A stretch of DNA of 64,000 bases, from positions 2,717,584 through 2,781,583 of the forward strand of contig NC_009142.1 of the NCBI RefSeq assembly GCF_000062885.1, written 5' to 3'. The translations under genes were made by a program, and so were the position numbers. The stretch is from Saccharopolyspora erythraea NRRL 2338 (GTDB taxonomy: Bacteria > Actinomycetota > Actinomycetes > Mycobacteriales > Pseudonocardiaceae). This document shows positions 1 through 64,000 of this stretch, piece after piece. The number at the start of each line of letters is the position of its first letter. Within the stretch, counting starts at the first letter, position 1. A model generated the notes under the pieces. That model saw only the letters and a list, made by a program, of their open reading frames with translations. It was not told where the DNA came from and made no database searches.

Positions 1-320
1 CGTTCATGTCGGCACCTCGACCCTGCGGCGAGCCCCGGCCCTGGAGTCCAGTGTGCCTCAGGCGGGAGCGTGGTGGGCACCGTTCGACGTCAGGCCGCCG
101 CCCAGTCCTGGTCTGCGGGCGTCGTGATTGCAGAACATCGGCAACGAAGTGTCGGTGGCTTGTGCACGTTTCGGCTCTGTCCGCCGGGCGCCCGGCTGCG
201 AGACCATCACCGGAGCAACGGCCCGACGGTCGGAACAGGAGGTCTCTCGGGCGACTGCGTCCGTTCCCGCCCTTGCCGCGGCCCGCTTCACGTTGTCCAG
301 TGACGATCCAGGAGACTGGC

Positions 321-1583
321 GTGGCAGACGACGAAACACGTGGTGCCGAACGATCGACGGCGCGACGCTTGTTTCCCCGGCTGTCGCAACTGGAAACCCG
401 GACGATCGCGGAGATCCTGCGCACCGAGACGGCCGGAGGCGCAGTGCTGATCGTTGCGGCTGTGCTCGCCATGGTCTGGGCCAACTCGCCCTGGGCGCAG
501 TCCTACGGAACCGTGACCGGCTTCGTCCCGTGGCCAGGTGGCGAACCGGTCGGTCTGGATCTCAACATCAGGCACTGGGCCTCCGATGGGCTGTTGGCGG
601 TTTTCTTCTTCGTCGTGGGGCTGGAGCTCAAGCGCGAGTTCGTAGCCGGCGATCTCCGCAATCCGCAACGCGCCGCGGTCCCGATCGTGGCGGCGGTCAG
701 CGGGATGGCGGTCCCGGCTGTCGTCTACACCGCCATCAACCTCCACGCAGGTGCAGACGCGTTGCGGGGGTGGGCGATACCGGTCGCCACCGACATCGCG
801 TTCGCGCTGGCCGTTCTCGCGGTGATCGGTTCGCACCTTCCGAGTGCGCTACGCGCGTTTCTGCTCACGCTCGCGGTCGTCGACGATCTACTGGCGATCG
901 CGGTGATAGCGGTGTTCTACACCGAGTCCGTGAACGTCGTGGCTCTGTTGTCGGCACTGCTGCCGATCGCCGCGTTCGCGTTGTTGGTGCAGCTCCGCAA
1001 GACGTGGTGGTGGGCCCTGCTGCCCCTGGCCCTGGCGACTTGGGGATTGGTCCATGCCTCGGGGGTGCACGCCACGATCGCCGGAGTGCTGCTCGCTTTC
1101 ACCGTTCCGGTACTCCAACGTCGTGGACGCCCAGGCTTGGCGGAGCGGCTTGAGCACGTGTGGCGGCCCGTTTCGGCGGGCGTGGCTGTGCCGTTGTTCG
1201 CGTTGTTCGTCGCGGGAGTGTCACTGCGTGGGGGAGCGGTCGCAGCCGCCCTTGCGGATCCCGTTGCGATCGGCGTTGTCGCGGGCCTGGTGCTGGGCAA
1301 GCTGGTCGGCGTGTTCGGGGCGACGTTCGCGATGGCCAAGTTCACCCGGGCAACGCTCGACGAGGATCTTTCGTGGCTCGATGTCGCCGGCCTGGCACTG
1401 TTGACCGGCATCGGTTTCACCGTCGCACTGCTCGTCGGCGACCTGGCCTTCGGATCCGGTAGCGAGCGTGGTGAGCACGTCACCTTCGCCGTTCTCGCAG
1501 CGTCCTTCCTCGCGGCTTGCCTGGCGTCGGTGGTGCTGTGCGCGCGCAACGCGGCCCACAAGCGGGTCCGCGGGCCCCACTGA
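321..1583 (+). CDS. nhaA: NhaA-family Na+/H+ antiporter
   Basis: Predicted 420-residue inner-membrane antiporter that exchanges sodium for protons. After a short polar N-terminus the sequence is a run of hydrophobic helices. The NhaA hallmarks are visible: [12 protein letters not shown] with the first conserved Asp, and [12 protein letters not shown] with the adjacent Asp pair that binds and translocates cations. The GTG at 321 is chosen because GGAGA stands 6 bases upstream and the homologous part begins shortly after. The frame stays open to position 6, but that stretch is Arg/Pro-rich and looks untranslated. Length matches the family (about 390-440). It stands alone; the following 300 bases hold no gene. 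Assignment to NhaA is firm; ion specificity is inferred from the family. Confidence 0.93.
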
Positions 1584-1891
1584 GCCTGCGATGACGGTGA
1601 TCGAACGATTCCGCAAGCCCTCAGAGCGAAGGTGCGGCGGTATGTTCGGCGGGTCGGCCTGTCACGGGGGTCGTGATCGGAGGCACTCCGGCGAGAGTGC
1701 GTGACGGCCAGGACGGCCGGTGACCCACGGTTGAGGACGCGCATCCGGACTTCGCGCCACTGGTGCTACTTCGTCGCGTACGGGAACGGCGCATATGCGA
1801 GGCCGCGACAAAGCCTGTTGATCCGCCCGGCGGGCGATGTGAGTCCGAAGTGTGACGTGATGCTCCCCGCGTCGTCACAGGGCGGAAAAAC
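1584..1891. other. intergenic, no gene seen
   Basis: About 300 bases between nhaA and a truncated transporter. Reading frames here are short, Arg-rich and without a convincing ribosome binding site. No strong terminator hairpin was recognised. Confidence 0.5.
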
Positions 1892-2317
1892 ATGTTCGTC
1901 GGCGCCGTCGGCGACCGGATCGGCTGGCGCCGCATCGTGACGATCTTCGGTACCTTCGGCTGCGCGGTGGCCACACTGATCCTCTACTACGTGCCGCTGG
2001 CTGTGGGGAACGATTTCGCCGTCGCGGTCGCCTGCGCGATGCTGTGGGGCTTCATGCTCGCCGGCTACACCCCGCTCCCACCGCTGCTGCTGGCGATGGG
2101 CAAGGAAGAGGAACGCGGCAGCGCGTTCGCCATCTACTGCCTGGCAGCGGGGCTCGCGACCTTCGTCGGGCCCGCACTCGTCGCGGTATTCCAGAGCGGG
2201 TTCGGCACGAAGGGCGTGGTGTGGAGCTTGACGGCTCTCCACCTCGCCTCGATCCCGATGGGCCTGTCATTGCGCAGCGACAAGGACCCTGAGTTCCGCA
2301 GGAAGGCCGACGCCTGA
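1892..2317 (+). pseudogene. MFS transporter, C-terminal remnant
   Basis: This 141-residue reading frame corresponds to the last third of a major facilitator transporter. It contains a loop of the type GDRIGWRR followed by about four membrane helices (for example LILYYVPLAV and FAIYCLAAGLATFVGPALV) and a charged tail. The usual N-terminal helices are absent and the DNA just upstream is non-coding, so the first two thirds of the gene have been lost. The substrate cannot be told from this part. It is probably a decaying fragment and not a functional small protein. Confidence 0.7.
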
Positions 2318-2957
2318 TGCGACTACCGTCTCTGAACGCCCTCGCCCTGACCTGCCGATGCCGTTCGAGCAGGTCAGGGCCAGGTGGTCAGCCGCCTTGG
2401 CACGATATTGCCGCGAATGCGTTCAGCACCGAAGCCGTTCGGGCGGGGCAGCGGAGCGGCCCAGCAGCCGGACGTAGAGCAGAGTCGCAGACGGCGAAGG
2501 AACGAAGCGCCACAGGGTCGGCGTAGCCCAGTGCCGACCAGTCGGCGGCCTCGATGAGGTCCCTTCGCGGTGCGAACGGGCGGGGCTGAGGTCCGGAATG
2601 TGCCAGCCGAACCCGCGCGGGGGTTCATGCCCGAAGTTGCTGCTGCTCAGCGTGGGGTCACAGATCGATGGTGCCGTGTTGGGTGGGGTAGGCGTATGGG
2701 TCGACTCTGTCCTCGGACGCTCAATTACCCCACGGGGCTTCGGAGCGCGCTCCGCGCGTTCGCTCTGTGAAGGTCAGCGAGAGCTGGGTTCCATGGCCGG
2801 GTTCCATCGGCGTGGCGGTCTCGATCGTCCAGGTTGGGCCGCTGTACTTGATTACTTGGTCGTGTGATCGACCGGATTAGGGGGCCGCCGGAATACGACG
2901 GAAAGGGGCAATGTCTCAGGGAAGATCGCCAGGTCATCGGCCGCACGGGAACGAGAA
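2318..2957. other. gene-poor stretch with a possible minus-strand remnant
   Basis: No confident gene. On the minus strand an open stretch of about 50 codons ending at 2721 reads as a natural-looking peptide (contains YSGPTWTIETATPM), but it has no start codon near its 5' end and an in-frame stop just upstream. It may be the tail of a lost gene. The rest is low-information DNA. Confidence 0.3.
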
Positions 2958-2989
2958 GGCGGCGTCACCCGAGGCCGGGCAACGCCGCC
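2958..2989 (-). terminator. hairpin after the ridA-family gene
   Basis: Arms GGCGGCGT and ACGCCGCC (8 bp, perfect) around a 16-base loop lie just beyond the stop codon of the RidA gene in its direction of transcription. There is no T-run, which is common for actinomycete terminators. It plausibly ends the three-gene minus-strand operon. Confidence 0.45.
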
Positions 2990-2997
2990 ACAAGAGA

Positions 2998-3456
2998 TCA
3001 GGCGACCTCGACGATCATCTCCACTTCCACTGGTGCGCCGATCGGAAGCTCCGCGACGCCGACCGCCGAGCGAGCGTGCTGGCCGGCCTCACCGAAGATC
3101 TCGCCGATCAGCTCGGACGCTCCGTTGATCACCGGGGGCTGACCGTTGAAGCCCTCGGCGGAAGCCACGAAGCCGACGACCTTGACCACGCGGACCACCG
3201 AGTCCAGCCCCACCAGCGCGTCCACGGCGGCCAACGCATTGAGCACGCAGGTCCGCGCGTACTGCTTCGCATCCTCCGCGCTCACCTCGGCGCCGACCTT
3301 GCCGGTTGCCGGAAGCTGGCCGTCCACGACGGGCACCTGCCCGGAGACGTACACGTGCGAGCCGCTCCGCACGGCAGGCACGTACGCCGCGACCGGCGGC
3401 ACCACGTGGGGGAGCCGGACGCCGATCTCCGCCAGCCGATCCGTCCACTTGCCCAT
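2998..3456 (-). CDS. RidA/YjgF/YER057c/UK114-family protein
   Basis: Predicted 152-residue member of the RidA family. RidA proteins are small trimeric cytosolic proteins that typically hydrolyse reactive enamine/imine intermediates released by PLP-dependent enzymes. Family signs are VYVSGQVPVVDGQLP in the middle and VEVEMIVEVA at the C-terminus. Length fits the longer RidA subfamilies. The ATG at 3456 is preferred over the GTG at 3465 because GAAGGG lies 7 bases before the ATG. It follows the MalY-type aminotransferase gene by about 30 bases on the same strand. A PLP enzyme next to a RidA protein makes imine/enamine removal the likely role. The substrate is not known. Confidence 0.88.
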   Translation of the reverse strand: MGKWTDRLAEIGVRLPHVVPPVAAYVPAVRSGSHVYVSGQVPVVDGQLPATGKVGAEVSAEDAKQYARTCVLNALAAVDALVGLDSVVRVVKVVGFVASAEGFNGQPPVINGASELIGEIFGEAGQHARSAVGVAELPIGAPVEVEMIVEVA

Positions 3457-3486
3457 GTCAGTCACCCTTCGGTTGCTTCAACTCTT

Positions 3487-4656
3487 TCACAGTGCGCTGT
3501 CGAGTCGGTCCAGGATTTGTTCGAGGTTCGCGGTAGCGGTGGCGAAGTTGAGTCGTGCGTAGGTCGAGCTGGTCAGTTCGGTGTGTTGAGTGAATTCGGC
3601 ACCGGGGTTGAGGTATACGCGTGCGCGCCGGAGCAGCGCGGCCGCGGGGTCGGGTCCGAGGCCTGCGCGGGTGAAGTCGATCCAGGCGAGGTAGGTCGCC
3701 TCCGGGGGGAGGTAGCCGAGCTCAGGGTGGGCGCGGGCCCAGGCGGTGACGCGGTCACGGTTGCGGGTGAGCAGGTCGGTGGTGGCGTGGTGCCAGTCGT
3801 GGGATTCGCGCCAGGCGGCGACGGTGGCGATGCGACTGAGCACGCTGGGGGTGCCGAAGTAGTCCAGCGGGGCGCGGTCGAGAGCGTCGGCGGTGGGTGC
3901 GTAGCCGAGGTGAGCGACCGCGCACCGGGTGCCGGCGAGGTTGAACGCCTTCGTCGCCGACGTCGCGGTGATCGTCAGGTCCTCCACGGCCGGGTCGAGG
4001 CCGGCGAAGGGGATGTGCCGGTGTGGTAGGTAGGTGAGGTCGGCGTGGATCTCATCGGCCAGAACGGGGATGTGGTGGTCGGTCGCGATGTCTGCCAGCC
4101 CACGCAGCTCGGAGGCGCTGAACGTGTGCCCGGTCGGGTTGTGCGGGTTGACCAGCACGAACAGCCGAGGCCGTTCGGTGGCGAAGACGGCGTGGTGTCG
4201 GTCGAGGTCGAGTTCCCAGCCGCCGGGGGTGCGGTCGAGGGGTAGCGGCACGATCCGGCGTCGTGCGCGGTGGATCGCGGCGAGGAACGGTGGGTAGTTC
4301 GGCACGTGCAGGGCGACGGGGTCGCCGGGCTCGGTGGTGTGTTCGATGACGATCTGCAGGATCTGGATCAGGTCGCTGAACACGCGGGTGCGGCCCTCGC
4401 GGGGGTGCCATCCGTAGCGGGACCGCATGCGGTCGGTGAACGCGTCGACGACGGGGTCGCCGTCGGGCCAGTAGGGGTAGCCGAGGTCCTGACGTTCGAT
4501 GGTCTCGAGCATTCGGGCGCGGACGGGTTCGGGGATGCCGATGTCCATGTCGGCGACCCAAGCAGGTAGGACGTCGGCGTCGACGGCAGTCCACTTGGCT
4601 CCGTGGCCGGCTCGTAGCCGAGTCGGGTCGAGGTCAGCACGGGGTAGGGCACTCAT
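3487..4656 (-). CDS. MalY/PatB-type PLP-dependent aminotransferase or C-S lyase
   Basis: Predicted 389-residue fold-type I PLP enzyme. It has LPAWVADMDIGIPEPV near the N-terminus, which is typical of the MalY/PatB cystathionine beta-lyase group, then NPHNPTGHTFS, ADEIHADL and the Schiff-base lysine in SATKAFNLAG. It probably acts on sulfur-containing or other amino acids by beta-elimination or transamination in the cytosol. The ATG at 4656 overlaps the stop of the upstream DUF664 gene (ATGA), so the two are translationally coupled. The frame is open beyond 4656 up to 5142, but that part only shadows the DUF664 gene. The operon also holds a RidA protein. Exact substrate unknown. Confidence 0.88.
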   Translation of the reverse strand: MSALPRADLDPTRLRAGHGAKWTAVDADVLPAWVADMDIGIPEPVRARMLETIERQDLGYPYWPDGDPVVDAFTDRMRSRYGWHPREGRTRVFSDLIQILQIVIEHTTEPGDPVALHVPNYPPFLAAIHRARRRIVPLPLDRTPGGWELDLDRHHAVFATERPRLFVLVNPHNPTGHTFSASELRGLADIATDHHIPVLADEIHADLTYLPHRHIPFAGLDPAVEDLTITATSATKAFNLAGTRCAVAHLGYAPTADALDRAPLDYFGTPSVLSRIATVAAWRESHDWHHATTDLLTRNRDRVTAWARAHPELGYLPPEATYLAWIDFTRAGLGPDPAAALLRRARVYLNPGAEFTQHTELTSSTYARLNFATATANLEQILDRLDSAL

Positions 4657-5132
4657 GCGGTCTCCAGCGGTCGGACGGGCGCGGCGGCGAGGACGTCGCG
4701 CAGGGTCTCCATCTGCCCGTGGTGCTGGGCGAGTTCTTCGAACACGTGCTGCAGCGCGCCGCCCTGGGTGAGGCGGGTGGGCGGGCCGAGGAAGTCCGCG
4801 GGGGGCTCTTGGAGCAGGAACTGCTCGGGGTGCGCGTCGACGACGTCGGTGTGCATCTGGGCGCGCACGGTCGCGCAACGCTCGACGAGCAGCTCGACCG
4901 GGCCGGTGGCGGTGAACTCGGCGTCGCGGTCGCGGTCGATCGGACGGCCGCGGACGAACCCGCCGACCCAGGTCTCGATCACGCACAGGCAGTGGTGCAG
5001 CAGCGCGTACGGCGAGTTCGCGCCGGGGTAGGCGGCCCGGTTCGCCCGCTCGTCGCCGAGCTCGACCACGATCGCGGCCATCCCGTCGAGCGCGCGATCG
5101 GTGAAGTACAGGTAGTCCTCGCGGCTGAGCAT
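4653..5132 (-). CDS. DUF664/DinB-like protein
   Basis: Predicted 159-residue four-helix protein of the DinB/DUF664 superfamily. Family members in actinobacteria are often thiol-dependent (mycothiol) transferases or related metal-binding proteins. Helical segments carry the usual spaced histidines: YALLHHCLCVIETWVGGF in the middle and FEELAQHHGQMETLRD near the C-terminus, which would hold a metal ion. It is the first gene of a three-gene minus-strand operon with a MalY-type enzyme and a RidA protein, and it overlaps the next gene by 4 bases. A CGNR-regulator operator lies 12 bases upstream of its ATG. A thiol-linked detoxification role is an inference from family and context. Confidence 0.82.
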   Translation of the reverse strand: MLSREDYLYFTDRALDGMAAIVVELGDERANRAAYPGANSPYALLHHCLCVIETWVGGFVRGRPIDRDRDAEFTATGPVELLVERCATVRAQMHTDVVDAHPEQFLLQEPPADFLGPPTRLTQGGALQHVFEELAQHHGQMETLRDVLAAAPVRPLETA

Positions 5133-5143
5133 GCCACTCCAAT

Positions 5144-5166
5144 CGTCACCAGTTCAGACGGTGACG
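5144..5166. promoter_or_regulatory. operator copy 1 (CGTCACC-N9-GGTGACG)
   Basis: Perfect 7-bp inverted repeat with a 9-base spacer (AGTTCAGAC) in the divergent promoter region between the DUF664 operon and the CGNR regulator gene. The same 7-9-7 layout recurs at 5184, 5830 and 5876. Confidence 0.75.
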
Positions 5167-5183
5167 CAGTTTGCACGACTCAG

Positions 5184-5206
5184 TGTTACCGGTCAAGATG
5201 GTGACG
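5184..5206. promoter_or_regulatory. operator copy 2 (TGTTACC-N9-GGTGACG)
   Basis: Same 7-9-7 layout as copy 1 with spacer GGTCAAGAT and two changes in the left arm. It begins exactly 40 bases after copy 1 and its last base is the G of the proposed GTG start of the regulator, which suggests autorepression and a very short or absent leader. Confidence 0.7.
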
Positions 5207-5760
5207 TGAGATTCGCGTTCGTGAGCGGCAGTGCGGCACTGGATCTGGCGGGCACGCTGAAGTGGCGTCGGACCGAACCGGAAGAGCTGCTGGCAGGGCC
5301 GGCCGACCTGGAGCGCTGGCTCGACGCCTCCACCGACCTGCCCGGCGACGTCAGCGTCACCCAGGACGCGTTCCGGCAGGCCATCGGCCTGCGCGAAGCG
5401 GTCTACCAGCTCGCCACCGACCGGCTCGCCGAGCGCGGGTTCGACCGCCGAGCTCTCGACCTCGTCAACGGCCTCGCCCGAGACGCGGGCCTGACTGTGC
5501 AGCTCAGCGACACCGGAACCCGTCGGACCGGCAACATCGACGCCGTCCTGGCCGAACTGGCCCGCGACGCCGTCACCGTCCTCGCCGACCGCGAGGCTCA
5601 CCTGAAGGAATGCGGCCGCCCCGCCTGCACTCGCATCTATCTCGATCGTTCCCGCGGAGCCCGCCGTACCTGGTGTGGCATGGACGAGTGCGGCAACCGC
5701 GTCAAGGCCGCCGCCTACCGGGCGCGCAAGCGCCGCACCGACGCTGCGGCCGCCTCCTGA
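5206..5760 (+). CDS. ABATE/CGNR zinc-finger transcriptional regulator
   Basis: Predicted 184-residue DNA-binding regulator. The N-terminal part (FVSGSAALDLAGTLKWR) is the ABATE ligand-sensing domain. The C-terminus has the CGNR zinc finger, with CGRPACTRIYLD, then TWCGMDECGNRVKAAAYR, so the four cysteines and the CGNR signature are all present. The GTG at 5206 is chosen because the upstream in-frame codons overlap two operator palindromes and homology starts right after it. It is divergent from the DUF664/MalY/RidA operon and followed by an MFS transporter gene. Four copies of one palindrome occupy the two promoter regions, so it is probably the shared local regulator. The ligand is unknown. 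Confidence 0.85.
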   Translation: MRFAFVSGSAALDLAGTLKWRRTEPEELLAGPADLERWLDASTDLPGDVSVTQDAFRQAIGLREAVYQLATDRLAERGFDRRALDLVNGLARDAGLTVQLSDTGTRRTGNIDAVLAELARDAVTVLADREAHLKECGRPACTRIYLDRSRGARRTWCGMDECGNRVKAAAYRARKRRTDAAAAS

Positions 5761-5829
5761 GTCGTCTCACGACCAACGCCGGCCCCTCTTGACGTCGTCC
5801 ACGTGGCGGGGTCCTTACACGGCTGAAAC

Positions 5830-5852
5830 CGTCACCGCCTTGACAAGTGACG
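5830..5852. promoter_or_regulatory. operator copy 3 (CGTCACC-N9-AGTGACG)
   Basis: Same 7-9-7 inverted repeat as the copies before the regulator, one mismatch in the right arm, spacer GCCTTGACA. It lies upstream of the MFS transporter gene. Confidence 0.7.
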
Positions 5853-5875
5853 CGTCTCGGTCTGACTATTCGGTG

Positions 5876-5898
5876 CGTCACCGCTCAGACTGGTGACG
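5876..5898. promoter_or_regulatory. operator copy 4 (CGTCACC-N9-GGTGACG)
   Basis: Perfect 7-9-7 inverted repeat with spacer GCTCAGACT, 46 bases after copy 3 and 27 bases before the proposed TTG start of the MFS transporter. Its spacer resembles that of copy 1. Confidence 0.75.
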
Positions 5899-5924
5899 TT
5901 CATCGATCCGAAGGGCAGCCCGCC

Positions 5925-7307
5925 TTGGACTCCTCATCCCTGCAGACCCCACCCAGCGGCCGCATCAGCACCGGTGAAGTCGCCGCCCGGCTCGAACGAC
6001 TGCCCTGGACCAGCTACCAGCGCAGCCTGTTCCTGATCATCGCCACCGCGTGGCTGTTCGACTCGATCGACCTCGGCGCCCTGACGCACCTGCTCGCCCC
6101 GATCAGCGCCGAGTTCGGGCTGACCAAGCTGCAGGCCGGCCTCGTGGGCAGCGCCACCTTCGCCGGCATGTTCATCGGCGCCGTCGGCGCCGGCGTCCTG
6201 GCCGACCGGTTCGGCCGACTCAAGGTATTCAAGTACAGCATCATCATCTGGGGCTCGGCCAGCGTGTTGCTCGCGCTGTCCTGGGACTTCGCCAGCCTCG
6301 CCTCGTTCCGACTGCTGCTGGGCATCGGCATGGGCGCGGAATTCCCCGTCGCCGCCGCCCTGCTGTCCGAGTTCATGCCGTCGTCCAGGCGCGGCCGCTA
6401 CGTCGCGCTGATGGAGGGCACCTGGCCCACCGGATTCATCCTCGCCGGCATCGGATCGTTCGTGCTGCTGTCAACGACCCTGGGTTGGCGCGGCTTCTTC
6501 CTCGCCCAGGCCCTGCTCGCCGTCGTCGCGCTCATCGTGCGCCGCAACCTGCCCGAATCTCCCCGCTGGCAGGTCTCCCGTGGCCGCCACGCAGACGCTA
6601 TCGCCACCCTCGAGCACGTCGAACGCAAGACCGAAGCCGCTTTCGGTCGTCCCCTGCTCGCCCCCGGACCGATCGACGACCGCGACACGACAGGGCAGCA
6701 GGCAGGGCTGCGGGCGCTGTTCACCGACGGCTACCGCAAGCGGACCCTGGCCAGCTGGACGATGTGGTTCTGCCTGCTCGGCGGCTACTACGGCCTCACC
6801 ACCTGGATCGGCAAGCTCCTCAGCGACGCCGGCTACGACATGGTCGAGTCCGTCGGCTACATCGTCCTCATGGCCCTGTGGGGCATCCCCGGGTTCCTTG
6901 CCGCCGCCTGGCTCATCGAACGGATCGGGCGCAAGTTCTGCCTGGTCGGCTTCTCCCTGTCCTCGGCAGCAGCAGCGTTCGTCTACGGCAACGCCTCCGG
7001 CGTCACCGAGCTGATCATCTCCGGGTCGGTCCTGCAGTTCATCTTCTTCGGGATGTTCTCCTCGATCTTCGCCTACACCCCGGAGCTGTTCCCCACCCGT
7101 GCCCGCGCCATCGGAATGGGCAGCTCCACCGCCGCCGGGCGCCTCGGATCCATCTTCGGACCCGTCGTCGTGCCTCTGGTCATCGCCGCCCAGGGCCCCA
7201 GCGTTGTGTTCGCCGCCAGCGCCGTGCTCTTCGTGACCGGATCGGTCGTGGCCATCCTGTTCCTCCCCGAAACCCGCCAAACCGTCCTGGAAGACATCTC
7301 CAGCTGA
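5925..7307 (+). CDS. MFS transporter of the organic-acid/aromatic-acid type
   Basis: Predicted 460-residue, 12-helix major facilitator. It opens with a cytosolic segment and ERLPWTSYQRSLFLI, has the loop motif GVLADRFGRLKV between helices 2 and 3, NLPESPRWQVSRGR before the central loop, and the helix 8-9 loop LIERIGRKF. These features resemble the AAHS and NiaP-like carriers for carboxylates and aromatic acids. The frame is open from 5847, but that start would place operator copy 4 inside the gene. The TTG at 5925, with GAAGGG about 11 bases upstream, is preferred. It belongs to the CGNR regulon and probably imports or exports the compound handled by the MalY/RidA/DUF664 operon. Substrate unknown. 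Confidence 0.85.
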   Translation: MDSSSLQTPPSGRISTGEVAARLERLPWTSYQRSLFLIIATAWLFDSIDLGALTHLLAPISAEFGLTKLQAGLVGSATFAGMFIGAVGAGVLADRFGRLKVFKYSIIIWGSASVLLALSWDFASLASFRLLLGIGMGAEFPVAAALLSEFMPSSRRGRYVALMEGTWPTGFILAGIGSFVLLSTTLGWRGFFLAQALLAVVALIVRRNLPESPRWQVSRGRHADAIATLEHVERKTEAAFGRPLLAPGPIDDRDTTGQQAGLRALFTDGYRKRTLASWTMWFCLLGGYYGLTTWIGKLLSDAGYDMVESVGYIVLMALWGIPGFLAAAWLIERIGRKFCLVGFSLSSAAAAFVYGNASGVTELIISGSVLQFIFFGMFSSIFAYTPELFPTRARAIGMGSSTAAGRLGSIFGPVVVPLVIAAQGPSVVFAASAVLFVTGSVVAILFLPETRQTVLEDISS

Positions 7308-7368
7308 GTCGGTGCGGGCGTCGGCAACGGCGCCCCCACCTGACGCAAAACGACGGTTCGATCCGCAT

Positions 7369-7879
7369 GTCGAGTGTTGATCGCGGTCCACGGATCAGGT
7401 GGTCAAGAACGCCGAACGCCCTGAGCTATGGGCCTGCCTGGACTACCTCCGCGAAGGCGACGCCCTCGTCGTCCTGGAGCTCTTCCGCCTCGGCCGCAGC
7501 CTCGCCGACCCGCACTCCATCGTCAGCGGACAACGCAGGCGCGGCATCGGGTTCACCTCGCTACACGAGAACCTCGACACCACTACACCCGGCGGCCGCC
7601 TGGCCTTCCACGTCCTCGCAGCCCTCGCTGCGGTCGACGGCACCCGCGAGGGCCTGGCTGCCGCCCGCGGCCGGCGTCCGGCTCGGCCGGCCACCGGCCA
7701 TGACCCCCGAGCAGGTCCGCCCCGCCCGCGAGCTGCTCGCCGAGCCGGACAACACCGTGGCATCCATCGCGCCCCTGCTCAGCGTCAGCCGCTCCACGAT
7801 CTACAAGTACGTCACAGAACTCAGCCCCAGCCGCACGATCGACCCCGAATCTGACCAGCGACCGGCGCTTCCGAGCTAA
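7369..7879 (+). pseudogene. serine recombinase (resolvase/invertase) relic
   Basis: The first reading frame encodes the middle of a resolvase catalytic domain (WACLDYLREGDALVVLELFRLGRS, then a GIGFTSLHE-type motif and LAFHVLAALAAVD). The C-terminal helix-turn-helix (VASIAPLLSVSRSTIYKYV) lies in another frame, so there is at least one frameshift near 7660-7690. The N-terminus with the catalytic serine is missing. It is a dead remnant of a mobile element. Confidence 0.75.
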
Positions 7880-8066
7880 GCGTTGCTCTCTCGGCACGTG
7901 CTGCCGGTGGGGCTCATTGCCCTTTCCGCCGTATTCTGGGGCCCCCGATTAGGTCGAAAGTGGTTGCTCAGGGGCCGTGCCGTGCAGGGCAGGGCTCAGA
8001 AGCGCGCGGGCGATTCTGACCGGCGTCGGTCCACATCAGAAAACGCTGAAGTGCGGCCGGTGTGGC

Positions 8067-8918
8067 TCAATGGGTGACGTCCATGCGCTGTGTGCCGATG
8101 ACCGACAGCAGCCGTAGCGCCTCTTCGGAGGGCGAGCCCGGGACCGCGGTGTAGATCACGACCTGCTGGTCGCGGTCGATGATGTCGAGGACGTCGCAGT
8201 TGACGGTGACCGGGCCGACCACCGGGTGCTGGAAGGTCTTGCACAGGGTGGGCTCGGCGGACACGTCGTGGGACTCCCACAGGCGAGTGAACTCTTCGCT
8301 TGCGTCGAGGAGTTCGGCTACCAGCTCGGCCACTTCTGGATCGTTGGGGTAGCGGGCGGCGGCGGCGCGCAGGCGCTGCGTCGAGTGGCGGGCGAACGCG
8401 TCCGCGTCCGAGACCCCGTACAGCCGCTGCCCCTGCGTGTGCGGGCCAAGAAAGACACGGCGCACAAGATTGCGGTCGCGTCGCGGCAGGGCGGAGAAGT
8501 CCTCCATCAGGGCTGCCGCCAGTTGGTTCCACGCGAGTACCTCGAAGGTCGCGGACGTTACGGTTGCCGCGGCCTGCGGCAGTCGGTGCAGCAGGTCGAG
8601 GATGCTCTGCCGTACCTCGCGCGAGGGCCCGGCCGACGGGAGCGGCGGTGCACCGGCGAGGTGGTGGAGATGGTTACGCTCGGCGTCCGACAGGCGCAGG
8701 GCCCGAGCCAGTCCGGCCAGCACCTCGTGCGACGGGTGCGGCGCCCGGGCTTGCTCCAACCGCGTGTAGTACTCGGTCGAGATGAACGCCAGCTGCGCCA
8801 CCTCGTCGCGGCGCAATCCCGGGGTGCGGCGGCGCGGGCCGGCGGGCAGCCCAACCTCGGCAGGGTTGATCCCCTCGCGTCGGCTGCGCAGGAAGTTCGC
8901 CAGTTCCCTTCGATCCAC
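8067..8918 (-). CDS. XRE-family regulator with MmyB-like ligand domain
   Basis: Predicted 283-residue transcription factor. The N-terminal helix-turn-helix is seen in TPGLRRDEVAQLAFISTEYY and TRLEQARAPHPS. The rest matches the MmyB-like domain common in actinomycetes (ATFEVLAWNQLAAAL, ESHDVSA, HPVVGPVTVNCDVL), which in relatives binds fatty-acid-like ligands. The GTG at 8918 starts homology; GGGGAG directly abuts it, so translation may be leaderless or use another upstream start. It is divergent from the SDR gene at 9006, and such pairs are a recurrent arrangement in which the regulator controls the oxidoreductase. Confidence 0.85.
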   Translation of the reverse strand: MDRRELANFLRSRREGINPAEVGLPAGPRRRTPGLRRDEVAQLAFISTEYYTRLEQARAPHPSHEVLAGLARALRLSDAERNHLHHLAGAPPLPSAGPSREVRQSILDLLHRLPQAAATVTSATFEVLAWNQLAAALMEDFSALPRRDRNLVRRVFLGPHTQGQRLYGVSDADAFARHSTQRLRAAAARYPNDPEVAELVAELLDASEEFTRLWESHDVSAEPTLCKTFQHPVVGPVTVNCDVLDIIDRDQQVVIYTAVPGSPSEEALRLLSVIGTQRMDVTH

Positions 8919-9005
8919 CTCCCCAGTGTGTACAGACGTCGGCCGGCACAGCCAGGTACCGCCGGTGCCTGGCTCGGCTTCGCGGACGGGCGCAGGCTCG
9001 CTGCC

Positions 9006-9809
9006 ATGGACAACACACCCATCACCGGCACATCCACCGCCCCTGCCGCCCTGGGCCTGCTGGCCGGCAAGGTCGCCTTCATCACCGGTGCCGGACGCGG
9101 CATCGGAGCGGCCGCGGCTCGGCTCTTCGCCCGCGAGGGTGCCCGAGTGCTTCTCGCGGCCCGGACGGAGGCCCAGCTGAAGACGGTGGCCGAGGAGATT
9201 CGGGCGGCGGGCGGCACCGCGAATTACGTGGTGTGCGACCTGGCCGACGCGACCAGCGTGCGCGCCGCCGTGGACCGCGCCGTGAACCTGTACGGCCGGC
9301 TCGACATCGCCTTCAACAACGGCGCGACGATCCAGCAGCCCGGCCCGATGGACCAGATGCCGGAGGCCGACTTCGACCACATCTACGACGTGAACCTCAA
9401 GGGCGTCTGGCTGGCCATGGTCGCCGAGATCGCCGCCATCCGAACCACCGCCGGGACGGGCGCTGTCGTCAACAACTCATCCGTCGGCAGCCTGATGGGC
9501 AACCCCGAGCTGCCCGCCTACGGCGCGATGAAGCGGGCGGTCAACAGCCTCACCGAGTCGGCCGCCGTCACCTACGGCCCGGAAGGCATCCGCGTCAACG
9601 CCATCGCCCCCGGCAACACGCGGACCGAGATGATACGCACCTGGGAACAGGGATCACCCGGTCTCCGAGAGCGACTCACGGCGCACACCCCGCTGCGCCG
9701 TGCGGCCGACCCGCAGGAGATCGCGCAGGCCGCCGCCTGGCTCCTCAGCGACCGCTCCTCCTACGTGACCGGCACGGTCCTGCGGGTCGACGGCGGGGCG
9801 CGGGCCTGA
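9006..9809 (+). CDS. SDR-family NAD(P)-dependent oxidoreductase
   Basis: Predicted 267-residue classical short-chain dehydrogenase/reductase. The nucleotide-binding TGAGRGIG, the NNGA motif (FNNGATIQQ), the catalytic serine in NNSSVGSLMG, the YGAMK pair (YxxxK) and the C-terminal VTGTVLRVDGGARA are all present and in order. It would reduce or oxidise a carbonyl/alcohol group in the cytosol. It is divergent from the XRE/MmyB-like regulator, which probably controls it. Substrate not predictable. Confidence 0.9.
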   Translation: MDNTPITGTSTAPAALGLLAGKVAFITGAGRGIGAAAARLFAREGARVLLAARTEAQLKTVAEEIRAAGGTANYVVCDLADATSVRAAVDRAVNLYGRLDIAFNNGATIQQPGPMDQMPEADFDHIYDVNLKGVWLAMVAEIAAIRTTAGTGAVVNNSSVGSLMGNPELPAYGAMKRAVNSLTESAAVTYGPEGIRVNAIAPGNTRTEMIRTWEQGSPGLRERLTAHTPLRRAADPQEIAQAAAWLLSDRSSYVTGTVLRVDGGARA

Positions 9810-9819
9810 GCCGGGGATG

Positions 9820-10740
9820 CCTCTATCCCTGTTCACAGCCACTCGTTGATGGCCGCTACGAGGACGGTCGCCTCGTAGCGGACCGCGAGCTTGTCATACC
9901 TTGTGCCCACAGCTCGGTGCCGTTTGAGACGATTGATGCCGCACTCAACCCCGTGCCGAGCCTTGTGGTCCTCCGGGTCGAACTTCGGCGGACGGGCGCC
10001 GCGTGAGCTGAGTTTCTTGCGGTTACGGGCGTGGTCGGCCTTGTCCGGGATGGTGCAGCGGATGCCCCGACTGCGCAGGTAGGCGCGGTTCTTACGGGAG
10101 GCGTAGGCCTTGTCGGCACGCACCCGCCTGGGCCGGGTGCGTGGCCTGCCCGCCCCCAGTCGGGGCACCCTGATGCGACCCAGGACGAACTCGAACCGCG
10201 GGCAGTCGCCGCGCTGCCCGGCGGTGATCACGATGGACATGGGCTTCTGGCCCTGCTCGACGGCCAGGTGCAGCTTGGTGGTCAGGCCGCCGCGCGAGCG
10301 CCCAAGGTCGTGGTCGGCCGGCTCGGTGGCGACGCCGCCGGGCGGCTCTTCTGCACGTTCCCCCTTTTTCGTGTCCCGGCGGCATGCTGGTGGGCACGGA
10401 CGATGGTGGAGTCAACATTGATGTCCCAGGTGATCAGGTCCTTGGCGTCGGCCTGGGCCTGCAGGGCAGTGAAGATCCGCTGCCAGGTGCCGTTGCGCTG
10501 CCATCGGCGGAACAGGTCATACACCCGGCCCCAGGGCCCGTATTCCTGCGGCATGTCCCGCCAAGGGATGCCGGTACGGACCCGGAAGCGTATGCCGTCA
10601 ACCAGCTGCCTCTTGGTCCACATCGGCGGTCGGCCGGACTTCTTACGCCTCGGAAACAGGGGCTCGAGCACCGCCCACCGGGAGGAGCAGCGGAACTTGG
10701 ACGGCTCACGGCGCAGACCCGTACCGCAGCGTCCGGCTGT
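9820..10740 (-). mobile_element. IS5-family element (IS427-like group)
   Basis: A transposase read in two overlapping minus-strand frames occupies 9833-10671 or slightly beyond. Exact ends were not found: no clean terminal inverted repeat was recognised, so the boundaries are approximate. Confidence 0.6.
9833..10671 (-). CDS. IS5-family transposase made by -1 frameshift
   Basis: The N-terminal part (from [17 protein letters not shown] to [11 protein letters not shown], including the first catalytic Asp in [12 protein letters not shown]) is in one frame. The rest ([30 protein letters not shown] with the second Asp, [16 protein letters not shown] with the catalytic Glu) is in the -1 frame. On the coding strand the overlap holds an AAAAAGGGGG tract (genomic 10361-10370), a classic slippery run for programmed -1 frameshifting in this family. 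The true N-terminus lies upstream of 10671 (in-frame residues such as EPSKFRCSSRW continue there), but no start codon was identified. Confidence 0.72.
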
Positions 10741-10984
10741 CGATCGCGATCGCCTTGGTGGCGCGATCGAGGAAGCAGTGCCCCGTCGTGTCGTGTTCCC
10801 TCATGTGTCCTCACAGAGGACACGCTCGGCCGGGAAGAGGACACAGAAGCCGGGTGTCGGCCAGGTTGTCGTACGCATAGTGGAAGGCGTGAGCGATCCC
10901 GCCCCGACACCGGTGCCCTCCGCCCTCTCCGAACGAGCCCGCCCGGTACCTGGTCCGGCGTAGCGCTGGAGGAACTCGTGCTCT

Positions 10985-11080
10985 GTGCCGAGGGCCGGCT
11001 CGTGCGTGTTCGACGCCGGCTTGCAACGCCGCGAGCGAGCGCACCATCCCCTCGACTTTCGCGCTCTGATCGAACGGAAG
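10985..11080 (-). pseudogene. possible Ku C-terminal relic, copy 1
   Basis: The minus strand reads VRSLAALQAGVEHARA, similar to the C-terminal helix of bacterial Ku proteins (the pattern V-x-L-x-x-A-L-x-x-S-V-x-x-A-R-A). There is no intact gene around it. Two related pieces occur near 12.8-13.2 kb. Confidence 0.3.
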
Positions 11081-11194
11081 TTCGACCTGAGATGTATCCG
11101 ATTGACGATCGGTCAGCGGTCGGTGCGGGCTCCAGTCAACGCTACGGTCAAGGGCGGGCGTGGACACGTCCACGAGGTGGGTGCATGGATGGAC

Positions 11195-11773
11195 TCAGAC
11201 ATGCAGGGTGGGCCGGTAGATGAGCTCCTGGATGTGGCCGTCGAGCGTCCGGTGCTCGATCAGCTCGAGGTCGAAGTCGGCCGCGCCCCGGAAGATCGGG
11301 TCCAGCCCGGTTCGGCCGGTGATCACCGGGAACAGCGTCATCTGGACGCGGTCGACCAGACCCGCGGCCATCAGCGCCCGGTTCATCGAAAGGCTGCCGT
11401 GCGAGCGCAACGGCACCTCGGACTCCTCCTTGAGCCGAGCGACGACGTCGACGGCATCGCCGCTCACGACCTTCCCGTCGGGCCAGTCGAGGGGGCCTTG
11501 CAACGTGGTCGACACGACCGTTGCCGGCAGGCTCCTCATCCGCGTGACCCACGGGTCGCGTACATCGGAGTCCTCGGTACTCGCGGCGAGCATCTGCGCG
11601 AACGCCCGGTACGTGTTCGCCCCGAAGACCATCTGCTGCTCCTCGTCGTAGAGGGCGAGGCGGTGGTCGAGGAGCTCGGGGCCTTGCTTGCCCCAGTACC
11701 CGGTCCAGCCGCCGCCGGCGGCGCCGAAGCCGTCGAGGCTGGAAAAGACGTCGAAGGTGTAGGTAGCGGTCAT
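11195..11773 (-). CDS. dihydrofolate-reductase-like (RibD C-terminal domain) protein
   Basis: Predicted 192-residue single-domain protein with the RibD C-terminal/DHFR-like fold. It has the N-terminal TYTFDVFSSLDGFGA strand-loop, FGANTYRAFAQM, a phosphate/nucleotide-contact segment around LRSHGSLSMNRALMAAGLVD and VQMTLFPVITG. Such proteins are NADPH-dependent reductases of unknown substrate that are abundant in actinomycetes. The ATG at 11773 has GAGGAGAG 4 bases upstream. It stands alone. Confidence 0.85.
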   Translation of the reverse strand: MTATYTFDVFSSLDGFGAAGGGWTGYWGKQGPELLDHRLALYDEEQQMVFGANTYRAFAQMLAASTEDSDVRDPWVTRMRSLPATVVSTTLQGPLDWPDGKVVSGDAVDVVARLKEESEVPLRSHGSLSMNRALMAAGLVDRVQMTLFPVITGRTGLDPIFRGAADFDLELIEHRTLDGHIQELIYRPTLHV

Positions 11774-12111
11774 GATGCTCTCCTCGGCGGGTGCGGTTGG
11801 TCGGGTATGGGGGAGACAGACTGGGAACCACGGCGAGATTCATCGCCGTTGGGCGCTTGGAGTCCGGCCGCCCCCGGATGCGGTCTCAGGACTCATCGGC
11901 CTGCTCGTTGGCGATGGCAGCGGCAGGCCGCGCCGAAAGTGAGCCGCCATCTTGTCGAAGCGGGATCTCGTCGGGGTAACAGCGGCACGGGTGCGGGTTC
12001 CGCCCACACGACCCGATGAGTTCCGCCTCGCCGTGTGGTCTCCATGATGGAACGTCCCTCTTTTCGTGCCTGCGTGAGGCCGAAAATGACATGGTAAGGA
12101 GCGTGCATACC

Positions 12112-12603
12112 GTGGACCAGGAGAACGTGAGCGCCACCCTGACCGTCGTCGTACCCGCCGAGAGGGTGTTCGCGGTGCTGGCGAACCCGACGACGCACCC
12201 TGCGATCGATGGCACCGGCTGGGTTCAGGAACCTGTCGATCGGGCGACGCTGACAGAGGTGGGGCAGATCTTCCGGATGGACATGTACCACCCTGACGCT
12301 CAAGACGGTGACTACCAGGTGGCCAACAAGGTCCACGTACTAGACCCGCCGCGCGCCATTGGCTGGCTGACGGGTTACGCCCCCAAGGGCGACGGTCACC
12401 TGGAGTTCGGCGGTTGGTTCTGGCGCTACGACCTTGTGCCGTTCGGTCCGTCAGAGACTGAGGTCACGCTGACCTACGACTGGTCGGCGGTGCCGCAGTC
12501 CATCCGGGAATACATTTGGTTTCCGCCGTTCGGCCCTGAGCATCTCACCAACTCGCTGCACCACCTAGCCGATCTTGCCGCACCGACGTCCCAGGGCCTC
12601 TGA
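12112..12603 (+). CDS. SRPBCC-family (polyketide cyclase/START-like) protein
   Basis: Predicted 163-residue protein with the SRPBCC hydrophobic-pocket fold: VSATLTVVVPAERVFAVLANP at the N-terminus (first strand and helix), a central WLTGYAPKGDGHLEFGGWFWRY sheet region and the long C-terminal helix LTNSLHHLADLA. It probably binds a small hydrophobic ligand. The GTG at 12112 is chosen because AAGGAG lies 10 bases upstream; an ATG at 12091 is also in frame but has no such site. No operon partner is evident. Confidence 0.78.
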   Translation: MDQENVSATLTVVVPAERVFAVLANPTTHPAIDGTGWVQEPVDRATLTEVGQIFRMDMYHPDAQDGDYQVANKVHVLDPPRAIGWLTGYAPKGDGHLEFGGWFWRYDLVPFGPSETEVTLTYDWSAVPQSIREYIWFPPFGPEHLTNSLHHLADLAAPTSQGL

Positions 12604-12819
12604 CCTCGTCGACGTCGGCATCGTGCCGTGGAGGGCCTGTACTCGATCGGGGCATAACCGGGCGGGGCCTGCCCGCCGGGCGGGTCCTCGTCTACTCTCA
12701 CGCCGGCGGGCCGACCACTGGGGGCACCGGTCGGCTCCTCCGTCCGCACGGGCAGGCAACCGCCACCCTTCGGCCCGCGCCCGGTGGACGGCAGAGGCGA
12801 AAGTACCCCCTGCTCGGTG
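12604..12819. other. intergenic, GC-rich inverted repeats, no gene
   Basis: GC-rich hairpin-forming DNA follows the SRPBCC gene (for example CCCGCCGGGCGGG at about 12672) and may act as a terminator. No coding sequence was recognised. Confidence 0.35.
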
Positions 12820-13060
12820 TCAGCGGGCGTCGTCGCTCGCTCCGGGCAGTGCGGGCGCGCTCGACGCTGGCTTGCAGACCTGTATGAGGTCAGTCGTTTC
12901 GGTGGCAGTGCAACACGTGAACGGCCAGGACCTCCTGCTCGGCTGTGAGAGCCGCAAGGTACTGGCGGTTGCGCATGACGAAGGTCGTGATCCCTGCGCG
13001 GTTGGTGGTCGCCAAGGAACCGATCGGAAGATGCCCGCGAAGCCCGTGACCTCGCCGGCC
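12820..13060 (-). pseudogene. Ku-like DNA end-binding protein relic, copy 2
   Basis: The minus strand encodes TTNRAGITTFVMRNRQYLAA followed by LTAEQEVLAVHVLH, which matches the late core of bacterial Ku (the FVMR...LAAL segment that precedes the LETM-like strand). A downstream piece, TDLIQ followed by a short basic tail, resembles a Ku C-terminal helix but is in another frame. The N-terminal two thirds are missing. Ku acts with LigD in non-homologous end joining, and actinomycetes often carry several ku genes, so loss of one is plausible. Confidence 0.5.
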
Positions 13061-13145
13061 TCTGGCGTGCCGCCTGCCGGACCAGATCGACAAACGCTGC
13101 TGGGCATGTTGAGAGACGTACGGGCTTGCCAGCCCGCGGTAGCGG

Positions 13146-13236
13146 TCAGCGGGTATCGCGGCCTCGGCTGCGCCAGGCTCGTGCGTATTCGACGCTGGTC
13201 CGCAACGCCTGGAGGAGGTCGACGGCCTTGGTCTCG
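13146..13236 (-). pseudogene. Ku C-terminal relic, copy 3
   Basis: The minus strand reads KAVDLLQALRTSVEYARAWR then a short basic tail and stop. This is the typical C-terminal helix of bacterial Ku. The DNA upstream (to about 13300) encodes fragments in shifted frames. It is about 60% similar to copy 1 by eye. Confidence 0.42.
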
Positions 13237-13429
13237 CCTCCGGCGCGTGGTGCGGCCGTGCCACATCACTTGGTGATGTTCGACCGCAAGTCCGACCGAG
13301 CGGTGGGTGGGATGGCACCAGCGGCTATTCACTCGTTTGCCGCTGTGCTTCTTGATGTCGGGTGGCAACGAGCCGCCCGACACCGGCGTTCTTGCTCCTG
13401 GTGGCGTTGTTGCGGCGGGAGGGGGCGCG

Positions 13430-13674
13430 GTGGACGTGATGGCGTACTTCGGTCTGCTCTTGGTGATCTTCACCGTGGGAGTGCTGGTCTGGGGTTGGGT
13501 GGAGCGCAAGCTGATCGAGCGCCGTAGGCGCCAGTACCTTCGGCATCGGCATACCGGGTCCGATTCGAGTGCCGGCGGTGCCGACTATTCCGCTGGTTGG
13601 GACGGCGGCTTTCCGGCGGTGGCGGCGGGGACTCCGGTGGCGGAGGCGGCGGTGATGGTGGCGGCGGTTGGTGA
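13430..13674 (+). pseudogene. small membrane protein with frameshifted Gly-rich tail
   Basis: From the GTG at 13430 (GGGAGG 6 bases upstream) the frame encodes one membrane helix (YFGLLLVIFTVGVLVWGW) and a basic cytosolic segment (ERKLIERRRRQYLRHR). Near 13605 the natural continuation jumps frame: the +1 frame reads a Gly/Asp-rich tail (GGGGDSGGGGGGDGGGGW) that ends at 13674, a common tail type in actinomycete membrane proteins. In the annotated frame translation would instead run on into the adjacent IS. One indel therefore seems to have broken the gene. Function unknown. Confidence 0.5.
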
Positions 13675-13688
13675 GGAATCTGTCGTAA

Positions 13689-14573
13689 CAACTCGTTTCA
13701 GAATGAGGTTGGTAGTTGGCGGTAGCAGATCAGGACGCATCCGAGCCGGAGGAGCCCGAGGTGGATGTCGGCGCGGCGTTCGTAGCGGGTGCGGAGGCGT
13801 TTGTACTGGTGCAGCCAGGCAAACGTGCGTTCCACGACCCAGCGGACCTTACCGAGACCGGAGCCGTGTCCGGTGTTGCGGCGTGCGATACGCGGAATGA
13901 TTCCTCGTTCGCGCAGGGCTTTCCGGTGATGTTCGTAGTCGTAGGCGCGGTCGCCATAGAGCCAGCGAGGCCGTTGCCAAGGCCGACCGCGCTTACCACG
14001 GATCGTGGGCAGAGCCTCGACCAGCGGGATGAGTTGGGTGCTGTCGTGGCGGTTGCCGCCGGTGACCGTCACTGCCAGTGGGATACCGCCGGCGTCGGTG
14101 ATCACATGGTGTTTGGTGCCGGTGCGAGCCCGATCGACGGGCGAGGGGCCCGTCGCCGCCCCCCTTTGAGCGCCCGCACATGCGATCCGTCGACCACCAC
14201 AGTGTTCAGGTCGAGCCGATCCAAAGCCCGAAGCTGGTCCAGCAGCAGCTCGTGCACCGCGTTGAACACCCCGGCCTCGCTCCAGTCCCGCAACCGCCGC
14301 CAGCACGTCACTCCGGAACATCCCGCCACCTCGTGCGGTAGTTCCCGCCAGGTGATCCCGGTCTTGAGCACGAACACGATCCCGGCCAGAGCGGCCCGGT
14401 CGTCGACCGGCAACCGGCCCGGGTACCGGCTCCGGCGAGGCGGACGCGCCGGGAGCAACGGCTGCACCCGAGACCACAACTGATCTGGCACCAACTCCTC
14501 GATCACACCATGACCATGCACCGAGTCGATCAACCATCGCTATCAGACACGCCCATTATTCTGAAACGAGTCG
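13689..14573 (-). mobile_element. IS-A copy 1: complete IS5-family element
   Basis: 885 bp element. Left end CAACTCGTTTCAGAAT and right end ATTCTGAAACGAGTCG form a 16-bp terminal inverted repeat with one mismatch. TAA flanks both sides (13686-13688 and 14574-14576), a 3-bp target duplication. A second, interrupted copy starts at 62544 and is again preceded by TAA. Confidence 0.88.
13698..14533 (-). CDS. IS-A transposase (IS5 family), -1 frameshift
   Basis: The first frame starts at 14533 (MIDSVHGHGVIEELVPDQLW) and covers the N-terminal domain and first catalytic Asp (LNTVVVDGSHVRALKGG). The second frame, entered by a -1 shift, runs to 13698 with TGTKHHVITDAGG, LYGDRAYDYEHH (second Asp) and VRWVVERTFAWLHQYKR (catalytic Glu). 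The slippery run AAAGGGGGG on the coding strand (genomic 14159-14167) sits exactly where the frames exchange. All DDE residues are present, so the element may still be active. Confidence 0.85.
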
Positions 14574-14692
14574 TAAGTGAAGACTCCGTCCAAGTTCTGC
14601 GGGCCAGCTGAGCCTGGGGTGCTTTGGGGGCAGGCGATCAGCGTTCTCCCAGGGCATCTTTGTCAGATTTCAGGTCTCCGCGATGTGGTCGG

Positions 14693-15508
14693 TTACGTGC
14701 TGCACGGTGTGCGAGGGCGGACGGCGTCGTCGAGCAGGTGCCGTAGGGGTGTCGCTGTCGGGGCGAGGGCCGTGGCCAGCACAGCCGGGCCTGCCAGCGG
14801 TGCGACAATGCCCTCGCCATTGGCCGGCTCGTCGCCGAGCAGACGGGTGGCGGGCGGGGCGTTGGCGAAGGCCGGGTCGACGATCAGGATCTGGCCGGTA
14901 GCGCGGTGCTCGCCCAGGACGGCGGGACCGTCCCAGCCGGGGGCCGTAGAGCCGAACGTGGTGTGCTGGGCCAGCAGTGGGCGGCCGTCGCGATGCACGG
15001 TGAGGTGGCTGGACAGGTCGCCGGGGGGTTCATGGGCGCGTCCGAGGATCAGTTCTTCGCGGAGGATGAGCCGTGCGGTGGGTGCGAGGTCCACGGTGTA
15101 GGTCTGCCGCAGGTTGCTGCCTCGGGTGCTGATCAGTGGCTGGGGCAGCCAATACAGGGTCGCCTGTTCTCCCACGGTGAGTGTCACGTCGTAGGTGGCG
15201 TGGTCGGTGGTGGCGCCCCGCAGAGCGAGGGTGGCCGCAGCGGTGGTGATCTCCAGTTGCGCGCCCGCTTCGACGCTGACGTCGATGGCCAGTCTGTCCC
15301 CTCCCAGCGGCGCGCTCATCGCGCTGACAACGCAGACGCGTGCCTGGGAGCCATGGTTGCGGAGCTGCCGCAGATGGAAGGGACCGTCGCTGCGCAGGAG
15401 CGGCAGGACGGTCACGCCGTCGTGACTGGTGGCCCGGATGCGGGCAGTGGCGTGCACACCTCTGCCGGCCTGCGGTGGAGCCTGGGTGCGTGGCGACGTG
15501 GTCGTCAC
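14693..15508 (-). CDS. ureD: urease accessory protein UreD
   Basis: Predicted 271-residue urease accessory protein. UreD (UreH) is the scaffold that holds UreF and UreG on apo-urease during nickel delivery. Sequence signs are a beta-rich core with [40 protein letters not shown] and [14 protein letters not shown] near the end. The GTG start at 15508 overlaps the ureG stop (GTGA), so translation is coupled. It is the last gene of the ureAB-C-F-G-D operon. Confidence 0.9.
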
Positions 15509-16203
15509 GCCGCGGTCCAGGCGGTCAGGCGCGCGCCGACCCAGTCCGCTACCGGCCCCACTCCGTTGTCGGCGGTGAGCGAGGTGAAGGCGACGGGCCG
15601 CTCACCGCGCTGGCGCTTGGCGTCGGCGGCCATCGCCTGAAGGTCCGAGCCCACGTGGGGAGCCAGGTCGGTCTTGTTGATCACGAGCAGGTCGGCGGTG
15701 GTGATTCCGGGGCCGCCTTTGCGGGGGATGTCGTCTCCGCCTGCCACGTCGATGACGAAGATCTGGGCGTCGACGAGGCCCTTGGAGAACGTGGCCGTCA
15801 GGTTGTCACCGCCGGATTCGACCAGGATGAGGTCGAGAGGGCCGACTGTCGCCTCGAGCTGCTCGACGGCTTCGAGGTTGGCGGAGATGTCATCGCGGAT
15901 CGCGGTGTGCGGACAGGCGCCTGTCTCAACGGCCAGGATGCGCTCGGCCGGCAGAATTGCGTGGCGGAGCAGGAAGTCGGCGTCCTCGCGGGTATAGATG
16001 TCGTTGGTGACCACGGCGATCGACAGCCGGTCGCGCAGGGCCCGGCAGAGGGCCGCGACAGTGGCGGTTTTGCCGGAGCCGACAGGCCCGCCCAGACCGA
16101 TCCGCAGCGCGCGACGGGAACCATCGGGCCGGACGGGGTCGGCAGGTCGGGCGGGAGCGGCGCTGTGCAGGTGCGCATGAGGGACGGAGTTGCCGATGTG
16201 CAC
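15505..16203 (-). CDS. ureG: urease accessory GTPase UreG
   Basis: Predicted 232-residue SIMIBI-class GTPase that powers nickel insertion into urease. The P-loop [11 protein letters not shown], the metal-binding CPH in [20 protein letters not shown], the ESGGDNL switch motif and the NKTD base-recognition motif are present. The short His-containing N-terminus (HAHLH) may help bind nickel. GTG at 16203 is preferred over the in-frame GTG at 16215 because GGAGG lies 5 bases before it. It overlaps ureD by 4 bases. Confidence 0.93.
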
Positions 16204-16237
16204 GGAGGCCTCCACAGGTTGTTCGTTAGCGGGTTGG

Positions 16238-16912
16238 TCAGGAAGCGAACAGGCGTACCGGCCACTGGGCGTGTTGCTGGGCGGTGATGTCGATCAGTGG
16301 CGCGGAGGTGGCCGGTAGCACGGTGGTGCCTTCGGCTGCCACGCGGTCGGCCGCTCGGGTGGCACGGTCGGCGACCTGGTCGAGGTCGTCGGCGAGCCGG
16401 GCGAGGACGGCGGTGGCGTCGAAGGGATCGAGGCCCAGCAGCCGCACAGCTGCGGTGGCCGGGCAGCTGATGCTCTCGTATGCGGCGGCGTACGCGGCGT
16501 CCAGAGGCGCCAGGCCGGCCGCGTGGGCGGCCACCCCCAGCACCACAGGCTGGTGCGCGCCTTGCGGGCGGTCTCGGGCGAGTTGGTCGAGCTCCGGTGC
16601 CGGCCACACGACCCGCGCGGCGCGCATCATCTGCCGTCCCAGTTTCCGAGCGATGTCGCGCAGCGCCGGGACAGGGGTCCGGGCGTCGGCGGCCTCGTCC
16701 AGCGCCAACGGGTCGGCTCCGGCAGCCGCCGCGGCGGCCAGACCCGCGGCGACCACGCCTGCGGTGTGCAGGCGCCCCTGGCAGAACGTCTGCAGGCTGT
16801 GCGCGTCACGGATTGCTTCGCGGGCGACAGCGGCTTCCACCCCGCCGGAGTGCGCATGTCCTCCGGCGGGGAAGCGGCCGTCGGCCAGAATGAGCAGGGT
16901 TGCGCGGCTCAT
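16238..16912 (-). CDS. ureF: urease accessory protein UreF
   Basis: Predicted 224-residue all-helical accessory protein that acts as checkpoint/GTPase regulator of UreG in the urease maturation complex. Signs are [20 protein letters not shown] at the N-terminus (the conserved PxGGxxHSGG region), [20 protein letters not shown] in the C-terminal third and [18 protein letters not shown] at the end. It starts 3 bases after the ureC stop and is followed by ureG after about 35 bases. Confidence 0.9.
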
Positions 16913-16915
16913 CGG

Positions 16916-18742
16916 TCAGAACAGGAAGTACCGCTGGGCCATCGGCAGCTCCTCGACGACGTGCTCCAGAGAAATCTCCTGCTGCTCGACGAAGGTTTTC
17001 GTGTCCGATGTCTCGGCACCGCCGATTTCCACCGTGTAGGTGTTGGGGTCGACGTCGACGTCGGGCGTGGCGCTGTTCTCCTGCATGTCGCTCTTGCTCA
17101 GGCACCGGGTGTCGGTGATAGCGCTGAATCTCTTGCCGACGCCCAGCCGTTGGGCCAGACCCTTGTCCAGGGCGCGCTGCGAGACGAAGTTGAACGAGTT
17201 CGCCGCGGGAGCTCGGCCCTGCGCTCCCCACACCGCACGGGGCAGGATCGGCTGTGGCGTGGGAATCGACGCGTTGGCGTCTCCCACCTGGGCGTAGGCG
17301 ATCTGGCCGCCCTTGACGACCATGTGCGGTTTCACGCCGAAGAACTTCGGCTCCCACAGCACCAGATCGGCGAGCTTGCCGACCTCGATCGAGCCGACCT
17401 CGTGGTCGACGCCCTGGGCGATCGCGGGATTGATGGTGTACTTGGCGACGTAGCGGCGTGCGCGGAGGTTGTCCGCTCCGTTGTCTCCGGACAGGAATCC
17501 GTATCGCTTCTTCATCACGTGCGCGGTCTGCCAGGTACGCGTGATCATCTCACCGATGCGGCCCATGGCCTGGGCGTCGGAGGACATCATGGAGATCGCG
17601 CCCAGATCGTGCAGCAGATCCTCGGCCGCCATGGTGGAAGGGCGGATTCGTGAGTCTGCGAAGGCCAGGTCCGCCTCGATCTCCGGGTTGAGGTGGTGGC
17701 AGACCATCATCATGTCGAGGTGTTCCGCGACGGTGTTGACCGTCAAAGGACGGGTCGGGTTCGTCGAAGCGGGCAGGACGTTGTCCAGACCCACCATCTT
17801 GATCAGGTCAGGGGCGTGGCCGCCGCCCGCGCCCTCGATGTGGAAGACGTGCAGGCAACGCCCGTCGATGGCCTTGATCGTGTCGTCGACGAAGCCGGCC
17901 TCGTTCAGCGAGTCCGCATGCAGGGCCAGCTGCACGCCTGTGTCGTCGCAGACCTGAAGACAGGTGTCGAGCACCGCGGGGGTAGCTCCCCAGTCTTCGT
18001 GGATCTTGAAGCCGAGAACGCCGGCGTCCACCTGGTTGTACAGCGCGGCCTTGGACATGGTGCTGCCCTTTCCGAGCAGACCGATGTTGACCGGGAAGTC
18101 GTCCAGCGCCTCGAAGAGCCGGGCCAGATGCCACGTCCCAGGTGTGACGGTGGTGGCGGTGGACCCCTCGGCCGGACCCGTTCCGCCGCCGATCAGCGTG
18201 GTCACCCCGGCCGCGAGGGCTTCTCGGACCTGTTCCGGACAGATGAAGTGCACGTGGGTGTCCACGCCGCCGGCTGTGAGGATGCGGCCCTTGCCTGAGA
18301 TGATTTCGGTCTCCGGGCCGATAACGATGTTGGTGGGTGTTTCGTTCTCCCCGTGCAGTGGGTCCATCGTTTCGGGGTTGTACGCCTTGCCCAGCGCCTG
18401 GATCCTGCCGTCGCGGAGGGCCACGTCCGCCTTGACGATCCCCCAGTGGTCCAGCACCACCACGCCGGTGATGACCGTGTCCGCAGGCCTGCGCTGATCC
18501 CGGGGGCCCGGGTCGCGGGGGATGCCGGACTGGCCCATCGACTCGCGGATCACCTTGCCGCCGCCGAAGACGACCTCGTTGCCGCTGCGTCCGGGTCCGC
18601 CGGCCCAGTCCTCGGTGATCCGGATGGACAAGGCGGTGTCGGCGAGCCGGATCCGGTCACCGACCGTCGGCCCGAACAGCTCCAGGTATTCGGAGCGGCT
18701 CAGTGGATTCTTGTACCGGGGGCCGGTCGGCGCCTCAGTCAT
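16916..18742 (-). CDS. ureC: urease subunit alpha
   Basis: Predicted 608-residue catalytic subunit that hydrolyses urea to ammonia and carbamate at a bi-nickel site. Visible ligands: HVH in [14 protein letters not shown], the carbamylated Lys in [11 protein letters not shown], His in [12 protein letters not shown] and [12 protein letters not shown], the catalytic His region [16 protein letters not shown] and the Asp in [14 protein letters not shown]. It ends in the usual QRYFLF. It is somewhat longer than the typical 570 residues, mostly through extra sequence around [20 protein letters not shown]. The ATG at 18742 overlaps the end of the ureAB gene by 8 bases. Confidence 0.96.
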
Positions 18743-19409
18743 CGAGAGATCCCCCCACTTCCTTGCGCAGGCCCAGCACGACACGCTCCCCCGCGATGGG
18801 CACCAGTTCGACCTCGTCGGTTCCGCTGCAGGGCTCGAAGCGCTTGGAGGTCCCGGCCGCCACGTTCAGCCGCTTGCCGTAGGCCTTTTCCCTGTCCTCC
18901 TCGGACAATTCCAGGCCGGGATTGGCCTCGGCGAAGTGGTAGTGCGACCCCACCTGGACCGGACGATCCTGAGGGTTGGACACACTCACCGTCGTCACCT
19001 CCAACCCCTCGTTGAAGGAAATCGGCTTCGCGTCGGCGGGATGCTCCACCTTCCCCGGATGCACCCGCGGCTGCCGCTCCGTCTCCTCGATGGGTTGAAT
19101 CCTCACCCCTTGAATGGGGTTGTGAATCGTCACCAGCTTCGTGCCATCCGGGAAGGTCGCCTCCACCTGGACGCTCTCGATCATCTCCGCGACGCCCTCC
19201 ATCACGTCCTCCGGACGTAGCAGTTCGCGACCAGAGGTCATGATGTCGGAGACGGACTTCCCGGCCCGGGCCTCTTCGAAGACGTGCACCGTCAGCAGCG
19301 CCACCGCTTCCGGATAGTTCAGCTTGATGTCACGTTCCCGGCGCCGTCGGGCCACGTCCGCCGCCACATGGATGAGCAGGCGCTCCTGCTCATGGGGAGT
19401 CAGATGCAA
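18735..19409 (-). CDS. urease gamma-beta fusion subunit (UreAB)
   Basis: Predicted 224-residue fusion of the two small urease subunits. Residues 1-100 are the gamma subunit ([59 protein letters not shown]). The rest is the beta subunit ([32 protein letters not shown]). Fused gamma-beta subunits are known in some actinobacteria and in Helicobacter UreA. The TTG at 19409 is chosen because AAGGAAGG stands about 7 bases upstream and homology begins there. First gene of the urease operon. Confidence 0.92.
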
Positions 19410-19445
19410 TGTCGACCTTCCTTGACTCGCAGCACACCCACACAC

Positions 19446-19811
19446 GGCACACGAGACCCCGACGACATCCGTATCGGGGTTTCATTCGCTGGAGCACGAT
19501 GTAGGAACGGATGATCATTTGCACATTATTGGAGCCAACTCCGCAGGCCGAGGACGTTGCTGATCTTTCACTCCATCGAGTTCGGAGGCAGGAATCAGCG
19601 GAGCTGCTCCGCGAGTGCCAGACGCGCAGGGCTGTGGTGCGGGCGGCTGGACCGGTCGGTCATGCCCGCCGCGCCGTGGTGGCGGTAGCGGTCGGCCTAC
19701 CGGTGGGCGGTGGTCACCGCAACCTGGAAGCGTTCGGCAGCACGCCACTGAGGTTCCCCTGTTAGCTCGGAGGCTTCCAAGCATGGGCCTATAAACCTGA
19801 AGGGAGCATCT
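19446..19811. other. upstream region of the urease operon
   Basis: About 360 bases upstream of the urease operon. It should contain the urease promoter but no clear -35/-10 or operator palindrome was recognised. No gene is supported here. Confidence 0.35.
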
Positions 19812-19910
19812 GTGGCAGCGCCGAAAAAGTACCCCGACGAGCTGCGTGGACGTATACAGGCAGGCGGCCCCGCCGGGGCCGCCCTCGATGAAGTGAAGAA
19901 ACCTTGGAGA
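19812..19910 (+). pseudogene. IS3-type OrfA N-terminal relic
   Basis: AAPKKYPDELRGR with GGGAGC upstream matches the first residues of an IS3-group OrfA protein (the usual KYPxELRERA start). Homology is lost after about 15 codons. Confidence 0.4.
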
Positions 19911-20220
19911 CGCAAGTCGCGCTATCGCGTGTCGTGTTTCGCTACGCGGTCCCTCTGCGGAGTTGTGCGATCCGCTACTTCACGCTCGGCTCCGACGATT
20001 CTTGAATGGCTGGGCACCGCCGCTCGTGGCACAAGGAACCGGAGGGGCCTGGCGGTCCGGCTGTGTGCGTGCCGTGCCTGGGGTTCGTGCCCGATGACGT
20101 CGGAGGTCACCGCCATACGCCTGGGTGAAGTACTGGCGCTCGGGCACTATTGGAGATCAATTTTGCGCCATTCTGGCCTGGATGCCTCGGATGGCCCGGG
20201 GCGGGGAAGAGAGTTTTCTG

Positions 20221-20613
20221 ATGAAGCGAACGGTACGAGCCCTGGCCGGTGTGGTTGCTGCCGCCGCGCTCGCGGCTGTTCCGGCGGCGGCGCAGGCAGC
20301 GGGCCCCGTGGACGGCGCGGCGGAGTGGACGCTTCACTTCGACGGTCTGAGCGGCACGCCGAGTCCGAAGGACGCGGTGAGCAACTGGAGCGGCAAGTGT
20401 CCTGCCGGAACGATATTCACTATTCACGTTTATGGCGAAGCAGTAGGCGGTTTCCGGGAAGGTGTCGCGTGCACAGGGGGCACGTACCGCGTCAGTTTCA
20501 TGCACTACGACTACTACGACGCGGGACGCAAGCACATCACGAAGGGCCAGACGTACAAGGCGATCTTTTTGAGCGACGCCGGCGGCGCGGAAGCGCAGAC
20601 GGTCATCGAGTAA
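20221..20613 (+). CDS. small secreted protein, function unknown
   Basis: Predicted 130-residue exported protein. The N-terminus has a classic Sec signal (KRT, then LAGVVAAAALAAVPAAA and a cleavage site near AQA-AG). The mature part is about 100 residues with two cysteines (SGKCPAGT and GVACTGGTY) that could form a disulfide. The ATG at 20221 has a purine-rich GGGGAAGAGAG upstream. IS-B copy 1 is inserted exactly at the end: the stop codon TAA is made of the TA target plus the first base of the IS. No family was recognised. Confidence 0.72.
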   Translation: MKRTVRALAGVVAAAALAAVPAAAQAAGPVDGAAEWTLHFDGLSGTPSPKDAVSNWSGKCPAGTIFTIHVYGEAVGGFREGVACTGGTYRVSFMHYDYYDAGRKHITKGQTYKAIFLSDAGGAEAQTVIE

Positions 20614-21507
20614 GACCACATCTCATTTGGGGTTGTTATGGATCAACAGGTCCAGCTTGACAGCTCGGCGGTAGCAGATCGCCGCGCACGCCAGTTGGAC
20701 GAATGCCGCGTAGTGAGCTGCTTTGCGCTCGTAGCGGCGCGCCAGCCGACGGAATCGGGAAACCCACTCCAGGGTGCGTTCGATGACGTAGCGGTGGCGT
20801 CCCAGTCGCTTGGCCGACTCGATGCCCCGGCGGGCGATCCGGGCGATGATGCCCCGTCGACGCAACGCGTTCCGGCAAACCGGGAAGTCATAGCCCTTGT
20901 CGCCGTGCAGTTTGTGCGGCCGACGCCGGGGCCGCCCCGTAGGCACCTTGACCGGCGCGACGGAATCGACTACGGCCTCCAACTCCCGGTGGTCGTTGCG
21001 GTTGGCCGCCGAGACGACCACGGCCAGTGGAATGCCGCCGCGTTCGCTCATCGCGTGGATCTTGGAGCCAGGCTTGCCTCGATCTACCGGGCTGGGGCCG
21101 GTCGGGTCCCCCCTTTGACCGCGCGGACGTGCATGCTGTCGACCGACGCGCGCGACCAGTCGATCGCCCCGGCGGTGCCCAACAGGTCCAGCAGCGCCTG
21201 GTGCAGCTGGCTGAACACCTCCGCTTGGACCCATTCGGTGAACCGGCGGTGGGCGGTGGGAGCGCTGACCGCGAACGAGGTGGGCAGCGCCGACCAGGCA
21301 CACCCGGTCTGCAGCACGTACAGGATCGCAGCCAGCACCGCGCGGTCGTCCAGCCGACGCCGACCCCCGCCTTGGTGGCGTTGCGGCGCATCAGGCAACA
21401 ACGGACGCGCCAGCAGCCACAACGGCTCCGGGCACCACCTCTCCACATCACTCACAATTGATCAACATATCGCCTGCCTGGAAACACACCCAAATGAGAT
21501 GCGGTCT
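20613..21507 (-). mobile_element. IS-B copy 1: complete IS5-family element
   Basis: About 895 bp. Ends AGACCACATCTCATTTGGG (left) and CCCAAATGAGATGCGGTCT (right) are inverted repeats with one mismatch. TA flanks both sides (20611-20612 and 21508-21509). Related copies lie at 51848-52743 and 63124-63557. It has cut into the end of an IS256-type transposase gene on the right. Confidence 0.85.
20623..21455 (-). CDS. IS-B transposase (IS5 family), -1 frameshift
   Basis: The first frame starts at 21455 (MSDVERWCPEPLWLLARPLL) and holds AIDWSRASVDSMHVRAVKGG with the first catalytic Asp. The second frame runs to 20623 with PGSKIHAMSERGG, LHGDKGYDFPVCRNAL (second Asp) and RYVIERTLEWVSRFRR (catalytic Glu). 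The frames meet at AAAGGGGGG on the coding strand (genomic 21108-21116). All catalytic residues are present. Confidence 0.83.
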
Positions 21508-22787
21508 TAGTTGAGGGTGATGCGGTCACCGTAGAACATGGCCAGCGTGTTCAGAGCGGTCTTCCAACCTCCGGTGCGTCCGGTGACGTTGGTCCGGTTG
21601 CGCTGTGGGGTGCGAATGACGAGGTAGAGCACCTTCAACGCGGCCTGCTCGTTGGGGAAGTGCCCGCGCCGGTGGGTGGCTTGCCGGAAGCGGGCGTTCA
21701 GGCTTTCGACCGCGTTCGTGGTGTAGATGATCTTCCGGATTTCCGGCGGGAAGGCCAGGAACGGGGTGAACTGCTCCCAGGACGAGCGCCACAGCCGGAT
21801 GATCGCCGGGTACTTGCGGCCCCAGTCCTGCTCGAACTCGGCGAACCGGGCCTCGGCCGCCTCGGCGGTCGCGGCGGTGTAGACCGTCCGCAGTGCCTTG
21901 GTGATCGCACTCCAGTGAGCCCGCGAGGCGTAGCGCAGGCTGGACCGGACCAGGTGCACCACGCACTCCTGCACCGTTGCCAGAGGCCAGACCTCGGTGA
22001 TCGCCTCCGGGAGCCCTTTCAATCCATCGCAGCAGGCGATCAGCACATCGGCGACACCGCGGTTTTTCAGCTCGGTGAGCACGCTCATCCACTGCTTGGC
22101 GCCCTCGCCGCCGGTGCCGACCCACAGCCCGAGTACATCGCGTTCGCCCTGGCAGTCGATGCCGACGACCACGTAGATCGGCCGGTTGGTGACCTGGCCT
22201 TCCCGGATCTTGACGTGGATAGCGTCGATCAGCACGACCGGGTAGACGCGGTCCAACGGGCGGTTCTGCCACACCTTGAGCTCGTCGACGACCTTGTCGG
22301 TCACTCGGCTGATCAAGTCTCGTGACACGTCGGTCTGGTAGATCTCGGCCAGGTGCGTCTGAATCTCGCCGGTGGTGAGTCCCTTGGCATACTACGAGAT
22401 GATGGCCTCGTCGAAGCCGGCGATGCGGCGGGAGTGCTTGGGCACGATCTGCGGTTCGAAGCGGCCTGTGCGGTCACGTGGGACCTCGATGGATACCGGT
22501 CCGACTTCGGTCTGCACCGTCTTCGGCGACGTCCCGTTGCGATGGTTGCCGCCACCGCGGCCGGTCGGATCGCCCTTGGCGTATCCGAGGTGCTCGGTCA
22601 TCTCCGTGTCCAGGGCCATCTGCAGCACCGTGCGTGTCACCCCGGCCAGCAGCCCGTCCGGGCCCACCAGCGACACACCCTGCTCGCGGGCCCGTTCGAT
22701 CAGGTCCTGGGCCAGCTGCACATCCAGGTCACCACCAGCAGCTTCCTGTTCAGCGGCCTCCGAGGTCGCCTCGACATTGTCCGTCAC
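21507..22787 (-). pseudogene. IS256-family transposase with one amber codon
   Basis: The N-terminal part starts at 22787 (TDNVEATSEAAEQEAAGGD) and runs to FDEAIIS. A TAG codon (genomic 22392-22394) then interrupts the same frame, which continues as YAKGLTTGEIQTHLAEIY and onward through VVLIDAIHVKIREGQ (first Asp), ACCDGLKGLPEAI (second Asp) and YTTNAVESLNARFRQ (catalytic Glu). Leucine is usual at the TAG position, so a TTG-to-TAG change is likely. The C-terminus ends at a stop created by the adjacent IS-B insertion. Confidence 0.85.
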
Positions 22788-22866
22788 GATTGATCCTTCC
22801 CGGCCGAAGCAGACGCTTCAGCCTGTCGGATCACCGCCCCACACACAAAGATCAGGACAGTCCCGC
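21507..22866 (-). mobile_element. IS256/mutator-type element, truncated
   Basis: The right end is visible at about 22839-22866, where an inverted-repeat-like terminus (CACACACAAAGATCAGGACA) adjoins a Gre-like gene. The left end has been lost where IS-B copy 1 is inserted. Confidence 0.7.
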
Positions 22867-22868
22867 CG

Positions 22869-23146
22869 TTTTTTTTGGGCAGGCTGTAGGCCCGTTGCTC
22901 GCCCTGCCTGGCCCCGGGCTGCGCGGCCCCCAGGGGCGACTCGGGCGAGTAGACCGCGAGCCCATTGAGGTCGGCCCCGACACGTGCACCGAGCAGGAAC
23001 GTCTCGGTCTCGCCGTCGTCGAAGCGGACGGTGAGGACCATGCCGGGTTCGGCGACCCCGTCGTCCGGTGGCGCTTCACCGACCACCGCGTCGTGCAACA
23101 ACTCCTGGATCTCGCGGATGCGGGCGCGCCGATGTCCGTCGTCCAC
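22869..23146 (-). pseudogene. GreA/GreB C-terminal-domain protein, truncated by IS256
   Basis: The frame has RIREIQELLHDAVVGEAP, the end of a Gre coiled coil, then VLTVRFDDGETETFLLGA and YSPESPLGAAQPGARQGEQ, which match the Gre C-terminal domain that binds RNA polymerase. After YSLPKK the frame runs into the IS256 terminus, so the last strand of the domain is lost. The N-terminal coiled coil is also incomplete: an in-frame TAG lies near 23166 and further homology is in other frames. The original gene was probably a Gre-like polymerase-binding factor. Confidence 0.6.
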
Positions 23147-23544
23147 GAGCTGGCCGGGCTCGTTCTAACCCGTGCCGTCGTCGCCTCCAGCGGCACGCTG
23201 GGCGAGCAGTGGTGGCGCCGCCGGGCGGGATGCACATCAGCGGCTCCAGTCGGGACTTTTTCCCCTGTTCGTGCGTTGGCGGCGGTGTCAGATGAGGGTG
23301 AGCTTCCCGGAAAGTCGAGGGGAGGCGACGGGCATGGCACGCGGCGGAACACGGGCAGCCGTCATCGTGGCCGACACAATGCAGCGCATTCCGCGTCACC
23401 TGGTGCCGGATGGCGGAATTCTCGGTCGGGGCGAGCCCGACGTGGTGCATGGGCGGGGCACCCGCCTTGACGCAGGTTCGTCGGTGCGGGTTGCCGAGGC
23501 AGACGGTTGCTCTGCGGCCCGGATCTGGAAGAAGGCTGATTGCT

Positions 23545-24705
23545 GTGCAGGTCTCACAGGAAAACTTCGTGAACGACCTGAAAGAGAGAATTGAGTTCCT
23601 CCAACGATTGCGGATGGACCGTTTGCAGGATGCGGCCAACCTGGTCCGGGACCCGGACAGGTGGGGGCCGATTCAGACGAACGTCGCCACAGGTGCCGAG
23701 TCCGCTTGGACTGGTGCACCGCAAGAAATGCGAACTCTTCTTCAGCAGCACGGGCGGGCAGCTGACGACTTGAGCCAGGAAGCGAGCAGGCTGGGTCGAC
23801 TCCTGGAACGGGCCCAGACGGCTGGGTCGCAAACCGAAGTTCGGAAGGTTCTCGCCGACTACGTGTCCCAGGAAGTCCCGAGTTACAAGAGCGCCGAATC
23901 ATATTTGCGGCACAACCCTCGCTTGGTGCAAAGTGTGGCGGGGGCGGGGCAGCAGGTCGCCGGGACGGTCGGGCGGGATGCTCAGCGGGTCGGATGGATG
24001 GCTTGGCTGACCTATCAGGCGTCCAGGGGAATATCCGGAGTCGCGCGGGTCACGGGCGCAGTCGTCAGGGGCGGGGTTACCGTGCTGACCGCGGTAGGCA
24101 GGCTATTCACCTTCACGAACGTGGCCTCCCTCGCGGCCGGAGCGGTTCTCGGGTGGGTGGTGAACGAGGCATTCGACTCGTCGGGCACACCGCCGCCCCA
24201 GGAGGCCCGGACCGGTGTTCAAGGCCCGGCAGTACCCGGTGCGCCGAACGATGGTCAGGCCGGGCAACCGGGCGGTGAGCCCACCGGCGAAGGGCCCGCC
24301 GTAGCACCTCCAGCCCCCAGCCCTGGCGAGCCTGGGAACCAAGGCGGTGCGCCCGGCGATGCCGGTCCGGCAGACGACCCACCCGTTCCCGCACCGGTAC
24401 CGGCACCAGCGCCTCCGCCCGCTGCGAACCCGGAGCAGCCGAGTGTGCAGGGTGACAAGTCTGGACAGCACGACTCGGGCCAGCTGGGCGGCGAGTCGGG
24501 TGACTCGGGCCAGCAGGGCGGCGAGTCCGGTGACTCGGGCCAGCTGGGCGGCGAGTCGGGTGACTCGGGCCAGCAGGGCGGCGAGTCCGGCCACTCGGGC
24601 CAGCAGGGAAGCGAGTCGGGTGACTCGGGCCAGCAGGGCGGCGAGTCCGGCCACTCGGGCCAGCAGGGAAGCGAGTCCGGCCACTCGGGCCAGCAGAGCC
24701 GATAG
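23545..24705 (+). CDS. membrane-associated protein with 10-residue C-terminal repeats
   Basis: Predicted 386-residue protein of unknown function. The N-terminal 150 residues are helical and charged (FVNDLKERIEFLQRLRMDR, LRHNPRLVQSVAGAGQQ). A Gly/Ala/Val-rich hydrophobic segment follows (GISGVARVTGAVVRGGVTVL and VASLAAGAVLGWVVNEAF) and may enter the membrane as one or two helices. Then comes a Pro/Gly-rich linker and a tail of seven perfect-length 10-residue repeats of the form DSGQ(L/Q)GGESG. The GTG at 23545 has GAAGAAGG 9 bases upstream. Neighbours are IS relics, so context gives no hint. It could be a surface or cell-wall-spanning protein. Confidence 0.7.
   Translation: MQVSQENFVNDLKERIEFLQRLRMDRLQDAANLVRDPDRWGPIQTNVATGAESAWTGAPQEMRTLLQQHGRAADDLSQEASRLGRLLERAQTAGSQTEVRKVLADYVSQEVPSYKSAESYLRHNPRLVQSVAGAGQQVAGTVGRDAQRVGWMAWLTYQASRGISGVARVTGAVVRGGVTVLTAVGRLFTFTNVASLAAGAVLGWVVNEAFDSSGTPPPQEARTGVQGPAVPGAPNDGQAGQPGGEPTGEGPAVAPPAPSPGEPGNQGGAPGDAGPADDPPVPAPVPAPAPPPAANPEQPSVQGDKSGQHDSGQLGGESGDSGQQGGESGDSGQLGGESGDSGQQGGESGHSGQQGSESGDSGQQGGESGHSGQQGSESGHSGQQSR
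24472..24699 (+). repeat. 30-bp coding tandem repeat, 7.6 copies
   Basis: Seven full 30-bp units (24472-24681) plus a partial unit encode D/H-S-G-Q-L/Q-G-G/S-E-S-G. Variants alternate (GACTCGGGCCAGCTGGGCGG, then CAGCAGGGCGG, then CACTCGGGCCAGCAGGGAAG), indicating duplication of two-unit blocks. Confidence 0.95.
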
Positions 24706-24766
24706 CTGCTTCACGTGATGGTGACGTCTTGGTTTCACCCTGATCCTTGGCACGGACCTAGCGAGC

Positions 24767-25194
24767 TCAGTTGTCCTGGGCTCTGCGGTGGGTGATTGGT
24801 CCGGTGGTGGTGCGTGCGGCGGTGACCAGCAGATACGGGCCGCCGTGGACCTGGATGGCTCGCTCGTCGATGGGCGCGGTGACGACCTTGCGGGCGTGGT
24901 TGCGGCCGATCCGGATGCGTAGGGGGGCGATCATGATGCCGCCGCTGCTGGAGACGATTCGTTCGACGGTGACGGGTTTGGTAGCGGGGTTGGTCCGGCC
25001 GGTCGGGCTCCGAGTAGGTAGGCGGTGGCCCGGTGTGCTGGACCTCGATGACCCCGGTGGGTGGCTTGTCGACGGGCGTGGTGCCGTCGTCGTCGAGGAT
25101 GCGGGCGTGCTGGGTGTGCACCAGGGCGTGCAAGTCCGAGGCTGCGAGCGTCGAGGCCAGGGTTTTGATGAGGACTCCGGCCAGCAAGCAACAC
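24767..25194 (-). pseudogene. IS481-type transposase C-terminal relic
   Basis: The minus strand reads TVERIVSSSGGIMIAPLRIR and HARKVVTAPIDERAIQVHGG, similar to the small beta-barrel that ends IS481-type integrases. The upstream portion (HARILDDDGTTPVDKPPTG) is in a second frame. The catalytic core is absent. Confidence 0.5.
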
Positions 25195-25340
25195 TCGCTC
25201 CCCCGTTACCTTTTTCGTGGTTCCTGATCAAGGAGCTGTGGTCGCCAGGTCCGGCATGACTGAGTCCCCCAGTCGCACGCATGATCCGGGGGGTGGTGTC
25301 ACCGGGCCTGGGGGCATCGAGGGACCGCTGATAGGGACAC

Positions 25341-25428
25341 GGCCACCGCTTGGTAGGTCTCGTCGTAACGTGGGTGCCGGCCATCGATGCTCGACCGGCG
25401 ACCACCCGCGACGGACGAAAGACAATGC
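25341..25428 (+). ncRNA. possible bridge (guide) RNA region of the IS110 element
   Basis: In IS110-group elements the non-coding left end, upstream of the recombinase gene, encodes a structured bridge RNA that pairs with donor and target DNA. Here the 88 bases between the left repeat and the ATG are free of coding sequence and able to fold (CGTAACGTGGGTGCCGG, CGACCGGCGACC). The RNA may begin further upstream. This is inference from family only. Confidence 0.25.
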
Positions 25429-26646
25429 ATGACCAGCAGTTATGGCGTTTTTCTCGGGTTGGACGTCGGCAAGGGCGACCACCACGCCGTGGGCCTGGAC
25501 CCTGCCGGCAAGCGACTGCATAACGGGCCGCTGCCCAACAGCGAACCGAAGCTGCGAGCGGTGTTCGACAAGCTCGCCGCCCACGGGCCGCTGCTGGTCG
25601 TGGTCGACCAACCCGCCACGATCGGTGCCCTGCCGGTTGCGGTCGCCCGCGCCTGCGGCCATCAGGTCGCCTACCTGCCCGGCCTGGCCATGCGCCGTAT
25701 CGCCGACCTCTACCCCGGGCGAGCCAAGACCGACGCCCGGGACGCATTCATCATCGCCGACGCGGCCCGTTCGCTGCCGCACACGCTGCGTCAAGTCGGC
25801 GTCGGTGACGACGCGCTGGCCGAACTCGACGTCCTGGTCGGGTTCGATGACGACCTGGCCGGCGAAGCAACCCGGCTCAGCAACCGCATCCGTGGCCTGC
25901 TCACCGGTATCCACCCAGCCTTGGAACGCGCCCTCGGCCCGAAGGTCACCCACCTGGCGGTGCTGGAGATCCTGTGCCGTTTCGGCGGCCCGGCGGGGAT
26001 CCGCGCTGCCGGCCGAGGCGAACTCGCCTCGATCGTGACCGCGCACGCGCCCAGGATGGGCGAGAAACTGGTCACCACGATCCTCGCTGCACTGGACGAA
26101 CAGACCGTCACGGTTCCCGGCACCGCAGCGGCTGACACCGTGCTGCCGAGGCTGGCCGAGAACCTGAAAACCGTGCTCCAGCAACGCAAAACGGTCGCAG
26201 CCGAGGTCGAGGGGATACTCGATGCACACCCTCTTGCCGGGGTCCTGACGTCGATGCCCGGCATCGGAGTCAGGACCGCCGCCCGCATTCTGCTGGAGAT
26301 CGGCGACGCCTCCGCCTTCGCCAGCTCCGCGCACCTGGCCGCCTACGCCGGCATCGCCCCCGTCACCCGCACCTCCGGCTCCTCGATCAAGGGCGAACAC
26401 CCCGCCCGCACCGGCAACCGCAAGCTCAAACGCGCGTTCTTCCTCGCGGCCTTCGCCGCCTTGTCCGACCCCGTCAGCCGGGCCTATTACCAGCGGAAAC
26501 GCGATGAGGGAAAGAAGCACAACGCCGCGCTGATCTGCCTGGCCCGCCGCCGCTGCGACGTCCTGTTCGCCATGCTCCGCGACAAGACCTGCTACCAAGC
26601 ACCGGCACCTCCCCAACGTGACCCCGCCGAGTCCCAAGCCGCTTGA
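25429..26646 (+). CDS. IS110-family transposase (DEDD recombinase)
   Basis: Predicted 405-residue recombinase. The N-terminal DEDD/RuvC-like domain starts GVFLGLDVGKGDHHAVGLDP, includes LLVVVDQPATIGALPVAVAR and PGRAKTDARDAFIIADAAR. The C-terminal transposase-20 domain has LTSMPGIGVRTAARILLEIG, YAGIAPVTRTSGSSI and GNRKLKRAFFLAAFA with the catalytic serine region. Length and motifs are complete. ATG at 25429 starts the family homology. It probably works with a bridge RNA. Confidence 0.9.
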   Translation: MTSSYGVFLGLDVGKGDHHAVGLDPAGKRLHNGPLPNSEPKLRAVFDKLAAHGPLLVVVDQPATIGALPVAVARACGHQVAYLPGLAMRRIADLYPGRAKTDARDAFIIADAARSLPHTLRQVGVGDDALAELDVLVGFDDDLAGEATRLSNRIRGLLTGIHPALERALGPKVTHLAVLEILCRFGGPAGIRAAGRGELASIVTAHAPRMGEKLVTTILAALDEQTVTVPGTAAADTVLPRLAENLKTVLQQRKTVAAEVEGILDAHPLAGVLTSMPGIGVRTAARILLEIGDASAFASSAHLAAYAGIAPVTRTSGSSIKGEHPARTGNRKLKRAFFLAAFAALSDPVSRAYYQRKRDEGKKHNAALICLARRRCDVLFAMLRDKTCYQAPAPPQRDPAESQAA

Positions 26647-26743
26647 CAACCAGATAGGGACACCCCCCCGGCCACCGTCGAGCTGGTGACCGCCAGGCGT
26701 GTCAGCACCGCTGCTTCAGGAGGCGACGGGCGTCTCTACAGGG

Positions 26744-26778
26744 AAGGCCCCGTACACCGCGACGGTGTACGGGGCCTT
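26744..26778. terminator. 15-bp perfect hairpin
   Basis: AAGGCCCCGTACACC and GGTGTACGGGGCCTT form a perfect 15-bp stem with loop GCGAC. It starts about 95 bases after the IS110 transposase stop. A and T runs at the stem ends would make it work in both directions. A second hairpin (CGCCACG / CGTGGCG) follows at 26822-26844. Confidence 0.7.
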
Positions 26779-26844
26779 CTGTTCGGCACCGTGCTTGCTG
26801 GGGGTCCAAGCCGGTGCCAAGCGCCACGGAGGGGGATCGTGGCG

Positions 26845-27426
26845 TCCGCGACCCTAACTGACCATGCGGCCGAAGCAACGCCACATTCCGGTTACGAAAA
26901 CGCCAACAAGATTTCTTCGCAATGCCTTTGAGTAACTGGTCGACAACTCGTAGTTCCGCCCACCGTGCACCACTTGGCCAGTAAGAAGAGGCGCGCGTGG
27001 CGTGCGAGCCAGTAGGCCGCGGTAATGGCTTCACCAGGTTCGCCTTCCGGCATGAAGGGCGGAGGGTGACATGGCCGCGCGATATTCGGTATGACCTGTT
27101 CCACATTATTCGCCAACGATGCGGACACGCTCGTATTGCGCTGCGGCAACCATATCTGGCGATGTCGTGTGACGTAATCGTCAACAGTCAGGGAATCTGC
27201 TGGTCAGCATGCTTTTCTGATTGGTATTCATCTTTTGTGGAAGCGCGCGAACGGAGTAACGGGTGGGAGGGTTCGCGGGATTAACAGCCGGAGAAGGGAT
27301 CGCATCACGGTGTGTTGCTCTCGGCAACGCTCTGCGATTGCCGGTCGGTCCTGCAACTGGTAAACGACAAGATCGCGCCATGTCGCCTACCCGACGGGTG
27401 TCATGTGCCGGTCAGATCGGAGCGAT
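26845..27426. other. gene-free stretch of lower GC
   Basis: Nearly 600 bases with lower GC than the surroundings between 26880 and 27260. Reading frames are short and lack family resemblance or good ribosome sites. It may hold the promoter of the following operon; no specific signal was recognised. Confidence 0.4.
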
Positions 27427-27864
27427 ATGGGCTGCTCCCACGCCCAAAGCTGCCCACTTTTCCCCCTGCTCAAAGCGAGCTTACGCGGCTGGCGCGACTC
27501 CTACTGCGACAGCGAGGAACGTTGGCGGGAATGCGCCAGGTACAGCTTGGCCTCCCGAGGCCAGCTCGTGCCGATCTCACTGCTCCCGAACGGGGCTGAC
27601 GTGGGACACATTCGACGCGCCGCCGAGCGTTCGGCAGCGGCGGATCCAACGCCGCCCTCGCCGCTCATCTCCGCGTCGCAGGAATCCGTGGCTTGGTTCG
27701 AGCCGACCCCGGAACGGAAACCGGCCCGACCGCGGGAGGCTTCGCCGCCCGCGCGTGCCCCGCAGCAACCTCCGGTGAGCCCGCCGGAACGATCCCCTGA
27801 ACGCGGCGCCTCGAAGCGCCGCTGGTGGACTCGGCTCGCCGAGTGGATGAGAGGTCCCGCATGA
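27427..27864 (+). CDS. Cys-motif protein linked to sulfur-transport genes
   Basis: Predicted 145-residue protein. Residues 1-60 hold a conserved four-Cys pattern (CSHAQSCPLFPLL, then SYCDSEERWRECARYSLASR) ending in VPISLLPNG. This pattern recurs in bacterial sensor and regulatory proteins and probably binds an Fe-S cluster or zinc (family knowledge by pattern). The C-terminal half is Pro/Ser/Glu-rich and ends in a Trp/Arg-rich helix (KRRWWTRLAEWMRG). ATG at 27427 has GGAG 5 bases upstream; an ATG at 27403 is also in frame. Its stop overlaps the start of the next gene, so it is coupled to the YeeE/YedE pair. It may sense redox or sulfur state. Confidence 0.72.
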   Translation: MGCSHAQSCPLFPLLKASLRGWRDSYCDSEERWRECARYSLASRGQLVPISLLPNGADVGHIRRAAERSAAADPTPPSPLISASQESVAWFEPTPERKPARPREASPPARAPQQPPVSPPERSPERGASKRRWWTRLAEWMRGPA

Positions 27865-28511
27865 GCAACTACTGGCCCTGGTGGGCGGGCGCTGTCGGAC
27901 TCGCCCTCGTCACCATCAACTACACCCTCATCACCGACCGGTCGTTCGGGGTGTCCGCGGCATGGGATCGCGTCTTGCACTGGCGCGCCGAACGCCGGAT
28001 CGAACGGCAGGAAGCCCAGTTCGCCGACGACCGAGACCTCGCTGACGCGCTGGCCGCGGCGACCGCCGAGGAGTTCGGGGCCCGCGGTGGAGAACCGACC
28101 TTGCCGAACGCGGTGCAGGGCGCTGCGCAGCCGCAGGAATCCGGGGCGGGCGAGTCCCGCGATTCAACGTCCACGATCCCGCGTCAGGTACCGCTGGTCG
28201 CCCAGGCCGCGCTGCTGTTGTCGATCGCCGTCGGTGGCTGGGTGGCGGCGGTCACCTCCGGTCGCTTCGAGCTCCGCTTCGACATGGGCGGTGCGTTCAG
28301 CCAACTCGTGACCGCCGATCCGACCATCATGATCGGTGTGTTGTTCGTCGGGGGTGTGCTCGTCGGCTTCGGCACCCGCCTCGCCGGGGGCTGCAGCTCC
28401 GGTCACGGACTCAGCGGCTGCGGCCGCTTGCAGCCGGTGAGCCTCGTCGCGACCGCCGTTTTCTTCGGCACCGCCGTGCTGGTGTCGTTCCTGCTGTGGA
28501 AGGTGATCTGA
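27861..28511 (+). CDS. YeeE/YedE-family (sulfur transport) protein, first half-unit
   Basis: Predicted 216-residue membrane protein. One helix lies at the N-terminus (PWWAGAVGLALVTINYTLI), followed by a 90-residue charged/disordered cytosolic insert and then the YeeE/YedE core: GVLFVGGVLVGFGTRLAGGC and SSGHGLSGCGRLQPVSLVAT. The GxRxAGGCxxGHxxSG motif with its conserved cysteine is the thiosulfate-path signature known from YeeE (TsuA). The ATG at 27861 overlaps the previous stop (ATGA). It pairs with the next gene, and the two short proteins together would correspond to one full YeeE-like transporter. Confidence 0.82.
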   Translation: MSNYWPWWAGAVGLALVTINYTLITDRSFGVSAAWDRVLHWRAERRIERQEAQFADDRDLADALAAATAEEFGARGGEPTLPNAVQGAAQPQESGAGESRDSTSTIPRQVPLVAQAALLLSIAVGGWVAAVTSGRFELRFDMGGAFSQLVTADPTIMIGVLFVGGVLVGFGTRLAGGCSSGHGLSGCGRLQPVSLVATAVFFGTAVLVSFLLWKVI

Positions 28512-28927
28512 TGCGCAATCGAGGCGCTGTGCTCGTCGCCAACGTCATCACCGGTCTGGCCCTCGGCTTCACCGTCACCAACATCGGGTTCGGCGACTAC
28601 GCCGAGCTGAACCGCATGTTCACGTTCCAGGACCCGCGCATGCTGTTCGCCTTCGCGGGCGCGGTTGGCATCATCGTGGTGCTCTTCGCCGTGGTGGGCG
28701 TTCGCCGCACGCCTGGGCGCATCCACGGCGGCGTGGTCCCCGGCGGCATCATGTTCGGCACCGGCTGGGCGATCTCGGGTGGCTGTCCGGCGATCCCGAT
28801 CATCCAGGTCGCCAGCGGATACTTGCCCGCCCTGGTCACGATCGCGGGTGTCATGGTCGGCATGTGGCTGTGCCGCTGGGCCAACGCCAGGTTCTTCCAA
28901 CTCGACCGCGGTTCCTGCGGGCTGTAG
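28511..28927 (+). CDS. YeeE/YedE-family (sulfur transport) protein, second half-unit
   Basis: Predicted 138-residue membrane protein with four helices. Family signs are GFTVTNIGFGDYAELNRMFT, then PGGIMFGTGWAISGGCPAIP with the conserved Cys of the second repeat. The ATG at 28511 overlaps the stop of the first half-unit (TGATG). Together the pair likely imports thiosulfate or a related sulfur species. Confidence 0.85.
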   Translation: MRNRGAVLVANVITGLALGFTVTNIGFGDYAELNRMFTFQDPRMLFAFAGAVGIIVVLFAVVGVRRTPGRIHGGVVPGGIMFGTGWAISGGCPAIPIIQVASGYLPALVTIAGVMVGMWLCRWANARFFQLDRGSCGL

Positions 28928-29096
28928 CGGAGTCGCCCGCGCCGCTTCGCCCGGCGCGGGCTCGGTCGATACTTGGCACCCCCATGGCTGGCCGACCATA
29001 GGCAGAGGTCATGGTCCCGACGGGACTCGGGGCATGCTGCCGGGCGACCCGCACGGCCAGCCCTGCCCGGTGATGTACTCACCGGCCTGACCTGGG

Positions 29097-29542
29097 ATCG
29101 TCGACTTGCCCTACGAGCACGTGTTCATCGACGCGCCGGGTTCGCTGGCGCGGCCGGCGGCGTTGGCGCGGTCGTTGGAGATCGCGCAGAAGCACGGGGA
29201 TGTGATCGTGGCCGAGGATCTGGCGCTGGATCCCAGCGAGCGCACGATCCGGGAGTTGATCGAGCCGCGTGGGGTGCCGCACCGGATCGTGCGCACTTGT
29301 GGGACCCGCGCGATGGCGACTCCGACATCGTGTGGCTGACCAAGTGGCTGGACGAGCAGGGCTTCAAGTACACCAACACGATCATCCGCCGCTACAAGAT
29401 GCACCGGACCGCCTTGCGGGAGGGCAAGGTCGTCACCCAGTATCCGAAGGGCCGTACCGCGACCGAGGCGCACAACGACTTCCTGTCGCTGTCGCTGTCG
29501 CTGGCGCTGGAGCTCGGCTACGGCGGGGCGGTGGCTGCCTGA
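29097..29542 (+). pseudogene. ParA-family ATPase relic
   Basis: Reads LPYEHVFIDAPGSLARPAAL (the Walker B region of a ParA ATPase), TIRELIEPRGVPHRIV, then after a frameshift near 29310 YTNTIIRRYKMHRTALREGK and VVTQYPKGRTATEAHNDF. The P-loop half is missing. Such ParA proteins belong to plasmids and integrative elements of actinomycetes. The stop overlaps the start of a ParB fragment. Confidence 0.65.
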
Positions 29543-29676
29543 TGGGCCGGCGACTCACAGACAGCGCCTCGGCGACGATCCCGGTCTCCAGCTTGGCGCA
29601 CAACCCGCGCAACCCGCGGGACGCCTACGACGACATCGACGAGCTGACGCTATCGATCAAGGAGTACGGCATCCTG
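29542..29676 (+). pseudogene. ParB N-terminal fragment
   Basis: MGRRLTDSASATIPVSSLAH, NPRNPRDAYDDIDELTLSIK and EYGILQ match the start of ParB, including the NPRNPR motif. Homology stops after about 45 codons where other DNA has been joined. It overlaps the parA relic by TGATG, the usual coupling of a partition operon. Confidence 0.65.
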
Positions 29677-30064
29677 CAGCTGGACGCGGCAGCCAGGGCC
29701 GCGGCGGAGGCGCCGTGGATTCAGCCGATGCTGTGGCCTGTCCCGGCCCGCTGCCGGAGGGCCCGGGCTGGGGCTGGGAATTCCCTTCCACGACGGCGCC
29801 CACGAGAGGGGCTGAGCGTCGGTTCAGGGAACTGATCAGGAGGCCGCGCGAACATGGAGCTGGGTGAGGGTCAGTCGGTGGTGGACCGCCACGGGTGCAT
29901 GGGGCTCGGTACGGCGGGCGTCGGCGCGGACGCCCAGGGCGTAGATGGGACGGTCGTTGCCAGGCGCGGTGCCGAGGTAGCGGTGGCCGGTCAGATGGCA
30001 CCAGGCCGGGGCGCGGCCGGTCTAGAGCTGATCTTGTCCCACCTGCCCCCGTGTCCGGGGCAGG
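29677..30064. other. relic DNA, no intact gene
   Basis: About 390 bases between the parB fragment and a TetR gene. The minus strand reads HRYLGTAPGNDRPIYALG and further natural-looking peptide up to about 29850, which suggests the end of another degraded mobile-element gene. Confidence 0.3.
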
Positions 30065-30664
30065 TCACCTACTCCTGAACAGCCGGTCCAGATGCACGTC
30101 GATCGCGGCGAGCGCGTCCTGGGGCTCGATCACGTCGAGTTCGATCAGGGAGGTGAAGCCGGTGAGGGCGAGGAGCAGGTTGGTCTCGGTCGCCGGGTCG
30201 CGGCCGGGGTCGATGTGCCCGTCGGCGATCGCCTGGTGGACCAGCCGCTCGACGAGGGCCCGCCCTTGGACGAGGCCGCGGCGCGCCTGCTCGTGCACGG
30301 CCTCGTCGTGCAGCGCCTCCAGGACGTAGGCGGCGCTCATCCGGCTGGTCGCGCGGGCGTCGGCATGCAGGGGGAGCATTTCCGCGAGCGTCAGTCGCAG
30401 CACGTCACGGGGGTGCGGACGGTCACCGAGCTTTTCGAGCCCCTGGTGTATGCGCACCGAGGTCTGCTCGGACGCGAAGTCCATGGCGAAGGAGAGCATG
30501 GCGGTCCGGGAGGCGAAGTAGTGCTGCAGCTGCCCGAGTGACATGCCCGCCTCCTGCGCCACCACGCGCATCGTCAGCTGTGTGACGCCGCGCTGCTCCA
30601 CCACCCGCCACAGTGCGCGGGCGATCGCTTCGCGGCGTCCGCGGTGATCCACCTGTTTCGGCAT
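30065..30664 (-). CDS. TetR-family regulator
   Basis: Predicted 199-residue repressor. The helix-turn-helix is in VTQLTMRVVAQEAGMSLGQL followed by the QHYFASRTAML recognition end. The C-terminal ligand domain is helical. Start ATG 30664 begins MPKQVDHRGRREAIARAL; earlier in-frame codons cross the divergent promoter region. It faces the carboxylesterase gene at 30760 across about 95 bases, so it probably represses it. Confidence 0.85.
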   Translation of the reverse strand: MPKQVDHRGRREAIARALWRVVEQRGVTQLTMRVVAQEAGMSLGQLQHYFASRTAMLSFAMDFASEQTSVRIHQGLEKLGDRPHPRDVLRLTLAEMLPLHADARATSRMSAAYVLEALHDEAVHEQARRGLVQGRALVERLVHQAIADGHIDPGRDPATETNLLLALTGFTSLIELDVIEPQDALAAIDVHLDRLFRSR

Positions 30665-30704
30665 CGCCGGCCCCTCCCTCGTACCCGGGACTGTTCCAAT
30701 ACAG

Positions 30705-30732
30705 TTGACATAATACACCTGACCCATAATCC
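30705..30732 (+). promoter_or_regulatory. possible promoter/operator of the carboxylesterase gene
   Basis: TTGACA at 30705-30710, then TAATCC at 30727 after 16 bases, and GGAAGGAA just before the esterase ATG. The surrounding CAGTTGACATAATACACCTG is partly symmetrical and could be the TetR binding site. Confidence 0.4.
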
Positions 30733-30759
30733 TGGGGTCCACTGAGGGAAGGAATCGTC

Positions 30760-32250
30760 ATGTCCGAACAGCCAAAGGTACGGACCACGGAAGGCGTGGT
30801 GCAGGGGCGCCGGCGGCAGAGGCACGCGGTGTTCCGCGGCATCCCCTACGCCCAGCCCCCGGTCGGAGCCCTCCGCTTCGCCGCGCCCGCGCCGCCGCAC
30901 CGCTGGGAGGGGACCAGGCAGGCGGTCGAGTTCGGCCCCGTGGTGCCGCTGTCCCTGCCGATCGACGTGCCCCCGCAGGGCACCGACTGGCTGACGCTCA
31001 ACGTCGGCACTCCGGATCCCGGCGCGGCGGGACTGCCGGTGCTGGTGTGGATCCCCGTGGGCGGCTACCTCTCGGCGGCGTCGAGCGACCCGATGTTCGA
31101 CCCGGCAGCGCTGGCCGAGTCGGGAGTCGTCGTGGTGACCATCAACTGCCGCGTGGGCGCGGAGGGATTCGCGTTCCTCGACGACGTGCCGCCCAACCGC
31201 GGATTGCTCGACCAGATCGCGGCGCTGGAGTGGGTGCAGCGCAACATCGCCGCTTTCGGAGGCGACCCCGGCCAGGTCACCGTGGCCGGGGTGTCCGCCG
31301 GGGCGGGGTCGGTCGCCGCTCTCCTGACGATGAAGTCCGCGCGCGGACTGTTCCGGCGGACCATCGCCCACTCGGTGCCGGGGCTGCACAGCACCCCCGC
31401 GCTGGCACGGCAGGTCACCGCCGCGTTCGCGGACCGGCTCGGCGCGGCGGCCCCCACCGCCGAGGCCCTGCGCGACATCGACCCATGGCACCTGGCCGCC
31501 GAGCTCACCTCCTTCAACGCCGGCCTCCACGCCCACCGGGAGAGCTGGGGACGCCTCACGGAGACCGGTACCGCGCTGTGCCCGGTCGTCGACGGCGAGG
31601 TCCTCCCGGAAACGCCCTGGCCCGCGCTGACCGGCGCGCGCGCGAGCGGGACCGAACTGCTCGTCGGCCACGCCCGGGACGAATTCCGGTACTTCAGCGT
31701 CATGAGCGGACGGTACGGCACCTTCACCGAGGAGGACGCCCACGCAGCCCTGGAACTGCACGCCCCGCAGCCGGACGGCGCGCGGGCCTACCGTGCCGCG
31801 TTCCCGCAGGCAGGCCCGGAGGAGCTGGTGGAGACGGTGTACTCCGACGCCCTCTTCCGCATGCCGTCACAGAAGCTGGCCGAGGCGAACGCCGCAGCCG
31901 GCGGCACCTCGTACCTGTTCGAACTGTGCTGGGTTGCCCCGGCCCTCGACGGCATCCTGGGCGCCTGCCACAGCCTCGACGTGCCCCTGGCGTTCGGCAC
32001 GCTGGACAGCCCCGTCGGCACCCAGCTCATCGGCGAGGAGCCCACTCCCGAGGCCGTCGCGCTCTCCCGCGAACTCCAGGAGGCATGGGTCCGCTTCGTC
32101 ACCACCGGCGACGCGGGCTGGTCCGCCCACCGGCCCGGCGGGCACCTCACCCGCGTCCTGGACACCGAGTCGAAGACTCGGCCCTACCCCGAACAGGCAT
32201 CCCGCCAGATCTGGGAAGGCCACTCCCCCGCCCCCTTCGATCTCTCGTGA
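30760..32250 (+). CDS. type-B carboxylesterase/lipase
   Basis: Predicted 496-residue alpha/beta hydrolase of the carboxylesterase family. Family signs: FRGIPYAQPPVGALRF, VVTINCRVGAEGF, GLLDQIAALEWVQRNIAAFG, the nucleophile elbow GVSAGAGSVAAL, the acid region GHARDEFRYF and the catalytic His in GACHSLDVPLAFG. The oxyanion segment reads VWIPVGGYLSAAS where most relatives have WIHGGG, so His and one Gly are replaced by Pro and Val. ATG 30760 has GGGAAGGAA upstream. It is divergent from a TetR gene. Substrate unknown. Confidence 0.9.
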   Translation: MSEQPKVRTTEGVVQGRRRQRHAVFRGIPYAQPPVGALRFAAPAPPHRWEGTRQAVEFGPVVPLSLPIDVPPQGTDWLTLNVGTPDPGAAGLPVLVWIPVGGYLSAASSDPMFDPAALAESGVVVVTINCRVGAEGFAFLDDVPPNRGLLDQIAALEWVQRNIAAFGGDPGQVTVAGVSAGAGSVAALLTMKSARGLFRRTIAHSVPGLHSTPALARQVTAAFADRLGAAAPTAEALRDIDPWHLAAELTSFNAGLHAHRESWGRLTETGTALCPVVDGEVLPETPWPALTGARASGTELLVGHARDEFRYFSVMSGRYGTFTEEDAHAALELHAPQPDGARAYRAAFPQAGPEELVETVYSDALFRMPSQKLAEANAAAGGTSYLFELCWVAPALDGILGACHSLDVPLAFGTLDSPVGTQLIGEEPTPEAVALSRELQEAWVRFVTTGDAGWSAHRPGGHLTRVLDTESKTRPYPEQASRQIWEGHSPAPFDLS

Positions 32251-32498
32251 TTGTCCGGGTCGGCTCCTACGACTGCGACGCCGCCACTCACCTGCCCATC
32301 GGGGACAGCGCGACTGGCGTACAGCCAGGCAACACCCGGCCCGCTTGGCATCAGATCCCACCCGAGGGTGACGGACGACATCAAGAGCCGGGAGAGGCCG
32401 ACGGGAGAGGGCCCAGTCACGGATGATCCCGGCCAGGGCCCGGAAGGACGTCGTCGATGTTCCAAGGCCCGGCTTTCACAGCGGAACCTTGCTGACGG

Positions 32499-33019
32499 AT
32501 GTCGCAGGTTCTGCAGATCATCACGCTCGCCGTGCTCGCGGTGATGGTGCCGTTCCTCGGGCGCTTGTCGGACCGGGTGGGCCGGCGCCCGCTCATCCTC
32601 ACCGGGTGCGTCCTGCTGTGGTCCTGTCACTGCCGTCGTTCCTGCTGCTGCAGTCCGGGAGCTCGGTCGGCATCCTCGGTGGCCTGATCCTCATGGGCCT
32701 GATGCTGGTGTGCTTCAACTCGACCATGCCCTCGACGCTGCCCTCGCTGTTCCAGACCGGGGTCCGCTACGGCACGTTCGCCATCACCTTCAACGTCGCG
32801 GTGTCCGTGTTCGGCGGCACCAGCGAGCTGATCGTCGAAGGGTTGATCGCCGCCACGGGGCTCCTGATCACGCCTGCCTTCTACCTGATGGCCGCCGGTA
32901 CCGTCGGAGCGGTGGCCGTGTACTTCCTGAGGGAGTCCGCCGCACGACCTCTGCCGGGGTCCAACCCCGCCGCCATGTCCGACGAGGAGGCCCGGGAGCT
33001 TGCCGGTCCGGCCGAATGA
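32499..33019 (+). pseudogene. MFS transporter, C-terminal remnant with frameshift
   Basis: The first frame reads LQIITLAVLAVMVPFLGRLS and DRVGRRPLILTGCVLLW (the helix 8-9 loop motif of ProP-like carriers). After a shift near 32620 the second frame gives LILMGLMLVCFNSTMPSTLP, GVRYGTFAITFNVAVSVFGG and YLMAAGTVGAVAVYFLRESA. The N-terminal six helices are absent. Confidence 0.75.
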
Positions 33020-33146
33020 TCAGTGGCGGCCGGTCTCTGCCGCACCCGCTCACCGGTGGCGCGCTGGAGCTGGTGGAAGCGGATCGCGTGGCGCGTGGCT
33101 TTTCGGTGCAGGCGATCGAGGGGCCGAGGTCTGCCCGGCGCCTTTC

Positions 33147-36100
33147 CTACCGCGTGCAGGTGGTGACGCGTGGTTGGTCGTGGTTGGGGAAGTCCTCGGC
33201 GAGCATCTGGCAGAGTTGGGAGATGGCCTGGTCGGGCGCGGTACTCCATTCGATGATCGTGCCGTCGCCGCCGGCCGTTGCCAGCCTGCTTCCGTCGTGG
33301 TTCCACGCCAGGCTGTGGACCGGGCCGGTGTGTCCGGTCAGGGTGGCCCACGGCCCGCCGTTGACGACGTCGAACAGCACGACGGTGTTGTTCTCGCCCG
33401 CCGCGGCCAGGAAACGCCCGTCCGGGCTGAACGCGGTGGTGGCGGGGGAGGAGTCGGCCAGCATCCCTCTCCCCAACCGCGTGAACCCGCTGATACCTCG
33501 GGAGGAATTCTCCGGGTCCCACAGGGTCGCGCCGGAGTAGCCGAAGACGGCGAGGTGCTTTCCATCGGGTGCGAAGGTCGGGAGGCCCCACGTGTCGGCT
33601 TCCTCCGCCACCCGTTGCCCGCTCGCGACGTCCCACACCATCAGAACGTCGCCCTCACCTCCGGCGGCGAGGCGTCGACCGTCCGGACTGAGGTCGAGGG
33701 CGGACGGCCGACCCGGATATCCCTTCAGGCTGGTGACAGGCCGCCGTTGGGCGACGTTCCAGATGCGCGTGCCCTCGGTGTCGGCGACGGCCAGTTGGGC
33801 CCCATCCGCCGAGAGCGCGATGGCGTGCGCTTCGGGAACGGCCCACTCGGCTTCCTTCGTCCGGCGGACGACGTCCCAGACCGAGACGGTGTTTCCCGAG
33901 TTCAGCGCGAGCTTCGTCCGGTCGCGGCTGAAGACGGCGTTGACCGCGCGGCCGAGGGGAACTCCGCCCGCGGCGCCGTTCCCGCGCCATTCCACCAGAG
34001 TTCCGTCGGCCGCACCGACGAGTGCGCTGCCGTCCGGGGTGTAGGTGATCGGAGCCGAAGACTCCGGTGCGGCCAGCGGTAGCCGCGCCATCTCCCAGCG
34101 CAGGATCGCGTCGCGGCTCATCGCGGCGATCGAGCCGTCCCGGCTCGCGGCGATGTCGGTCAGGCCACCCGGTTCGGTGGCGAGGAGCGTGCGCCGCTGC
34201 CCCGGCCGGTCGCCGTCCCAGAGCGTGACGGTGTTGTCGAAGCTCGCGGACAGCAGCGTCCGCCCGTCGGGTGCGAACGCGAGACCGCTGACGGGCACGG
34301 TCACGCCGGGAAAGCCGGTCGTGCGTCGCGATCCCGTCAGCTCCCACATCGACAGCGACAGATCCGGCCGGGCGGCGGCGATCCTGCTGCCGTCCGGGCT
34401 GAACGCCACCTCGTTGACCGGGCCGCGGGGCTGCGGGAGTTCGGGAAGTCGCGTGTTCGTGCCGAGGTCCCAGAGGACGATGCCGTTGTCGGTGGCCAAG
34501 GCCAGCGTGCGGCCGTCGGGGCTCAGCGCGAGTTCCCACACCGTTCCGAAACCGCCGGGGAGTTCGCCGGTCCGCTGCCGCAGAGCGGTGTCCCACAGCT
34601 CCACGGTCGTTCCCCGTGCCACGGCGAGGATCTGTCCGGTGAACTCGACATCGGTGATGCGGGCTCCGGTGCCGGACGTGGCGGCGATGCGCACGCGGCC
34701 GGTGGTGTCCCAGACCTCGATCTGGCCGTTCTCGCGGCCGGCGGCGAGACGCTTGCCGTCCGGTGCGAAGCCCAGGGCCGAGTAGGCGGCCGTTTCCTGT
34801 GGACTGCCGAGTTCGGCGATGCGGGTGCGGTGGCTCCACAACGCGAGTTCGCCCTGCCCGCCGGTCGCCAGCACCGCACCGTCCGGGCTGAACGCCAGCG
34901 CGGAGGTGCCCGACTGCCGCAGCTCGCCGTGGTTGTTCGGATGTCCGGCCAGGCTGAGCACGGTGCTGCGGGTCTCGGGCGTGTCGTAGGCGTGATACGC
35001 CTCGAGGCTGCGGCGGATCGCGGTGCCGGTGTCGGTGGCGGCCACCGCTTCGGCTTCGGCGGCGAGCATGCGCGCGGTTGTGTTGCGGCGCTGCAGCTCA
35101 CCGCCCGTCGCGATCCCGGACACCAACAGCAGCAGGACGGTCAACCCGACGCTGAGCCAGTACAGCTGCCGGTTCCTGCGCCGGACCGAGCGGTGCGCGC
35201 GCTCCTCGTCGCGGACGCTCGCGGCCAGGAAGGCGCTCTCGCGCGGGGTCAGCGCGGTCCGGCCGCGGTTGGCCCACTCCCTGACCACGGCGAGCCGGGT
35301 GCCGCGGTAGAGCGCGCTCGGGTCGTGATTCAGCGCCTCCCACGCCGCGGTGGCCTCGGTGAGCTCCCGATGAGTGCGCAGGCCCGCGCGGTCCTCGTCC
35401 AGCCAGCGGCGCAGCCGCGGCCAGCAGCGGATCAGGGCTTCGTGGGTGATCTCGACGGTGCCGTCGTCGAGCGTGAGCAGCCGGGTCCGGGCGAGCGAGT
35501 CGAGCACGACGTCGGTGTCGGGGTCGTCGGTGTCGAGTTCGTGGCGGGCGATGCGCCGCTTGGTGTCCTCGGTGCCCTCGCCGAGGGCGACCAATCGGAC
35601 GAAGATCTGCGCGGCCCTGGCCTGCTGCTGCTCGGTGAGTCCGGTGTAGAGCTCTTCGGCGGTGCGGGCCAGGGCGTCGCGGATCCCGCCGGCCGCCTGG
35701 TAGCCGACGAGGGTGAGCGTGTTGCCGTGGCGGCGCCGCCACGTCTCCCGCATGGTGTGCGAGACCAGCGGGAGGATTCCGGGCTGCCCGGTGGCCTCCG
35801 CCGTGATCTGGGCCAGCAGCGCGCCCTCGACCGCATGGCCTACGCGGGCGGCCGGCTGCGTGATCGCGCGCCGCAGTTCCTCGGTGCTCATCGGCCCGAC
35901 CAGCAGTTGGGCGTCCCGCAGCGCCTCGACCAGCTCCGGGTGCTCCGCGCAGCGGGCGAAGAAGTCGGCCCGGACGCCGAGCACGATCCGCGTGCGGCTG
36001 TTGTCCGCCCGTGCGGCGGTCAGCAGCGCGGTGAGGAAAGCCGTGCGTTCCTCACGATCCTGGCAGAGGGTGAAGATCTCCTCGAACTGGTCCACGACCA

Positions 36101-36788
36101 CGACCAGGTCGCCGTCCGGCGGCGCCCCGGCCACCGCCTGGAGCGCGGCCAGGTGCAGTCCGCGGGCGTCGTCGCGGATCTCGCGGTGGAGCCGGTGCGC
36201 GGAACCCCCGGTGAGGCCGGCGAGTTGGGCCGCGCATTCCTCCAGCGGGTGCGGGCCGGGCGTGAACAGCACGGCCATCTCTCCGCGCGACCGGATCCGA
36301 GGCAGCAGCCCGGCCCGCAGCAGTGAGGACTTACCCGCTCCGGAGGCGCCGAAAACGGCGAGGAAGCGGCGCCGACTGACGCGGGAGACGAGATCGTAGG
36401 TCAGGCTTTCCCGGCCGAAGAACCGGTCTGCGTCCTCGGGGCCGAACGCGGCCAGCCCGACATACGGGCACTCGAGGTCGGACTCGCCACCGTTGGTGGA
36501 TCCGGTGGGGGCTTCCCGCGCGGCGAGCTGGGCGGTCGCTTCCTGCCAGCGCTGCTCCCAGTCGTCCCGGTTGCCGCCGCAGGCGGACACGTAGGCCAGG
36601 GTCACCGCCAGCGTCGGCAGCCTCTTGCCGCCTGCGGCCTCCGACAGCGTGGTCACCGAGTAGTGCGCGCGGCGCGCCAGCTCCCGATACGGAGGACTGC
36701 CCGCCTTCTCCCGCAGAAGCCGCAGCTCAGCCGCGAACTCCGCCACCGGCCCGTTGTCCGCGTCCAGCGGACGCTCCGGACGAGGCAC
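33147..36788 (-). CDS. HTH - nSTAND1 NTPase - TM - WD40 protein
   Basis: Predicted 1213-residue multi-domain signalling protein. Residues 15-75: helix-turn-helix of XRE type (YRELARRAHYSVTTLSEAAG). Residues 108-500: STAND NTPase with CPYVGLAAFGPEDADRFFGR, P-loop GASGAGKSS (147-155), Walker B LVVVVDQFEE (228-237) and sensor-like GVRADFF. Residues 541-562: one membrane helix (YWLSVGLTVLLLLVSGIA). Residues 620-1200: WD40-type beta-propeller repeats with recurring FSPDGxxLA and VxVWD motifs, about 13-14 blades, so two propellers. GTG 36788 starts homology. It is divergent from a 48-residue gene coupled to a pentapeptide-repeat membrane protein. STAND proteins act in signal perception, stress response or defence; which applies here is unknown. 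Confidence 0.9.
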   Translation of the reverse strand: MPRPERPLDADNGPVAEFAAELRLLREKAGSPPYRELARRAHYSVTTLSEAAGGKRLPTLAVTLAYVSACGGNRDDWEQRWQEATAQLAAREAPTGSTNGGESDLECPYVGLAAFGPEDADRFFGRESLTYDLVSRVSRRRFLAVFGASGAGKSSLLRAGLLPRIRSRGEMAVLFTPGPHPLEECAAQLAGLTGGSAHRLHREIRDDARGLHLAALQAVAGAPPDGDLVVVVDQFEEIFTLCQDREERTAFLTALLTAARADNSRTRIVLGVRADFFARCAEHPELVEALRDAQLLVGPMSTEELRRAITQPAARVGHAVEGALLAQITAEATGQPGILPLVSHTMRETWRRRHGNTLTLVGYQAAGGIRDALARTAEELYTGLTEQQQARAAQIFVRLVALGEGTEDTKRRIARHELDTDDPDTDVVLDSLARTRLLTLDDGTVEITHEALIRCWPRLRRWLDEDRAGLRTHRELTEATAAWEALNHDPSALYRGTRLAVVREWANRGRTALTPRESAFLAASVRDEERAHRSVRRRNRQLYWLSVGLTVLLLLVSGIATGGELQRRNTTARMLAAEAEAVAATDTGTAIRRSLEAYHAYDTPETRSTVLSLAGHPNNHGELRQSGTSALAFSPDGAVLATGGQGELALWSHRTRIAELGSPQETAAYSALGFAPDGKRLAAGRENGQIEVWDTTGRVRIAATSGTGARITDVEFTGQILAVARGTTVELWDTALRQRTGELPGGFGTVWELALSPDGRTLALATDNGIVLWDLGTNTRLPELPQPRGPVNEVAFSPDGSRIAAARPDLSLSMWELTGSRRTTGFPGVTVPVSGLAFAPDGRTLLSASFDNTVTLWDGDRPGQRRTLLATEPGGLTDIAASRDGSIAAMSRDAILRWEMARLPLAAPESSAPITYTPDGSALVGAADGTLVEWRGNGAAGGVPLGRAVNAVFSRDRTKLALNSGNTVSVWDVVRRTKEAEWAVPEAHAIALSADGAQLAVADTEGTRIWNVAQRRPVTSLKGYPGRPSALDLSPDGRRLAAGGEGDVLMVWDVASGQRVAEEADTWGLPTFAPDGKHLAVFGYSGATLWDPENSSRGISGFTRLGRGMLADSSPATTAFSPDGRFLAAAGENNTVVLFDVVNGGPWATLTGHTGPVHSLAWNHDGSRLATAGGDGTIIEWSTAPDQAISQLCQMLAEDFPNHDQPRVTTCTR

Positions 36789-37058
36789 CCCCGAACACCC
36801 CCATCTCGATCAAGACCCGGATTGTCCTGAAGATCGTTGTCCGGAGTCCAGCCCACGCCCCTGGACAACCCATCCGGGCTAGACAGATCACCACGGGCAC
36901 CGACGGATGGGGACCGCCGGAAGCCCGCACCGGGGGAACGGCCACGGGCAGCACATCGGGGGGCTGCCCGTGGCCATCCGCCAGGAGCCGGCCACTGGTT
37001 CTGGAACACCGGAGCCCGATGACAACCGCTATGGGGGACACGTCAAGGAGGCAACATC

Positions 37059-37205
37059 ATGAGTGAAGCAAGTTCGCCCGTCGACGCCGAGTTGTGGAGA
37101 CGGGCTGCGCGGTGGGGCGCGAGTCACAGGTGGATTGCTCCGATCGGTGCAATTCACCGAAAGCGGCGGCGCGACGCTGATCAACGAGGAGTGATCGGGA
37201 AATGA
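37059..37205 (+). CDS. 48-residue basic protein coupled to the pentapeptide gene
   Basis: Small gene with a near-perfect ribosome site (AAGGAGG at 37045-37051, 7 bases before the ATG). The product begins MSEASSPVDAELWRRAARWG and has a strongly basic C-terminal half (HRKRRRDADQRG). Its TGA overlaps the ATG of the pentapeptide-repeat gene (ATGA), so the two are translationally coupled. No family was recognised. It could be a small partner protein or a leader whose translation sets the level of the next gene. Confidence 0.65.
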   Translation: MSEASSPVDAELWRRAARWGASHRWIAPIGAIHRKRRRDADQRGVIGK

Positions 37206-38161
37206 CCGATGCGCCTGATCTGCTGCCGCTGAACGGCAATGATGACGCCACCGCGCCCGGACAGCCGGCGGCGCGGCGCTGGCTGCTGGGTATCAGCCTG
37301 ACGGTAGGCCTGAACCTCGCGATCACGGTGGCCGCCTTCGCCGGACTGTCGGTCCAGTATCACAACCTCAGCCTGGAACAGGACAAGCTCGACCTGGAAC
37401 AGAACAAGGCGATCACCGAGCAGGTGACCAGCGCGTCGGAGCTGCTCAGCAGCGATGACTTCAATGCTCAGGCGGCGGGGTTCCGGACGTTGGAGCGTGT
37501 CGCGAGAATTTCGCCCCCCGACCGGGATCGTGTCGTCGATCTCGCGGAGGCTTACCTCACCAACGCCAGGCCCGCAGCCAAGGAGATCAAGGGCTCCACC
37601 ACCGAGCGCAGGGTGTATGTGGCGAACGTGGGCACGCAGGCCGCGGTGGACGTGATCCGGTTCCGCAACTTCGCGGAAGATCCAGCGGGGCCCGGGCAAC
37701 GTGCGTTCCACCTCCCGGGCGTGGTCGTCGAGGCGGTGCGATTCCACGGCGCGGTGATGCGCGACACCCAAGGTCAGATGTGTGCTGCCAGGATGTCCGA
37801 GTGGAACAAGGCAGATCTCGGCGGAAGCGATTTCTGGGAGTGCGATTTCAAATGGGCGCGGTTCACCGACGCCAAGCTGAACAACGTGCAGTTCGAAGGG
37901 TCGGACCTCGAAGCCGCGTTGTTCACCAACGCTGACCTGACCGGCGCCGATCTCGATCGGGCGGTGATCAAGGAAGCGACGGCGTTTCGGGGCGCTGATC
38001 TCAGCCATGCCACGTTCGCGGGCACCGACCTGACCGACGCGGACTTCGCCGGAGTGAAGTCGATCGCCGGTGCGGACTTCTCCCAGGCGATAGGCGTTGA
38101 CAAGGCTCGGAACCTGAGGAACGCGCAAGGGGCTGACTCGGCGATCTGGCCGTCGCGATAA
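37202..38161 (+). CDS. membrane-anchored pentapeptide-repeat protein
   Basis: Predicted 319-residue protein. A cytosolic N-terminus is followed by one membrane helix (WLLGISLTVGLNLAITVAAF), a short coiled coil (LSLEQDKLDLEQNKAITEQV), a helical middle part and a C-terminal pentapeptide-repeat solenoid (for example NKADLGGSDFWECDF, ADLTGADLDRAV, GTDLTDADFAG). Such solenoids make protein contacts or mimic DNA. The gene starts within the stop codon of the 48-residue gene and both diverge from the STAND/WD40 gene. A hairpin terminator follows. Confidence 0.85.
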   Translation: MTDAPDLLPLNGNDDATAPGQPAARRWLLGISLTVGLNLAITVAAFAGLSVQYHNLSLEQDKLDLEQNKAITEQVTSASELLSSDDFNAQAAGFRTLERVARISPPDRDRVVDLAEAYLTNARPAAKEIKGSTTERRVYVANVGTQAAVDVIRFRNFAEDPAGPGQRAFHLPGVVVEAVRFHGAVMRDTQGQMCAARMSEWNKADLGGSDFWECDFKWARFTDAKLNNVQFEGSDLEAALFTNADLTGADLDRAVIKEATAFRGADLSHATFAGTDLTDADFAGVKSIAGADFSQAIGVDKARNLRNAQGADSAIWPSR

Positions 38162-38215
38162 TCAGCACTGGCCCCGAACTCGGTTCCCCCCACCCGATGG
38201 CGCTCATGTGGACCG

Positions 38216-38251
38216 CCGCGCCGGCGCGTCCTCGCAGGGGCGCCGGCGCGG
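38216..38251. terminator. 12-bp hairpin between convergent genes
   Basis: CCGCGCCGGCGC and GCGCCGGCGCGG pair perfectly around a 12-base loop, exactly between the ends of the pentapeptide gene (plus) and the NRAMP-like gene (minus). It probably terminates both. Confidence 0.65.
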
Positions 38252-38265
38252 GGATGTCCTGGGGT

Positions 38266-39588
38266 CTAGAAGAACGCGGTGACGATGAGCTGGTAGCAGA
38301 CCGCGGCGATGGCGATCAGCCCGATGGCGGACAGGACGTTCTGCCACCAGGTGTTGCGCAGGTCGCCCATCAGCGCGGACCGGTTGGCGAGGATCAGCAT
38401 GAGCAGGGCCAGGATCGGCACGACGACGACGGTCAGTGCCTGAGCCGCGATGATCAGCTGGATCGGTGAGGCGCCGTGCGCGAGGACCGTGACCAGGGCC
38501 CCGAAGCCCAGCACGCCCAGGATGCCGCCGCGAACCTTCCAGGACGAGAGCCGGTTGCCGTAGCCGAGACCGTCGGACAGCAGGGTACCGCCGGCGGTGG
38601 CGTTGGCGATCATCGCGGAGATCGCCGCTCCGGTGAAGCCGAGTGAGAACACGGTCTGACCGGCCTCACCGGCAATGGGGGTGAGCACCGCGGAGAACTG
38701 TTTCAGGCTCGCCCCCTCCTCGCCGCCTGCTCCGGGAAGTACTGCGGCCGCGGCGGTGATGACCAGGGCGGTCATGATGCCGGGGGCGACGATTCCGGGG
38801 ATGGTGTCGACCAAGGTGGTCTGCCGGTATTGCTCGCGGCGAAGACCGCGTTCGCGGGAGGCGTAGCCGGCGTAGAAAGCGGCGTTGATCGAGAAGTTGG
38901 TGCCGACCAGGGCGACGATGAGCAGGCCGACCCCGGCCGGGACGACCGGGACGACCGAGCCGGTCGCGGCGGCGCCCCAGTCCGGGCGGGTGACGATCGC
39001 GGTGGCCACGAACGAGACGGCCATGATCGCGACGAGGACCAGGACCAGCTTCTCGATCACGGTGTAGAGCCTGCGAGCGAACAGGATGGCGACGACGACG
39101 GCGGTACAGGTCGGCGTCCACCACGTCGGGGAGCCGCCGAACACCAGGGACAGGCCAAGGCCGGAGCCGACGGCGTTGCCGACCGAGAACATCAGGGTGA
39201 TCGCGAAGACACCGAACCCGGCGATCCTGCCGGACCACCGGCCGAGCTGTTCCTTGATCGTCTCGACCACGGAGCCCCTGGAGACCAAGGCGATCCGGAT
39301 GCTCATGTCCGCATAGACCAACATCAGAACGGTCGAGACGGCGATGACCCAGATCAGGGAGTAACCGAAGCGGCTTCCGGCCTGCACGGCCGAGGTGAGA
39401 TTGCCGGGGCCGAACTGCCAGGCGCCGACGATGAACGCGGGGCCCATCAGGGCGAGCAGGCGCATCGCCCTGCGGCCGCGGCCTGCGGAAGCGGCCATTT
39501 CTCCGGACGGAGAGGAAGTGGTGGCGGCCGCCGCGTCGGGGCGGTCCGCGGACCCGGCGCTCGGCCGGGGCGCTGTTACGTCGGACAT
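38266..39588 (-). CDS. NRAMP-like transporter without the usual metal-binding motif
   Basis: Predicted 440-residue membrane protein with 11-12 helices of the NRAMP/APC fold. Helix 1 reads LMGPAFIVGAWQFGPGNLTS, where metal-transporting NRAMPs have DPGN: here the Asp is Gly. Helix 6, where MPH is usual, reads VALVGTNFSINAAFYAGYAS, so the methionine ligand is also missing. It therefore probably does not carry divalent metal in the usual way. ATG 39588 precedes MSDVTAPRPS-type polar residues. It follows a DapA-like gene on the same strand, opposite a LacI regulator, which suggests a small organic or sugar-acid-related substrate. Confidence 0.85.
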   Translation of the reverse strand: MSDVTAPRPSAGSADRPDAAAATTSSPSGEMAASAGRGRRAMRLLALMGPAFIVGAWQFGPGNLTSAVQAGSRFGYSLIWVIAVSTVLMLVYADMSIRIALVSRGSVVETIKEQLGRWSGRIAGFGVFAITLMFSVGNAVGSGLGLSLVFGGSPTWWTPTCTAVVVAILFARRLYTVIEKLVLVLVAIMAVSFVATAIVTRPDWGAAATGSVVPVVPAGVGLLIVALVGTNFSINAAFYAGYASRERGLRREQYRQTTLVDTIPGIVAPGIMTALVITAAAAVLPGAGGEEGASLKQFSAVLTPIAGEAGQTVFSLGFTGAAISAMIANATAGGTLLSDGLGYGNRLSSWKVRGGILGVLGFGALVTVLAHGASPIQLIIAAQALTVVVVPILALLMLILANRSALMGDLRNTWWQNVLSAIGLIAIAAVCYQLIVTAFF

Positions 39589-39778
39589 GGTGGTTCCTCG
39601 CCCCCCGCGCGGCGTCGTCACGGGGTTCGTCGGGACTGCACTGTCACCGAGGGCCGACCAGAACGCAAACGGTCCTGGCCGGGGAGGGGCCGGGCGGCGA
39701 CGGGATGCCGGCGCCCGACCCGGGCGTCAGGTCGCGGTGTGGCGACCCACGCACCTGTTCACGTCGGGCGGACGGAGC

Positions 39779-40690
39779 TCAGACGAGAGCGGCGGACTTC
39801 ATCGCCTGCACGATCTCCTCCTCGGCCTCCGGGGTGAGGTCGACCAGCGGGGACCGGACGGTCGCGTGCTCCAGAACGCCCCGGGCCTTGAGGGCGATCT
39901 TCAACGCCACCGTGCCCTCCATGTGCGAGCCGCGGTGGTAGACGGCCTTGGTCACCGGCAGCAGGCGATCGTGCACGGCGCGGGCGGCCCGATAGTCACC
40001 GGCCTTGCCGGCGGCGATCAGCTCGAGCAACGGCTCCGGTGCGATGTTGCCGTAGCCGACCAGCAGGCCATCGACGTCGAACATGGTGTGCAGCAGGTAC
40101 TCGTCGTGGCAGGAGAGGATCTGCAGGTTCGGGTTCTCGGCGCGCAGCACCGGGATCTCGGTGTCCCACCGTCGCATGTTGCGCACGCCGTTCTTCGTGG
40201 CGAACACGCCCGGCTGGGCGGCGATCTCGAGCTGGGTTTCCAAGTCGTAGTTCGCCTTGGTGTTGTCCGGGTACTGGAAGAGGATGCAGGGCAGGCCTGC
40301 CTCCTCGTGGATGGCGCGGTAGCGCTCCTGCGGAGCACCCGCCTGGAAGCCGAAGCGCAGCCATCCGTGCGAGGGGTAGATCAGGCCGGCCTGCGCCCCG
40401 GCGGCAACGGCGCGTTTGGCCTCTTCGACGGCGACGTGCGTGCCCTCGCCGGTGATGCCGGCGATGATCGGGACGTCGACCGCCTCGACCAGCTTCTCGA
40501 TCGTCTCGACCTGCTCCTGCTGGGTGAGGAAGGTGCCCTCACCGGCGTGGCCGAGAACGACCAGGCTCTTCACGCCCTCGTGCCCGGACAGCCAGGTGCC
40601 CAGCTTCGCCATGGCGTCGTGGTCGACGGCGCCGTCCGGGGTGAAAGGGGTGACGGGGGCGGGGTTGAGACCGCGGAGGTCGAGTGCCAT
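39779..40690 (-). CDS. DapA/N-acetylneuraminate-lyase-family aldolase
   Basis: Predicted 303-residue class I aldolase of the DHDPS/NAL superfamily. Signs: NPAPVTPFTPDGAVDHDAM at the start, VLGHAGEGTFLTQQEQVETI (the G-x-x-GE region), the tyrosine in ILFQYPDNTKANYDLE and the Schiff-base Lys in GVFATKNGVRNMRRW. These enzymes cleave or form 2-oxo acids. The start ATG is at 40690. The arrangement transporter - aldolase - LacI regulator resembles sugar-acid or amino-sugar catabolism, not lysine synthesis. Exact reaction unknown. Confidence 0.85.
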   Translation of the reverse strand: MALDLRGLNPAPVTPFTPDGAVDHDAMAKLGTWLSGHEGVKSLVVLGHAGEGTFLTQQEQVETIEKLVEAVDVPIIAGITGEGTHVAVEEAKRAVAAGAQAGLIYPSHGWLRFGFQAGAPQERYRAIHEEAGLPCILFQYPDNTKANYDLETQLEIAAQPGVFATKNGVRNMRRWDTEIPVLRAENPNLQILSCHDEYLLHTMFDVDGLLVGYGNIAPEPLLELIAAGKAGDYRAARAVHDRLLPVTKAVYHRGSHMEGTVALKIALKARGVLEHATVRSPLVDLTPEAEEEIVQAMKSAALV

Positions 40691-40774
40691 GACAGGGCTC
40701 CGTTCTCGTCGCTGAGTGCGTGGCGCTACATCTGGGGCTCCTCGCTGCCGACCGAGCCTTCTCGGAACGTTCGC

Positions 40775-40786
40775 GGGAACGTTCCC
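40775..40786. promoter_or_regulatory. LacI-type operator 1, GGGAACGTTCCC
   Basis: Perfect 12-bp palindrome with the central CG typical of LacI-family sites. A partial copy (GGAACGTTC) lies 11 bases before it. It stands in the divergent region between the DapA-like and LacI genes. Confidence 0.8.
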
Positions 40787-40828
40787 AAACGATGGCCGAT
40801 CCACCAGCCGAACGTCAATACCGATCCC

Positions 40829-40840
40829 GGGAACGTTCCC
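40829..40840. promoter_or_regulatory. LacI-type operator 2, GGGAACGTTCCC
   Basis: Identical palindrome 54 bases after operator 1 and 8 bases before the LacI ATG. The two sites could hold one repressor tetramer by looping, controlling the aldolase/transporter operon and the repressor itself. Confidence 0.8.
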
Positions 40841-40848
40841 AGCAAGGT

Positions 40849-41838
40849 ATGGTTCCAGGCGTGGTGACCATCCTTGACGTGGCCCGGGCGGCCGGGGTCA
40901 GCAAGTCGACCGTGTCCCGGGTGCTCGACGAGCGCCTGCCCCACTCGCGGAGCGCGACCGCGGAGCGGGTGCGCAAGGCCGCCGCCGAGCTCGGCTACGT
41001 CCGTGACCCGCTCGCGTCCGGCCTGCGACGTGCCGGCACCAGCACGATCGGGGTGATCGTCCCGCGGCTGACCGACACCGTGATGGCGATGCTCTACGAG
41101 GAGATAACCGCGGTGGCCGCAGCCCGTGAGCTGTTCACCGTCGTCGCCACCACCGAGGATTCCGTGGAGACCGAGGCGGTCGCGGTGCGGTCGCTGCAGA
41201 TGCGCCGCGTGGACGGGCTGATCCTCACGACCGCCCGGATGGGCACCCCCGTGACCACCGGGCAGACCCCATGCGCGCTCGCGCTGCGCACTGACGGCAC
41301 CAGTCCAGCGGCGATCGGCGACGACCGCCTCGGTGCCCGTCTCGCGACCCGGCACCTCATCGACTTCGGGCACCGCCGGATCGGTCTCGTCGGTGGACCT
41401 GGCTACGCCTCCAGCGCGCAGGGGCGCGCCGATGGGTACCGGGACGCGCTGACCGATGCCGGGATTCCGGTTGACCCGGCGCTCATCACGGGGAACGCCT
41501 TTTCCATCGAAGCCGGCGAGGTCGCCGGCCGGCAGCTGCTGGACCGCGACGACCGCCCGACCGCGGTCTTCGCAGTCAACGACAACACGGCCATCGGCGT
41601 GTTGTCGGCCGCCCACAGGCTCGGCCTGTCGGTGCCCCGGGACGTATCGATCGTCGGCTACAACGACATCCCCGTTGTCAGCCGCCTGCCCGTCCCTCTC
41701 ACCACCGTCCGGGTCCCGTTCCGCCAGATCGCAACCGACGCGCTGCACCTGCTCACCGAGCACAAAGGACACACCACGACGCTCACCACGACGCCGACCC
41801 TCATCCCTCGCGGATCGACGGGCCCTCCGGCTGAGTGA
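40849..41838 (+). CDS. LacI-family transcriptional repressor
   Basis: Predicted 329-residue repressor. The helix-turn-helix and hinge are clear (VTILDVARAAGVSKSTVSRV, then LGYVRDPLASGLRRAGT). The periplasmic-binding-like effector domain has IGVIVPRLTDTVMAMLYEEI, RRIGLVGGPGYASS, AVFAVNDNTAIGVL and VSIVGYNDIPV. The ATG at 40849 or the GTG at 40864 may start translation. It is divergent from the DapA-like/NRAMP-like operon with two perfect palindromic operators between. Confidence 0.92.
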   Translation: MVPGVVTILDVARAAGVSKSTVSRVLDERLPHSRSATAERVRKAAAELGYVRDPLASGLRRAGTSTIGVIVPRLTDTVMAMLYEEITAVAAARELFTVVATTEDSVETEAVAVRSLQMRRVDGLILTTARMGTPVTTGQTPCALALRTDGTSPAAIGDDRLGARLATRHLIDFGHRRIGLVGGPGYASSAQGRADGYRDALTDAGIPVDPALITGNAFSIEAGEVAGRQLLDRDDRPTAVFAVNDNTAIGVLSAAHRLGLSVPRDVSIVGYNDIPVVSRLPVPLTTVRVPFRQIATDALHLLTEHKGHTTTLTTTPTLIPRGSTGPPAE

Positions 41839-42015
41839 CATCGTCATCAGCAGCGTCGGCGACAATGAGCGGCCCGGACCCGGGCCTCGCGTCGCTGGTC
41901 TTTTCCTGCCCTGACGGCGCGCGGTGATCGGCATACTGTTCCTGGCCAGTACTCGTGACGACCGGCGGGACGCATACGGCGTGCCGGTCGACCGGCTGAT
42001 CGGTCGTGGCCGGAA

Positions 42016-42135
42016 GTGCTGACAGGGATCCCGCCGTGTCCGTACCCCGGACTGCGCCCCTTCACTTCCGCCGACGAAGGCGTCTTTGTCGGTCGCGAGG
42101 ACGACACCGAGCGGCTGCTCGCGATGTCGCGGTGA
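42016..42135 (+). pseudogene. nSTAND1 N-terminal fragment
   Basis: GTG at 42016 opens a 39-codon frame containing CPYPGLRPFTSADEGVFVGR and EDDTERLLAMSR, the entry motif of STAND NTPases (the same region as CPYVGLAAFGPEDADRFFGR in the intact 33-37 kb protein). A stop follows and the NTPase domain is absent. Confidence 0.55.
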
Positions 42136-42214
42136 ACGCCTCACACGCCGATCGGCCCACCACCTCCCTCTCTCACCGCGGCCAGGCTGGTCCAGCATCC
42201 TCCTCGTCGCGGAC

Positions 42215-42352
42215 ATGGTGACGCCCAGTACTACGTTGCGCGTACTGGCCGACAACACCGAAGGCATCCAGCTCTTGCAGGACGCGCTGGTCGAGGTCGC
42301 GAACCGGTACGACCAGGACGACCACGGCGCCGCAGAGGGGATGCCGTCATGA
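42215..42352 (+). CDS. 45-residue hypothetical protein
   Basis: Small frame starting MVTPSTTLRVLADNTEGIQL and ending in an acidic tail, with a natural-looking amphipathic helix. Its TGA overlaps the ATG of the next frame (ATGA at 42349). No clear ribosome binding site and no recognised family. It may instead be the tail of a degraded gene, since the frame is open upstream to 42086. Confidence 0.35.
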   Translation: MVTPSTTLRVLADNTEGIQLLQDALVEVANRYDQDDHGAAEGMPS

Positions 42353-42495
42353 ACGTCTCCGAGCAGAGCACCTGGGAAAACGAGACGGACAAGAACGAAC
42401 GGGCCATCCGCCTCGACCACGGCAGGAGGGAGGTCCGGCGACTCGTGAGTCCGGCGGTCATGTCAGTCGAGGCGGCCGGAGTCCGGCTGCGGCGG
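42349..42495 (+). pseudogene. start of an unknown gene cut by an IS3 fragment
   Basis: MNVSEQSTWENETDKNERAI and LDHGRREVRRLVSPAVMSVE begin a hydrophilic protein coupled to the 45-residue frame by ATGA. From about 42500 the frame runs antisense into the IS3 OrfA gene, so the original 3' part is lost. Confidence 0.35.
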
Positions 42496-42521
42496 GCGGC
42501 GCTGCCGGAGGTGATGGCGGC

Positions 42522-42797
42522 TCAGGCCGCGGCTTTTTTCAGGAACTCGTTTTCCATCCGCAGTCGGCGGATCTCGCCTTCCATCTCAGACACACGCGCA
42601 CGCTCGGACGGGCTCACCGGCTGCTCAGAACCCGGGTTCTCCCGCCGCCACGCGTTGACCCAGTTGGCCAGCGTACCCGCGTTGATCTCTAGATCCCGGG
42701 CGACCTCGGCGACCGGCTTCACGGTCTCGATCACCATCTGCACAGCCTCAGCCTTGAACTGAGCACTGAACCTCCGATGCTGCTCGGGCATGCACAC
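42522..42797 (-). CDS. IS3-family OrfA, orphan
   Basis: 91-residue DNA-binding subunit of an IS3-group transposase: RRFSAQFKAEAVQMVIETVK, then VAEVARDLEINAGTLANWVN and the leucine-zipper part EGEIRRLRMENEFLKKA. The OrfB partner that should follow is missing. The IS terminus CCTGTCCAAGATCCTTGGTA follows at 42819, the same as beside the related OrfA at 57318-57578. Confidence 0.8.
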   Translation of the reverse strand: MCMPEQHRRFSAQFKAEAVQMVIETVKPVAEVARDLEINAGTLANWVNAWRRENPGSEQPVSPSERARVSEMEGEIRRLRMENEFLKKAAA

Positions 42798-42872
42798 ACC
42801 CTCTCAAACGAGAGGCCCTGTCCAAGATCCTTGGTACACCTCTACTCCGGCCCGAAGAAAGGAGGTCACGAC

Positions 42873-43238
42873 GTGGGTACTCGTGGCCGCGTTGCACAGC
42901 GAAACGATCAGCGCATTCGCCGCAACCGCACTGACCTGCCCACCGAGTCGGCAACCGAACTTGGCGCCGTCTGCGCCCCGGACCTCGGTCTCGATGACCC
43001 GCACCCGCTCGTCTCGGACTGGTATCGAGCGCTGACCGAGTCTGCACAGGCCCGGTACTTCGAGCCGAGCGATTGGCAGACCGCGCGATTCGTCGCGCAC
43101 ACGATGGACCGCTACGTCCGGTCGTCGAAGCCGTCGTCGCAGATGTTCGCCGCTCTCATGTCGGCGATGTCGGATCTGTTGGTCACCGAATGCGCTCGGC
43201 GCCGGGTGCGGATCGAGATCGAGCGGGAACAGACCTAG
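42873..43238 (+). CDS. phage terminase small-subunit-like protein
   Basis: Predicted 121-residue protein similar in pattern to actinophage terminase small subunits: GTRGRVAQRNDQRIRRNRTD at the basic N-terminus, HPLVSDWYRALTESAQARYF and EPSDWQTARFVAHTMDRYVR, then MFAALMSAMSDLLVTECARR. The small subunit recognises DNA for packaging. GTG 42873 has AAAGGAGG 7 bases upstream. No terminase large subunit follows; the next DNA is fragmentary. It is therefore a prophage remnant with one intact gene. Confidence 0.65.
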   Translation: MGTRGRVAQRNDQRIRRNRTDLPTESATELGAVCAPDLGLDDPHPLVSDWYRALTESAQARYFEPSDWQTARFVAHTMDRYVRSSKPSSQMFAALMSAMSDLLVTECARRRVRIEIEREQT

Positions 43239-43250
43239 GAGAAGGCCAGC

Positions 43251-43505
43251 GTGTCGGCACCGAGGATTACCGGCAACAGCTCGGTGTCCAGTACTCCAGC
43301 CGCACTCTGTGATCGGGTTTTGCTAGAGTGCTGGGCGCCGGTCGCGGACAAGAACGACTGGACGTTGGACAAGGTCGCCAGCGATCCGAAGAAGACGTCC
43401 GGCAACCGCACCGCCGCGATGCATTGCCGATTCCCGGGCCCTGCGGGTGCGCCCGGCAAACCGAAACAACCCTCGCGGGCCGATGGGAGCCTGCCCGCGT
43501 GCTGA
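43251..43505 (+). pseudogene. possible second phage gene, truncated
   Basis: GTG at 43251 with AGGAGAAGG upstream, 12 bases after the terminase gene. About 50 natural-looking codons follow (LLECWAPVADKNDW, TLDKVASDPKKTSGNRT) and then composition changes. No family was recognised. Confidence 0.3.
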
Positions 43506-43890
43506 ATGCTTGCCGAATGGCCCGAACGCACCGACTACTGGTGTCCAACCTGGCTGCCGCGACACCGCTGCGTGAGTTGGTGCAGCTGGCCAAGATGCGC
43601 CGGCGAATCGAACACGACTACCGCGAACTCAAAGACGGCCTGGGCCTTGACCACTTCGAACGCCGCAGCCTGGCCTGCTGGTATCGCCACGGCATCCTGG
43701 TCAGCCTTGGCCAGGCCATCTGCGCTCAGCTGCGCCATGACCCAAAAGCCTCTGCGCCGGCCTGACCCTGTACGCCGTCCTCCGCGAACTCCAGACCCTG
43801 CTGTACGTCTGGGCCGGCGCCTGCCGCACCTGCCGACAACCTCTCCCCGCCAGCAGGCACCCTCCTGACCAGCAACGAAGACCCACCTGA
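43506..43890 (+). pseudogene. IS701-family transposase C-terminal relic
   Basis: Reads through three frames: LAEWPERTDYW, then VSNLAAATPLRELVQLAKMR and RIEHDYRELKDGLGLDHFER (the catalytic Glu region of IS701/IS4-type transposases), then LTLYAVLRELQTLLYVWAGA. The N-terminal two thirds are absent. Confidence 0.75.
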
Positions 43891-43974
43891 CAAAGCACTA
43901 CAAACCCCTGTGCAAGAACCTGTTACACCGGTGTTCGTTGTGATTGCGTAACAATCCGAACGTATGCTGGCGCG

Positions 43975-45219
43975 GTGACACGGGAGCATGGACAGCTCGT
44001 GACTCTTGGCGACGTGGGCGCGATGCTGGTGGCGAGGCGACACCCACTGGCCGAAGCCGCTGTGCGGGAGACGCGTGCCGATGCCGCCGCCTACGCGACC
44101 ATCGAGGACAGTGCGGTTCTGGCCGACGTGCTGGACAACGCGCGAGAGGGGTTCGTCGCGTTGGGAACCTACCTCGCCAGCGGGCCTCCGCACGCCGAAC
44201 CCGACATGGGCTTCGTTCGGCGTCACGCGGCCAAGCGCGTTCAGCGGCGCGTGCCCCTGGCCAGTTTCATGCACGGGATCCGTATCGGGCACCGAACAGC
44301 ATGGAATGCGGTTCTCGAGTGGACGGCCGACCAAGCCGGCGGCAGAGAGGTCGCGCTGCTCGCCTCTGGCCTGCTGATCGACTTCTTCAACCAGTTCAGC
44401 ACCATCGCCGCGCATGCCTATCTCGACGCCGAGCAGTTGCTCGCGGTCGAAGACGACCGCGTGCGTCGTGACCTGCTCGAGGACTTGCTCGGCGGGCGGG
44501 ATCCCGCACCCGGACCGCGGCTCATGCGGGCCAGGGAAGCCGGCCTGACGCGGGAAGCTTCGTGCGTGGTGCTGGTCGCCGTGCCGGTCAAACCGATCAG
44601 TGACGATTACGGGCTGCGATCCGCTGCGGCCTCGCTGGGAGGCGCGGTCGGTGGCGCGGCACGCTCGTTGACCGTGGTTCGGCAGGACGAGATCGTGGTG
44701 GTCCGATCTGTGCGCGAAGAGCTCGGTGAGCAGTTCACCCGGCGGGTCAGGTCGGAGTGGCGAGCGCTCGCCGACAAGGGAACGCGGCTCGCTGTGGGGA
44801 TCAGCACATGCCACAAGACGGTGGCCACGGTCGCAGACGCCTATCACGAGGCCCTCACCGCGCTTGACGTGCTTCCCGACGAGGGTGGCGTGGCCGCGCT
44901 CTTCGAGATGAAAGTGATCGATTACCTGACGCTGCGCGCCAATGAGACCGCACGGCGCCTGATCCCGTCCGCCGTGCGGGACTTCGTCGTCTCGGACAGC
45001 AGGTCGGGCGGGGTGCTGACCGAGACGGTGCTGTCCTACGCGCGAGCGAACCTCAACGTGAAGGCGGCCGCACAGGCTCTCGGTGTGCACATCAACACCG
45101 CCCACCACCGACTGACCCGCGTGGAGCGCCGCACGGGCTATGACCTACGACGGCTCCCGGACCTCCAGGAGTTGTTGATCGCGATCACATTCTACGGCGA
45201 CGCCCGATCGGCGTTGTGA
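43975..45219 (+). CDS. PucR/CdaR-family transcriptional regulator
   Basis: Predicted 414-residue regulator. The N-terminal region is a helical sensory domain of the RsbR/PucR type (RRHAAKRVQRRVPLASFMHG, IRIGHRTAWNAVLEWTADQA). The middle is a GGDEF-like CdaR domain (RLAVGISTCHKTVATVADAY). The C-terminal PucR helix-turn-helix is clear: TVLSYARANLNVKAAAQALG then VHINTAHHRLTRVERRTGYD. Such proteins often activate nitrogen or purine catabolism genes. No neighbouring target operon is visible. GTG 43975 starts homology. Confidence 0.9.
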   Translation: MTREHGQLVTLGDVGAMLVARRHPLAEAAVRETRADAAAYATIEDSAVLADVLDNAREGFVALGTYLASGPPHAEPDMGFVRRHAAKRVQRRVPLASFMHGIRIGHRTAWNAVLEWTADQAGGREVALLASGLLIDFFNQFSTIAAHAYLDAEQLLAVEDDRVRRDLLEDLLGGRDPAPGPRLMRAREAGLTREASCVVLVAVPVKPISDDYGLRSAAASLGGAVGGAARSLTVVRQDEIVVVRSVREELGEQFTRRVRSEWRALADKGTRLAVGISTCHKTVATVADAYHEALTALDVLPDEGGVAALFEMKVIDYLTLRANETARRLIPSAVRDFVVSDSRSGGVLTETVLSYARANLNVKAAAQALGVHINTAHHRLTRVERRTGYDLRRLPDLQELLIAITFYGDARSAL

Positions 45220-45244
45220 TCCGATCACAGTCCCCCGCGGGCGA

Positions 45245-45319
45245 ATGTTGGGTGGCGTGAACGATGACTTGGACGCTGCGGCTTTCTATGATGATCTCGA
45301 GAAGCGCGCAGGGTGCTGA
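45245..45319 (+). CDS. possible 24-residue peptide
   Basis: ATG 45245 (or GTG 45257) encodes a short acidic peptide ending NDDLDAAAFYDDLEKRAGC. It begins about 25 bases after the pucR-type gene. The amino-acid pattern looks natural, but there is no strong ribosome site, and it may be the start of a truncated gene. Confidence 0.25.
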   Translation: MLGGVNDDLDAAAFYDDLEKRAGC

Positions 45320-45355
45320 CAGCGTGAAAGTCACAGCTCAACGAGAGGAGGCGCG

Positions 45356-45460
45356 ATGCGGTCGAAAACCGGCCTGGTGCTCGCACCACTGGCCGACGCC
45401 TGCATGAGGGCGGTACAGCCGAGTTTCGGACTCGGGTGGCAACAGCCCGGTATCCTATGA
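45356..45460 (+). CDS. possible 34-residue peptide
   Basis: ATG 45356 is preceded by AGAGGAGG 4 bases upstream, one of the best ribosome sites in this part of the window. The peptide starts MRSKTGLVLAPLADACMRAV and ends in FGLGWQQPGIL. It follows the 24-residue frame by 36 bases. Function unknown; no family recognised. Confidence 0.35.
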   Translation: MRSKTGLVLAPLADACMRAVQPSFGLGWQQPGIL

Positions 45461-45876
45461 CCACGATCGATAAATCTCACTGAGGTCTCTCGGGTTGTTA
45501 ACCAGCCTGCTGCTGGTTCCGTGCACCAGCCGCCGGTCGGGAAACGATCCTGTGGGTCCGTGAGAATCGAGGAGATGTGATGCATCCCGGACTCCACGCG
45601 GGCATCCAGACCTGACCAGCCTGCTGCGGCAGCGGCAAAAACCGGCCGCGCAACACTTGCCGGGACTGGAACCTCTTCCTTCTGGCACGACCATGCTCGA
45701 CCGCGAAGTCCGCGTGCGCGACGATTGATCGGTCGGCCCTACTCGGCTCTTTTCGCCAGTATTGCCTCGGGATCCGCCGCGCCCGAAGCGCACTGCTGTG
45801 CAAACGGCCGTTTGCTGCCTGCGGGCAGAGCGCCTCCTTTTACGCATCACCTGTATTACGAAATGGGGCCATTGCC
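45461..45876. other. intergenic, no gene seen
   Basis: About 400 bases before the LuxR gene. No convincing coding frame on either strand and no mobile-element terminus recognised. Confidence 0.4.
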
Positions 45877-46506
45877 ATGCACGAAAGGACATCTGGGACG
45901 ATCCGCGTGGCGATACATGCCTCGGATGCCCTGACTCGTCTGGGACTGACCAGCTACCTGGGCCGCGACCGCCGTGTCACCGAGACCGACCTCGACAACG
46001 CGCATGTTCTGGTGGTGACGGTCAAACGTGTCGACTCATCGACGACGGCCACCCTGCGGGATGTCAGCGCCGACACTTCGGCACGGTTGATCCTCGTAGT
46101 GGAGGAGAGCGGGCACGCCGACGTTTCCGCCGCGCTGGAATCGGGCGCCCGCGCCATCCTGTGGCGCCGCGATCTCAACGCCCAGATACTCCTGCAGGCC
46201 ATCCGCGCGGTCAGCGGGGGAGGAGGCTTCTTTCCCAACTCACTACAGGGCGAGCTGATCGAGCAGGTGCAAAGGGTCTGTCGCGAGGTGCTTGAACCGC
46301 ATGACCTGTCGTTCTCCGGGGTCACGAACCGTGAAATCGACGTGCTCGGGCTGGTCTCAGAAGGGAACGAGCTCAAGGACATAGCGCAGAAGCTGCACTT
46401 CTCCGAGCGCACCGTCAAGAACATCCTCTACCAGTTCACGAGTCGGTTCAACCTGCACAACCGGGCCCATGCGGTCTCCTATGCTATCCGTTCCGGCCTT
46501 ATCTAG
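45877..46506 (+). CDS. LuxR/NarL-family regulator with degenerate receiver
   Basis: Predicted 209-residue response-regulator-like protein. The N-terminal half has the receiver fold (RVAIHASDALTRLGLTSYLG, HVLVVTVKRVDSS, GARAILWRRDLNAQILLQAI), but the phospho-acceptor Asp and the acidic pair are absent. The C-terminal LuxR helix-turn-helix is complete (TNREIDVLGLVSEGNELKDI, FSERTVKNILYQFTSRFNLH). It probably works without phosphorylation. Proteins of this type occur near actinomycete peptide-natural-product genes, but none is intact here. Confidence 0.82.
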   Translation: MHERTSGTIRVAIHASDALTRLGLTSYLGRDRRVTETDLDNAHVLVVTVKRVDSSTTATLRDVSADTSARLILVVEESGHADVSAALESGARAILWRRDLNAQILLQAIRAVSGGGGFFPNSLQGELIEQVQRVCREVLEPHDLSFSGVTNREIDVLGLVSEGNELKDIAQKLHFSERTVKNILYQFTSRFNLHNRAHAVSYAIRSGLI

Positions 46507-46545
46507 TGGCTCGTCTATGAACCTTGGTCGGGTTATTGATCATGG

Positions 46546-46818
46546 TCATGGCTGCTGCGCCACCCGCGATTCCACGTGCACTTCACCCCGACCTCGGCCA
46601 GCTGGCTCAACCTCGTCGAGCGATGGTTCGCCGAGCTCACCAACCGCAAGCTTCGCCGCTCAGTACACCGCAGCGTCGCCTCCCTCGAAGCTGACGTCCA
46701 CGCCTGGATCAACGCGTGGAACGACGCCCCCAAACCCTTCATATGGACCAAGACCGCCGACGAGATCCTCGAAACCCTCGCCGCATACTGCCAACGAATT
46801 AACGACTCACGACACTAG
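46546..46818 (+). pseudogene. IS630-family transposase C-terminal relic
   Basis: VHFTPTSASWLNLVERWFAE carries the last catalytic Glu region of IS630 transposases; ADVHAWINAWNDAPKPFIWT and ADEILETLAAYC complete the C-terminus. The rest of the gene is missing. Confidence 0.8.
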
Positions 46819-46825
46819 GCCGTGT

Positions 46826-47110
46826 CTCCTTATTGCCGAAGCCATAGGGTAATCGCGCGTAGGACGATGCCTCCTCGGTAGAGGGCGGCGAGTTTGTCGT
46901 AGCGAGTGGCGATGCCGCACCACTGCTTGTGAGCGAGCTGGTCTGCGGGCTGCGGGGGCGCGGTCTTGATGCCCCCGCAGCCCGCAGTCTGGCTCGAATC
47001 GCTCGGGATGAGTAGGCCTTGTCGCCGATCACGGCCTCGGTCCGACCTTGGGCATCTTCGGCATGACCAGGACCTTCCACCGGGAGAACCCGATCTTGCC
47101 CTGGCAAGAC
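46826..47110 (-). pseudogene. IS5-family transposase relic
   Basis: The minus strand reads RTEAVIGDKAYSSRAIRARL (the DDE second-Asp region) and, in another frame, QWCGIATRYDKLAALYRGG with the end LRAITLWLRQ. Both are IS5 C-terminal pieces broken by frameshifts. Confidence 0.65.
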
Positions 47111-47680
47111 ACCCACTGACATCGTGAACATCACCCAGCCGTGAAAACAGGTAGCCGATGGAAGCGATCAGGCAAACCGGCAGATCAGATGGTCGAGTCA
47201 GACATCGCCCGAGAGAACGCCGACCCGCAAGCCGTCAGGCCAGACACTTTCGTGCGGAGTACTGGTAACCCCGGATATCAGGTCTTGCGGAATGGCTATT
47301 TGTCTCGCTCGTGTTCACCGCGAGCGCGCAGAGTCAGCGGCGGACCAAGGATGGCGGTCGCCGGAACCGCACTGGCCTGCCGATGAGCGGATGTTCGCCG
47401 TTGCCCAGCGGCGTTGACTGGGTTCGTCTGCTGCCCGGGGGGCGGTACTGGGACGAGCGAACGTCCCACCGAGACATCGCCCGGTACCGTGCGGAACCCT
47501 CCTCTTCGGTGGTCTCCACAGTCCGGTACCTGAACGACGGTCCACCTTAGATTCCGCTCCGGATCGCACACCTGAGGGCACGAGCAGCAGATGCCCGAGT
47601 ACGGCCGTGCGGAGTGTCTTGTCCACGGAGAGGAAGTGTCCCCGCGTATGGACTCGGGAACGCGGTCGATGGTTTTCAGC
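47111..47680. other. intergenic, no gene seen
   Basis: About 570 bases between the IS5 relic and the alpha/beta hydrolase gene. Several short frames exist on both strands but none shows family resemblance or a good ribosome site. Confidence 0.4.
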
Positions 47681-48637
47681 TCAGTCGCTGTTTAGTCCTG
47701 CTTTGCGGTATGAGGCCAGGAAGTCGTTCAGGACGACGAGCATGTCCTGTGGGGCTTCCTCTGCTGGGAAATGTCCACAGTCGGGTAGCACGATGTTGGT
47801 GACGTCTTCGGCGACCGGCGCCAGAGTTTTGCCGACCAGTTCGCCCACGGAACGGGCGCCGGCGATTGTCAACACGGGCATGGTGAGCTTTCGTTGCCTG
47901 CGCCGCTCGTTCTGCTCGATGGTCGTGTCGAGCGCACGGTAGAACTCGAAACTGGCGCGGAGTGCGTCGGGGTCGCAAGCCAGAGTCTCGATGTAGAGGT
48001 CGATCGCGTGCTCCGGCAACGGCCGAACCGCTTTGGTCGCGAACTGGTACCCGAAGAACAGTCGTTCCCGACCTTCCACGAGTTTCTCGTTCAGTGATCC
48101 GAGTCGGTTGAACCCGAAATGCCACAGCCGGTCGATGGACTCCTGCGGTGCGAACAGCGGCGGGGAGGGTGCCAGGCCGGGGATCACGGCCTCGGCCACC
48201 GCCAGGCGCTCCAGCCTCTCCGGGTGGTCCGCGGCCAGCGCGTACCCGGTCCACATGCCGACGTCGTGCCCGACCATCGCGAAACGATCGTGGCCCAGCG
48301 CGCTCATCAGCTCCACCATGTCGGCGGCGAGGGTTCCGGTGTCGTAGCCGTCGTCCGGTTTTCCGGACAGGCCCACGCCCCGAGGGTCAGGGGCGACGAT
48401 CGAGAAATCGCGTGCCAGCGCGGGCATCAGCTCCCGCCACGCGTACCAGGTCTGCGGCCAACCGGCCAGCAACAACAGCGGCGGTCCGTCGCCGCCGGTC
48501 ACGGCGTGCAGGTGCAGGTCACCGACTTGCACCCAGCGGCTGCTGAACGTGTCGGTGAAGCCGTCGGGCAACCCGGGGGCGCCGCGCACCGAGCCGCGGC
48601 CCGCGGGCTCGGTCGGGGTGTTTCCTTGGATTGTCAT
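47681..48637 (-). CDS. alpha/beta hydrolase of epoxide-hydrolase type
   Basis: Predicted 318-residue hydrolase. The cap-type alpha/beta fold is seen in LLLLAGWPQTWYAWRELMPA (oxyanion region), APDPRGVGLSGKP, the nucleophile elbow MVGHDVGMWTGYALA with Asp in place of Ser (as in epoxide hydrolases and haloalkane dehalogenases) and the catalytic His in LPDCGHFPAEEAPQ. ATG 48637 has AGGAGG upstream. It follows the MFS gene by 37 bases on the same strand, both probably controlled by the TetR protein at 49998. Confidence 0.88.
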   Translation of the reverse strand: MTIQGNTPTEPAGRGSVRGAPGLPDGFTDTFSSRWVQVGDLHLHAVTGGDGPPLLLLAGWPQTWYAWRELMPALARDFSIVAPDPRGVGLSGKPDDGYDTGTLAADMVELMSALGHDRFAMVGHDVGMWTGYALAADHPERLERLAVAEAVIPGLAPSPPLFAPQESIDRLWHFGFNRLGSLNEKLVEGRERLFFGYQFATKAVRPLPEHAIDLYIETLACDPDALRASFEFYRALDTTIEQNERRRQRKLTMPVLTIAGARSVGELVGKTLAPVAEDVTNIVLPDCGHFPAEEAPQDMLVVLNDFLASYRKAGLNSD

Positions 48638-48674
48638 GGCAAGTCCTCCTGATCGTGGCTGGTGGTCGAGTTGG

Positions 48675-49892
48675 TCAGGCGACAGCTGTCCGGTCGGCTG
48701 CCGTGGAGCGAGTGAGCGTGGTGGCCAGGGCGATCGCACCGATGCCGACGGCCAGCAGGAGCGTCGCGACGTTCTGGTTGATCACTTGGTCGAGGAGGCC
48801 GAGGGCGAGCGTCGGGCCGATCGTTCCCGCGTAGGCGGCCAGGAAGTAGGACGCGAACAGGTCGGCGCGGCGATCCGGGGCGGCGAGGCGCGCGGTGACC
48901 GCGACACCACGCCGGAACGTCACCCCCGCGCCGATTCCCGCGAACACCGTGCCGGTCACGAAAGCGGGCAGGGACCGGGTCCAGAGTCCGGACTCGAACA
49001 CCGCGACCCCGATGATGAGGAACACGGGCCCGATCACCGGGGAATCCAGCCACCGGCCGGGTGCAGCCAGCTGTGCGACCAGGGCCACTGCGAACAGCAG
49101 GCCGACCTCCGCTCCGACGGCCGCGACACTGCGCACCTGAAGCGCGTCGTGGAGAAATCCGGGCACGAGCGAGGAGAACAGGCCGTTGACCGCGAACGCC
49201 GCGAACACCGCGACTGCCGCGGACAGGAACTGGCCGCGCGCCGCACGGTCGACCGGAAGCGTGGGGCGGCGGACCGCGAGCACCGGACGCCGGGGAGACC
49301 GGACGGTCTCCGGAGTCACGACGATCGCGACAACCGCCGGGACCAGCGCGGCCAGGTAGCACCAGAACACCAAGTGCGTGGGACTGGGCAAGAACTGCGC
49401 GAACAGGCCGGCGATGACGGTGCCGAGCCCCAGTCCGCCCAGGTTCGCCCCGGCGGCGGTCATCGACGCGCGCCGACCACCTCCCGGCCCGGCGAGCTCT
49501 TCGAGCGCCGCCGTCGCCGTCGCCGTGGTCACCCCGGTAGCGAGACCGCACAGGAACCGAGCCAGCAGGAGCAGGCCGACGTCCCGGGCCACCAGGAAGC
49601 ACACGGTGCTGGCCGCGAGCACGACCAGCGACGCCAGCAGGAGCGGGCGCCGGCCCGAGCGATCCGACAACGAGGCGAACAGCAGCAGCGACGCCACCAC
49701 ACCCAGTGCGTAGATCGCGAAGATCAAGGTCGTGGTGAACGGACCGAACCCCATGCGCGGAGCCCAGAAAACGTACAGCGGTACCGGCAGCGTGCCGCCG
49801 AGCATGGCGAGCACGTACACCGCGGCCACAAGCCAGAAACCCGGCTTCGCGCGTCTGGAGGCGGCGGCTGGTGCGTCATCGACAACGGACAT
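48675..49892 (-). CDS. MFS transporter, drug/metabolite efflux type
   Basis: Predicted 405-residue 12-helix transporter. Motif A reads FASLSDRSGRRPLLLASLVV between helices 2 and 3; LCGLATGVTTATATAALEEL covers helix 4-5; the second half contains RRGVAVTARLAAPDRRADLF. Start ATG 49892 precedes SVVDDAPAAASRRAKPGFWL. It is divergent from a TetR gene across about 100 bases with two similar operator-like sites, so it is probably induced by a TetR ligand. Its partner hydrolase may act on the same compound. Confidence 0.88.
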   Translation of the reverse strand: MSVVDDAPAAASRRAKPGFWLVAAVYVLAMLGGTLPVPLYVFWAPRMGFGPFTTTLIFAIYALGVVASLLLFASLSDRSGRRPLLLASLVVLAASTVCFLVARDVGLLLLARFLCGLATGVTTATATAALEELAGPGGGRRASMTAAGANLGGLGLGTVIAGLFAQFLPSPTHLVFWCYLAALVPAVVAIVVTPETVRSPRRPVLAVRRPTLPVDRAARGQFLSAAVAVFAAFAVNGLFSSLVPGFLHDALQVRSVAAVGAEVGLLFAVALVAQLAAPGRWLDSPVIGPVFLIIGVAVFESGLWTRSLPAFVTGTVFAGIGAGVTFRRGVAVTARLAAPDRRADLFASYFLAAYAGTIGPTLALGLLDQVINQNVATLLLAVGIGAIALATTLTRSTAADRTAVA

Positions 49893-49911
49893 GCCCCGAC
49901 CGTAAGTCATC

Positions 49912-49930
49912 TTGGACCGATCAGTCCATG
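49912..49930. promoter_or_regulatory. TetR operator-like site 1
   Basis: TTGGACCGATCAGTCCATG is a near-perfect palindrome (TGGAC...GTCCA). It lies 20 bases upstream of the MFS start codon. Confidence 0.6.
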
Positions 49931-49934
49931 ATTC

Positions 49935-49953
49935 TTGTACTGTTCGTTCCAAG
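49935..49953. promoter_or_regulatory. TetR operator-like site 2
   Basis: TTGTACTGTTCGTTCCAAG aligns with site 1 at 12 of 19 positions; centres are 23 bases apart. It lies 45 bases upstream of the TetR start. Confidence 0.5.
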
Positions 49954-49997
49954 AAGTAGGTAGACTCACACCGAGCCGGTGAGGACGGGAGGCGAAC

Positions 49998-50588
49998 ATG
50001 TCGGGCCGCAAGCAGTTCGACGTCGACAAAGCCCTGGACAAGGCCATGGCGGTGTTCTGGCAGCACGGATACGCCGACGCCTCGCTCGACATGCTCGGCG
50101 CGGCCACCGGCCTCGGCCGGGGATCCCTCTACGGCGCCTTCGGCGGCAAGGACGCGCTGTTCCGCCGAGCGCTGGACCACTATTCGACCACCTACGGCGC
50201 CCGCTACGAGGACGCGCTCACCGCACACCCCGGCGACCCGGTCCGCGCCATCGAAGCGTTCTTCGAAGTCATCCTGGCCAGGATCGACGACCCTGCCGTA
50301 CCGAAGGGATGCCTCATCGCCCAATCGGCGGCTCAGGCAGCCGTGCTGACTTCCAACAGCGCCACCCACGTCCGCGGCCTGCTCGACCTCCAGCACGCGC
50401 GGATCCGGGCCGCGCTCGACGATCCGCATGTCGATCCAGCGATGCTCGACGACCTCGCCACCTACATCGTCGCGATCAACCAATCCCTCGCGGTGCTCAG
50501 TCGTGCCGGCGCATCCGACGCCGAACTGCGGGCCGTGGTGCGCCTTGCCTGCGAGACCGTAGCGAACCGCCTCACTCCTGCCCACTGA
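49998..50588 (+). CDS. TetR-family regulator
   Basis: Predicted 196-residue repressor. The helix-turn-helix is in YADASLDMLGAATGLGRGSL followed by YGAFGGKDALFRRAL. The C-terminal part (GCLIAQSAAQAAVL) matches the TetR_C domain of the YcdC/AcrR-like group. ATG 49998 has GGGAGGCGAAC upstream. It is divergent from the MFS/hydrolase pair. Confidence 0.88.
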   Translation: MSGRKQFDVDKALDKAMAVFWQHGYADASLDMLGAATGLGRGSLYGAFGGKDALFRRALDHYSTTYGARYEDALTAHPGDPVRAIEAFFEVILARIDDPAVPKGCLIAQSAAQAAVLTSNSATHVRGLLDLQHARIRAALDDPHVDPAMLDDLATYIVAINQSLAVLSRAGASDAELRAVVRLACETVANRLTPAH

Positions 50589-50743
50589 CACGGCCAGCTG
50601 GTCCCACGCTGCGGATCGCGCACATCGCCACGTCGCCGACGACCTCCCCGGCACCCACAGCCGGCGAGCGTGTGCGGGGCAGCGGACCGATAACCGGCCC
50701 ACTTCGCGAGCGTCGAACATCCGGTCATGCCGCATAGTGGGCG

Positions 50744-51294
50744 TTAGCAACGATGGATGACATCGCTAGCGGGCCTGGTTGCTTCGCGGCGCAGGTCCTT
50801 GTCGGAACCGCCGACGACCACGTTCATAAGGTGACCCTCAGCTTTCTGCATCGGGTCCGGGGCGGGACGGCTGCTGGGCGCGCTCGCGAGGAACTCAGCC
50901 CCCCGGCACAGGGCCGTGACGACTGCCTCGGGCACGTCGATCGTGCCGCGCCGCAGCGTCTCCTCGCGGCACGCGACCGAGCGATCAAAGGAAACACGAA
51001 CCGTGCTGCCGCCCTCGACGGGACGGGCCGCCCGGATCGAATCGGCGAAGGTTGCTATGCGGCGGCGGTAGTCCGCGGGTTCAGTCAGCACACCCGGATC
51101 AACGAGCGCGATGAACAGAGCGCAGTCCGAAACGCCCGGCGGGGCGGCGGCTGCGCCGGTCATCATGCCGGACAACCGCACGACCATGGCCAGCCCGGAG
51201 CCCTTGTGTCCACCCCACACGCTGAACGCCCCCTCGAGCGCCGCGGTCGGGTCGAGCGTCGGCGCCCCCGAAGCGTCGTAGGCTTGGCCGGATT
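50744..51294 (-). pseudogene. malate/L-lactate dehydrogenase (Ldh2 family), C-terminal piece
   Basis: In-frame from the truncation point: KSGQAYDASGAPTLDPTAAL, EGAFSVWGGHKGSGLAMVV (the conserved nucleotide-binding GGHKGSG region), then the end of the family domain and a short divergent tail. About 200 N-terminal residues are missing; an IS5 relic abuts the break at 51295. Family enzymes oxidise 2-hydroxy acids with NAD(P). Confidence 0.75.
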
Positions 51295-51295
51295 T

Positions 51296-51847
51296 AGGGG
51301 TCGTTTCAGAATGCGTGTGCGGGGAGTTCGGCGGTGAGGATCATGCAGTGGGCGAGTTGCAGGAACCCCTCGTGGATGTCGTCGCGGGCTTCCCAACGAA
51401 TCCGCAGGCGGCGCGGGCCGTGAAGCCAGGCGATGCGGCTTCGGCCACCCACGGCAACCGGTCAAGCCCAGAGCCGTGTTCGTCACCGCGGCGAGCGATA
51501 CGAGGCGTGATGTTCCGGGCTCGCAGCTTGTCCCGGTAGATGTCATGGTCGTAGGCCCGGTCCGCATAGAGCTCACGGGGCTTGCGGCGGGGCCGACCCC
51601 GTCTGCCTCAGACCGGTGGGGTCGCCTCGATCAGCGGCACCAGCTGGGTGACGCCGTTGCGGTTGCTTCCCCACGCCGACCCGGATGCCGAAACCGGCGC
51701 GGATGCTTCGGCAGCAACGGCTCGATCAACGCCCACAGCTCGTCGCTGACCTCCCACGGCCTCGGGCGAGCCATCCCACGCTCCCAACAAACGATCAACT
51801 ACGCCAGCCACCATGCCCAGACCATGATCATTATGCAAAGACCCCTT
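51296..51847 (-). pseudogene. IS5-family element relic with internal deletion
   Basis: The N-terminus (MARPRPWEVSDELWALIEPL, LPKHPRRFRHPGRRG) lies near 51690-51770. The C-terminus (DHDIYRDKLRARNITPRIAR, RRLRIRWEARDDIHEGFLQL, ILTAELPAHA) lies near 51305-51570. The middle is deleted and frames are broken. Ends GGGGTCGTTTCAGAATG and CATTATGCAAAGACCCC are partly inverted copies. Confidence 0.75.
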
Positions 51848-52743
51848 AGACCACATCTCATTTGGGTGTGCCCTTGGGCGGGGGATATCGTTGATCAACT
51901 GTGAGCGATGTGGAGAAGTGGTGTCCGGAGCCGTTGTGGCTGCTGGCGCGTTCGCTGTTGCCCGAAGCGCCGCAACGCCACCAGGGCGGAGGTCGGCGTC
52001 GGCTGGACGACCGCGCGGTGCTGGCCGCGATCCTGTACGTGCTGCAAACCGGGTGCGCCTGGTCAGCGCTGCCCACCTCGTTCGGAGTCAGCTGCGCCAC
52101 CGCACACCGCCGGTTCACCGAGTGGTCCCAAGCCGACGTGTTCACCCGGCTGCACCAGGAACTGCTGGACCTGCTCGGCACCGCTGGAGCGATCGACTGG
52201 TCCCGGGCGTCGGTGGACAGCATGCATATCCGGGCGGGCAAAAGGGGGACCTGACCGGCCCCAGCCCGGTGGATCGAGGCAAGCCCGGCTCGAAGATCCA
52301 CGCGATGAGCGACCGCAGTGGCATCCCGCTGGCCGTGGTCATCTCCGCGGCCAACCGCAACGATCACCGGGAACTTCAGACGGTGATCGATGCGGTTGCG
52401 CCGGTCAGAGGGTCTGCCGGACGGCCTCGACGTCGGCCGCGCAAGCTGCACGCCGACAAGGGCTACGACTATCCGGTCTGCCGACACGCGTTGCGTCGGA
52501 GAGGAATCATCGCCCGGATCGCTCGCCGGGGTATCGAGTCGACCACCCGGCTGGGACGCCACCGCTACGTCATCGAACGCACCCTGGAGTGGGTTTCCCG
52601 GTTCCGTCGGCTGGCTCGCCGCTACGAGCGCAAGGCCGCCCACTACGCGGCATTCGCCAGCCTGGCCTGCGCGGTGATCTGCTACCGCCGCGCCGCCAAA
52701 CTGGATCTGCTCACCCATAACAACCCCAAATGAAATCCCGTCT
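51848..52743 (+). mobile_element. IS-B copy 2: complete IS5-family element
   Basis: About 896 bp with ends AGACCACATCTCATTTGGG and CCCAAATGAAATCCCGTCT (imperfect inverted repeats). Same group as 20613-21507 but opposite orientation; near-identical to the fragment at 63124-63557. It abuts the IS5 relic on the left. Confidence 0.85.
51901..52733 (+). CDS. IS-B transposase (IS5 family), -1 frameshift
   Basis: The first frame starts at 51901 (MSDVEKWCPEPLWLLARSLL) and runs through AIDWSRASVDSMHIRAGK. A -1 shift at CAAAAGGGGG (52239-52248) leads into the second frame with GPSPVDRGKPGSKIHAMSDR, LHADKGYDYPVCRHALRRRG, RYVIERTLEWVSRFRRLARR and the end LLTHNNPK. The DDE residues are intact. Confidence 0.83.
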
Positions 52744-52828
52744 AAGCAACCGGGACTTCTAGCCTGAGAGCGAACCTGCCGTCCTGATCGGGCCACTCAT
52801 TCCCCGCAGGAAGCGATTCGAGCACATC

Positions 52829-53240
52829 ATGCCCACAGCAACCCTGCCCGCGGCGAGCACCGGCCATCTGCCTCTCGTGACCTGCGTGTTGGCCGTTGGT
52901 GTCTTTCTGATGGGCACGACCGGGTACGTCGTTGCCGGCGTCCTCCCCGAGATCGTCGGTGACGTCGGGATCTCGGTCACATACGTGGCTCGGGTGATCA
53001 TCATGTTCGCGGTCGGGATGATCGTCGACACCCCGACGATGGCGATCCTCACCCTCAGGCTGGCGTGCCAGCGGGCATCGGGCCTCGCGTTGGTGGTATT
53101 CGCGATCGGACACGCATCGTCGCAATCAGTACGAGTTTCCCGCTCGTCCTCGGCGCCCGGCTGCTGACCGCGCTGGCCACCAACGCGTCCTGAGCGGTCG
53201 CGTCCGTCGTCGGGGCGAAGGCCGCGGGCCCGACGACTAG
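52829..53240 (+). pseudogene. MFS efflux transporter, N-terminal remnant
   Basis: Reads VTCVLAVGVFLMGTTGYVVA, GVLPEIVGDVGISVTYVARV and ILTLRLACQRASGLALVVFA, matching helices 1-3 of arabinose/chloramphenicol-efflux-like MFS proteins. A frameshift near 53125 moves the continuation (FPLVLGARLLTALATNAS) to another frame, which then meets a stop. The rest is missing. Confidence 0.7.
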
Positions 53241-53315
53241 CTGCGCGCCGGGCCAGGTCCGCGGATGTGCGGACTCAGGACGTCCTTGACCGTTGGCCGC
53301 TGGGGGCGCCATGTG

Positions 53316-54275
53316 TCACAGGATGATGACGGTGCGCTCGCCGGGTGCGTCGTGGTGTGCCCAGGCCGCTTCGACCTCGGCCAGCGGGAACGGGTGCGGG
53401 CGCACGGCCATTGCGCCTGCGGCGATCACGGTGATGAGCTGGGTGAACTCCCGCTGCATGATCTGCATGTCCACCGAGCCGAAGCCGCTGCCCAGGACGC
53501 GGAACGCGTTGGAGCGCAGGGCGTGCCCGGACAGGGTGATCGCGTCTCCGCCCATGCCGCCGATCTGTACCCAGTCGAGCAGGCGGGTGTGCTGGGTGCG
53601 GGCCCCGAGGACTGCGCGCATCGCGAGCTCGGTGGGCGGTCCCCACACGTAGTCGAGGGCCACGTCGACGTCTGCGGCGGCCTCGGCGAGCGCGGCCGCG
53701 GTGACGTCCTGGTCGGGGGTGAGCTGGACGATGTGGTCCGCGCCCTGGCCTGTGAGTTCGTCGAGGCGGGCGCGGTTGCGTCCCGCGGCGATCACGCGCG
53801 CGGCGCCGAGGTGCTTGGCGACCTTGATGGCCATCGATCCGGCGTTGCCGGTCGCGCCGTGCACCAGGACCGACTGCCCGGCCTGGAAGGGCACCCGGGT
53901 GCGTAGCGCGCACCACGAGGACAGGGCGGGGTTCATGGTGGCGACCAGAAGTGCGGGATCCGCTCCGCCCGGGACAGGGATGGCGGTGGCGGGATCGATG
54001 ACGATGCGCTCGGCCAGGGTGCCGGCGCCCATCACCATGACGTAGGCGAGACTGCCGTCCGCCCGGCGGACGACCGCGTCGGCACCCGCCAGGGCGGGCA
54101 GCGACTGGGGGCTCGTGTGGTGCTTGCCCGCGGCGATGCCCCGGGTGGCGGGGTGCACGCCGACGGCGAGGACGTCCACCACCTCCTGGCCGGGGGCGGC
54201 CTCGGGAGCGGGGATGGAACGGAAGTGTGGCGGCTCGTCGAAGGACTCCACGAGCGCGGCGTTGATCAAGGGCAT
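53316..54275 (-). CDS. MDR-family quinone-reductase-like oxidoreductase
   Basis: Predicted 319-residue medium-chain dehydrogenase/reductase without zinc ligands. Signs: N-terminal GroES-like domain (VDVLAVGVHPATRGIAAGKH, VMVMGAGTLAERIV), then the Rossmann motif SVLVHGATGNAGSMAIKVAK and the nucleotide-binding RVIAAGRNRARLDEL. Such enzymes reduce quinones or enones with NADPH. The ATG at 54275 is chosen; upstream in-frame codons lie in the regulatory region. It is divergent from a TetR gene. Confidence 0.88.
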   Translation of the reverse strand: MPLINAALVESFDEPPHFRSIPAPEAAPGQEVVDVLAVGVHPATRGIAAGKHHTSPQSLPALAGADAVVRRADGSLAYVMVMGAGTLAERIVIDPATAIPVPGGADPALLVATMNPALSSWCALRTRVPFQAGQSVLVHGATGNAGSMAIKVAKHLGAARVIAAGRNRARLDELTGQGADHIVQLTPDQDVTAAALAEAAADVDVALDYVWGPPTELAMRAVLGARTQHTRLLDWVQIGGMGGDAITLSGHALRSNAFRVLGSGFGSVDMQIMQREFTQLITVIAAGAMAVRPHPFPLAEVEAAWAHHDAPGERTVIIL

Positions 54276-54342
54276 GTGCGTTTCCTTGCCTGGTGCGTGA
54301 CTCCGTGAGGTGGACGACACCGCCATCCGTAAGAAACGGAGC

Positions 54343-54386
54343 CGTATCTTATATGCTCCGAGCCTACGACGGCGGGTTAAGATACG
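54343..54386. promoter_or_regulatory. inverted repeat between oxidoreductase and TetR genes
   Basis: CGTATCTTA (54343-54351) and TAAGATACG (54378-54386) are perfect 9-bp inverted copies 26 bases apart. An overlapping palindrome CGGAGC-N12-GCTCCG spans 54337-54360. Likely TetR binding sites for both divergent promoters. Confidence 0.6.
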
Positions 54387-54442
54387 CAAGCGGGTCTAAC
54401 TGTCTGGTGGAAAGCCTCGAAATCGACGTACGGGGGGTAGCG

Positions 54443-55063
54443 GTGAGTGAGGGGCGCACGAAGAGCACTCCCGCCCGGCGCAGGGGCGCCGTTCTGGAGA
54501 ACGCGATCATTGATGCCGCCTGGGAGGTGCTGGTCGAGCGGGGTTACAACGGTTTCACGTTCGAGGCCGTCGCAGCGCACGCCGGGACCAGCAAACCGGT
54601 GCTCTACCGGCGCTGGCCGCAACGCGCGGACCTCCTGATCGCCACACTCACCCGGCACTGGTATCCGCTCGAGATCCCGGACACCGGCAGCCTGCGCCAG
54701 GACGCCCTCGCCCTGCTGCGCGCGGTCAACGCCGAGCGGGCCCGCACGGTGATGCTCATGCGTATCCAGCTGGCGGACTACTTCCGCGAGACCGGCACCA
54801 ACTTCAGCGACCTGCGCAGCCGCCTCCGCCTCGCGGACGAGAAACCCCCCTTCGCACAGCTCGTCGACAGCGCAGTCGAGCGCGGCGAGCTTGCCGAGGT
54901 ACCGCGGCCCGAACGCGTGGTGAACCTGCCCTTCGACCTGCTGCGCCACGACTTGCTGATGGGCACGGGCGCGGTGCCGGACGAGACGATCGTCGAGATC
55001 GTGGACGCGGTGTGGCTGCCCCTACTCGACCTGACGCTCCACGGCACACAGCCACGACGCTGA
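54443..55063 (+). CDS. TetR-family regulator
   Basis: Predicted 206-residue repressor. The helix-turn-helix is in FTFEAVAAHAGTSKPVLYRR followed by WPQRADLLIA; the C-terminal domain is of the TetR_C_16-like type (DLLRHDLLMGTGAVPDETI). GTG 54443 is chosen because upstream in-frame codons overlap the operator region. It probably represses the divergent MDR oxidoreductase gene. Confidence 0.86.
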   Translation: MSEGRTKSTPARRRGAVLENAIIDAAWEVLVERGYNGFTFEAVAAHAGTSKPVLYRRWPQRADLLIATLTRHWYPLEIPDTGSLRQDALALLRAVNAERARTVMLMRIQLADYFRETGTNFSDLRSRLRLADEKPPFAQLVDSAVERGELAEVPRPERVVNLPFDLLRHDLLMGTGAVPDETIVEIVDAVWLPLLDLTLHGTQPRR

Positions 55064-55294
55064 GCGCCCGCACCGGAGCCCGACGCAGCTCCTCGGGCAG
55101 CACCAGGTGCATCGACGCCATGTCACACCTCCGCGCTACTTTCCTCCCTGATCGACAGCGGGTCTTCGTCCAGGCTCCCGGTTTCCACGCGCCGTTGAGG
55201 TTCCCCCGCTTTGCCGGAGGCTTTGATCTACCCCCGGTTCGGTGGAGTCGGGTTACTGGATACTCAGTGATCTACTCGACCTCTGGGAGGTTCG

Positions 55295-55455
55295 TTGCCC
55301 CGCCGGTATCCCGCGGAATTCCGCCGCAAGGTTCTTGATCTCGTCGAGTCTGGCCGGCCTGTCGCGCAGGTCGCGCACGATCTCGGCATCAGCGATCAGA
55401 CGATCTACAACTGGCGCCGCCAGCATCTCATCGATACCGGGCAGATGCCCGGGAT
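55295..55455 (+). pseudogene. IS3-family OrfA N-terminal fragment
   Basis: MPRRYPAEFRRKVLDLVESG, RPVAQVAHDLGISDQTIYNW, RRQHLIDTGQMPGIT: the DNA-binding half of an IS3 OrfA. It is cut at about 55455 and fused head-on to an OrfB gene running the other way. Confidence 0.8.
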
Positions 55456-56111
55456 CACCAGCAGTAGCGGGAAAACTCCTTCGAGGTGTATTGGGCTCCG
55501 CGGTCGGAATGAAACACCGCTCCGTCGCGGAGATGCCCGTGGGTGCGGGCCATGGCCAACGCGTCGATGACCAGGCTGGTGCGCATGTGCTCGGCCATGG
55601 CCCAGCCGATGACCATGCGGGTGGCCAGATCAATCACCGTAGCGAGGTAGAGCCAGCCCTCGCCGGTGCGCAGGTAGGTGATATCGCCGACGAGTCTGTT
55701 TCCCGGTTGTTGGGCGGTGAAGTCCCGATCGAGCAGATCCGGGCTGATAATCGGCTCTTCACCGGGCACGGTGGTGGTCTTGTAGGCACGGGGCTGCACC
55801 GCGGTCAGGCCCAGTTCGCGCATGAGGTCGGCGACCAGGCCCACGCTGGCCGCGATGCCCTCCCGGGCAAGCTGAGCGCAGACCCGCCGGCACCCGTAGG
55901 TCTGACGGGAGTCATCGAAAACACGCCGTACGTGCTCGGCCAGCTCGCGCCGGCGGGTCCGGGTCGGGGTTTCGGCGCGGTGGCGCCAGGCATAGAACGA
56001 CGAGCGGGACACACCGAGCATGCGGCACATCCACGCGATGCTGTAGTGGGCCTTCTCCGCCTCGATCAGCGCGCAGCGCTGATTCAGTCCTGCGTCCGGG
56101 CGAAGAAGGCC
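55455..56111 (-). pseudogene. IS3-family OrfB, C-terminally truncated
   Basis: The integrase part from CRMLGVSRSSFYAWRHRAET to DRGAQYTSKEFSRY: the first Asp is in RLVGDITYLRTGEGWLYLAT, the second in AVFHSDRGAQYTS. The C-terminal Glu region is lost. The start lies upstream around NQRCALIEAEKAHYSIAWM and is cut from its OrfA by the IS30 insertion at 56112. Confidence 0.8.
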
Positions 56112-57317
56112 GCCTTAGATTCAACCGGTCAGAGCAACACTGCTGGTTGAGGAGCGCGCGTGGCGAGGCTGGGTCGGCCTGGGATGTCGGATGAGATGAA
56201 GGAGGACCTGTGGCGGCGGTGGAGGGCGGGGGAGTCGATCAGCGTCATCTCTCGTGAGATCGGCAAGCCGCCGGGCTCGGTGTTCACTGTCCTCAAGCAC
56301 CACGGCGGCATCGCTCCGCAGTCCCGCAGACAGCGTGCTGGATCGCTGACACTGCCTGAGCGAGAAGAGATTTCCCGGGGATTGAGCGCGGGATACTCGT
56401 TTCAAGCGATCGCCGCGTTCTTGCAGCGAGCGGTGTCGACGATCAGCCGGGAAGTCACCAAGAACGGCGGTCGCCACGCCTACCGGGCTACCGCAGCCCA
56501 GGAACGTGCGCGTGAGCAGGCTCGCCGGCCGAAACCATGCCTGCTTGCTCGCCAGCCTGCGTTGCGTGACGAGATTGTGGCTCTGCTGGGGGAAGAATGG
56601 TCTCCTGAACAGATCGTGGGCCACCTGCGTCGGCACGGTGGCGACGCCGCAGAGAGGACAATCAGCCACGAGACGATCTACCGATCGATCTACACCACCC
56701 GCTGGAAGGTGATTCCACGAGAGTTGTGCAAGCGGCTGCGAACCGGTAGGCCGATCCGCAAGAACAAGCGCAACACGGTCAAGGGCCAATGGCGATCCCA
56801 GATCATAGACGCCCGACCGATCGAGCAACGCCCCGATACCGCCCAGGACCGCAGCACCCTCGGGCACTTCGAAGGCGACCTCGTGATCGGGGCGAACCAC
56901 AGCCAGGTCGCCACCCTGGTCGACCGCAAGACGCGGTATCTCGTGATCGTGAAACTCCCCAGCCGTCACAGCACCGTCGTCGTTCCCGAGCTGATCAAGA
57001 CCTACGCTGGCCTGGACCCGCGGCTACGCGACACGCTGACGTGGGACCGGGGTATGGAATTGGCCGAACATAAGCGATTCACCGCTGCCACCGGGGTAGA
57101 TGTGTTTTTCGCCGCGCCACGCAGCCCTTGGCAGCGCGGCACGAACGAGAACACCAACAAGCTGGTGCGCCAGTACCTGCCCAAGGGCACCAACCTCGCG
57201 ACGTTCACCCAGGCTGAGCTCGACGCGATCGCCACCAAGCTCAACACCAGACCCCGCAAGTGCCTCGGCTTCCGCACCCCCGCAGAGGCTGTTGCCTTGA
57301 CCGGTTGAATCTAAGGC
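56112..57317 (+). mobile_element. IS30-family element inside an IS3 element
   Basis: 1206 bp with perfect 20-bp terminal inverted repeats GCCTTAGATTCAACCGGTCA / TGACCGGTTGAATCTAAGGC (the right copy has one extra base pattern TTGACC). It splits OrfA (57318-57578) from OrfB (55455-56111) of an IS3 element. Confidence 0.88.
56160..57308 (+). CDS. IS30-family transposase
   Basis: Predicted 382-residue intact transposase. Two N-terminal helix-turn-helix regions (ISVISREIGKPPGSVFTVLK and YSFQAIAAFLQRAVSTISRE), then the DDE core: GHFEGDLVIGANHSQVATLV (first Asp), TLTWDRGMELAEHKRF (second Asp) and SPWQRGTNENTNKLVRQYLP (Glu). GTG start at 56160 with GAGGAGC upstream. Confidence 0.93.
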   Translation: MARLGRPGMSDEMKEDLWRRWRAGESISVISREIGKPPGSVFTVLKHHGGIAPQSRRQRAGSLTLPEREEISRGLSAGYSFQAIAAFLQRAVSTISREVTKNGGRHAYRATAAQERAREQARRPKPCLLARQPALRDEIVALLGEEWSPEQIVGHLRRHGGDAAERTISHETIYRSIYTTRWKVIPRELCKRLRTGRPIRKNKRNTVKGQWRSQIIDARPIEQRPDTAQDRSTLGHFEGDLVIGANHSQVATLVDRKTRYLVIVKLPSRHSTVVVPELIKTYAGLDPRLRDTLTWDRGMELAEHKRFTAATGVDVFFAAPRSPWQRGTNENTNKLVRQYLPKGTNLATFTQAELDAIATKLNTRPRKCLGFRTPAEAVALTG

Positions 57318-57578
57318 TGCTTTTTTCAGGAACTCGTTCTCCATCCGCAGCCGCCGGACCTCGGCCTCCAGCTCGCTCAACCGGGCACGCTCCACAGGAC
57401 TCATCTCGGTGTCGGGTTCGGGGTTGTCCCGCCGCCAGGCGTGCACCCAGTTGCCCAGGGTCCCGGGGTTGCTCTCCAGCTCCCGAGCCACCTCGGCCAC
57501 CGGACGGCCGCTGGCTACGACCAGCTGCACCGCCTCAGCCTTGAACTGCGGACTGAACTTCCGACGCTTCTCCGGCAC
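57318..57578 (-). CDS. IS3-family OrfA, interrupted at its 3' end
   Basis: GTG 57578 starts MPEKRRKFSPQFKAEAVQLV; PVAEVARELESNPGTLGNWV and SELEAEVRRLRMENEFLKKA follow, then IS30 begins. A run of six A on the coding strand near 57322 would be the normal frameshift site to OrfB. The IS end CCTGTCCAAGATCCTTGGTA lies at 57605. Closely related to the orphan OrfA at 42522-42797. Confidence 0.82.
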
Positions 57579-57754
57579 AGGTACATCCTCTCAATCGAGA
57601 GGCCCTGTCCAAGATCCTTGGTACACCTCACCCGCGTGTTATCTGACAATGTTTTCGAGGGTGGGCTCGTTGATGGCGGTGGCGTAGAGAGTGAGGATCT
57701 GTTCGAGTAGTGCGGCGCTGAGCCCGCACCGGGCAGGAAAGGGTGCGGATCGGC

Positions 57755-58390
57755 TCAGGAGATGTCGGTGCTGTCGCGGGCGTAAGGGCGGTACAGGGCG
57801 GCCGAGGCGAGGCCGTTCGCCACGGTGAGCGCGACCGTGATGAGCAGCAGCGCGGGTTGTAGCCCGATCTGGTCACCGAGGTAGCCCGCGAGCAGCGCGT
57901 AGCCGCCGTATGCGACGGATTCGACCAGGTAGACGGACACGGCGAAAGCCAGGGAACGAAGGTGCGGCGGGACGACCCCCATCACCAGCGGGCGGTTCAC
58001 CACCGGGACCTGCCCCTGGAGCAGCCCGAGCATCGCGAACAGCACCACGTACGGCGCGATGCCCTCCGCCGCGAGCTGCAGCGCGACGAAGGCGACGGCG
58101 GCGAAGGCGAGTTGGCTGGCCTGGAGCCTGATCACGCGGCCGCTTCGGGGGAGGGCAAGGTGGAGGCGGTCCAGGAGTCGCCCGCCGAGGAGGGTGCCGA
58201 CGACGTACCCCAGTGAGAACGGCAGCGCCGCCAGCGATGCCGTCGAGGTCGAGAACCCGCGTTCCTCGACCAGGAACACGATCCCGAAGCTCATCATCAC
58301 GTTCTGGCCCGAGAACAGCCGCTGCGCCAGCAGGTAGCGGAAGCTGCGGATGCCAAGCAGTTCGCGCAGGCCGCGCGCGCCTTCAGCCAC
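57755..58390 (-). pseudogene. MFS transporter, C-terminal half
   Basis: Six helices beginning GLRELLGIRSFRYLLAQRLF, with VVGTLLGGRLLDRLHLAL as the motif A of the second half and VGVVPP-type segments after it. The first 200 residues of a usual 12-helix carrier are absent, and the upstream DNA belongs to a RepA-like relic. A GTG at 58390 could still start translation of a half-protein, but function is doubtful. Confidence 0.65.
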
Positions 58391-58447
58391 CCCGGTGGCC
58401 GCGGCACCTTCGCAGCAACAGTGCCCGAAGGTGCCGAAGGTGCCGCT

Positions 58448-59345
58448 TTACTCGTGCGCACCTTCGGCACCTTCGTCGCCATCGGACAGGACCCATTCCC
58501 AGCCGCTACCGGCGAAACCGGCCTTGGTGGTTCGTGCGCCGATCTTGCGGCGGGCTTTCTTGACCTGGTCCCGGGACAACCCCGCCGCCTCCGCCGCGCG
58601 GATCACCGTGCCCGCCTCCGCCCGCCCACCGGCCTCGACGAGATAGCGGCGCAGCCATTCCTGAGCCTCCGCCCGTTCGGCCTGCTCGTCCCGGGAAACC
58701 GGCACCGCGACCAGCAGCTCGGCGACGGTCTGCTCGGACTCCCCAACCAACTCGAACCTGCCCACCGACGCCGACCGGCCATCCTCCGCTTCCGCGCTCG
58801 CCGGCTTGATGCAATAGCGCAGCGATCGGGTCCCCATCGGGGCCAGGTTCGTCTTGATCAACGACAACACGCACGACCCGTCCTCAGCCGCCGGGTCGCG
58901 GGCGAACCCGAGCGCGGAGCGCACGACCTGGCCGAACTCCGCCGAACCCGAGATCATCAACAGGGGATCAGTGCCGGCGGATTTGCGGAAGTGCGCGATG
59001 CCGACGATCGCGAGCCCGCACTCCTGCACCAGCTGGGACAACGGTTCCAGCAGCGAACGCACCACCCCCTGCTTGGCCAGATCAGCACCGGTCATCGCCG
59101 ACAGCAACGCATCCAGCACGACCACCCGCGTCCCCGTAGCCTGCACCGCCGCCTTCAGGGCCGGCATGTCCACCGACAACGACACCGTGCCCACCGCCAC
59201 CTCGTCACCAAGCCGCGATTCGGTGTGCACGGCCAGCACCCGATCCAGATCGGCACCGGCCGCGGCCAACCGCGGTGCCAGGGTGTACTCCCAGGAATCC
59301 TCGGTGGCCACATACATCACCGGCGCCGGATACCCAGCCAGCTCG
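58448..59345 (-). pseudogene. RepA-like AAA ATPase, N-terminally truncated
   Basis: Reads YPAPVMYVATEDSWEYTLAP, GTRVVVLDALLSAMTGADLA (Walker B), CGLAIVGIAHFRKSAGTDPL and SGSAEFGQVVRSALGFARDP, the hexameric RepA/DnaB-like ATPase pattern of actinomycete plasmids and phages. The C-terminus has a helix-turn-helix-like part (AGTVIRAAEAAGLSRDQVKK). The P-loop end is missing where the 85-residue plus-strand gene begins. Confidence 0.7.
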
Positions 59346-59386
59346 CCCGGCCCAGCAAGTCCAAGACCGACTCCGGATCGGCGACG

Positions 59387-59644
59387 ATGTCTAACCACCA
59401 GGGCATTACCCCGGCCCAGCGCAGCCGCCGGGCGCGCATCGCCGCCCACGCCTCCTGGGCCAACACCACCGACCGCACGGCACGAACCCGCCCCGCCACC
59501 CTCGCTTTCCTGGCCCGCTTCGAACGGCAAGTCGACCCCGACGGGCGCCTCACCGCCGAGGAACGGCATCAGCGAGCCCACCACGCCCGCACCGCCTACA
59601 TGCTCGACCTCGCCGAAAGATCCGCGAAAGCACGACGCCGATAA
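59387..59644 (+). CDS. 85-residue basic protein of actinomycete mobile elements
   Basis: ATG 59387 encodes MSNHQGITPAQRSRRARIAA, HASWANTTDRTARTRPATLA, then RQVDPDGRLTAEERHQRAHH and a basic helix to the end. Short conserved proteins of exactly this pattern are common in actinomycete integrative elements; their role is unknown. It looks complete but its neighbours are relics. The ribosome site is weak. Confidence 0.65.
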   Translation: MSNHQGITPAQRSRRARIAAHASWANTTDRTARTRPATLAFLARFERQVDPDGRLTAEERHQRAHHARTAYMLDLAERSAKARRR

Positions 59645-59681
59645 CGCGACGCGCACAACACCACCGTCAGTTGAGTTCTCG

Positions 59682-59714
59682 TCGCACCTGCCACACCGAT
59701 ACGGGGACAAGCAG
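59682..59714. repeat. 33-bp direct repeat, left copy
   Basis: A 33-base sequence beginning TCGCACCTGCCACACCGATA and ending GGGGACAAGCAG is identical to 61907-61939. The two copies flank the LLM oxidoreductase/TetR pair. Confidence 0.85.
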
Positions 59715-59984
59715 AGGTCGGCGATGCCGCGCGCCAGCCCGGGCGGAACCGCGGTCGTATGGGACGCGTCGGGTAGATGGTGCGCGACCGGGTTCACCGA
59801 GCTCGGTGGCAGCCAGCAGCTTGGTGTCACCAGGCTCGGCGGGGAAGTTTCCCTTGGATTATCGAACGCACCCACAGTGCGCTCGCATCTCCCGAGGGTG
59901 CCAGCATCCAGCACCCTGTGGTCCGCGACCGGCGTCCGGTTGCCGATGGGTTTCGTACACGGATAGGCCGAGGTCGTCCTCCTT

Positions 59985-60932
59985 TCACAGACGCCGGGCG
60001 AGAGCCCAGGTGCGTGCGCGTGCTTGTTCTCCGAAGAGCTCGGCGTGGCTGATCATGATCTCGGTGGCCCCGGCGTCGATGTAGCGGCGCAGGCCGGCGG
60101 CGACGGTGTCCTCGCCTCCGGCGAGCAGCAGGTCGGCCGCGCTCGACAGCCCCTCAGTCGCGACCACCTTCTGGTAGGAGGGGATGTTGTCGTAGAAGCC
60201 GAGGACGTCCGCCGCGTGGGCGCGGGCGGCGGCGACGTCGTCGGTGACCACCGCGGGCACACCGGCCACGATCTGCGGTGCCGGCCGCCCGACCGCGGCA
60301 GCGGCTTCGGTGATCCCCGGGACGATCCGTTCGGCGAGCGTGCGCGGTCCCGCGAGGTAGGTCGCCGTGCCGTCGGCGAGCTCACCGGCAACCGCGAGCG
60401 CCCGTGGTCCCATCGCGGCGGCCAGGATCGGGATCGCCGGTGCGGCTCCGGCCACCGCGGTCGGCGTGACCGGGCGCGATACGAGGGTCTCGCCCTCGAA
60501 TGCGGAGTCGTCCCCGTCGAGCAGCGGGCGTAGCGCGGCGAAGTACTCGCGCAGGTGCCGGATCTGCGGCGGGTACGGCAAGCCGAACTCCGGCTCGAGC
60601 AGGTTCCGCGCGCCGAGCCCGACGCCGAGCCGGAACCGCCCGGCGGTGGCGGCCTGCGCGGTCTTCGCCGCCGCGGCGACGAGCAGGGGATGACGCGGGT
60701 ACATCGGCACCGTCGACGTACCGACGTGGACCCTGGGCTCGGCCCGACCCACGTGCGCCGCCAGCTGGATCGCATCGAAGTCCACTCCCTGCCCGAACCA
60801 GAGCGTGTGCACGCCCGCGTCCGCCGCCTCGTGAGCCAGCTCGACAGCCCGGTCCACGATGTTGCCGATACCCGGCTCTTGCGCGAACGTTCCCCCCAGA
60901 AACACTCCGATCCGGATTCCCGCGCTAGTCAT
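59985..60932 (-). CDS. LLM-class F420-dependent oxidoreductase
   Basis: Predicted 315-residue TIM-barrel oxidoreductase of the luciferase-like F420 group. Signs: RIGVFLGGTFAQEPGIGNIV, GVHTLWFGQGVDFDAIQLAA, VHVGTSTVPMYPRHPLLVAA, RFRLGVGLGARNLLEPEFGL and PILAAAMGPRALAVAGELAD. Such enzymes use F420H2 to reduce varied compounds. ATG 60932 has GGAG 5 bases upstream. It is divergent from a TetR gene with two matching operators. Confidence 0.9.
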   Translation of the reverse strand: MTSAGIRIGVFLGGTFAQEPGIGNIVDRAVELAHEAADAGVHTLWFGQGVDFDAIQLAAHVGRAEPRVHVGTSTVPMYPRHPLLVAAAAKTAQAATAGRFRLGVGLGARNLLEPEFGLPYPPQIRHLREYFAALRPLLDGDDSAFEGETLVSRPVTPTAVAGAAPAIPILAAAMGPRALAVAGELADGTATYLAGPRTLAERIVPGITEAAAAVGRPAPQIVAGVPAVVTDDVAAARAHAADVLGFYDNIPSYQKVVATEGLSSAADLLLAGGEDTVAAGLRRYIDAGATEIMISHAELFGEQARARTWALARRL

Positions 60933-60949
60933 CACAGCTCCTTCAACTG

Positions 60950-60968
60950 ATTACAGGGACTGCAATCA
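60950..60968. promoter_or_regulatory. TetR operator-like site A (GATTACAG-N3-CTGCAATC)
   Basis: Near-perfect 8-bp inverted repeat with 3-base spacer, 18 bases upstream of the LLM start codon. Confidence 0.75.
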
Positions 60969-60982
60969 GTCTACGCGCGTTG

Positions 60983-61001
60983 ATTACAGCCCCTGTAATC
61001 G
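60983..61001. promoter_or_regulatory. TetR operator-like site B (GATTACAG-N3-CTGTAATC)
   Basis: Perfect 8-bp inverted repeat with 3-base spacer, 15 bases upstream of the TetR start codon and 33 bases from site A. Confidence 0.78.
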
Positions 61002-61015
61002 CCTAGGCTGGTGCA

Positions 61016-61582
61016 ATGGGACGATGGCCGGCCGGGGCGCAGGAACGGTTGCAGCGCGCCGCGATCGAGTTGTTCTCCGAACGCGGCTACGAGCGCACCA
61101 CTGTCGCCGACATCACGCAGAGCGCCGGGCTGACCGAGCGCACCTTCTACAACCACTTCGTCGACAAGCGCGAGGTGCTCTTCCCCGACCAGGACCGGTT
61201 CATCGCCGATGTCGTCGAAGCGGTGGGCGCCGCACCCGCGGACCGATCCCCGCTCGACGTGATCATCGCCGCCCTCACAGTTGACACCGAGTGGTTCGAC
61301 CGGCGTCGGGATGCGGCGCAGCGCCGCAGGCGGATTCTCGACACCCGTGCCGAACTGCGAGAACGCGAACTGGCCAAGATGGCCGCACTCGACACGGCGA
61401 TCACCGGTGCCCTGCGGGCGCGGGGAAGCTCCAACACCTCGGCTGCCCTGACCGCTGCCGCCGCCGTGGCCGCCTACCGACTCGGCACGGACAACTGGCT
61501 GGCCGACCCCCGAGGGCGCACGCTGCGACACCACCTGCGCTCGATCTTCGAGGAGCTGCGCAGGACGGCGGAGAACTGGTAA
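61016..61582 (+). CDS. TetR-family regulator
   Basis: Predicted 188-residue repressor. Helix-turn-helix in RTTVADITQSAGLTERTFYN followed by HFVDKREVLF. The C-terminal ligand domain is short and Ala/Arg-rich. Start ATG 61016. It is divergent from the LLM oxidoreductase, and two copies of GATTACAG-N3-CTGnAATC lie between, so it probably represses both genes. Confidence 0.9.
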   Translation: MGRWPAGAQERLQRAAIELFSERGYERTTVADITQSAGLTERTFYNHFVDKREVLFPDQDRFIADVVEAVGAAPADRSPLDVIIAALTVDTEWFDRRRDAAQRRRRILDTRAELRERELAKMAALDTAITGALRARGSSNTSAALTAAAAVAAYRLGTDNWLADPRGRTLRHHLRSIFEELRRTAENW

Positions 61583-61609
61583 CACGGGTCAGCCGGATGC
61601 ACGTCACCG

Positions 61610-61718
61610 AGCCAGCTCCACCGGCAAACATCGAGACATAGGCGCCGACTGCAGCAGCGATCACGACGGCGAATAACGACAGGCACACACCGACGGCGAT
61701 GCCGATCTTTGCGAACAT
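61610..61718 (-). pseudogene. N-terminus of a membrane protein, possibly NlpC/P60-type
   Basis: ATG 61718 starts MFAKIGIAVGVCLSLFAVVI followed by AAAVGAYVSMFAGGAG, a signal/anchor helix like those of NlpC/P60 cell-wall hydrolases in actinomycete conjugative elements. The frame then runs antisense into the end of the TetR gene, so the enzyme domain is lost. Confidence 0.45.
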
Positions 61719-61906
61719 GACGCGCTCCGGGGACAACGAGAGCAGGACGATGACTGCCCACGGCGGCACCGGCCGAATTCTCTCCACTGTGGACGCAGGG
61801 GGCGGTGAGGCGTCCGTGGTTGGTCTCGACTTCGCCGTTTCCGGCCAGCACGGCCCCCTCCGGCCGCGGGCATGACGGGCGGCTCGTTGGGAGAGGGCAG
61901 GTTTCT

Positions 61907-61939
61907 TCGCACCTGCCACACCGATACGGGGACAAGCAG
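61907..61939. repeat. 33-bp direct repeat, right copy
   Basis: Identical to 59682-59714. On the minus strand both copies can read SPYRCGRC in one frame, so they may also be the same piece of a lost gene end. Confidence 0.85.
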
Positions 61940-62017
61940 GCGGCGCGGTGCGCTCAGCACACCGCGCCGCCCCTCCTTTTAGCCCGTTTCCCGGTCAGAC
62001 GCGGTCGCCGATGCCCA

Positions 62018-62233
62018 TGCGAGATCGAACTCGTGTATCGGAACTCCTGGCGAACCCGGGACGAGGCCGAAAACGCGATCTTCGGCTACATCGACGGCTG
62101 GTACAACACCCAGCGCATCCAGAAGGACCTGGGCTGGCTCTCACCCGACGAATACGAGAGCGCCTGGCACGCCAACCAGGAAGTCCAGCCCCTACCGGAT
62201 ACGATCCCAGCATCCCCAACCGGAACCAGGTAA
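62018..62233 (+). pseudogene. IS3-family OrfB C-terminal fragment
   Basis: IELVYRNSWRTRDEAENAIF and GYIDGWYNTQRIQKDLGWLS PDEYES-type ending match the last part of IS3 OrfB, including the catalytic Glu region. The IS right end with CTCGGGGGAACCTCAAG follows at about 62250. Confidence 0.8.
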
Positions 62234-62294
62234 CCAACCCCTCCGAGTTCTCGGGGGAACCTCAAGGGCAGCCTTACAGCTCGACGTGGAACAC

Positions 62295-62543
62295 CTCGCC
62301 GTCCCTACCGGAACGGCCCTTCATTGAGGCCGCCTGGTCGAGCGTGACGGGGAGCGGATCGCCCAGCTCGCCGTCCCTACCGGGACGGCCCTTCATTGAG
62401 GCGACGCCGCCGTACGCGCGACACGGGCTGTGCTGCACCGCTCGCCGTCCCCGCCGGGACGGCCCTTCATTGAGGCTCGGGCCAGGCAAACATCGCCAAC
62501 TCGCTACTGTCTCGCCGTCCCCGCCGGGACGGCCCTTCATTAA
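62295..62543 (+). CRISPR. short CRISPR array: four 36-bp repeats, three spacers
   Basis: Repeats at 62295-62330, 62367-62402, 62441-62476 and 62511-62543 (last one cut short). Each starts CTCGCCGTCCC, has a perfect 8-bp hairpin GCCGTCCC-N4-GGGACGGC and ends CCCTTCATTGAGGC. Spacers are 36, 38 and 34 bases. The first repeat has one change (GGAACGG); repeats 1-2 have loop TACC and 3-4 have CGCC. The end ATTGAGGC resembles the 8-nt handle left by Cas6, which favours plus orientation. No cas gene is in the window; an IS3 relic lies on the left and IS-A copy 2 on the right. Confidence 0.85.
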
Positions 62544-63123
62544 CAACTCGTTTCAGAATAATGGGCGTGTCTGATAGCGATGGTTGATCGACTCGGTGCA
62601 TGGTCATGGTGTGATCGAGGAGTTGGTGCCAGATCAGTTGTGGTCTCGGGTGCAGCCGTTGCTCCCGGCGCGTCCGCCTCGCCGGAGCCGGTACCCGGGC
62701 CGGTTGCCGGTCGACGATCGGGCCGCTCTGGCCGGGATCGTGTTCGTGCTCAAGACCGGGATCACCTGGCGGGAACTACCGCACGAGGTGGCGGGATGTT
62801 CCGGAGTGACGTGCTGGCGGCGGTTGCGGGACTGGAGCGAGGCCGGGGTGTTCAACGCGGTGCACGAGCTGCTGCTGGACCAGCTTCGGGCTTTGGATCG
62901 GCTCGACCTGAACACTGTGGTGGTCGACGGATCGCATGTGCGGGCGCTCAAAGGGGGGCGGCGACGGGCCCCTCGCCCGTCGATCGGGCTCGCACCGGCA
63001 CCAAACACCATGTGATCACCGACGCCGGCGGTATCCCACTGGCAGTGACGGTCACCGGCGGCAACCGCCACGACAGCACCCAACTCATCCCGCTGGTCGA
63101 GGCTCTGCCCACGATCCGTGGTA
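62544..63123 (+). mobile_element. IS-A copy 2, interrupted
   Basis: Begins CAACTCGTTTCAGAATAATG, preceded by TAA as in copy 1. It is essentially identical to the first 580 bases of the copy at 13689-14573 read from its right end, including the transposase start at 62584 and the AAAGGGGGG frameshift site at about 62950. It stops at GTGGTA (63123), where IS-B copy 3 is inserted, so the catalytic C-terminus is lost. Confidence 0.85.
62584..63123 (+). pseudogene. IS-A transposase, 3'-truncated
   Basis: Encodes MIDSVHGHGVIEELVPDQLW through VEALPTIRG in the two expected frames, then ends at the IS-B insertion. The second Asp and the Glu of the DDE triad are missing. Confidence 0.82.
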
Positions 63124-63557
63124 AGACGGGATCTCATTTGGGGTTGTTATGGGTGAGCAGATCCAGTTTGGCGGCGCGGCGGTAGCAGATCACCGCGCAG
63201 GCCAGGCTGGCGAATGCCGCGTAGTGGGCGGCCTTGCGCTCGTAGCGGCGAGCCAGCCGACGGAACCGGGAAACCCACTCCAGGGTGCGTTCGATGACGT
63301 AGCGGTGGCGTCCCAGCCGGGTGGTCGACTCGATACCCCGGCGAGCGATCCGGGCGATGATTCCTCTCCGACGCAACGCGTGTCGGCAGACCGGATAGTC
63401 GTAGCCCTTGTCGGCGTGCAGCTTGCGCGGCCGACGTCGAGGCCGTCCGGCAGACCCTCTGACCGGCGCAACCGCATCGATCACCGTCTGAAGTTCCCGG
63501 TGATCGTTGCGGTTGGCCGCGGAGATGACCACGGCCAGCGGGATGCCACTGCGGTCC
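63124..63557 (-). mobile_element. IS-B copy 3, truncated
   Basis: Starts AGACGGGATCTCATTTGGGG at TA (63122-63123) inside IS-A copy 2. The following 430 bases are near-identical to the 3' half of IS-B copy 2 and encode the transposase C-terminus (HRELQTVIDAVAPVRG to LLTHNNPK). At 63557 the sequence switches abruptly into an IS21 istA gene. Confidence 0.85.
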
Positions 63558-63998
63558 CGACACCATGACCAGCACCGGCGGCCGCCCCACCTGGCCGAAC
63601 CCCAGCGGGATGTCGGCCGGCGGGAACCACAGATCGCATTGGGCCAGCTCGCCGGGCTGATACACCGTCCGCGACACCGGGTCCGGCGGCAGGAACAACG
63701 GGCGCAACTCCCGCACCCGGTCCTTGAGCACGGTCATGCCCCGCTGCCAGCCGATCCGTTCGGCGATCACCGGCACCGGCATCGTCGGCCACTCCGCCAA
63801 CAACGCCCGAACCTGCGGCTCGACCGCATCCACGATCGAGCCCTTCGCCGGCCGCCGATACCGCGGCGGCCCCTCAGCCGACAGCGCCCGCCGCACCGTG
63901 TTCCGCCCGACACCCAACCTGCGGGCAATCGCCCGAATCGGCATGCCCTCACACCGGTGAAGCCGACGGATCTCCGCCCAGTCCTCCACGCTGATCAC
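63558..63998 (-). pseudogene. IS21-family IstA, N-terminal part
   Basis: ATG 63998 starts ISVEDWAEIRRLHRCEGMPI, then RAIARRLGVGRNTVRRALSA (helix-turn-helix), PVIAERIGWQRGMTVLKDRV and YQPGELAQCDLWFPPADIPL with the first catalytic Asp. Homology ends at VSGPQ where IS-B copy 3 is joined. The rest of istA and istB are absent. Confidence 0.85.
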
Positions 63999-64000
63999 TC

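Follow-up and report, generated by a model that had tools for sequence, protein, structure and literature searches.

Paired palindromes as candidate operators of a CGNR zinc-finger regulator in Saccharopolyspora erythraea

Four copies of one palindrome, CGTCACC-N9-GGTGACG, lie around a gene encoding a CGNR zinc-finger protein in Saccharopolyspora erythraea NRRL 2338, and the arrangement raises the question of which protein uses them and with what effect on the neighbouring genes. We analyzed a stretch of 64,000 nucleotides containing this gene (NC_009142.1, positions 2,717,584 to 2,781,583), referred to as the window, in which all coordinates are given unless stated otherwise. Judged from the sequence comparisons described below, the four palindromes are probably (about 0.85) operators of the CGNR protein encoded between them, which would repress the enzyme genes, its own gene and the transporter gene until a ligand releases it.

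The palindromes and the genes around them

The motif is found four times between positions 5144 and 5898, twice without mismatch, once with one mismatch and once with two. The candidate operators O1 (5144..5166, CGTCACC-AGTTCAGAC-GGTGACG) and O4 (5876..5898, CGTCACC-GCTCAGACT-GGTGACG) are exact in all 14 arm bases. The candidate O2 (5184..5206, TGTTACC-GGTCAAGAT-GGTGACG) carries two mismatches (CGTCACC to TGTTACC), and the GTG start codon of the regulator gene begins on its final base; the candidate O3 (5830..5852, CGTCACC-GCCTTGACA-AGTGACG) carries one (GGT to AGT). O1 and O2 separate the ABATE-CGNR gene from the divergent DinB-MalY-RidA genes, and O3 and O4 lie upstream of an MFS gene. The same four positions and the offsets of 40 and 46 bp within pairs had been given in an earlier, sequence-only reading of this DNA, and counting mismatches confirmed them; the label near-perfect used there is right for the copy at 5830 and generous for that at 5184.

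Such a cluster is rare by chance. The window holds 21 sites with up to three mismatches, whereas 100 shuffles averaged 10.9 (sd 3.1), and four of the seven sites with up to two mismatches lie inside 755 bp. When the window was dinucleotide-shuffled 1000 times, two sites with up to two mismatches fell within 760 bp in 11 shuffles and three sites in none.

Domain searches bore out the genes that had been named at the locus (RidA-type, PLP C-S-lyase-like, DinB, ABATE plus zf-CGNR and MFS). On the minus strand, the divergent operon begins with a gene for a DinB_2/mycothiol-S-transferase-like protein (4653..5132; PF12867, PF04978), followed by a PLP-dependent MalY/PatB-like C-S lyase (3487..4656; PF00155; TIGR04350 at 284 bits, below its cut-off of 340) and, likely as the last gene, a RidA/YjgF-type protein (2998..3465; PF01042). 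On the plus strand, O3 and O4 precede an MFS transporter of the aromatic-acid/H+ symporter-like kind (5924..7307; PF07690; TIGR00895 below its NCBI cut-off). Its likely start is the TTG at 5924, 25 nt past O4, and the first start codons of its counterparts at two homologous loci (L022 and L027) likewise lie 25 nt past the second site.

A MalY-type lyase would break a C-S bond, or a comparable beta-bond, in an amino acid, and RidA would hydrolyse the resulting enamine or imine. Thiol transfer is a possible role for the DinB/MST protein, and the MFS protein may be an importer or an exporter. An amino-acid-like or sulfur compound is a plausible guess for the substrate. The haloacid dehalogenase (HAD) partner of CGNR genes at other loci points to small acids that are halogenated or electrophilic in some other way. 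A weak hint of a link to sulfur comes from Bordetella pertussis, in which raised expression of the CGNR gene bp3097 appears in a section of the report that concerns putative cysteine starvation (PMC9976334).

Other features of the window lie further from the palindromes. At 1892-2317, an apparently truncated gene encodes only the C-terminal part of an RbtT/DalT/CsbX-type MFS transporter (profile positions 276-400 of 401). A serine recombinase remnant (Resolvase N-terminal, profile 46-126 of 145) follows directly after the transporter gene at 7399-7854 and suggests the trace of a past mobile element beside the cluster. Two overlapping minus-strand frames at 9833-10671 resemble by eye what we take to be a split IS5-type transposase.

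The regulator gene (5206..5760, plus strand) encodes a protein of 184 aa and its GTG start abuts O2. The protein combines an N-terminal ABATE domain (PF07336; E 9.2e-22, 78.5 bits against a cut-off of 24.4) with a C-terminal treble-clef finger carrying four cysteines and the CGNR motif (PF11706, zf-CGNR; E 1.6e-17). At E <= 0.001 these two domains were the only Pfam matches, with no helix-turn-helix domain of the TetR/GntR type. The four finger cysteines are invariant across 25 aligned regulator rows, of which 24 share the same start codon and one (L041) starts three residues further upstream. No relatives were found in phage records at E 1e-3. Proteins with a CGNR finger are common: among sampled genomes, 26 of 60 from the phylum and 36 of 41 from the order encode at least one.

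An AlphaFold monomer model of the regulator has a mean pLDDT of 88, with values of 57-84 for ten-residue blocks within the finger. Foldseek comparison of the model with the PDB gave 3h0n as the sole match at E < 0.001 (E 8.4e-6, TM 0.56, 23% identity, 179 columns), and this was the only solved structure of a CGNR relative that we found. The protein, Jann_2411, shares with the window regulator PF07336 plus PF11706, the four-cysteine finger and a CGNR-type motif. It is reported as a dimer with a deep cavity at the dimer interface and conserved basic residues around the finger, and its authors propose that it binds DNA as well as a ligand and is thus a ligand-responsive transcription regulator (PMC2954205). 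The excerpts available from that paper give the structure and the proposal, and no operator was found in them. Jann_2411 differs in lineage and gene neighbourhood, and the window case adds a concrete, conserved candidate operator. Our search, confined to open-access literature, showed among the papers listed no operator or DNA-binding work on the CGNR-finger family. A conserved half-site at a known place makes it experimentally addressable whether and where a CGNR finger binds DNA.

Conservation with the regulator gene and distribution in the genome

To follow the palindromes outside the window we used 35 homologous CGNR loci from many genera of Actinomycetota. A palindrome pair with up to two mismatches in each site lies directly upstream of the CGNR gene at 31 of the 35 loci; of the four exceptions, three (L045, L047, L049) carry diverged sites, and the partial match L051 lacks them. 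A transporter like that of the window follows the CGNR gene at three loci (L018, L022, L027), each with a second palindrome pair ahead of it, and L019 has a single site as counterpart of O4. These counts support the proposal, made in the sequence-only reading, of one ABATE/CGNR regulator with operators at the enzyme operon, at its own gene and at the transporter gene. Orthologous loci without the palindrome had been named there as an observation that would speak against it, and the comparison came out in its favour.

The divergent enzymes are less constant. By tblastn, a divergent relative of the HAD gene that accompanies a paralogue of the regulator (see below; 51-86% identity) is present at 24/35 loci, DinB-MalY at 10/35 and neither at 1/35; the RidA of the window was found at none of the 35. 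As the pair is retained while the divergent enzymes change, the operator follows the regulator and not the enzymes.

A rule restricted to the core of the palindrome (NNNACC-N9-GGTNNN, with at least two of three outer bases complementary) was applied to 51 near homologues. The dyad was present in 46/51; the coding stretches of the same homologues gave 3/51, and shuffles gave 1.3. It was present in 3 of 91 TetR/GntR control promoters (Fisher 7e-28, a nominal value, the homologues being related), a control set from which the short GntR loci L372, L375, L377 and L382 were dropped and L384-L388 were unused. The outer bases of the half-sites co-vary on both arms among homologues (GTCACC, GTAACC, GTTACC, GACACC), as expected of a dimer operator or symmetric protein-DNA site.

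The spacing of paired sites in near homologues was 39-41 in 29 of the 38 counted and 32 to 54 in the others, under a loose pairing rule that gave no pair in 13 near homologues. Fixed helical phasing or a strict cooperative geometry of the pairs was considered and is unsupported with spacings of this range. In the O1 region of L041, just upstream of the CGNR start, a half-site block is partly duplicated (TTTCGTCACCGGTTCAG twice), which was absent from the other upstream stretches compared.

In the 8.21-Mb genome of the strain, the exact motif has four copies, all at two CGNR loci: the two in the window and a pair 40 bp apart at genome positions 4888684 and 4888724. This second pair is 2.17 Mb away, immediately ahead of a CGNR paralogue that shares 55% identity with the window regulator and is divergent to a haloacid dehalogenase type II gene (TIGR01428, above its cut-off). 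The palindromes had been taken to define a local regulon, a description that is too narrow given the exact operators at this paralogous regulator and dehalogenase. The two loci have the same operator, a nearly identical finger and a divergent enzyme gene, but the target is a HAD-type dehalogenase at one and DinB-MalY-RidA at the other. The two regulators are identical at 40/47 positions in their fingers, which with the exact operators at the paralogue locus makes cross-binding likely, and at only 59/129 in their ABATE parts, so their ligands may differ. The operators are probably common to both regulators, and an operator common to two paralogues in one genome offers an opening to test crosstalk.

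Use of the palindromes by a protein other than the CGNR protein has to be weighed here, since CGNR binding is itself a prediction and the MFS and enzyme promoters could answer to a general regulator. The sites nevertheless track the CGNR gene across genomes despite the exchange of HAD for DinB-MalY described above, and every exact copy in this genome stands at a CGNR locus. We regard the involvement of another protein as very improbable.

Weaker copies of the motif occur elsewhere in the genome. Among the 25 one-mismatch places listed, 23 are inside reading frames of 205-673 codons with a third-position GC of 0.71-0.99; the two intergenic ones lie upstream of a gene with a GC-rich spacer (L287) and just after a stop codon (L298). 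The latter copy (about 998-1020 of L298; G000 C1 6429967) has an AT-rich spacer and is perhaps an extra target, perhaps a chance match. Matches with up to two mismatches on one strand numbered 324 against 57 for a reversed control, and O2 belongs to this two-mismatch class. The clear regulon consists of the window locus and the paralogue locus, with minor extra targets possible.

At least one exact motif is present in 76 of 148 genomes of the class, and a close CGNR homologue (E <= 1e-20) in only 16 of 148. By itself the exact motif has little value as a marker: it is present in many high-GC genomes that have no close homologue, and the weight rests on clustering, intergenic position and conservation. 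A conserved operator of this kind would allow target genes to be predicted from sequence. At the eight other CGNR loci of the genome, an ACC...GGT dyad was found with gap 9 in L013, gap 17 in L016 and L017 and gap 19 in L014, and none was found in L012, L015, L134 and L135.

Position of the palindromes over putative promoters

A consensus sigma-70 scan of positions 5000-6000 gave zero promoters, so the promoters were placed from weak hexamers and conservation and are putative. On the plus strand, the regulator promoter (5171..5199) would consist of a -35 TTGCAC (5171-5176), a spacer of 17 bp and a -10 CAAGAT (5194-5199), with the +1 near 5206. The promoter of the enzyme operon would occupy 5168..5196 of the minus strand (-35 TTGACC, 17 bp, -10 CAAACT) and start within O1. 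For the transporter, a promoter at 5840..5869 of the plus strand would have the -35 TTGACA, a spacer of 17-18 bp and the -10 TGACTA or GACTAT. On these placements the operators would overlap the core promoters of the regulator, the enzymes and the transporter. O1 would lie over the start of the leftward enzyme transcript, and O2 would contain the regulator -10 together with the leftward -35, whose TTGACC is the complement of 5191-5196. O3 would contain the transporter -35 (5840-5845), and O4 would begin approximately at the transporter +1.

The last base of CAAGAT lies seven bases ahead of the GTG, and the position of this -10 is kept in homologues; if the hexamer is read as a -10, the regulator mRNA would be leaderless. 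In near homologues the second palindrome mostly terminates as GACGTG, in which GTG is the regulator start, and in most cases NGTCAAGAT or NGTCAAGGT forms its N9; homologues also repeat the O2 spacer GGTCAAGAT and the GTG that adjoins the site. An in-frame start codon begins at most 10 nt from GGT in 41 of the 46 near homologues with the dyad, and in 40 of the 46 there is in addition to a nearby start a hexamer (T/C/G)AnnnT ahead of GGT.

We propose that a dimer of the CGNR protein docks its two C-terminal treble-clef fingers onto the two GGTGAC half-sites of a palindrome. At O2, such a dimer would cover the -10 and the start point of the regulator gene itself, which is probably leaderless, together with the -35 of the DinB-MalY-RidA operon. 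At O1 it would mask the point where the divergent operon transcript begins, and at O3/O4 the transporter gene's -35 and start. All three transcription units would be repressed rather than activated, and a small molecule, probably a substrate or product of the enzymes, would be bound in the ABATE domain and release the repressor.

The CGNR protein could also bind these sites and activate, or dually regulate, the enzyme and transporter promoters while repressing only itself. In favour of this, O1 is next to the rightward promoter on its -35 side and a -35 falls within O3, and promoters that lack a good consensus also occur with activators. However, O2 lies over the putative -10 and the start codon, and O1 and O4 at or after putative start points, where a steric block is the simplest explanation; activation appears unlikely on these grounds. 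Still less credible, and in our estimate the least probable of the alternatives, is a function of the palindromes as RNA hairpins in attenuation or translation control. O1 and O4 would fall in 5' untranslated RNA and could make stems of 7 bp, but the left arm of O2 is upstream of the putative transcript start, the arm mismatches at 5184 and 5830 and in L024 and L027 are uncompensated, and the scan of 5000-6000 found no terminator-like site.

Repression by the CGNR protein would place the locus beside well-known regulators. The TetR, LacI and GntR types are autoregulated one-component repressors of divergent operons, and the window locus would resemble them in having palindromes over putative divergent promoters and the regulator gene beside its targets. 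Unlike them, the window regulator has as its putative DNA-binding part a C-terminal treble-clef zinc finger and not a helix-turn-helix, and its half-sites are N9 apart, the putative -10 falling between them and the start codon lying at the edge of the operator.

The dyad in distant CGNR relatives

The comparison was extended to order, class and phylum samples, which supplied 181 further CGNR promoters; L058 and L131, with no finger match, were left out. An ACC...GGT dyad had gap 9 in 19/181 promoters, gap 17 in 28 and gap 18 in 16, with about 3 each in shuffles; these dyads fall in 13, 22 and 12, respectively, of 96 clusters at 50% identity. The union of gaps 8, 9, 17, 18 and 19 was present in 72/181 CGNR promoters against 15/91 TetR/GntR promoters (p 6e-5), gaps 17-18 in 43/181 against 4/91 (p 2e-5) and gap 9 alone in 19/181 against 3/91 (p 0.03), p values that are optimistic as the gaps were chosen on the same CGNR sample. 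Gaps 8 and 19 taken singly showed no enrichment in the 181 over the 91 promoters, and among the first 51 control promoters alone 11 had a dyad of the gap union. The peaks were given by the ACC...GGT core only. Distant relatives, including Pseudomonadota and one member of the Bacillota, thus often have ACC-N8/9-GGT or ACC-N17-19-GGT, less consistently than near homologues, and the control with real promoters weakens the generalisation.

Outside Actinomycetota, a dyad with gap 8, 9, 18 or 19 was found in 11 of 19 plasmid-borne loci, about nine of them independent (two pairs are near copies); gap 19 was found in 6 of these loci against 0.12 in shuffles. Sphingomonas (L306) has two N9 sites 41 bp apart, the second of which ends at the annotated start ATG. 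In Alicyclobacillus (L318), two N19 sites are 49 bp apart, and the second has TGTCAA after ACC and TATAAT two bases ahead of GGT. Under the same rule no dyad was found in Agrobacterium, Neorhizobium, Deinococcus, Rhizobium etli, Pararhizobium, Ensifer, R. indigoferae and Rhizobium N741, the Pararhizobium locus (L322) being one core base short of it.

The two spacer classes, of 8-9 and 17-19 bp, differ by about one helical turn. We give even odds to the wider idea that CGNR fingers are a class of transcription factors with one grammar across Actinomycetota, Pseudomonadota and Bacillota. In this grammar, the -10 of an often leaderless regulator gene would adjoin the GGT of an ACC...GGT dyad with either spacer, a divergent -35 (TGTCAA on the regulator strand) would adjoin its ACC, the outer bases would be read by variable finger residues, and each protein would repress itself and its divergent neighbour.

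Several other candidates were tried and set aside. A search of 182 CGNR promoter regions for any palindrome with 7-bp arms and gaps 0-20 gave no gap-9 peak; so unrestricted a rule carries too much noise, and distant members diverge. The dyads GTCA-N16-TGAC and TGAC-N23-GTCA were rejected as operators, as they overlap the ribosome site and the conserved coding start in most rows shown. A recognition code, pairing the Arg of the finger D-R-S-R-G with the G after GGT, divided the clusters 9/0 against 3/15 (Fisher 5e-5) and was demoted to a lead: the Arg label needs only three changes on the tree, and L018 has His yet keeps GGTGAC.

Two plasmid settings were recorded in addition. On the Sphingobium baderi plasmid pDE2 (L307, 2453-5510), an N9 dyad is found close to the start of an alphaproteobacterial ABATE gene, near which a haloacid dehalogenase type II gene is annotated. 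A further gene setting of a similar regulator is seen on two Streptomyces plasmids (L311, L313), where CGNR genes with related GTCACC sites follow two ABC-F genes and have a hemerythrin-domain gene beside them.
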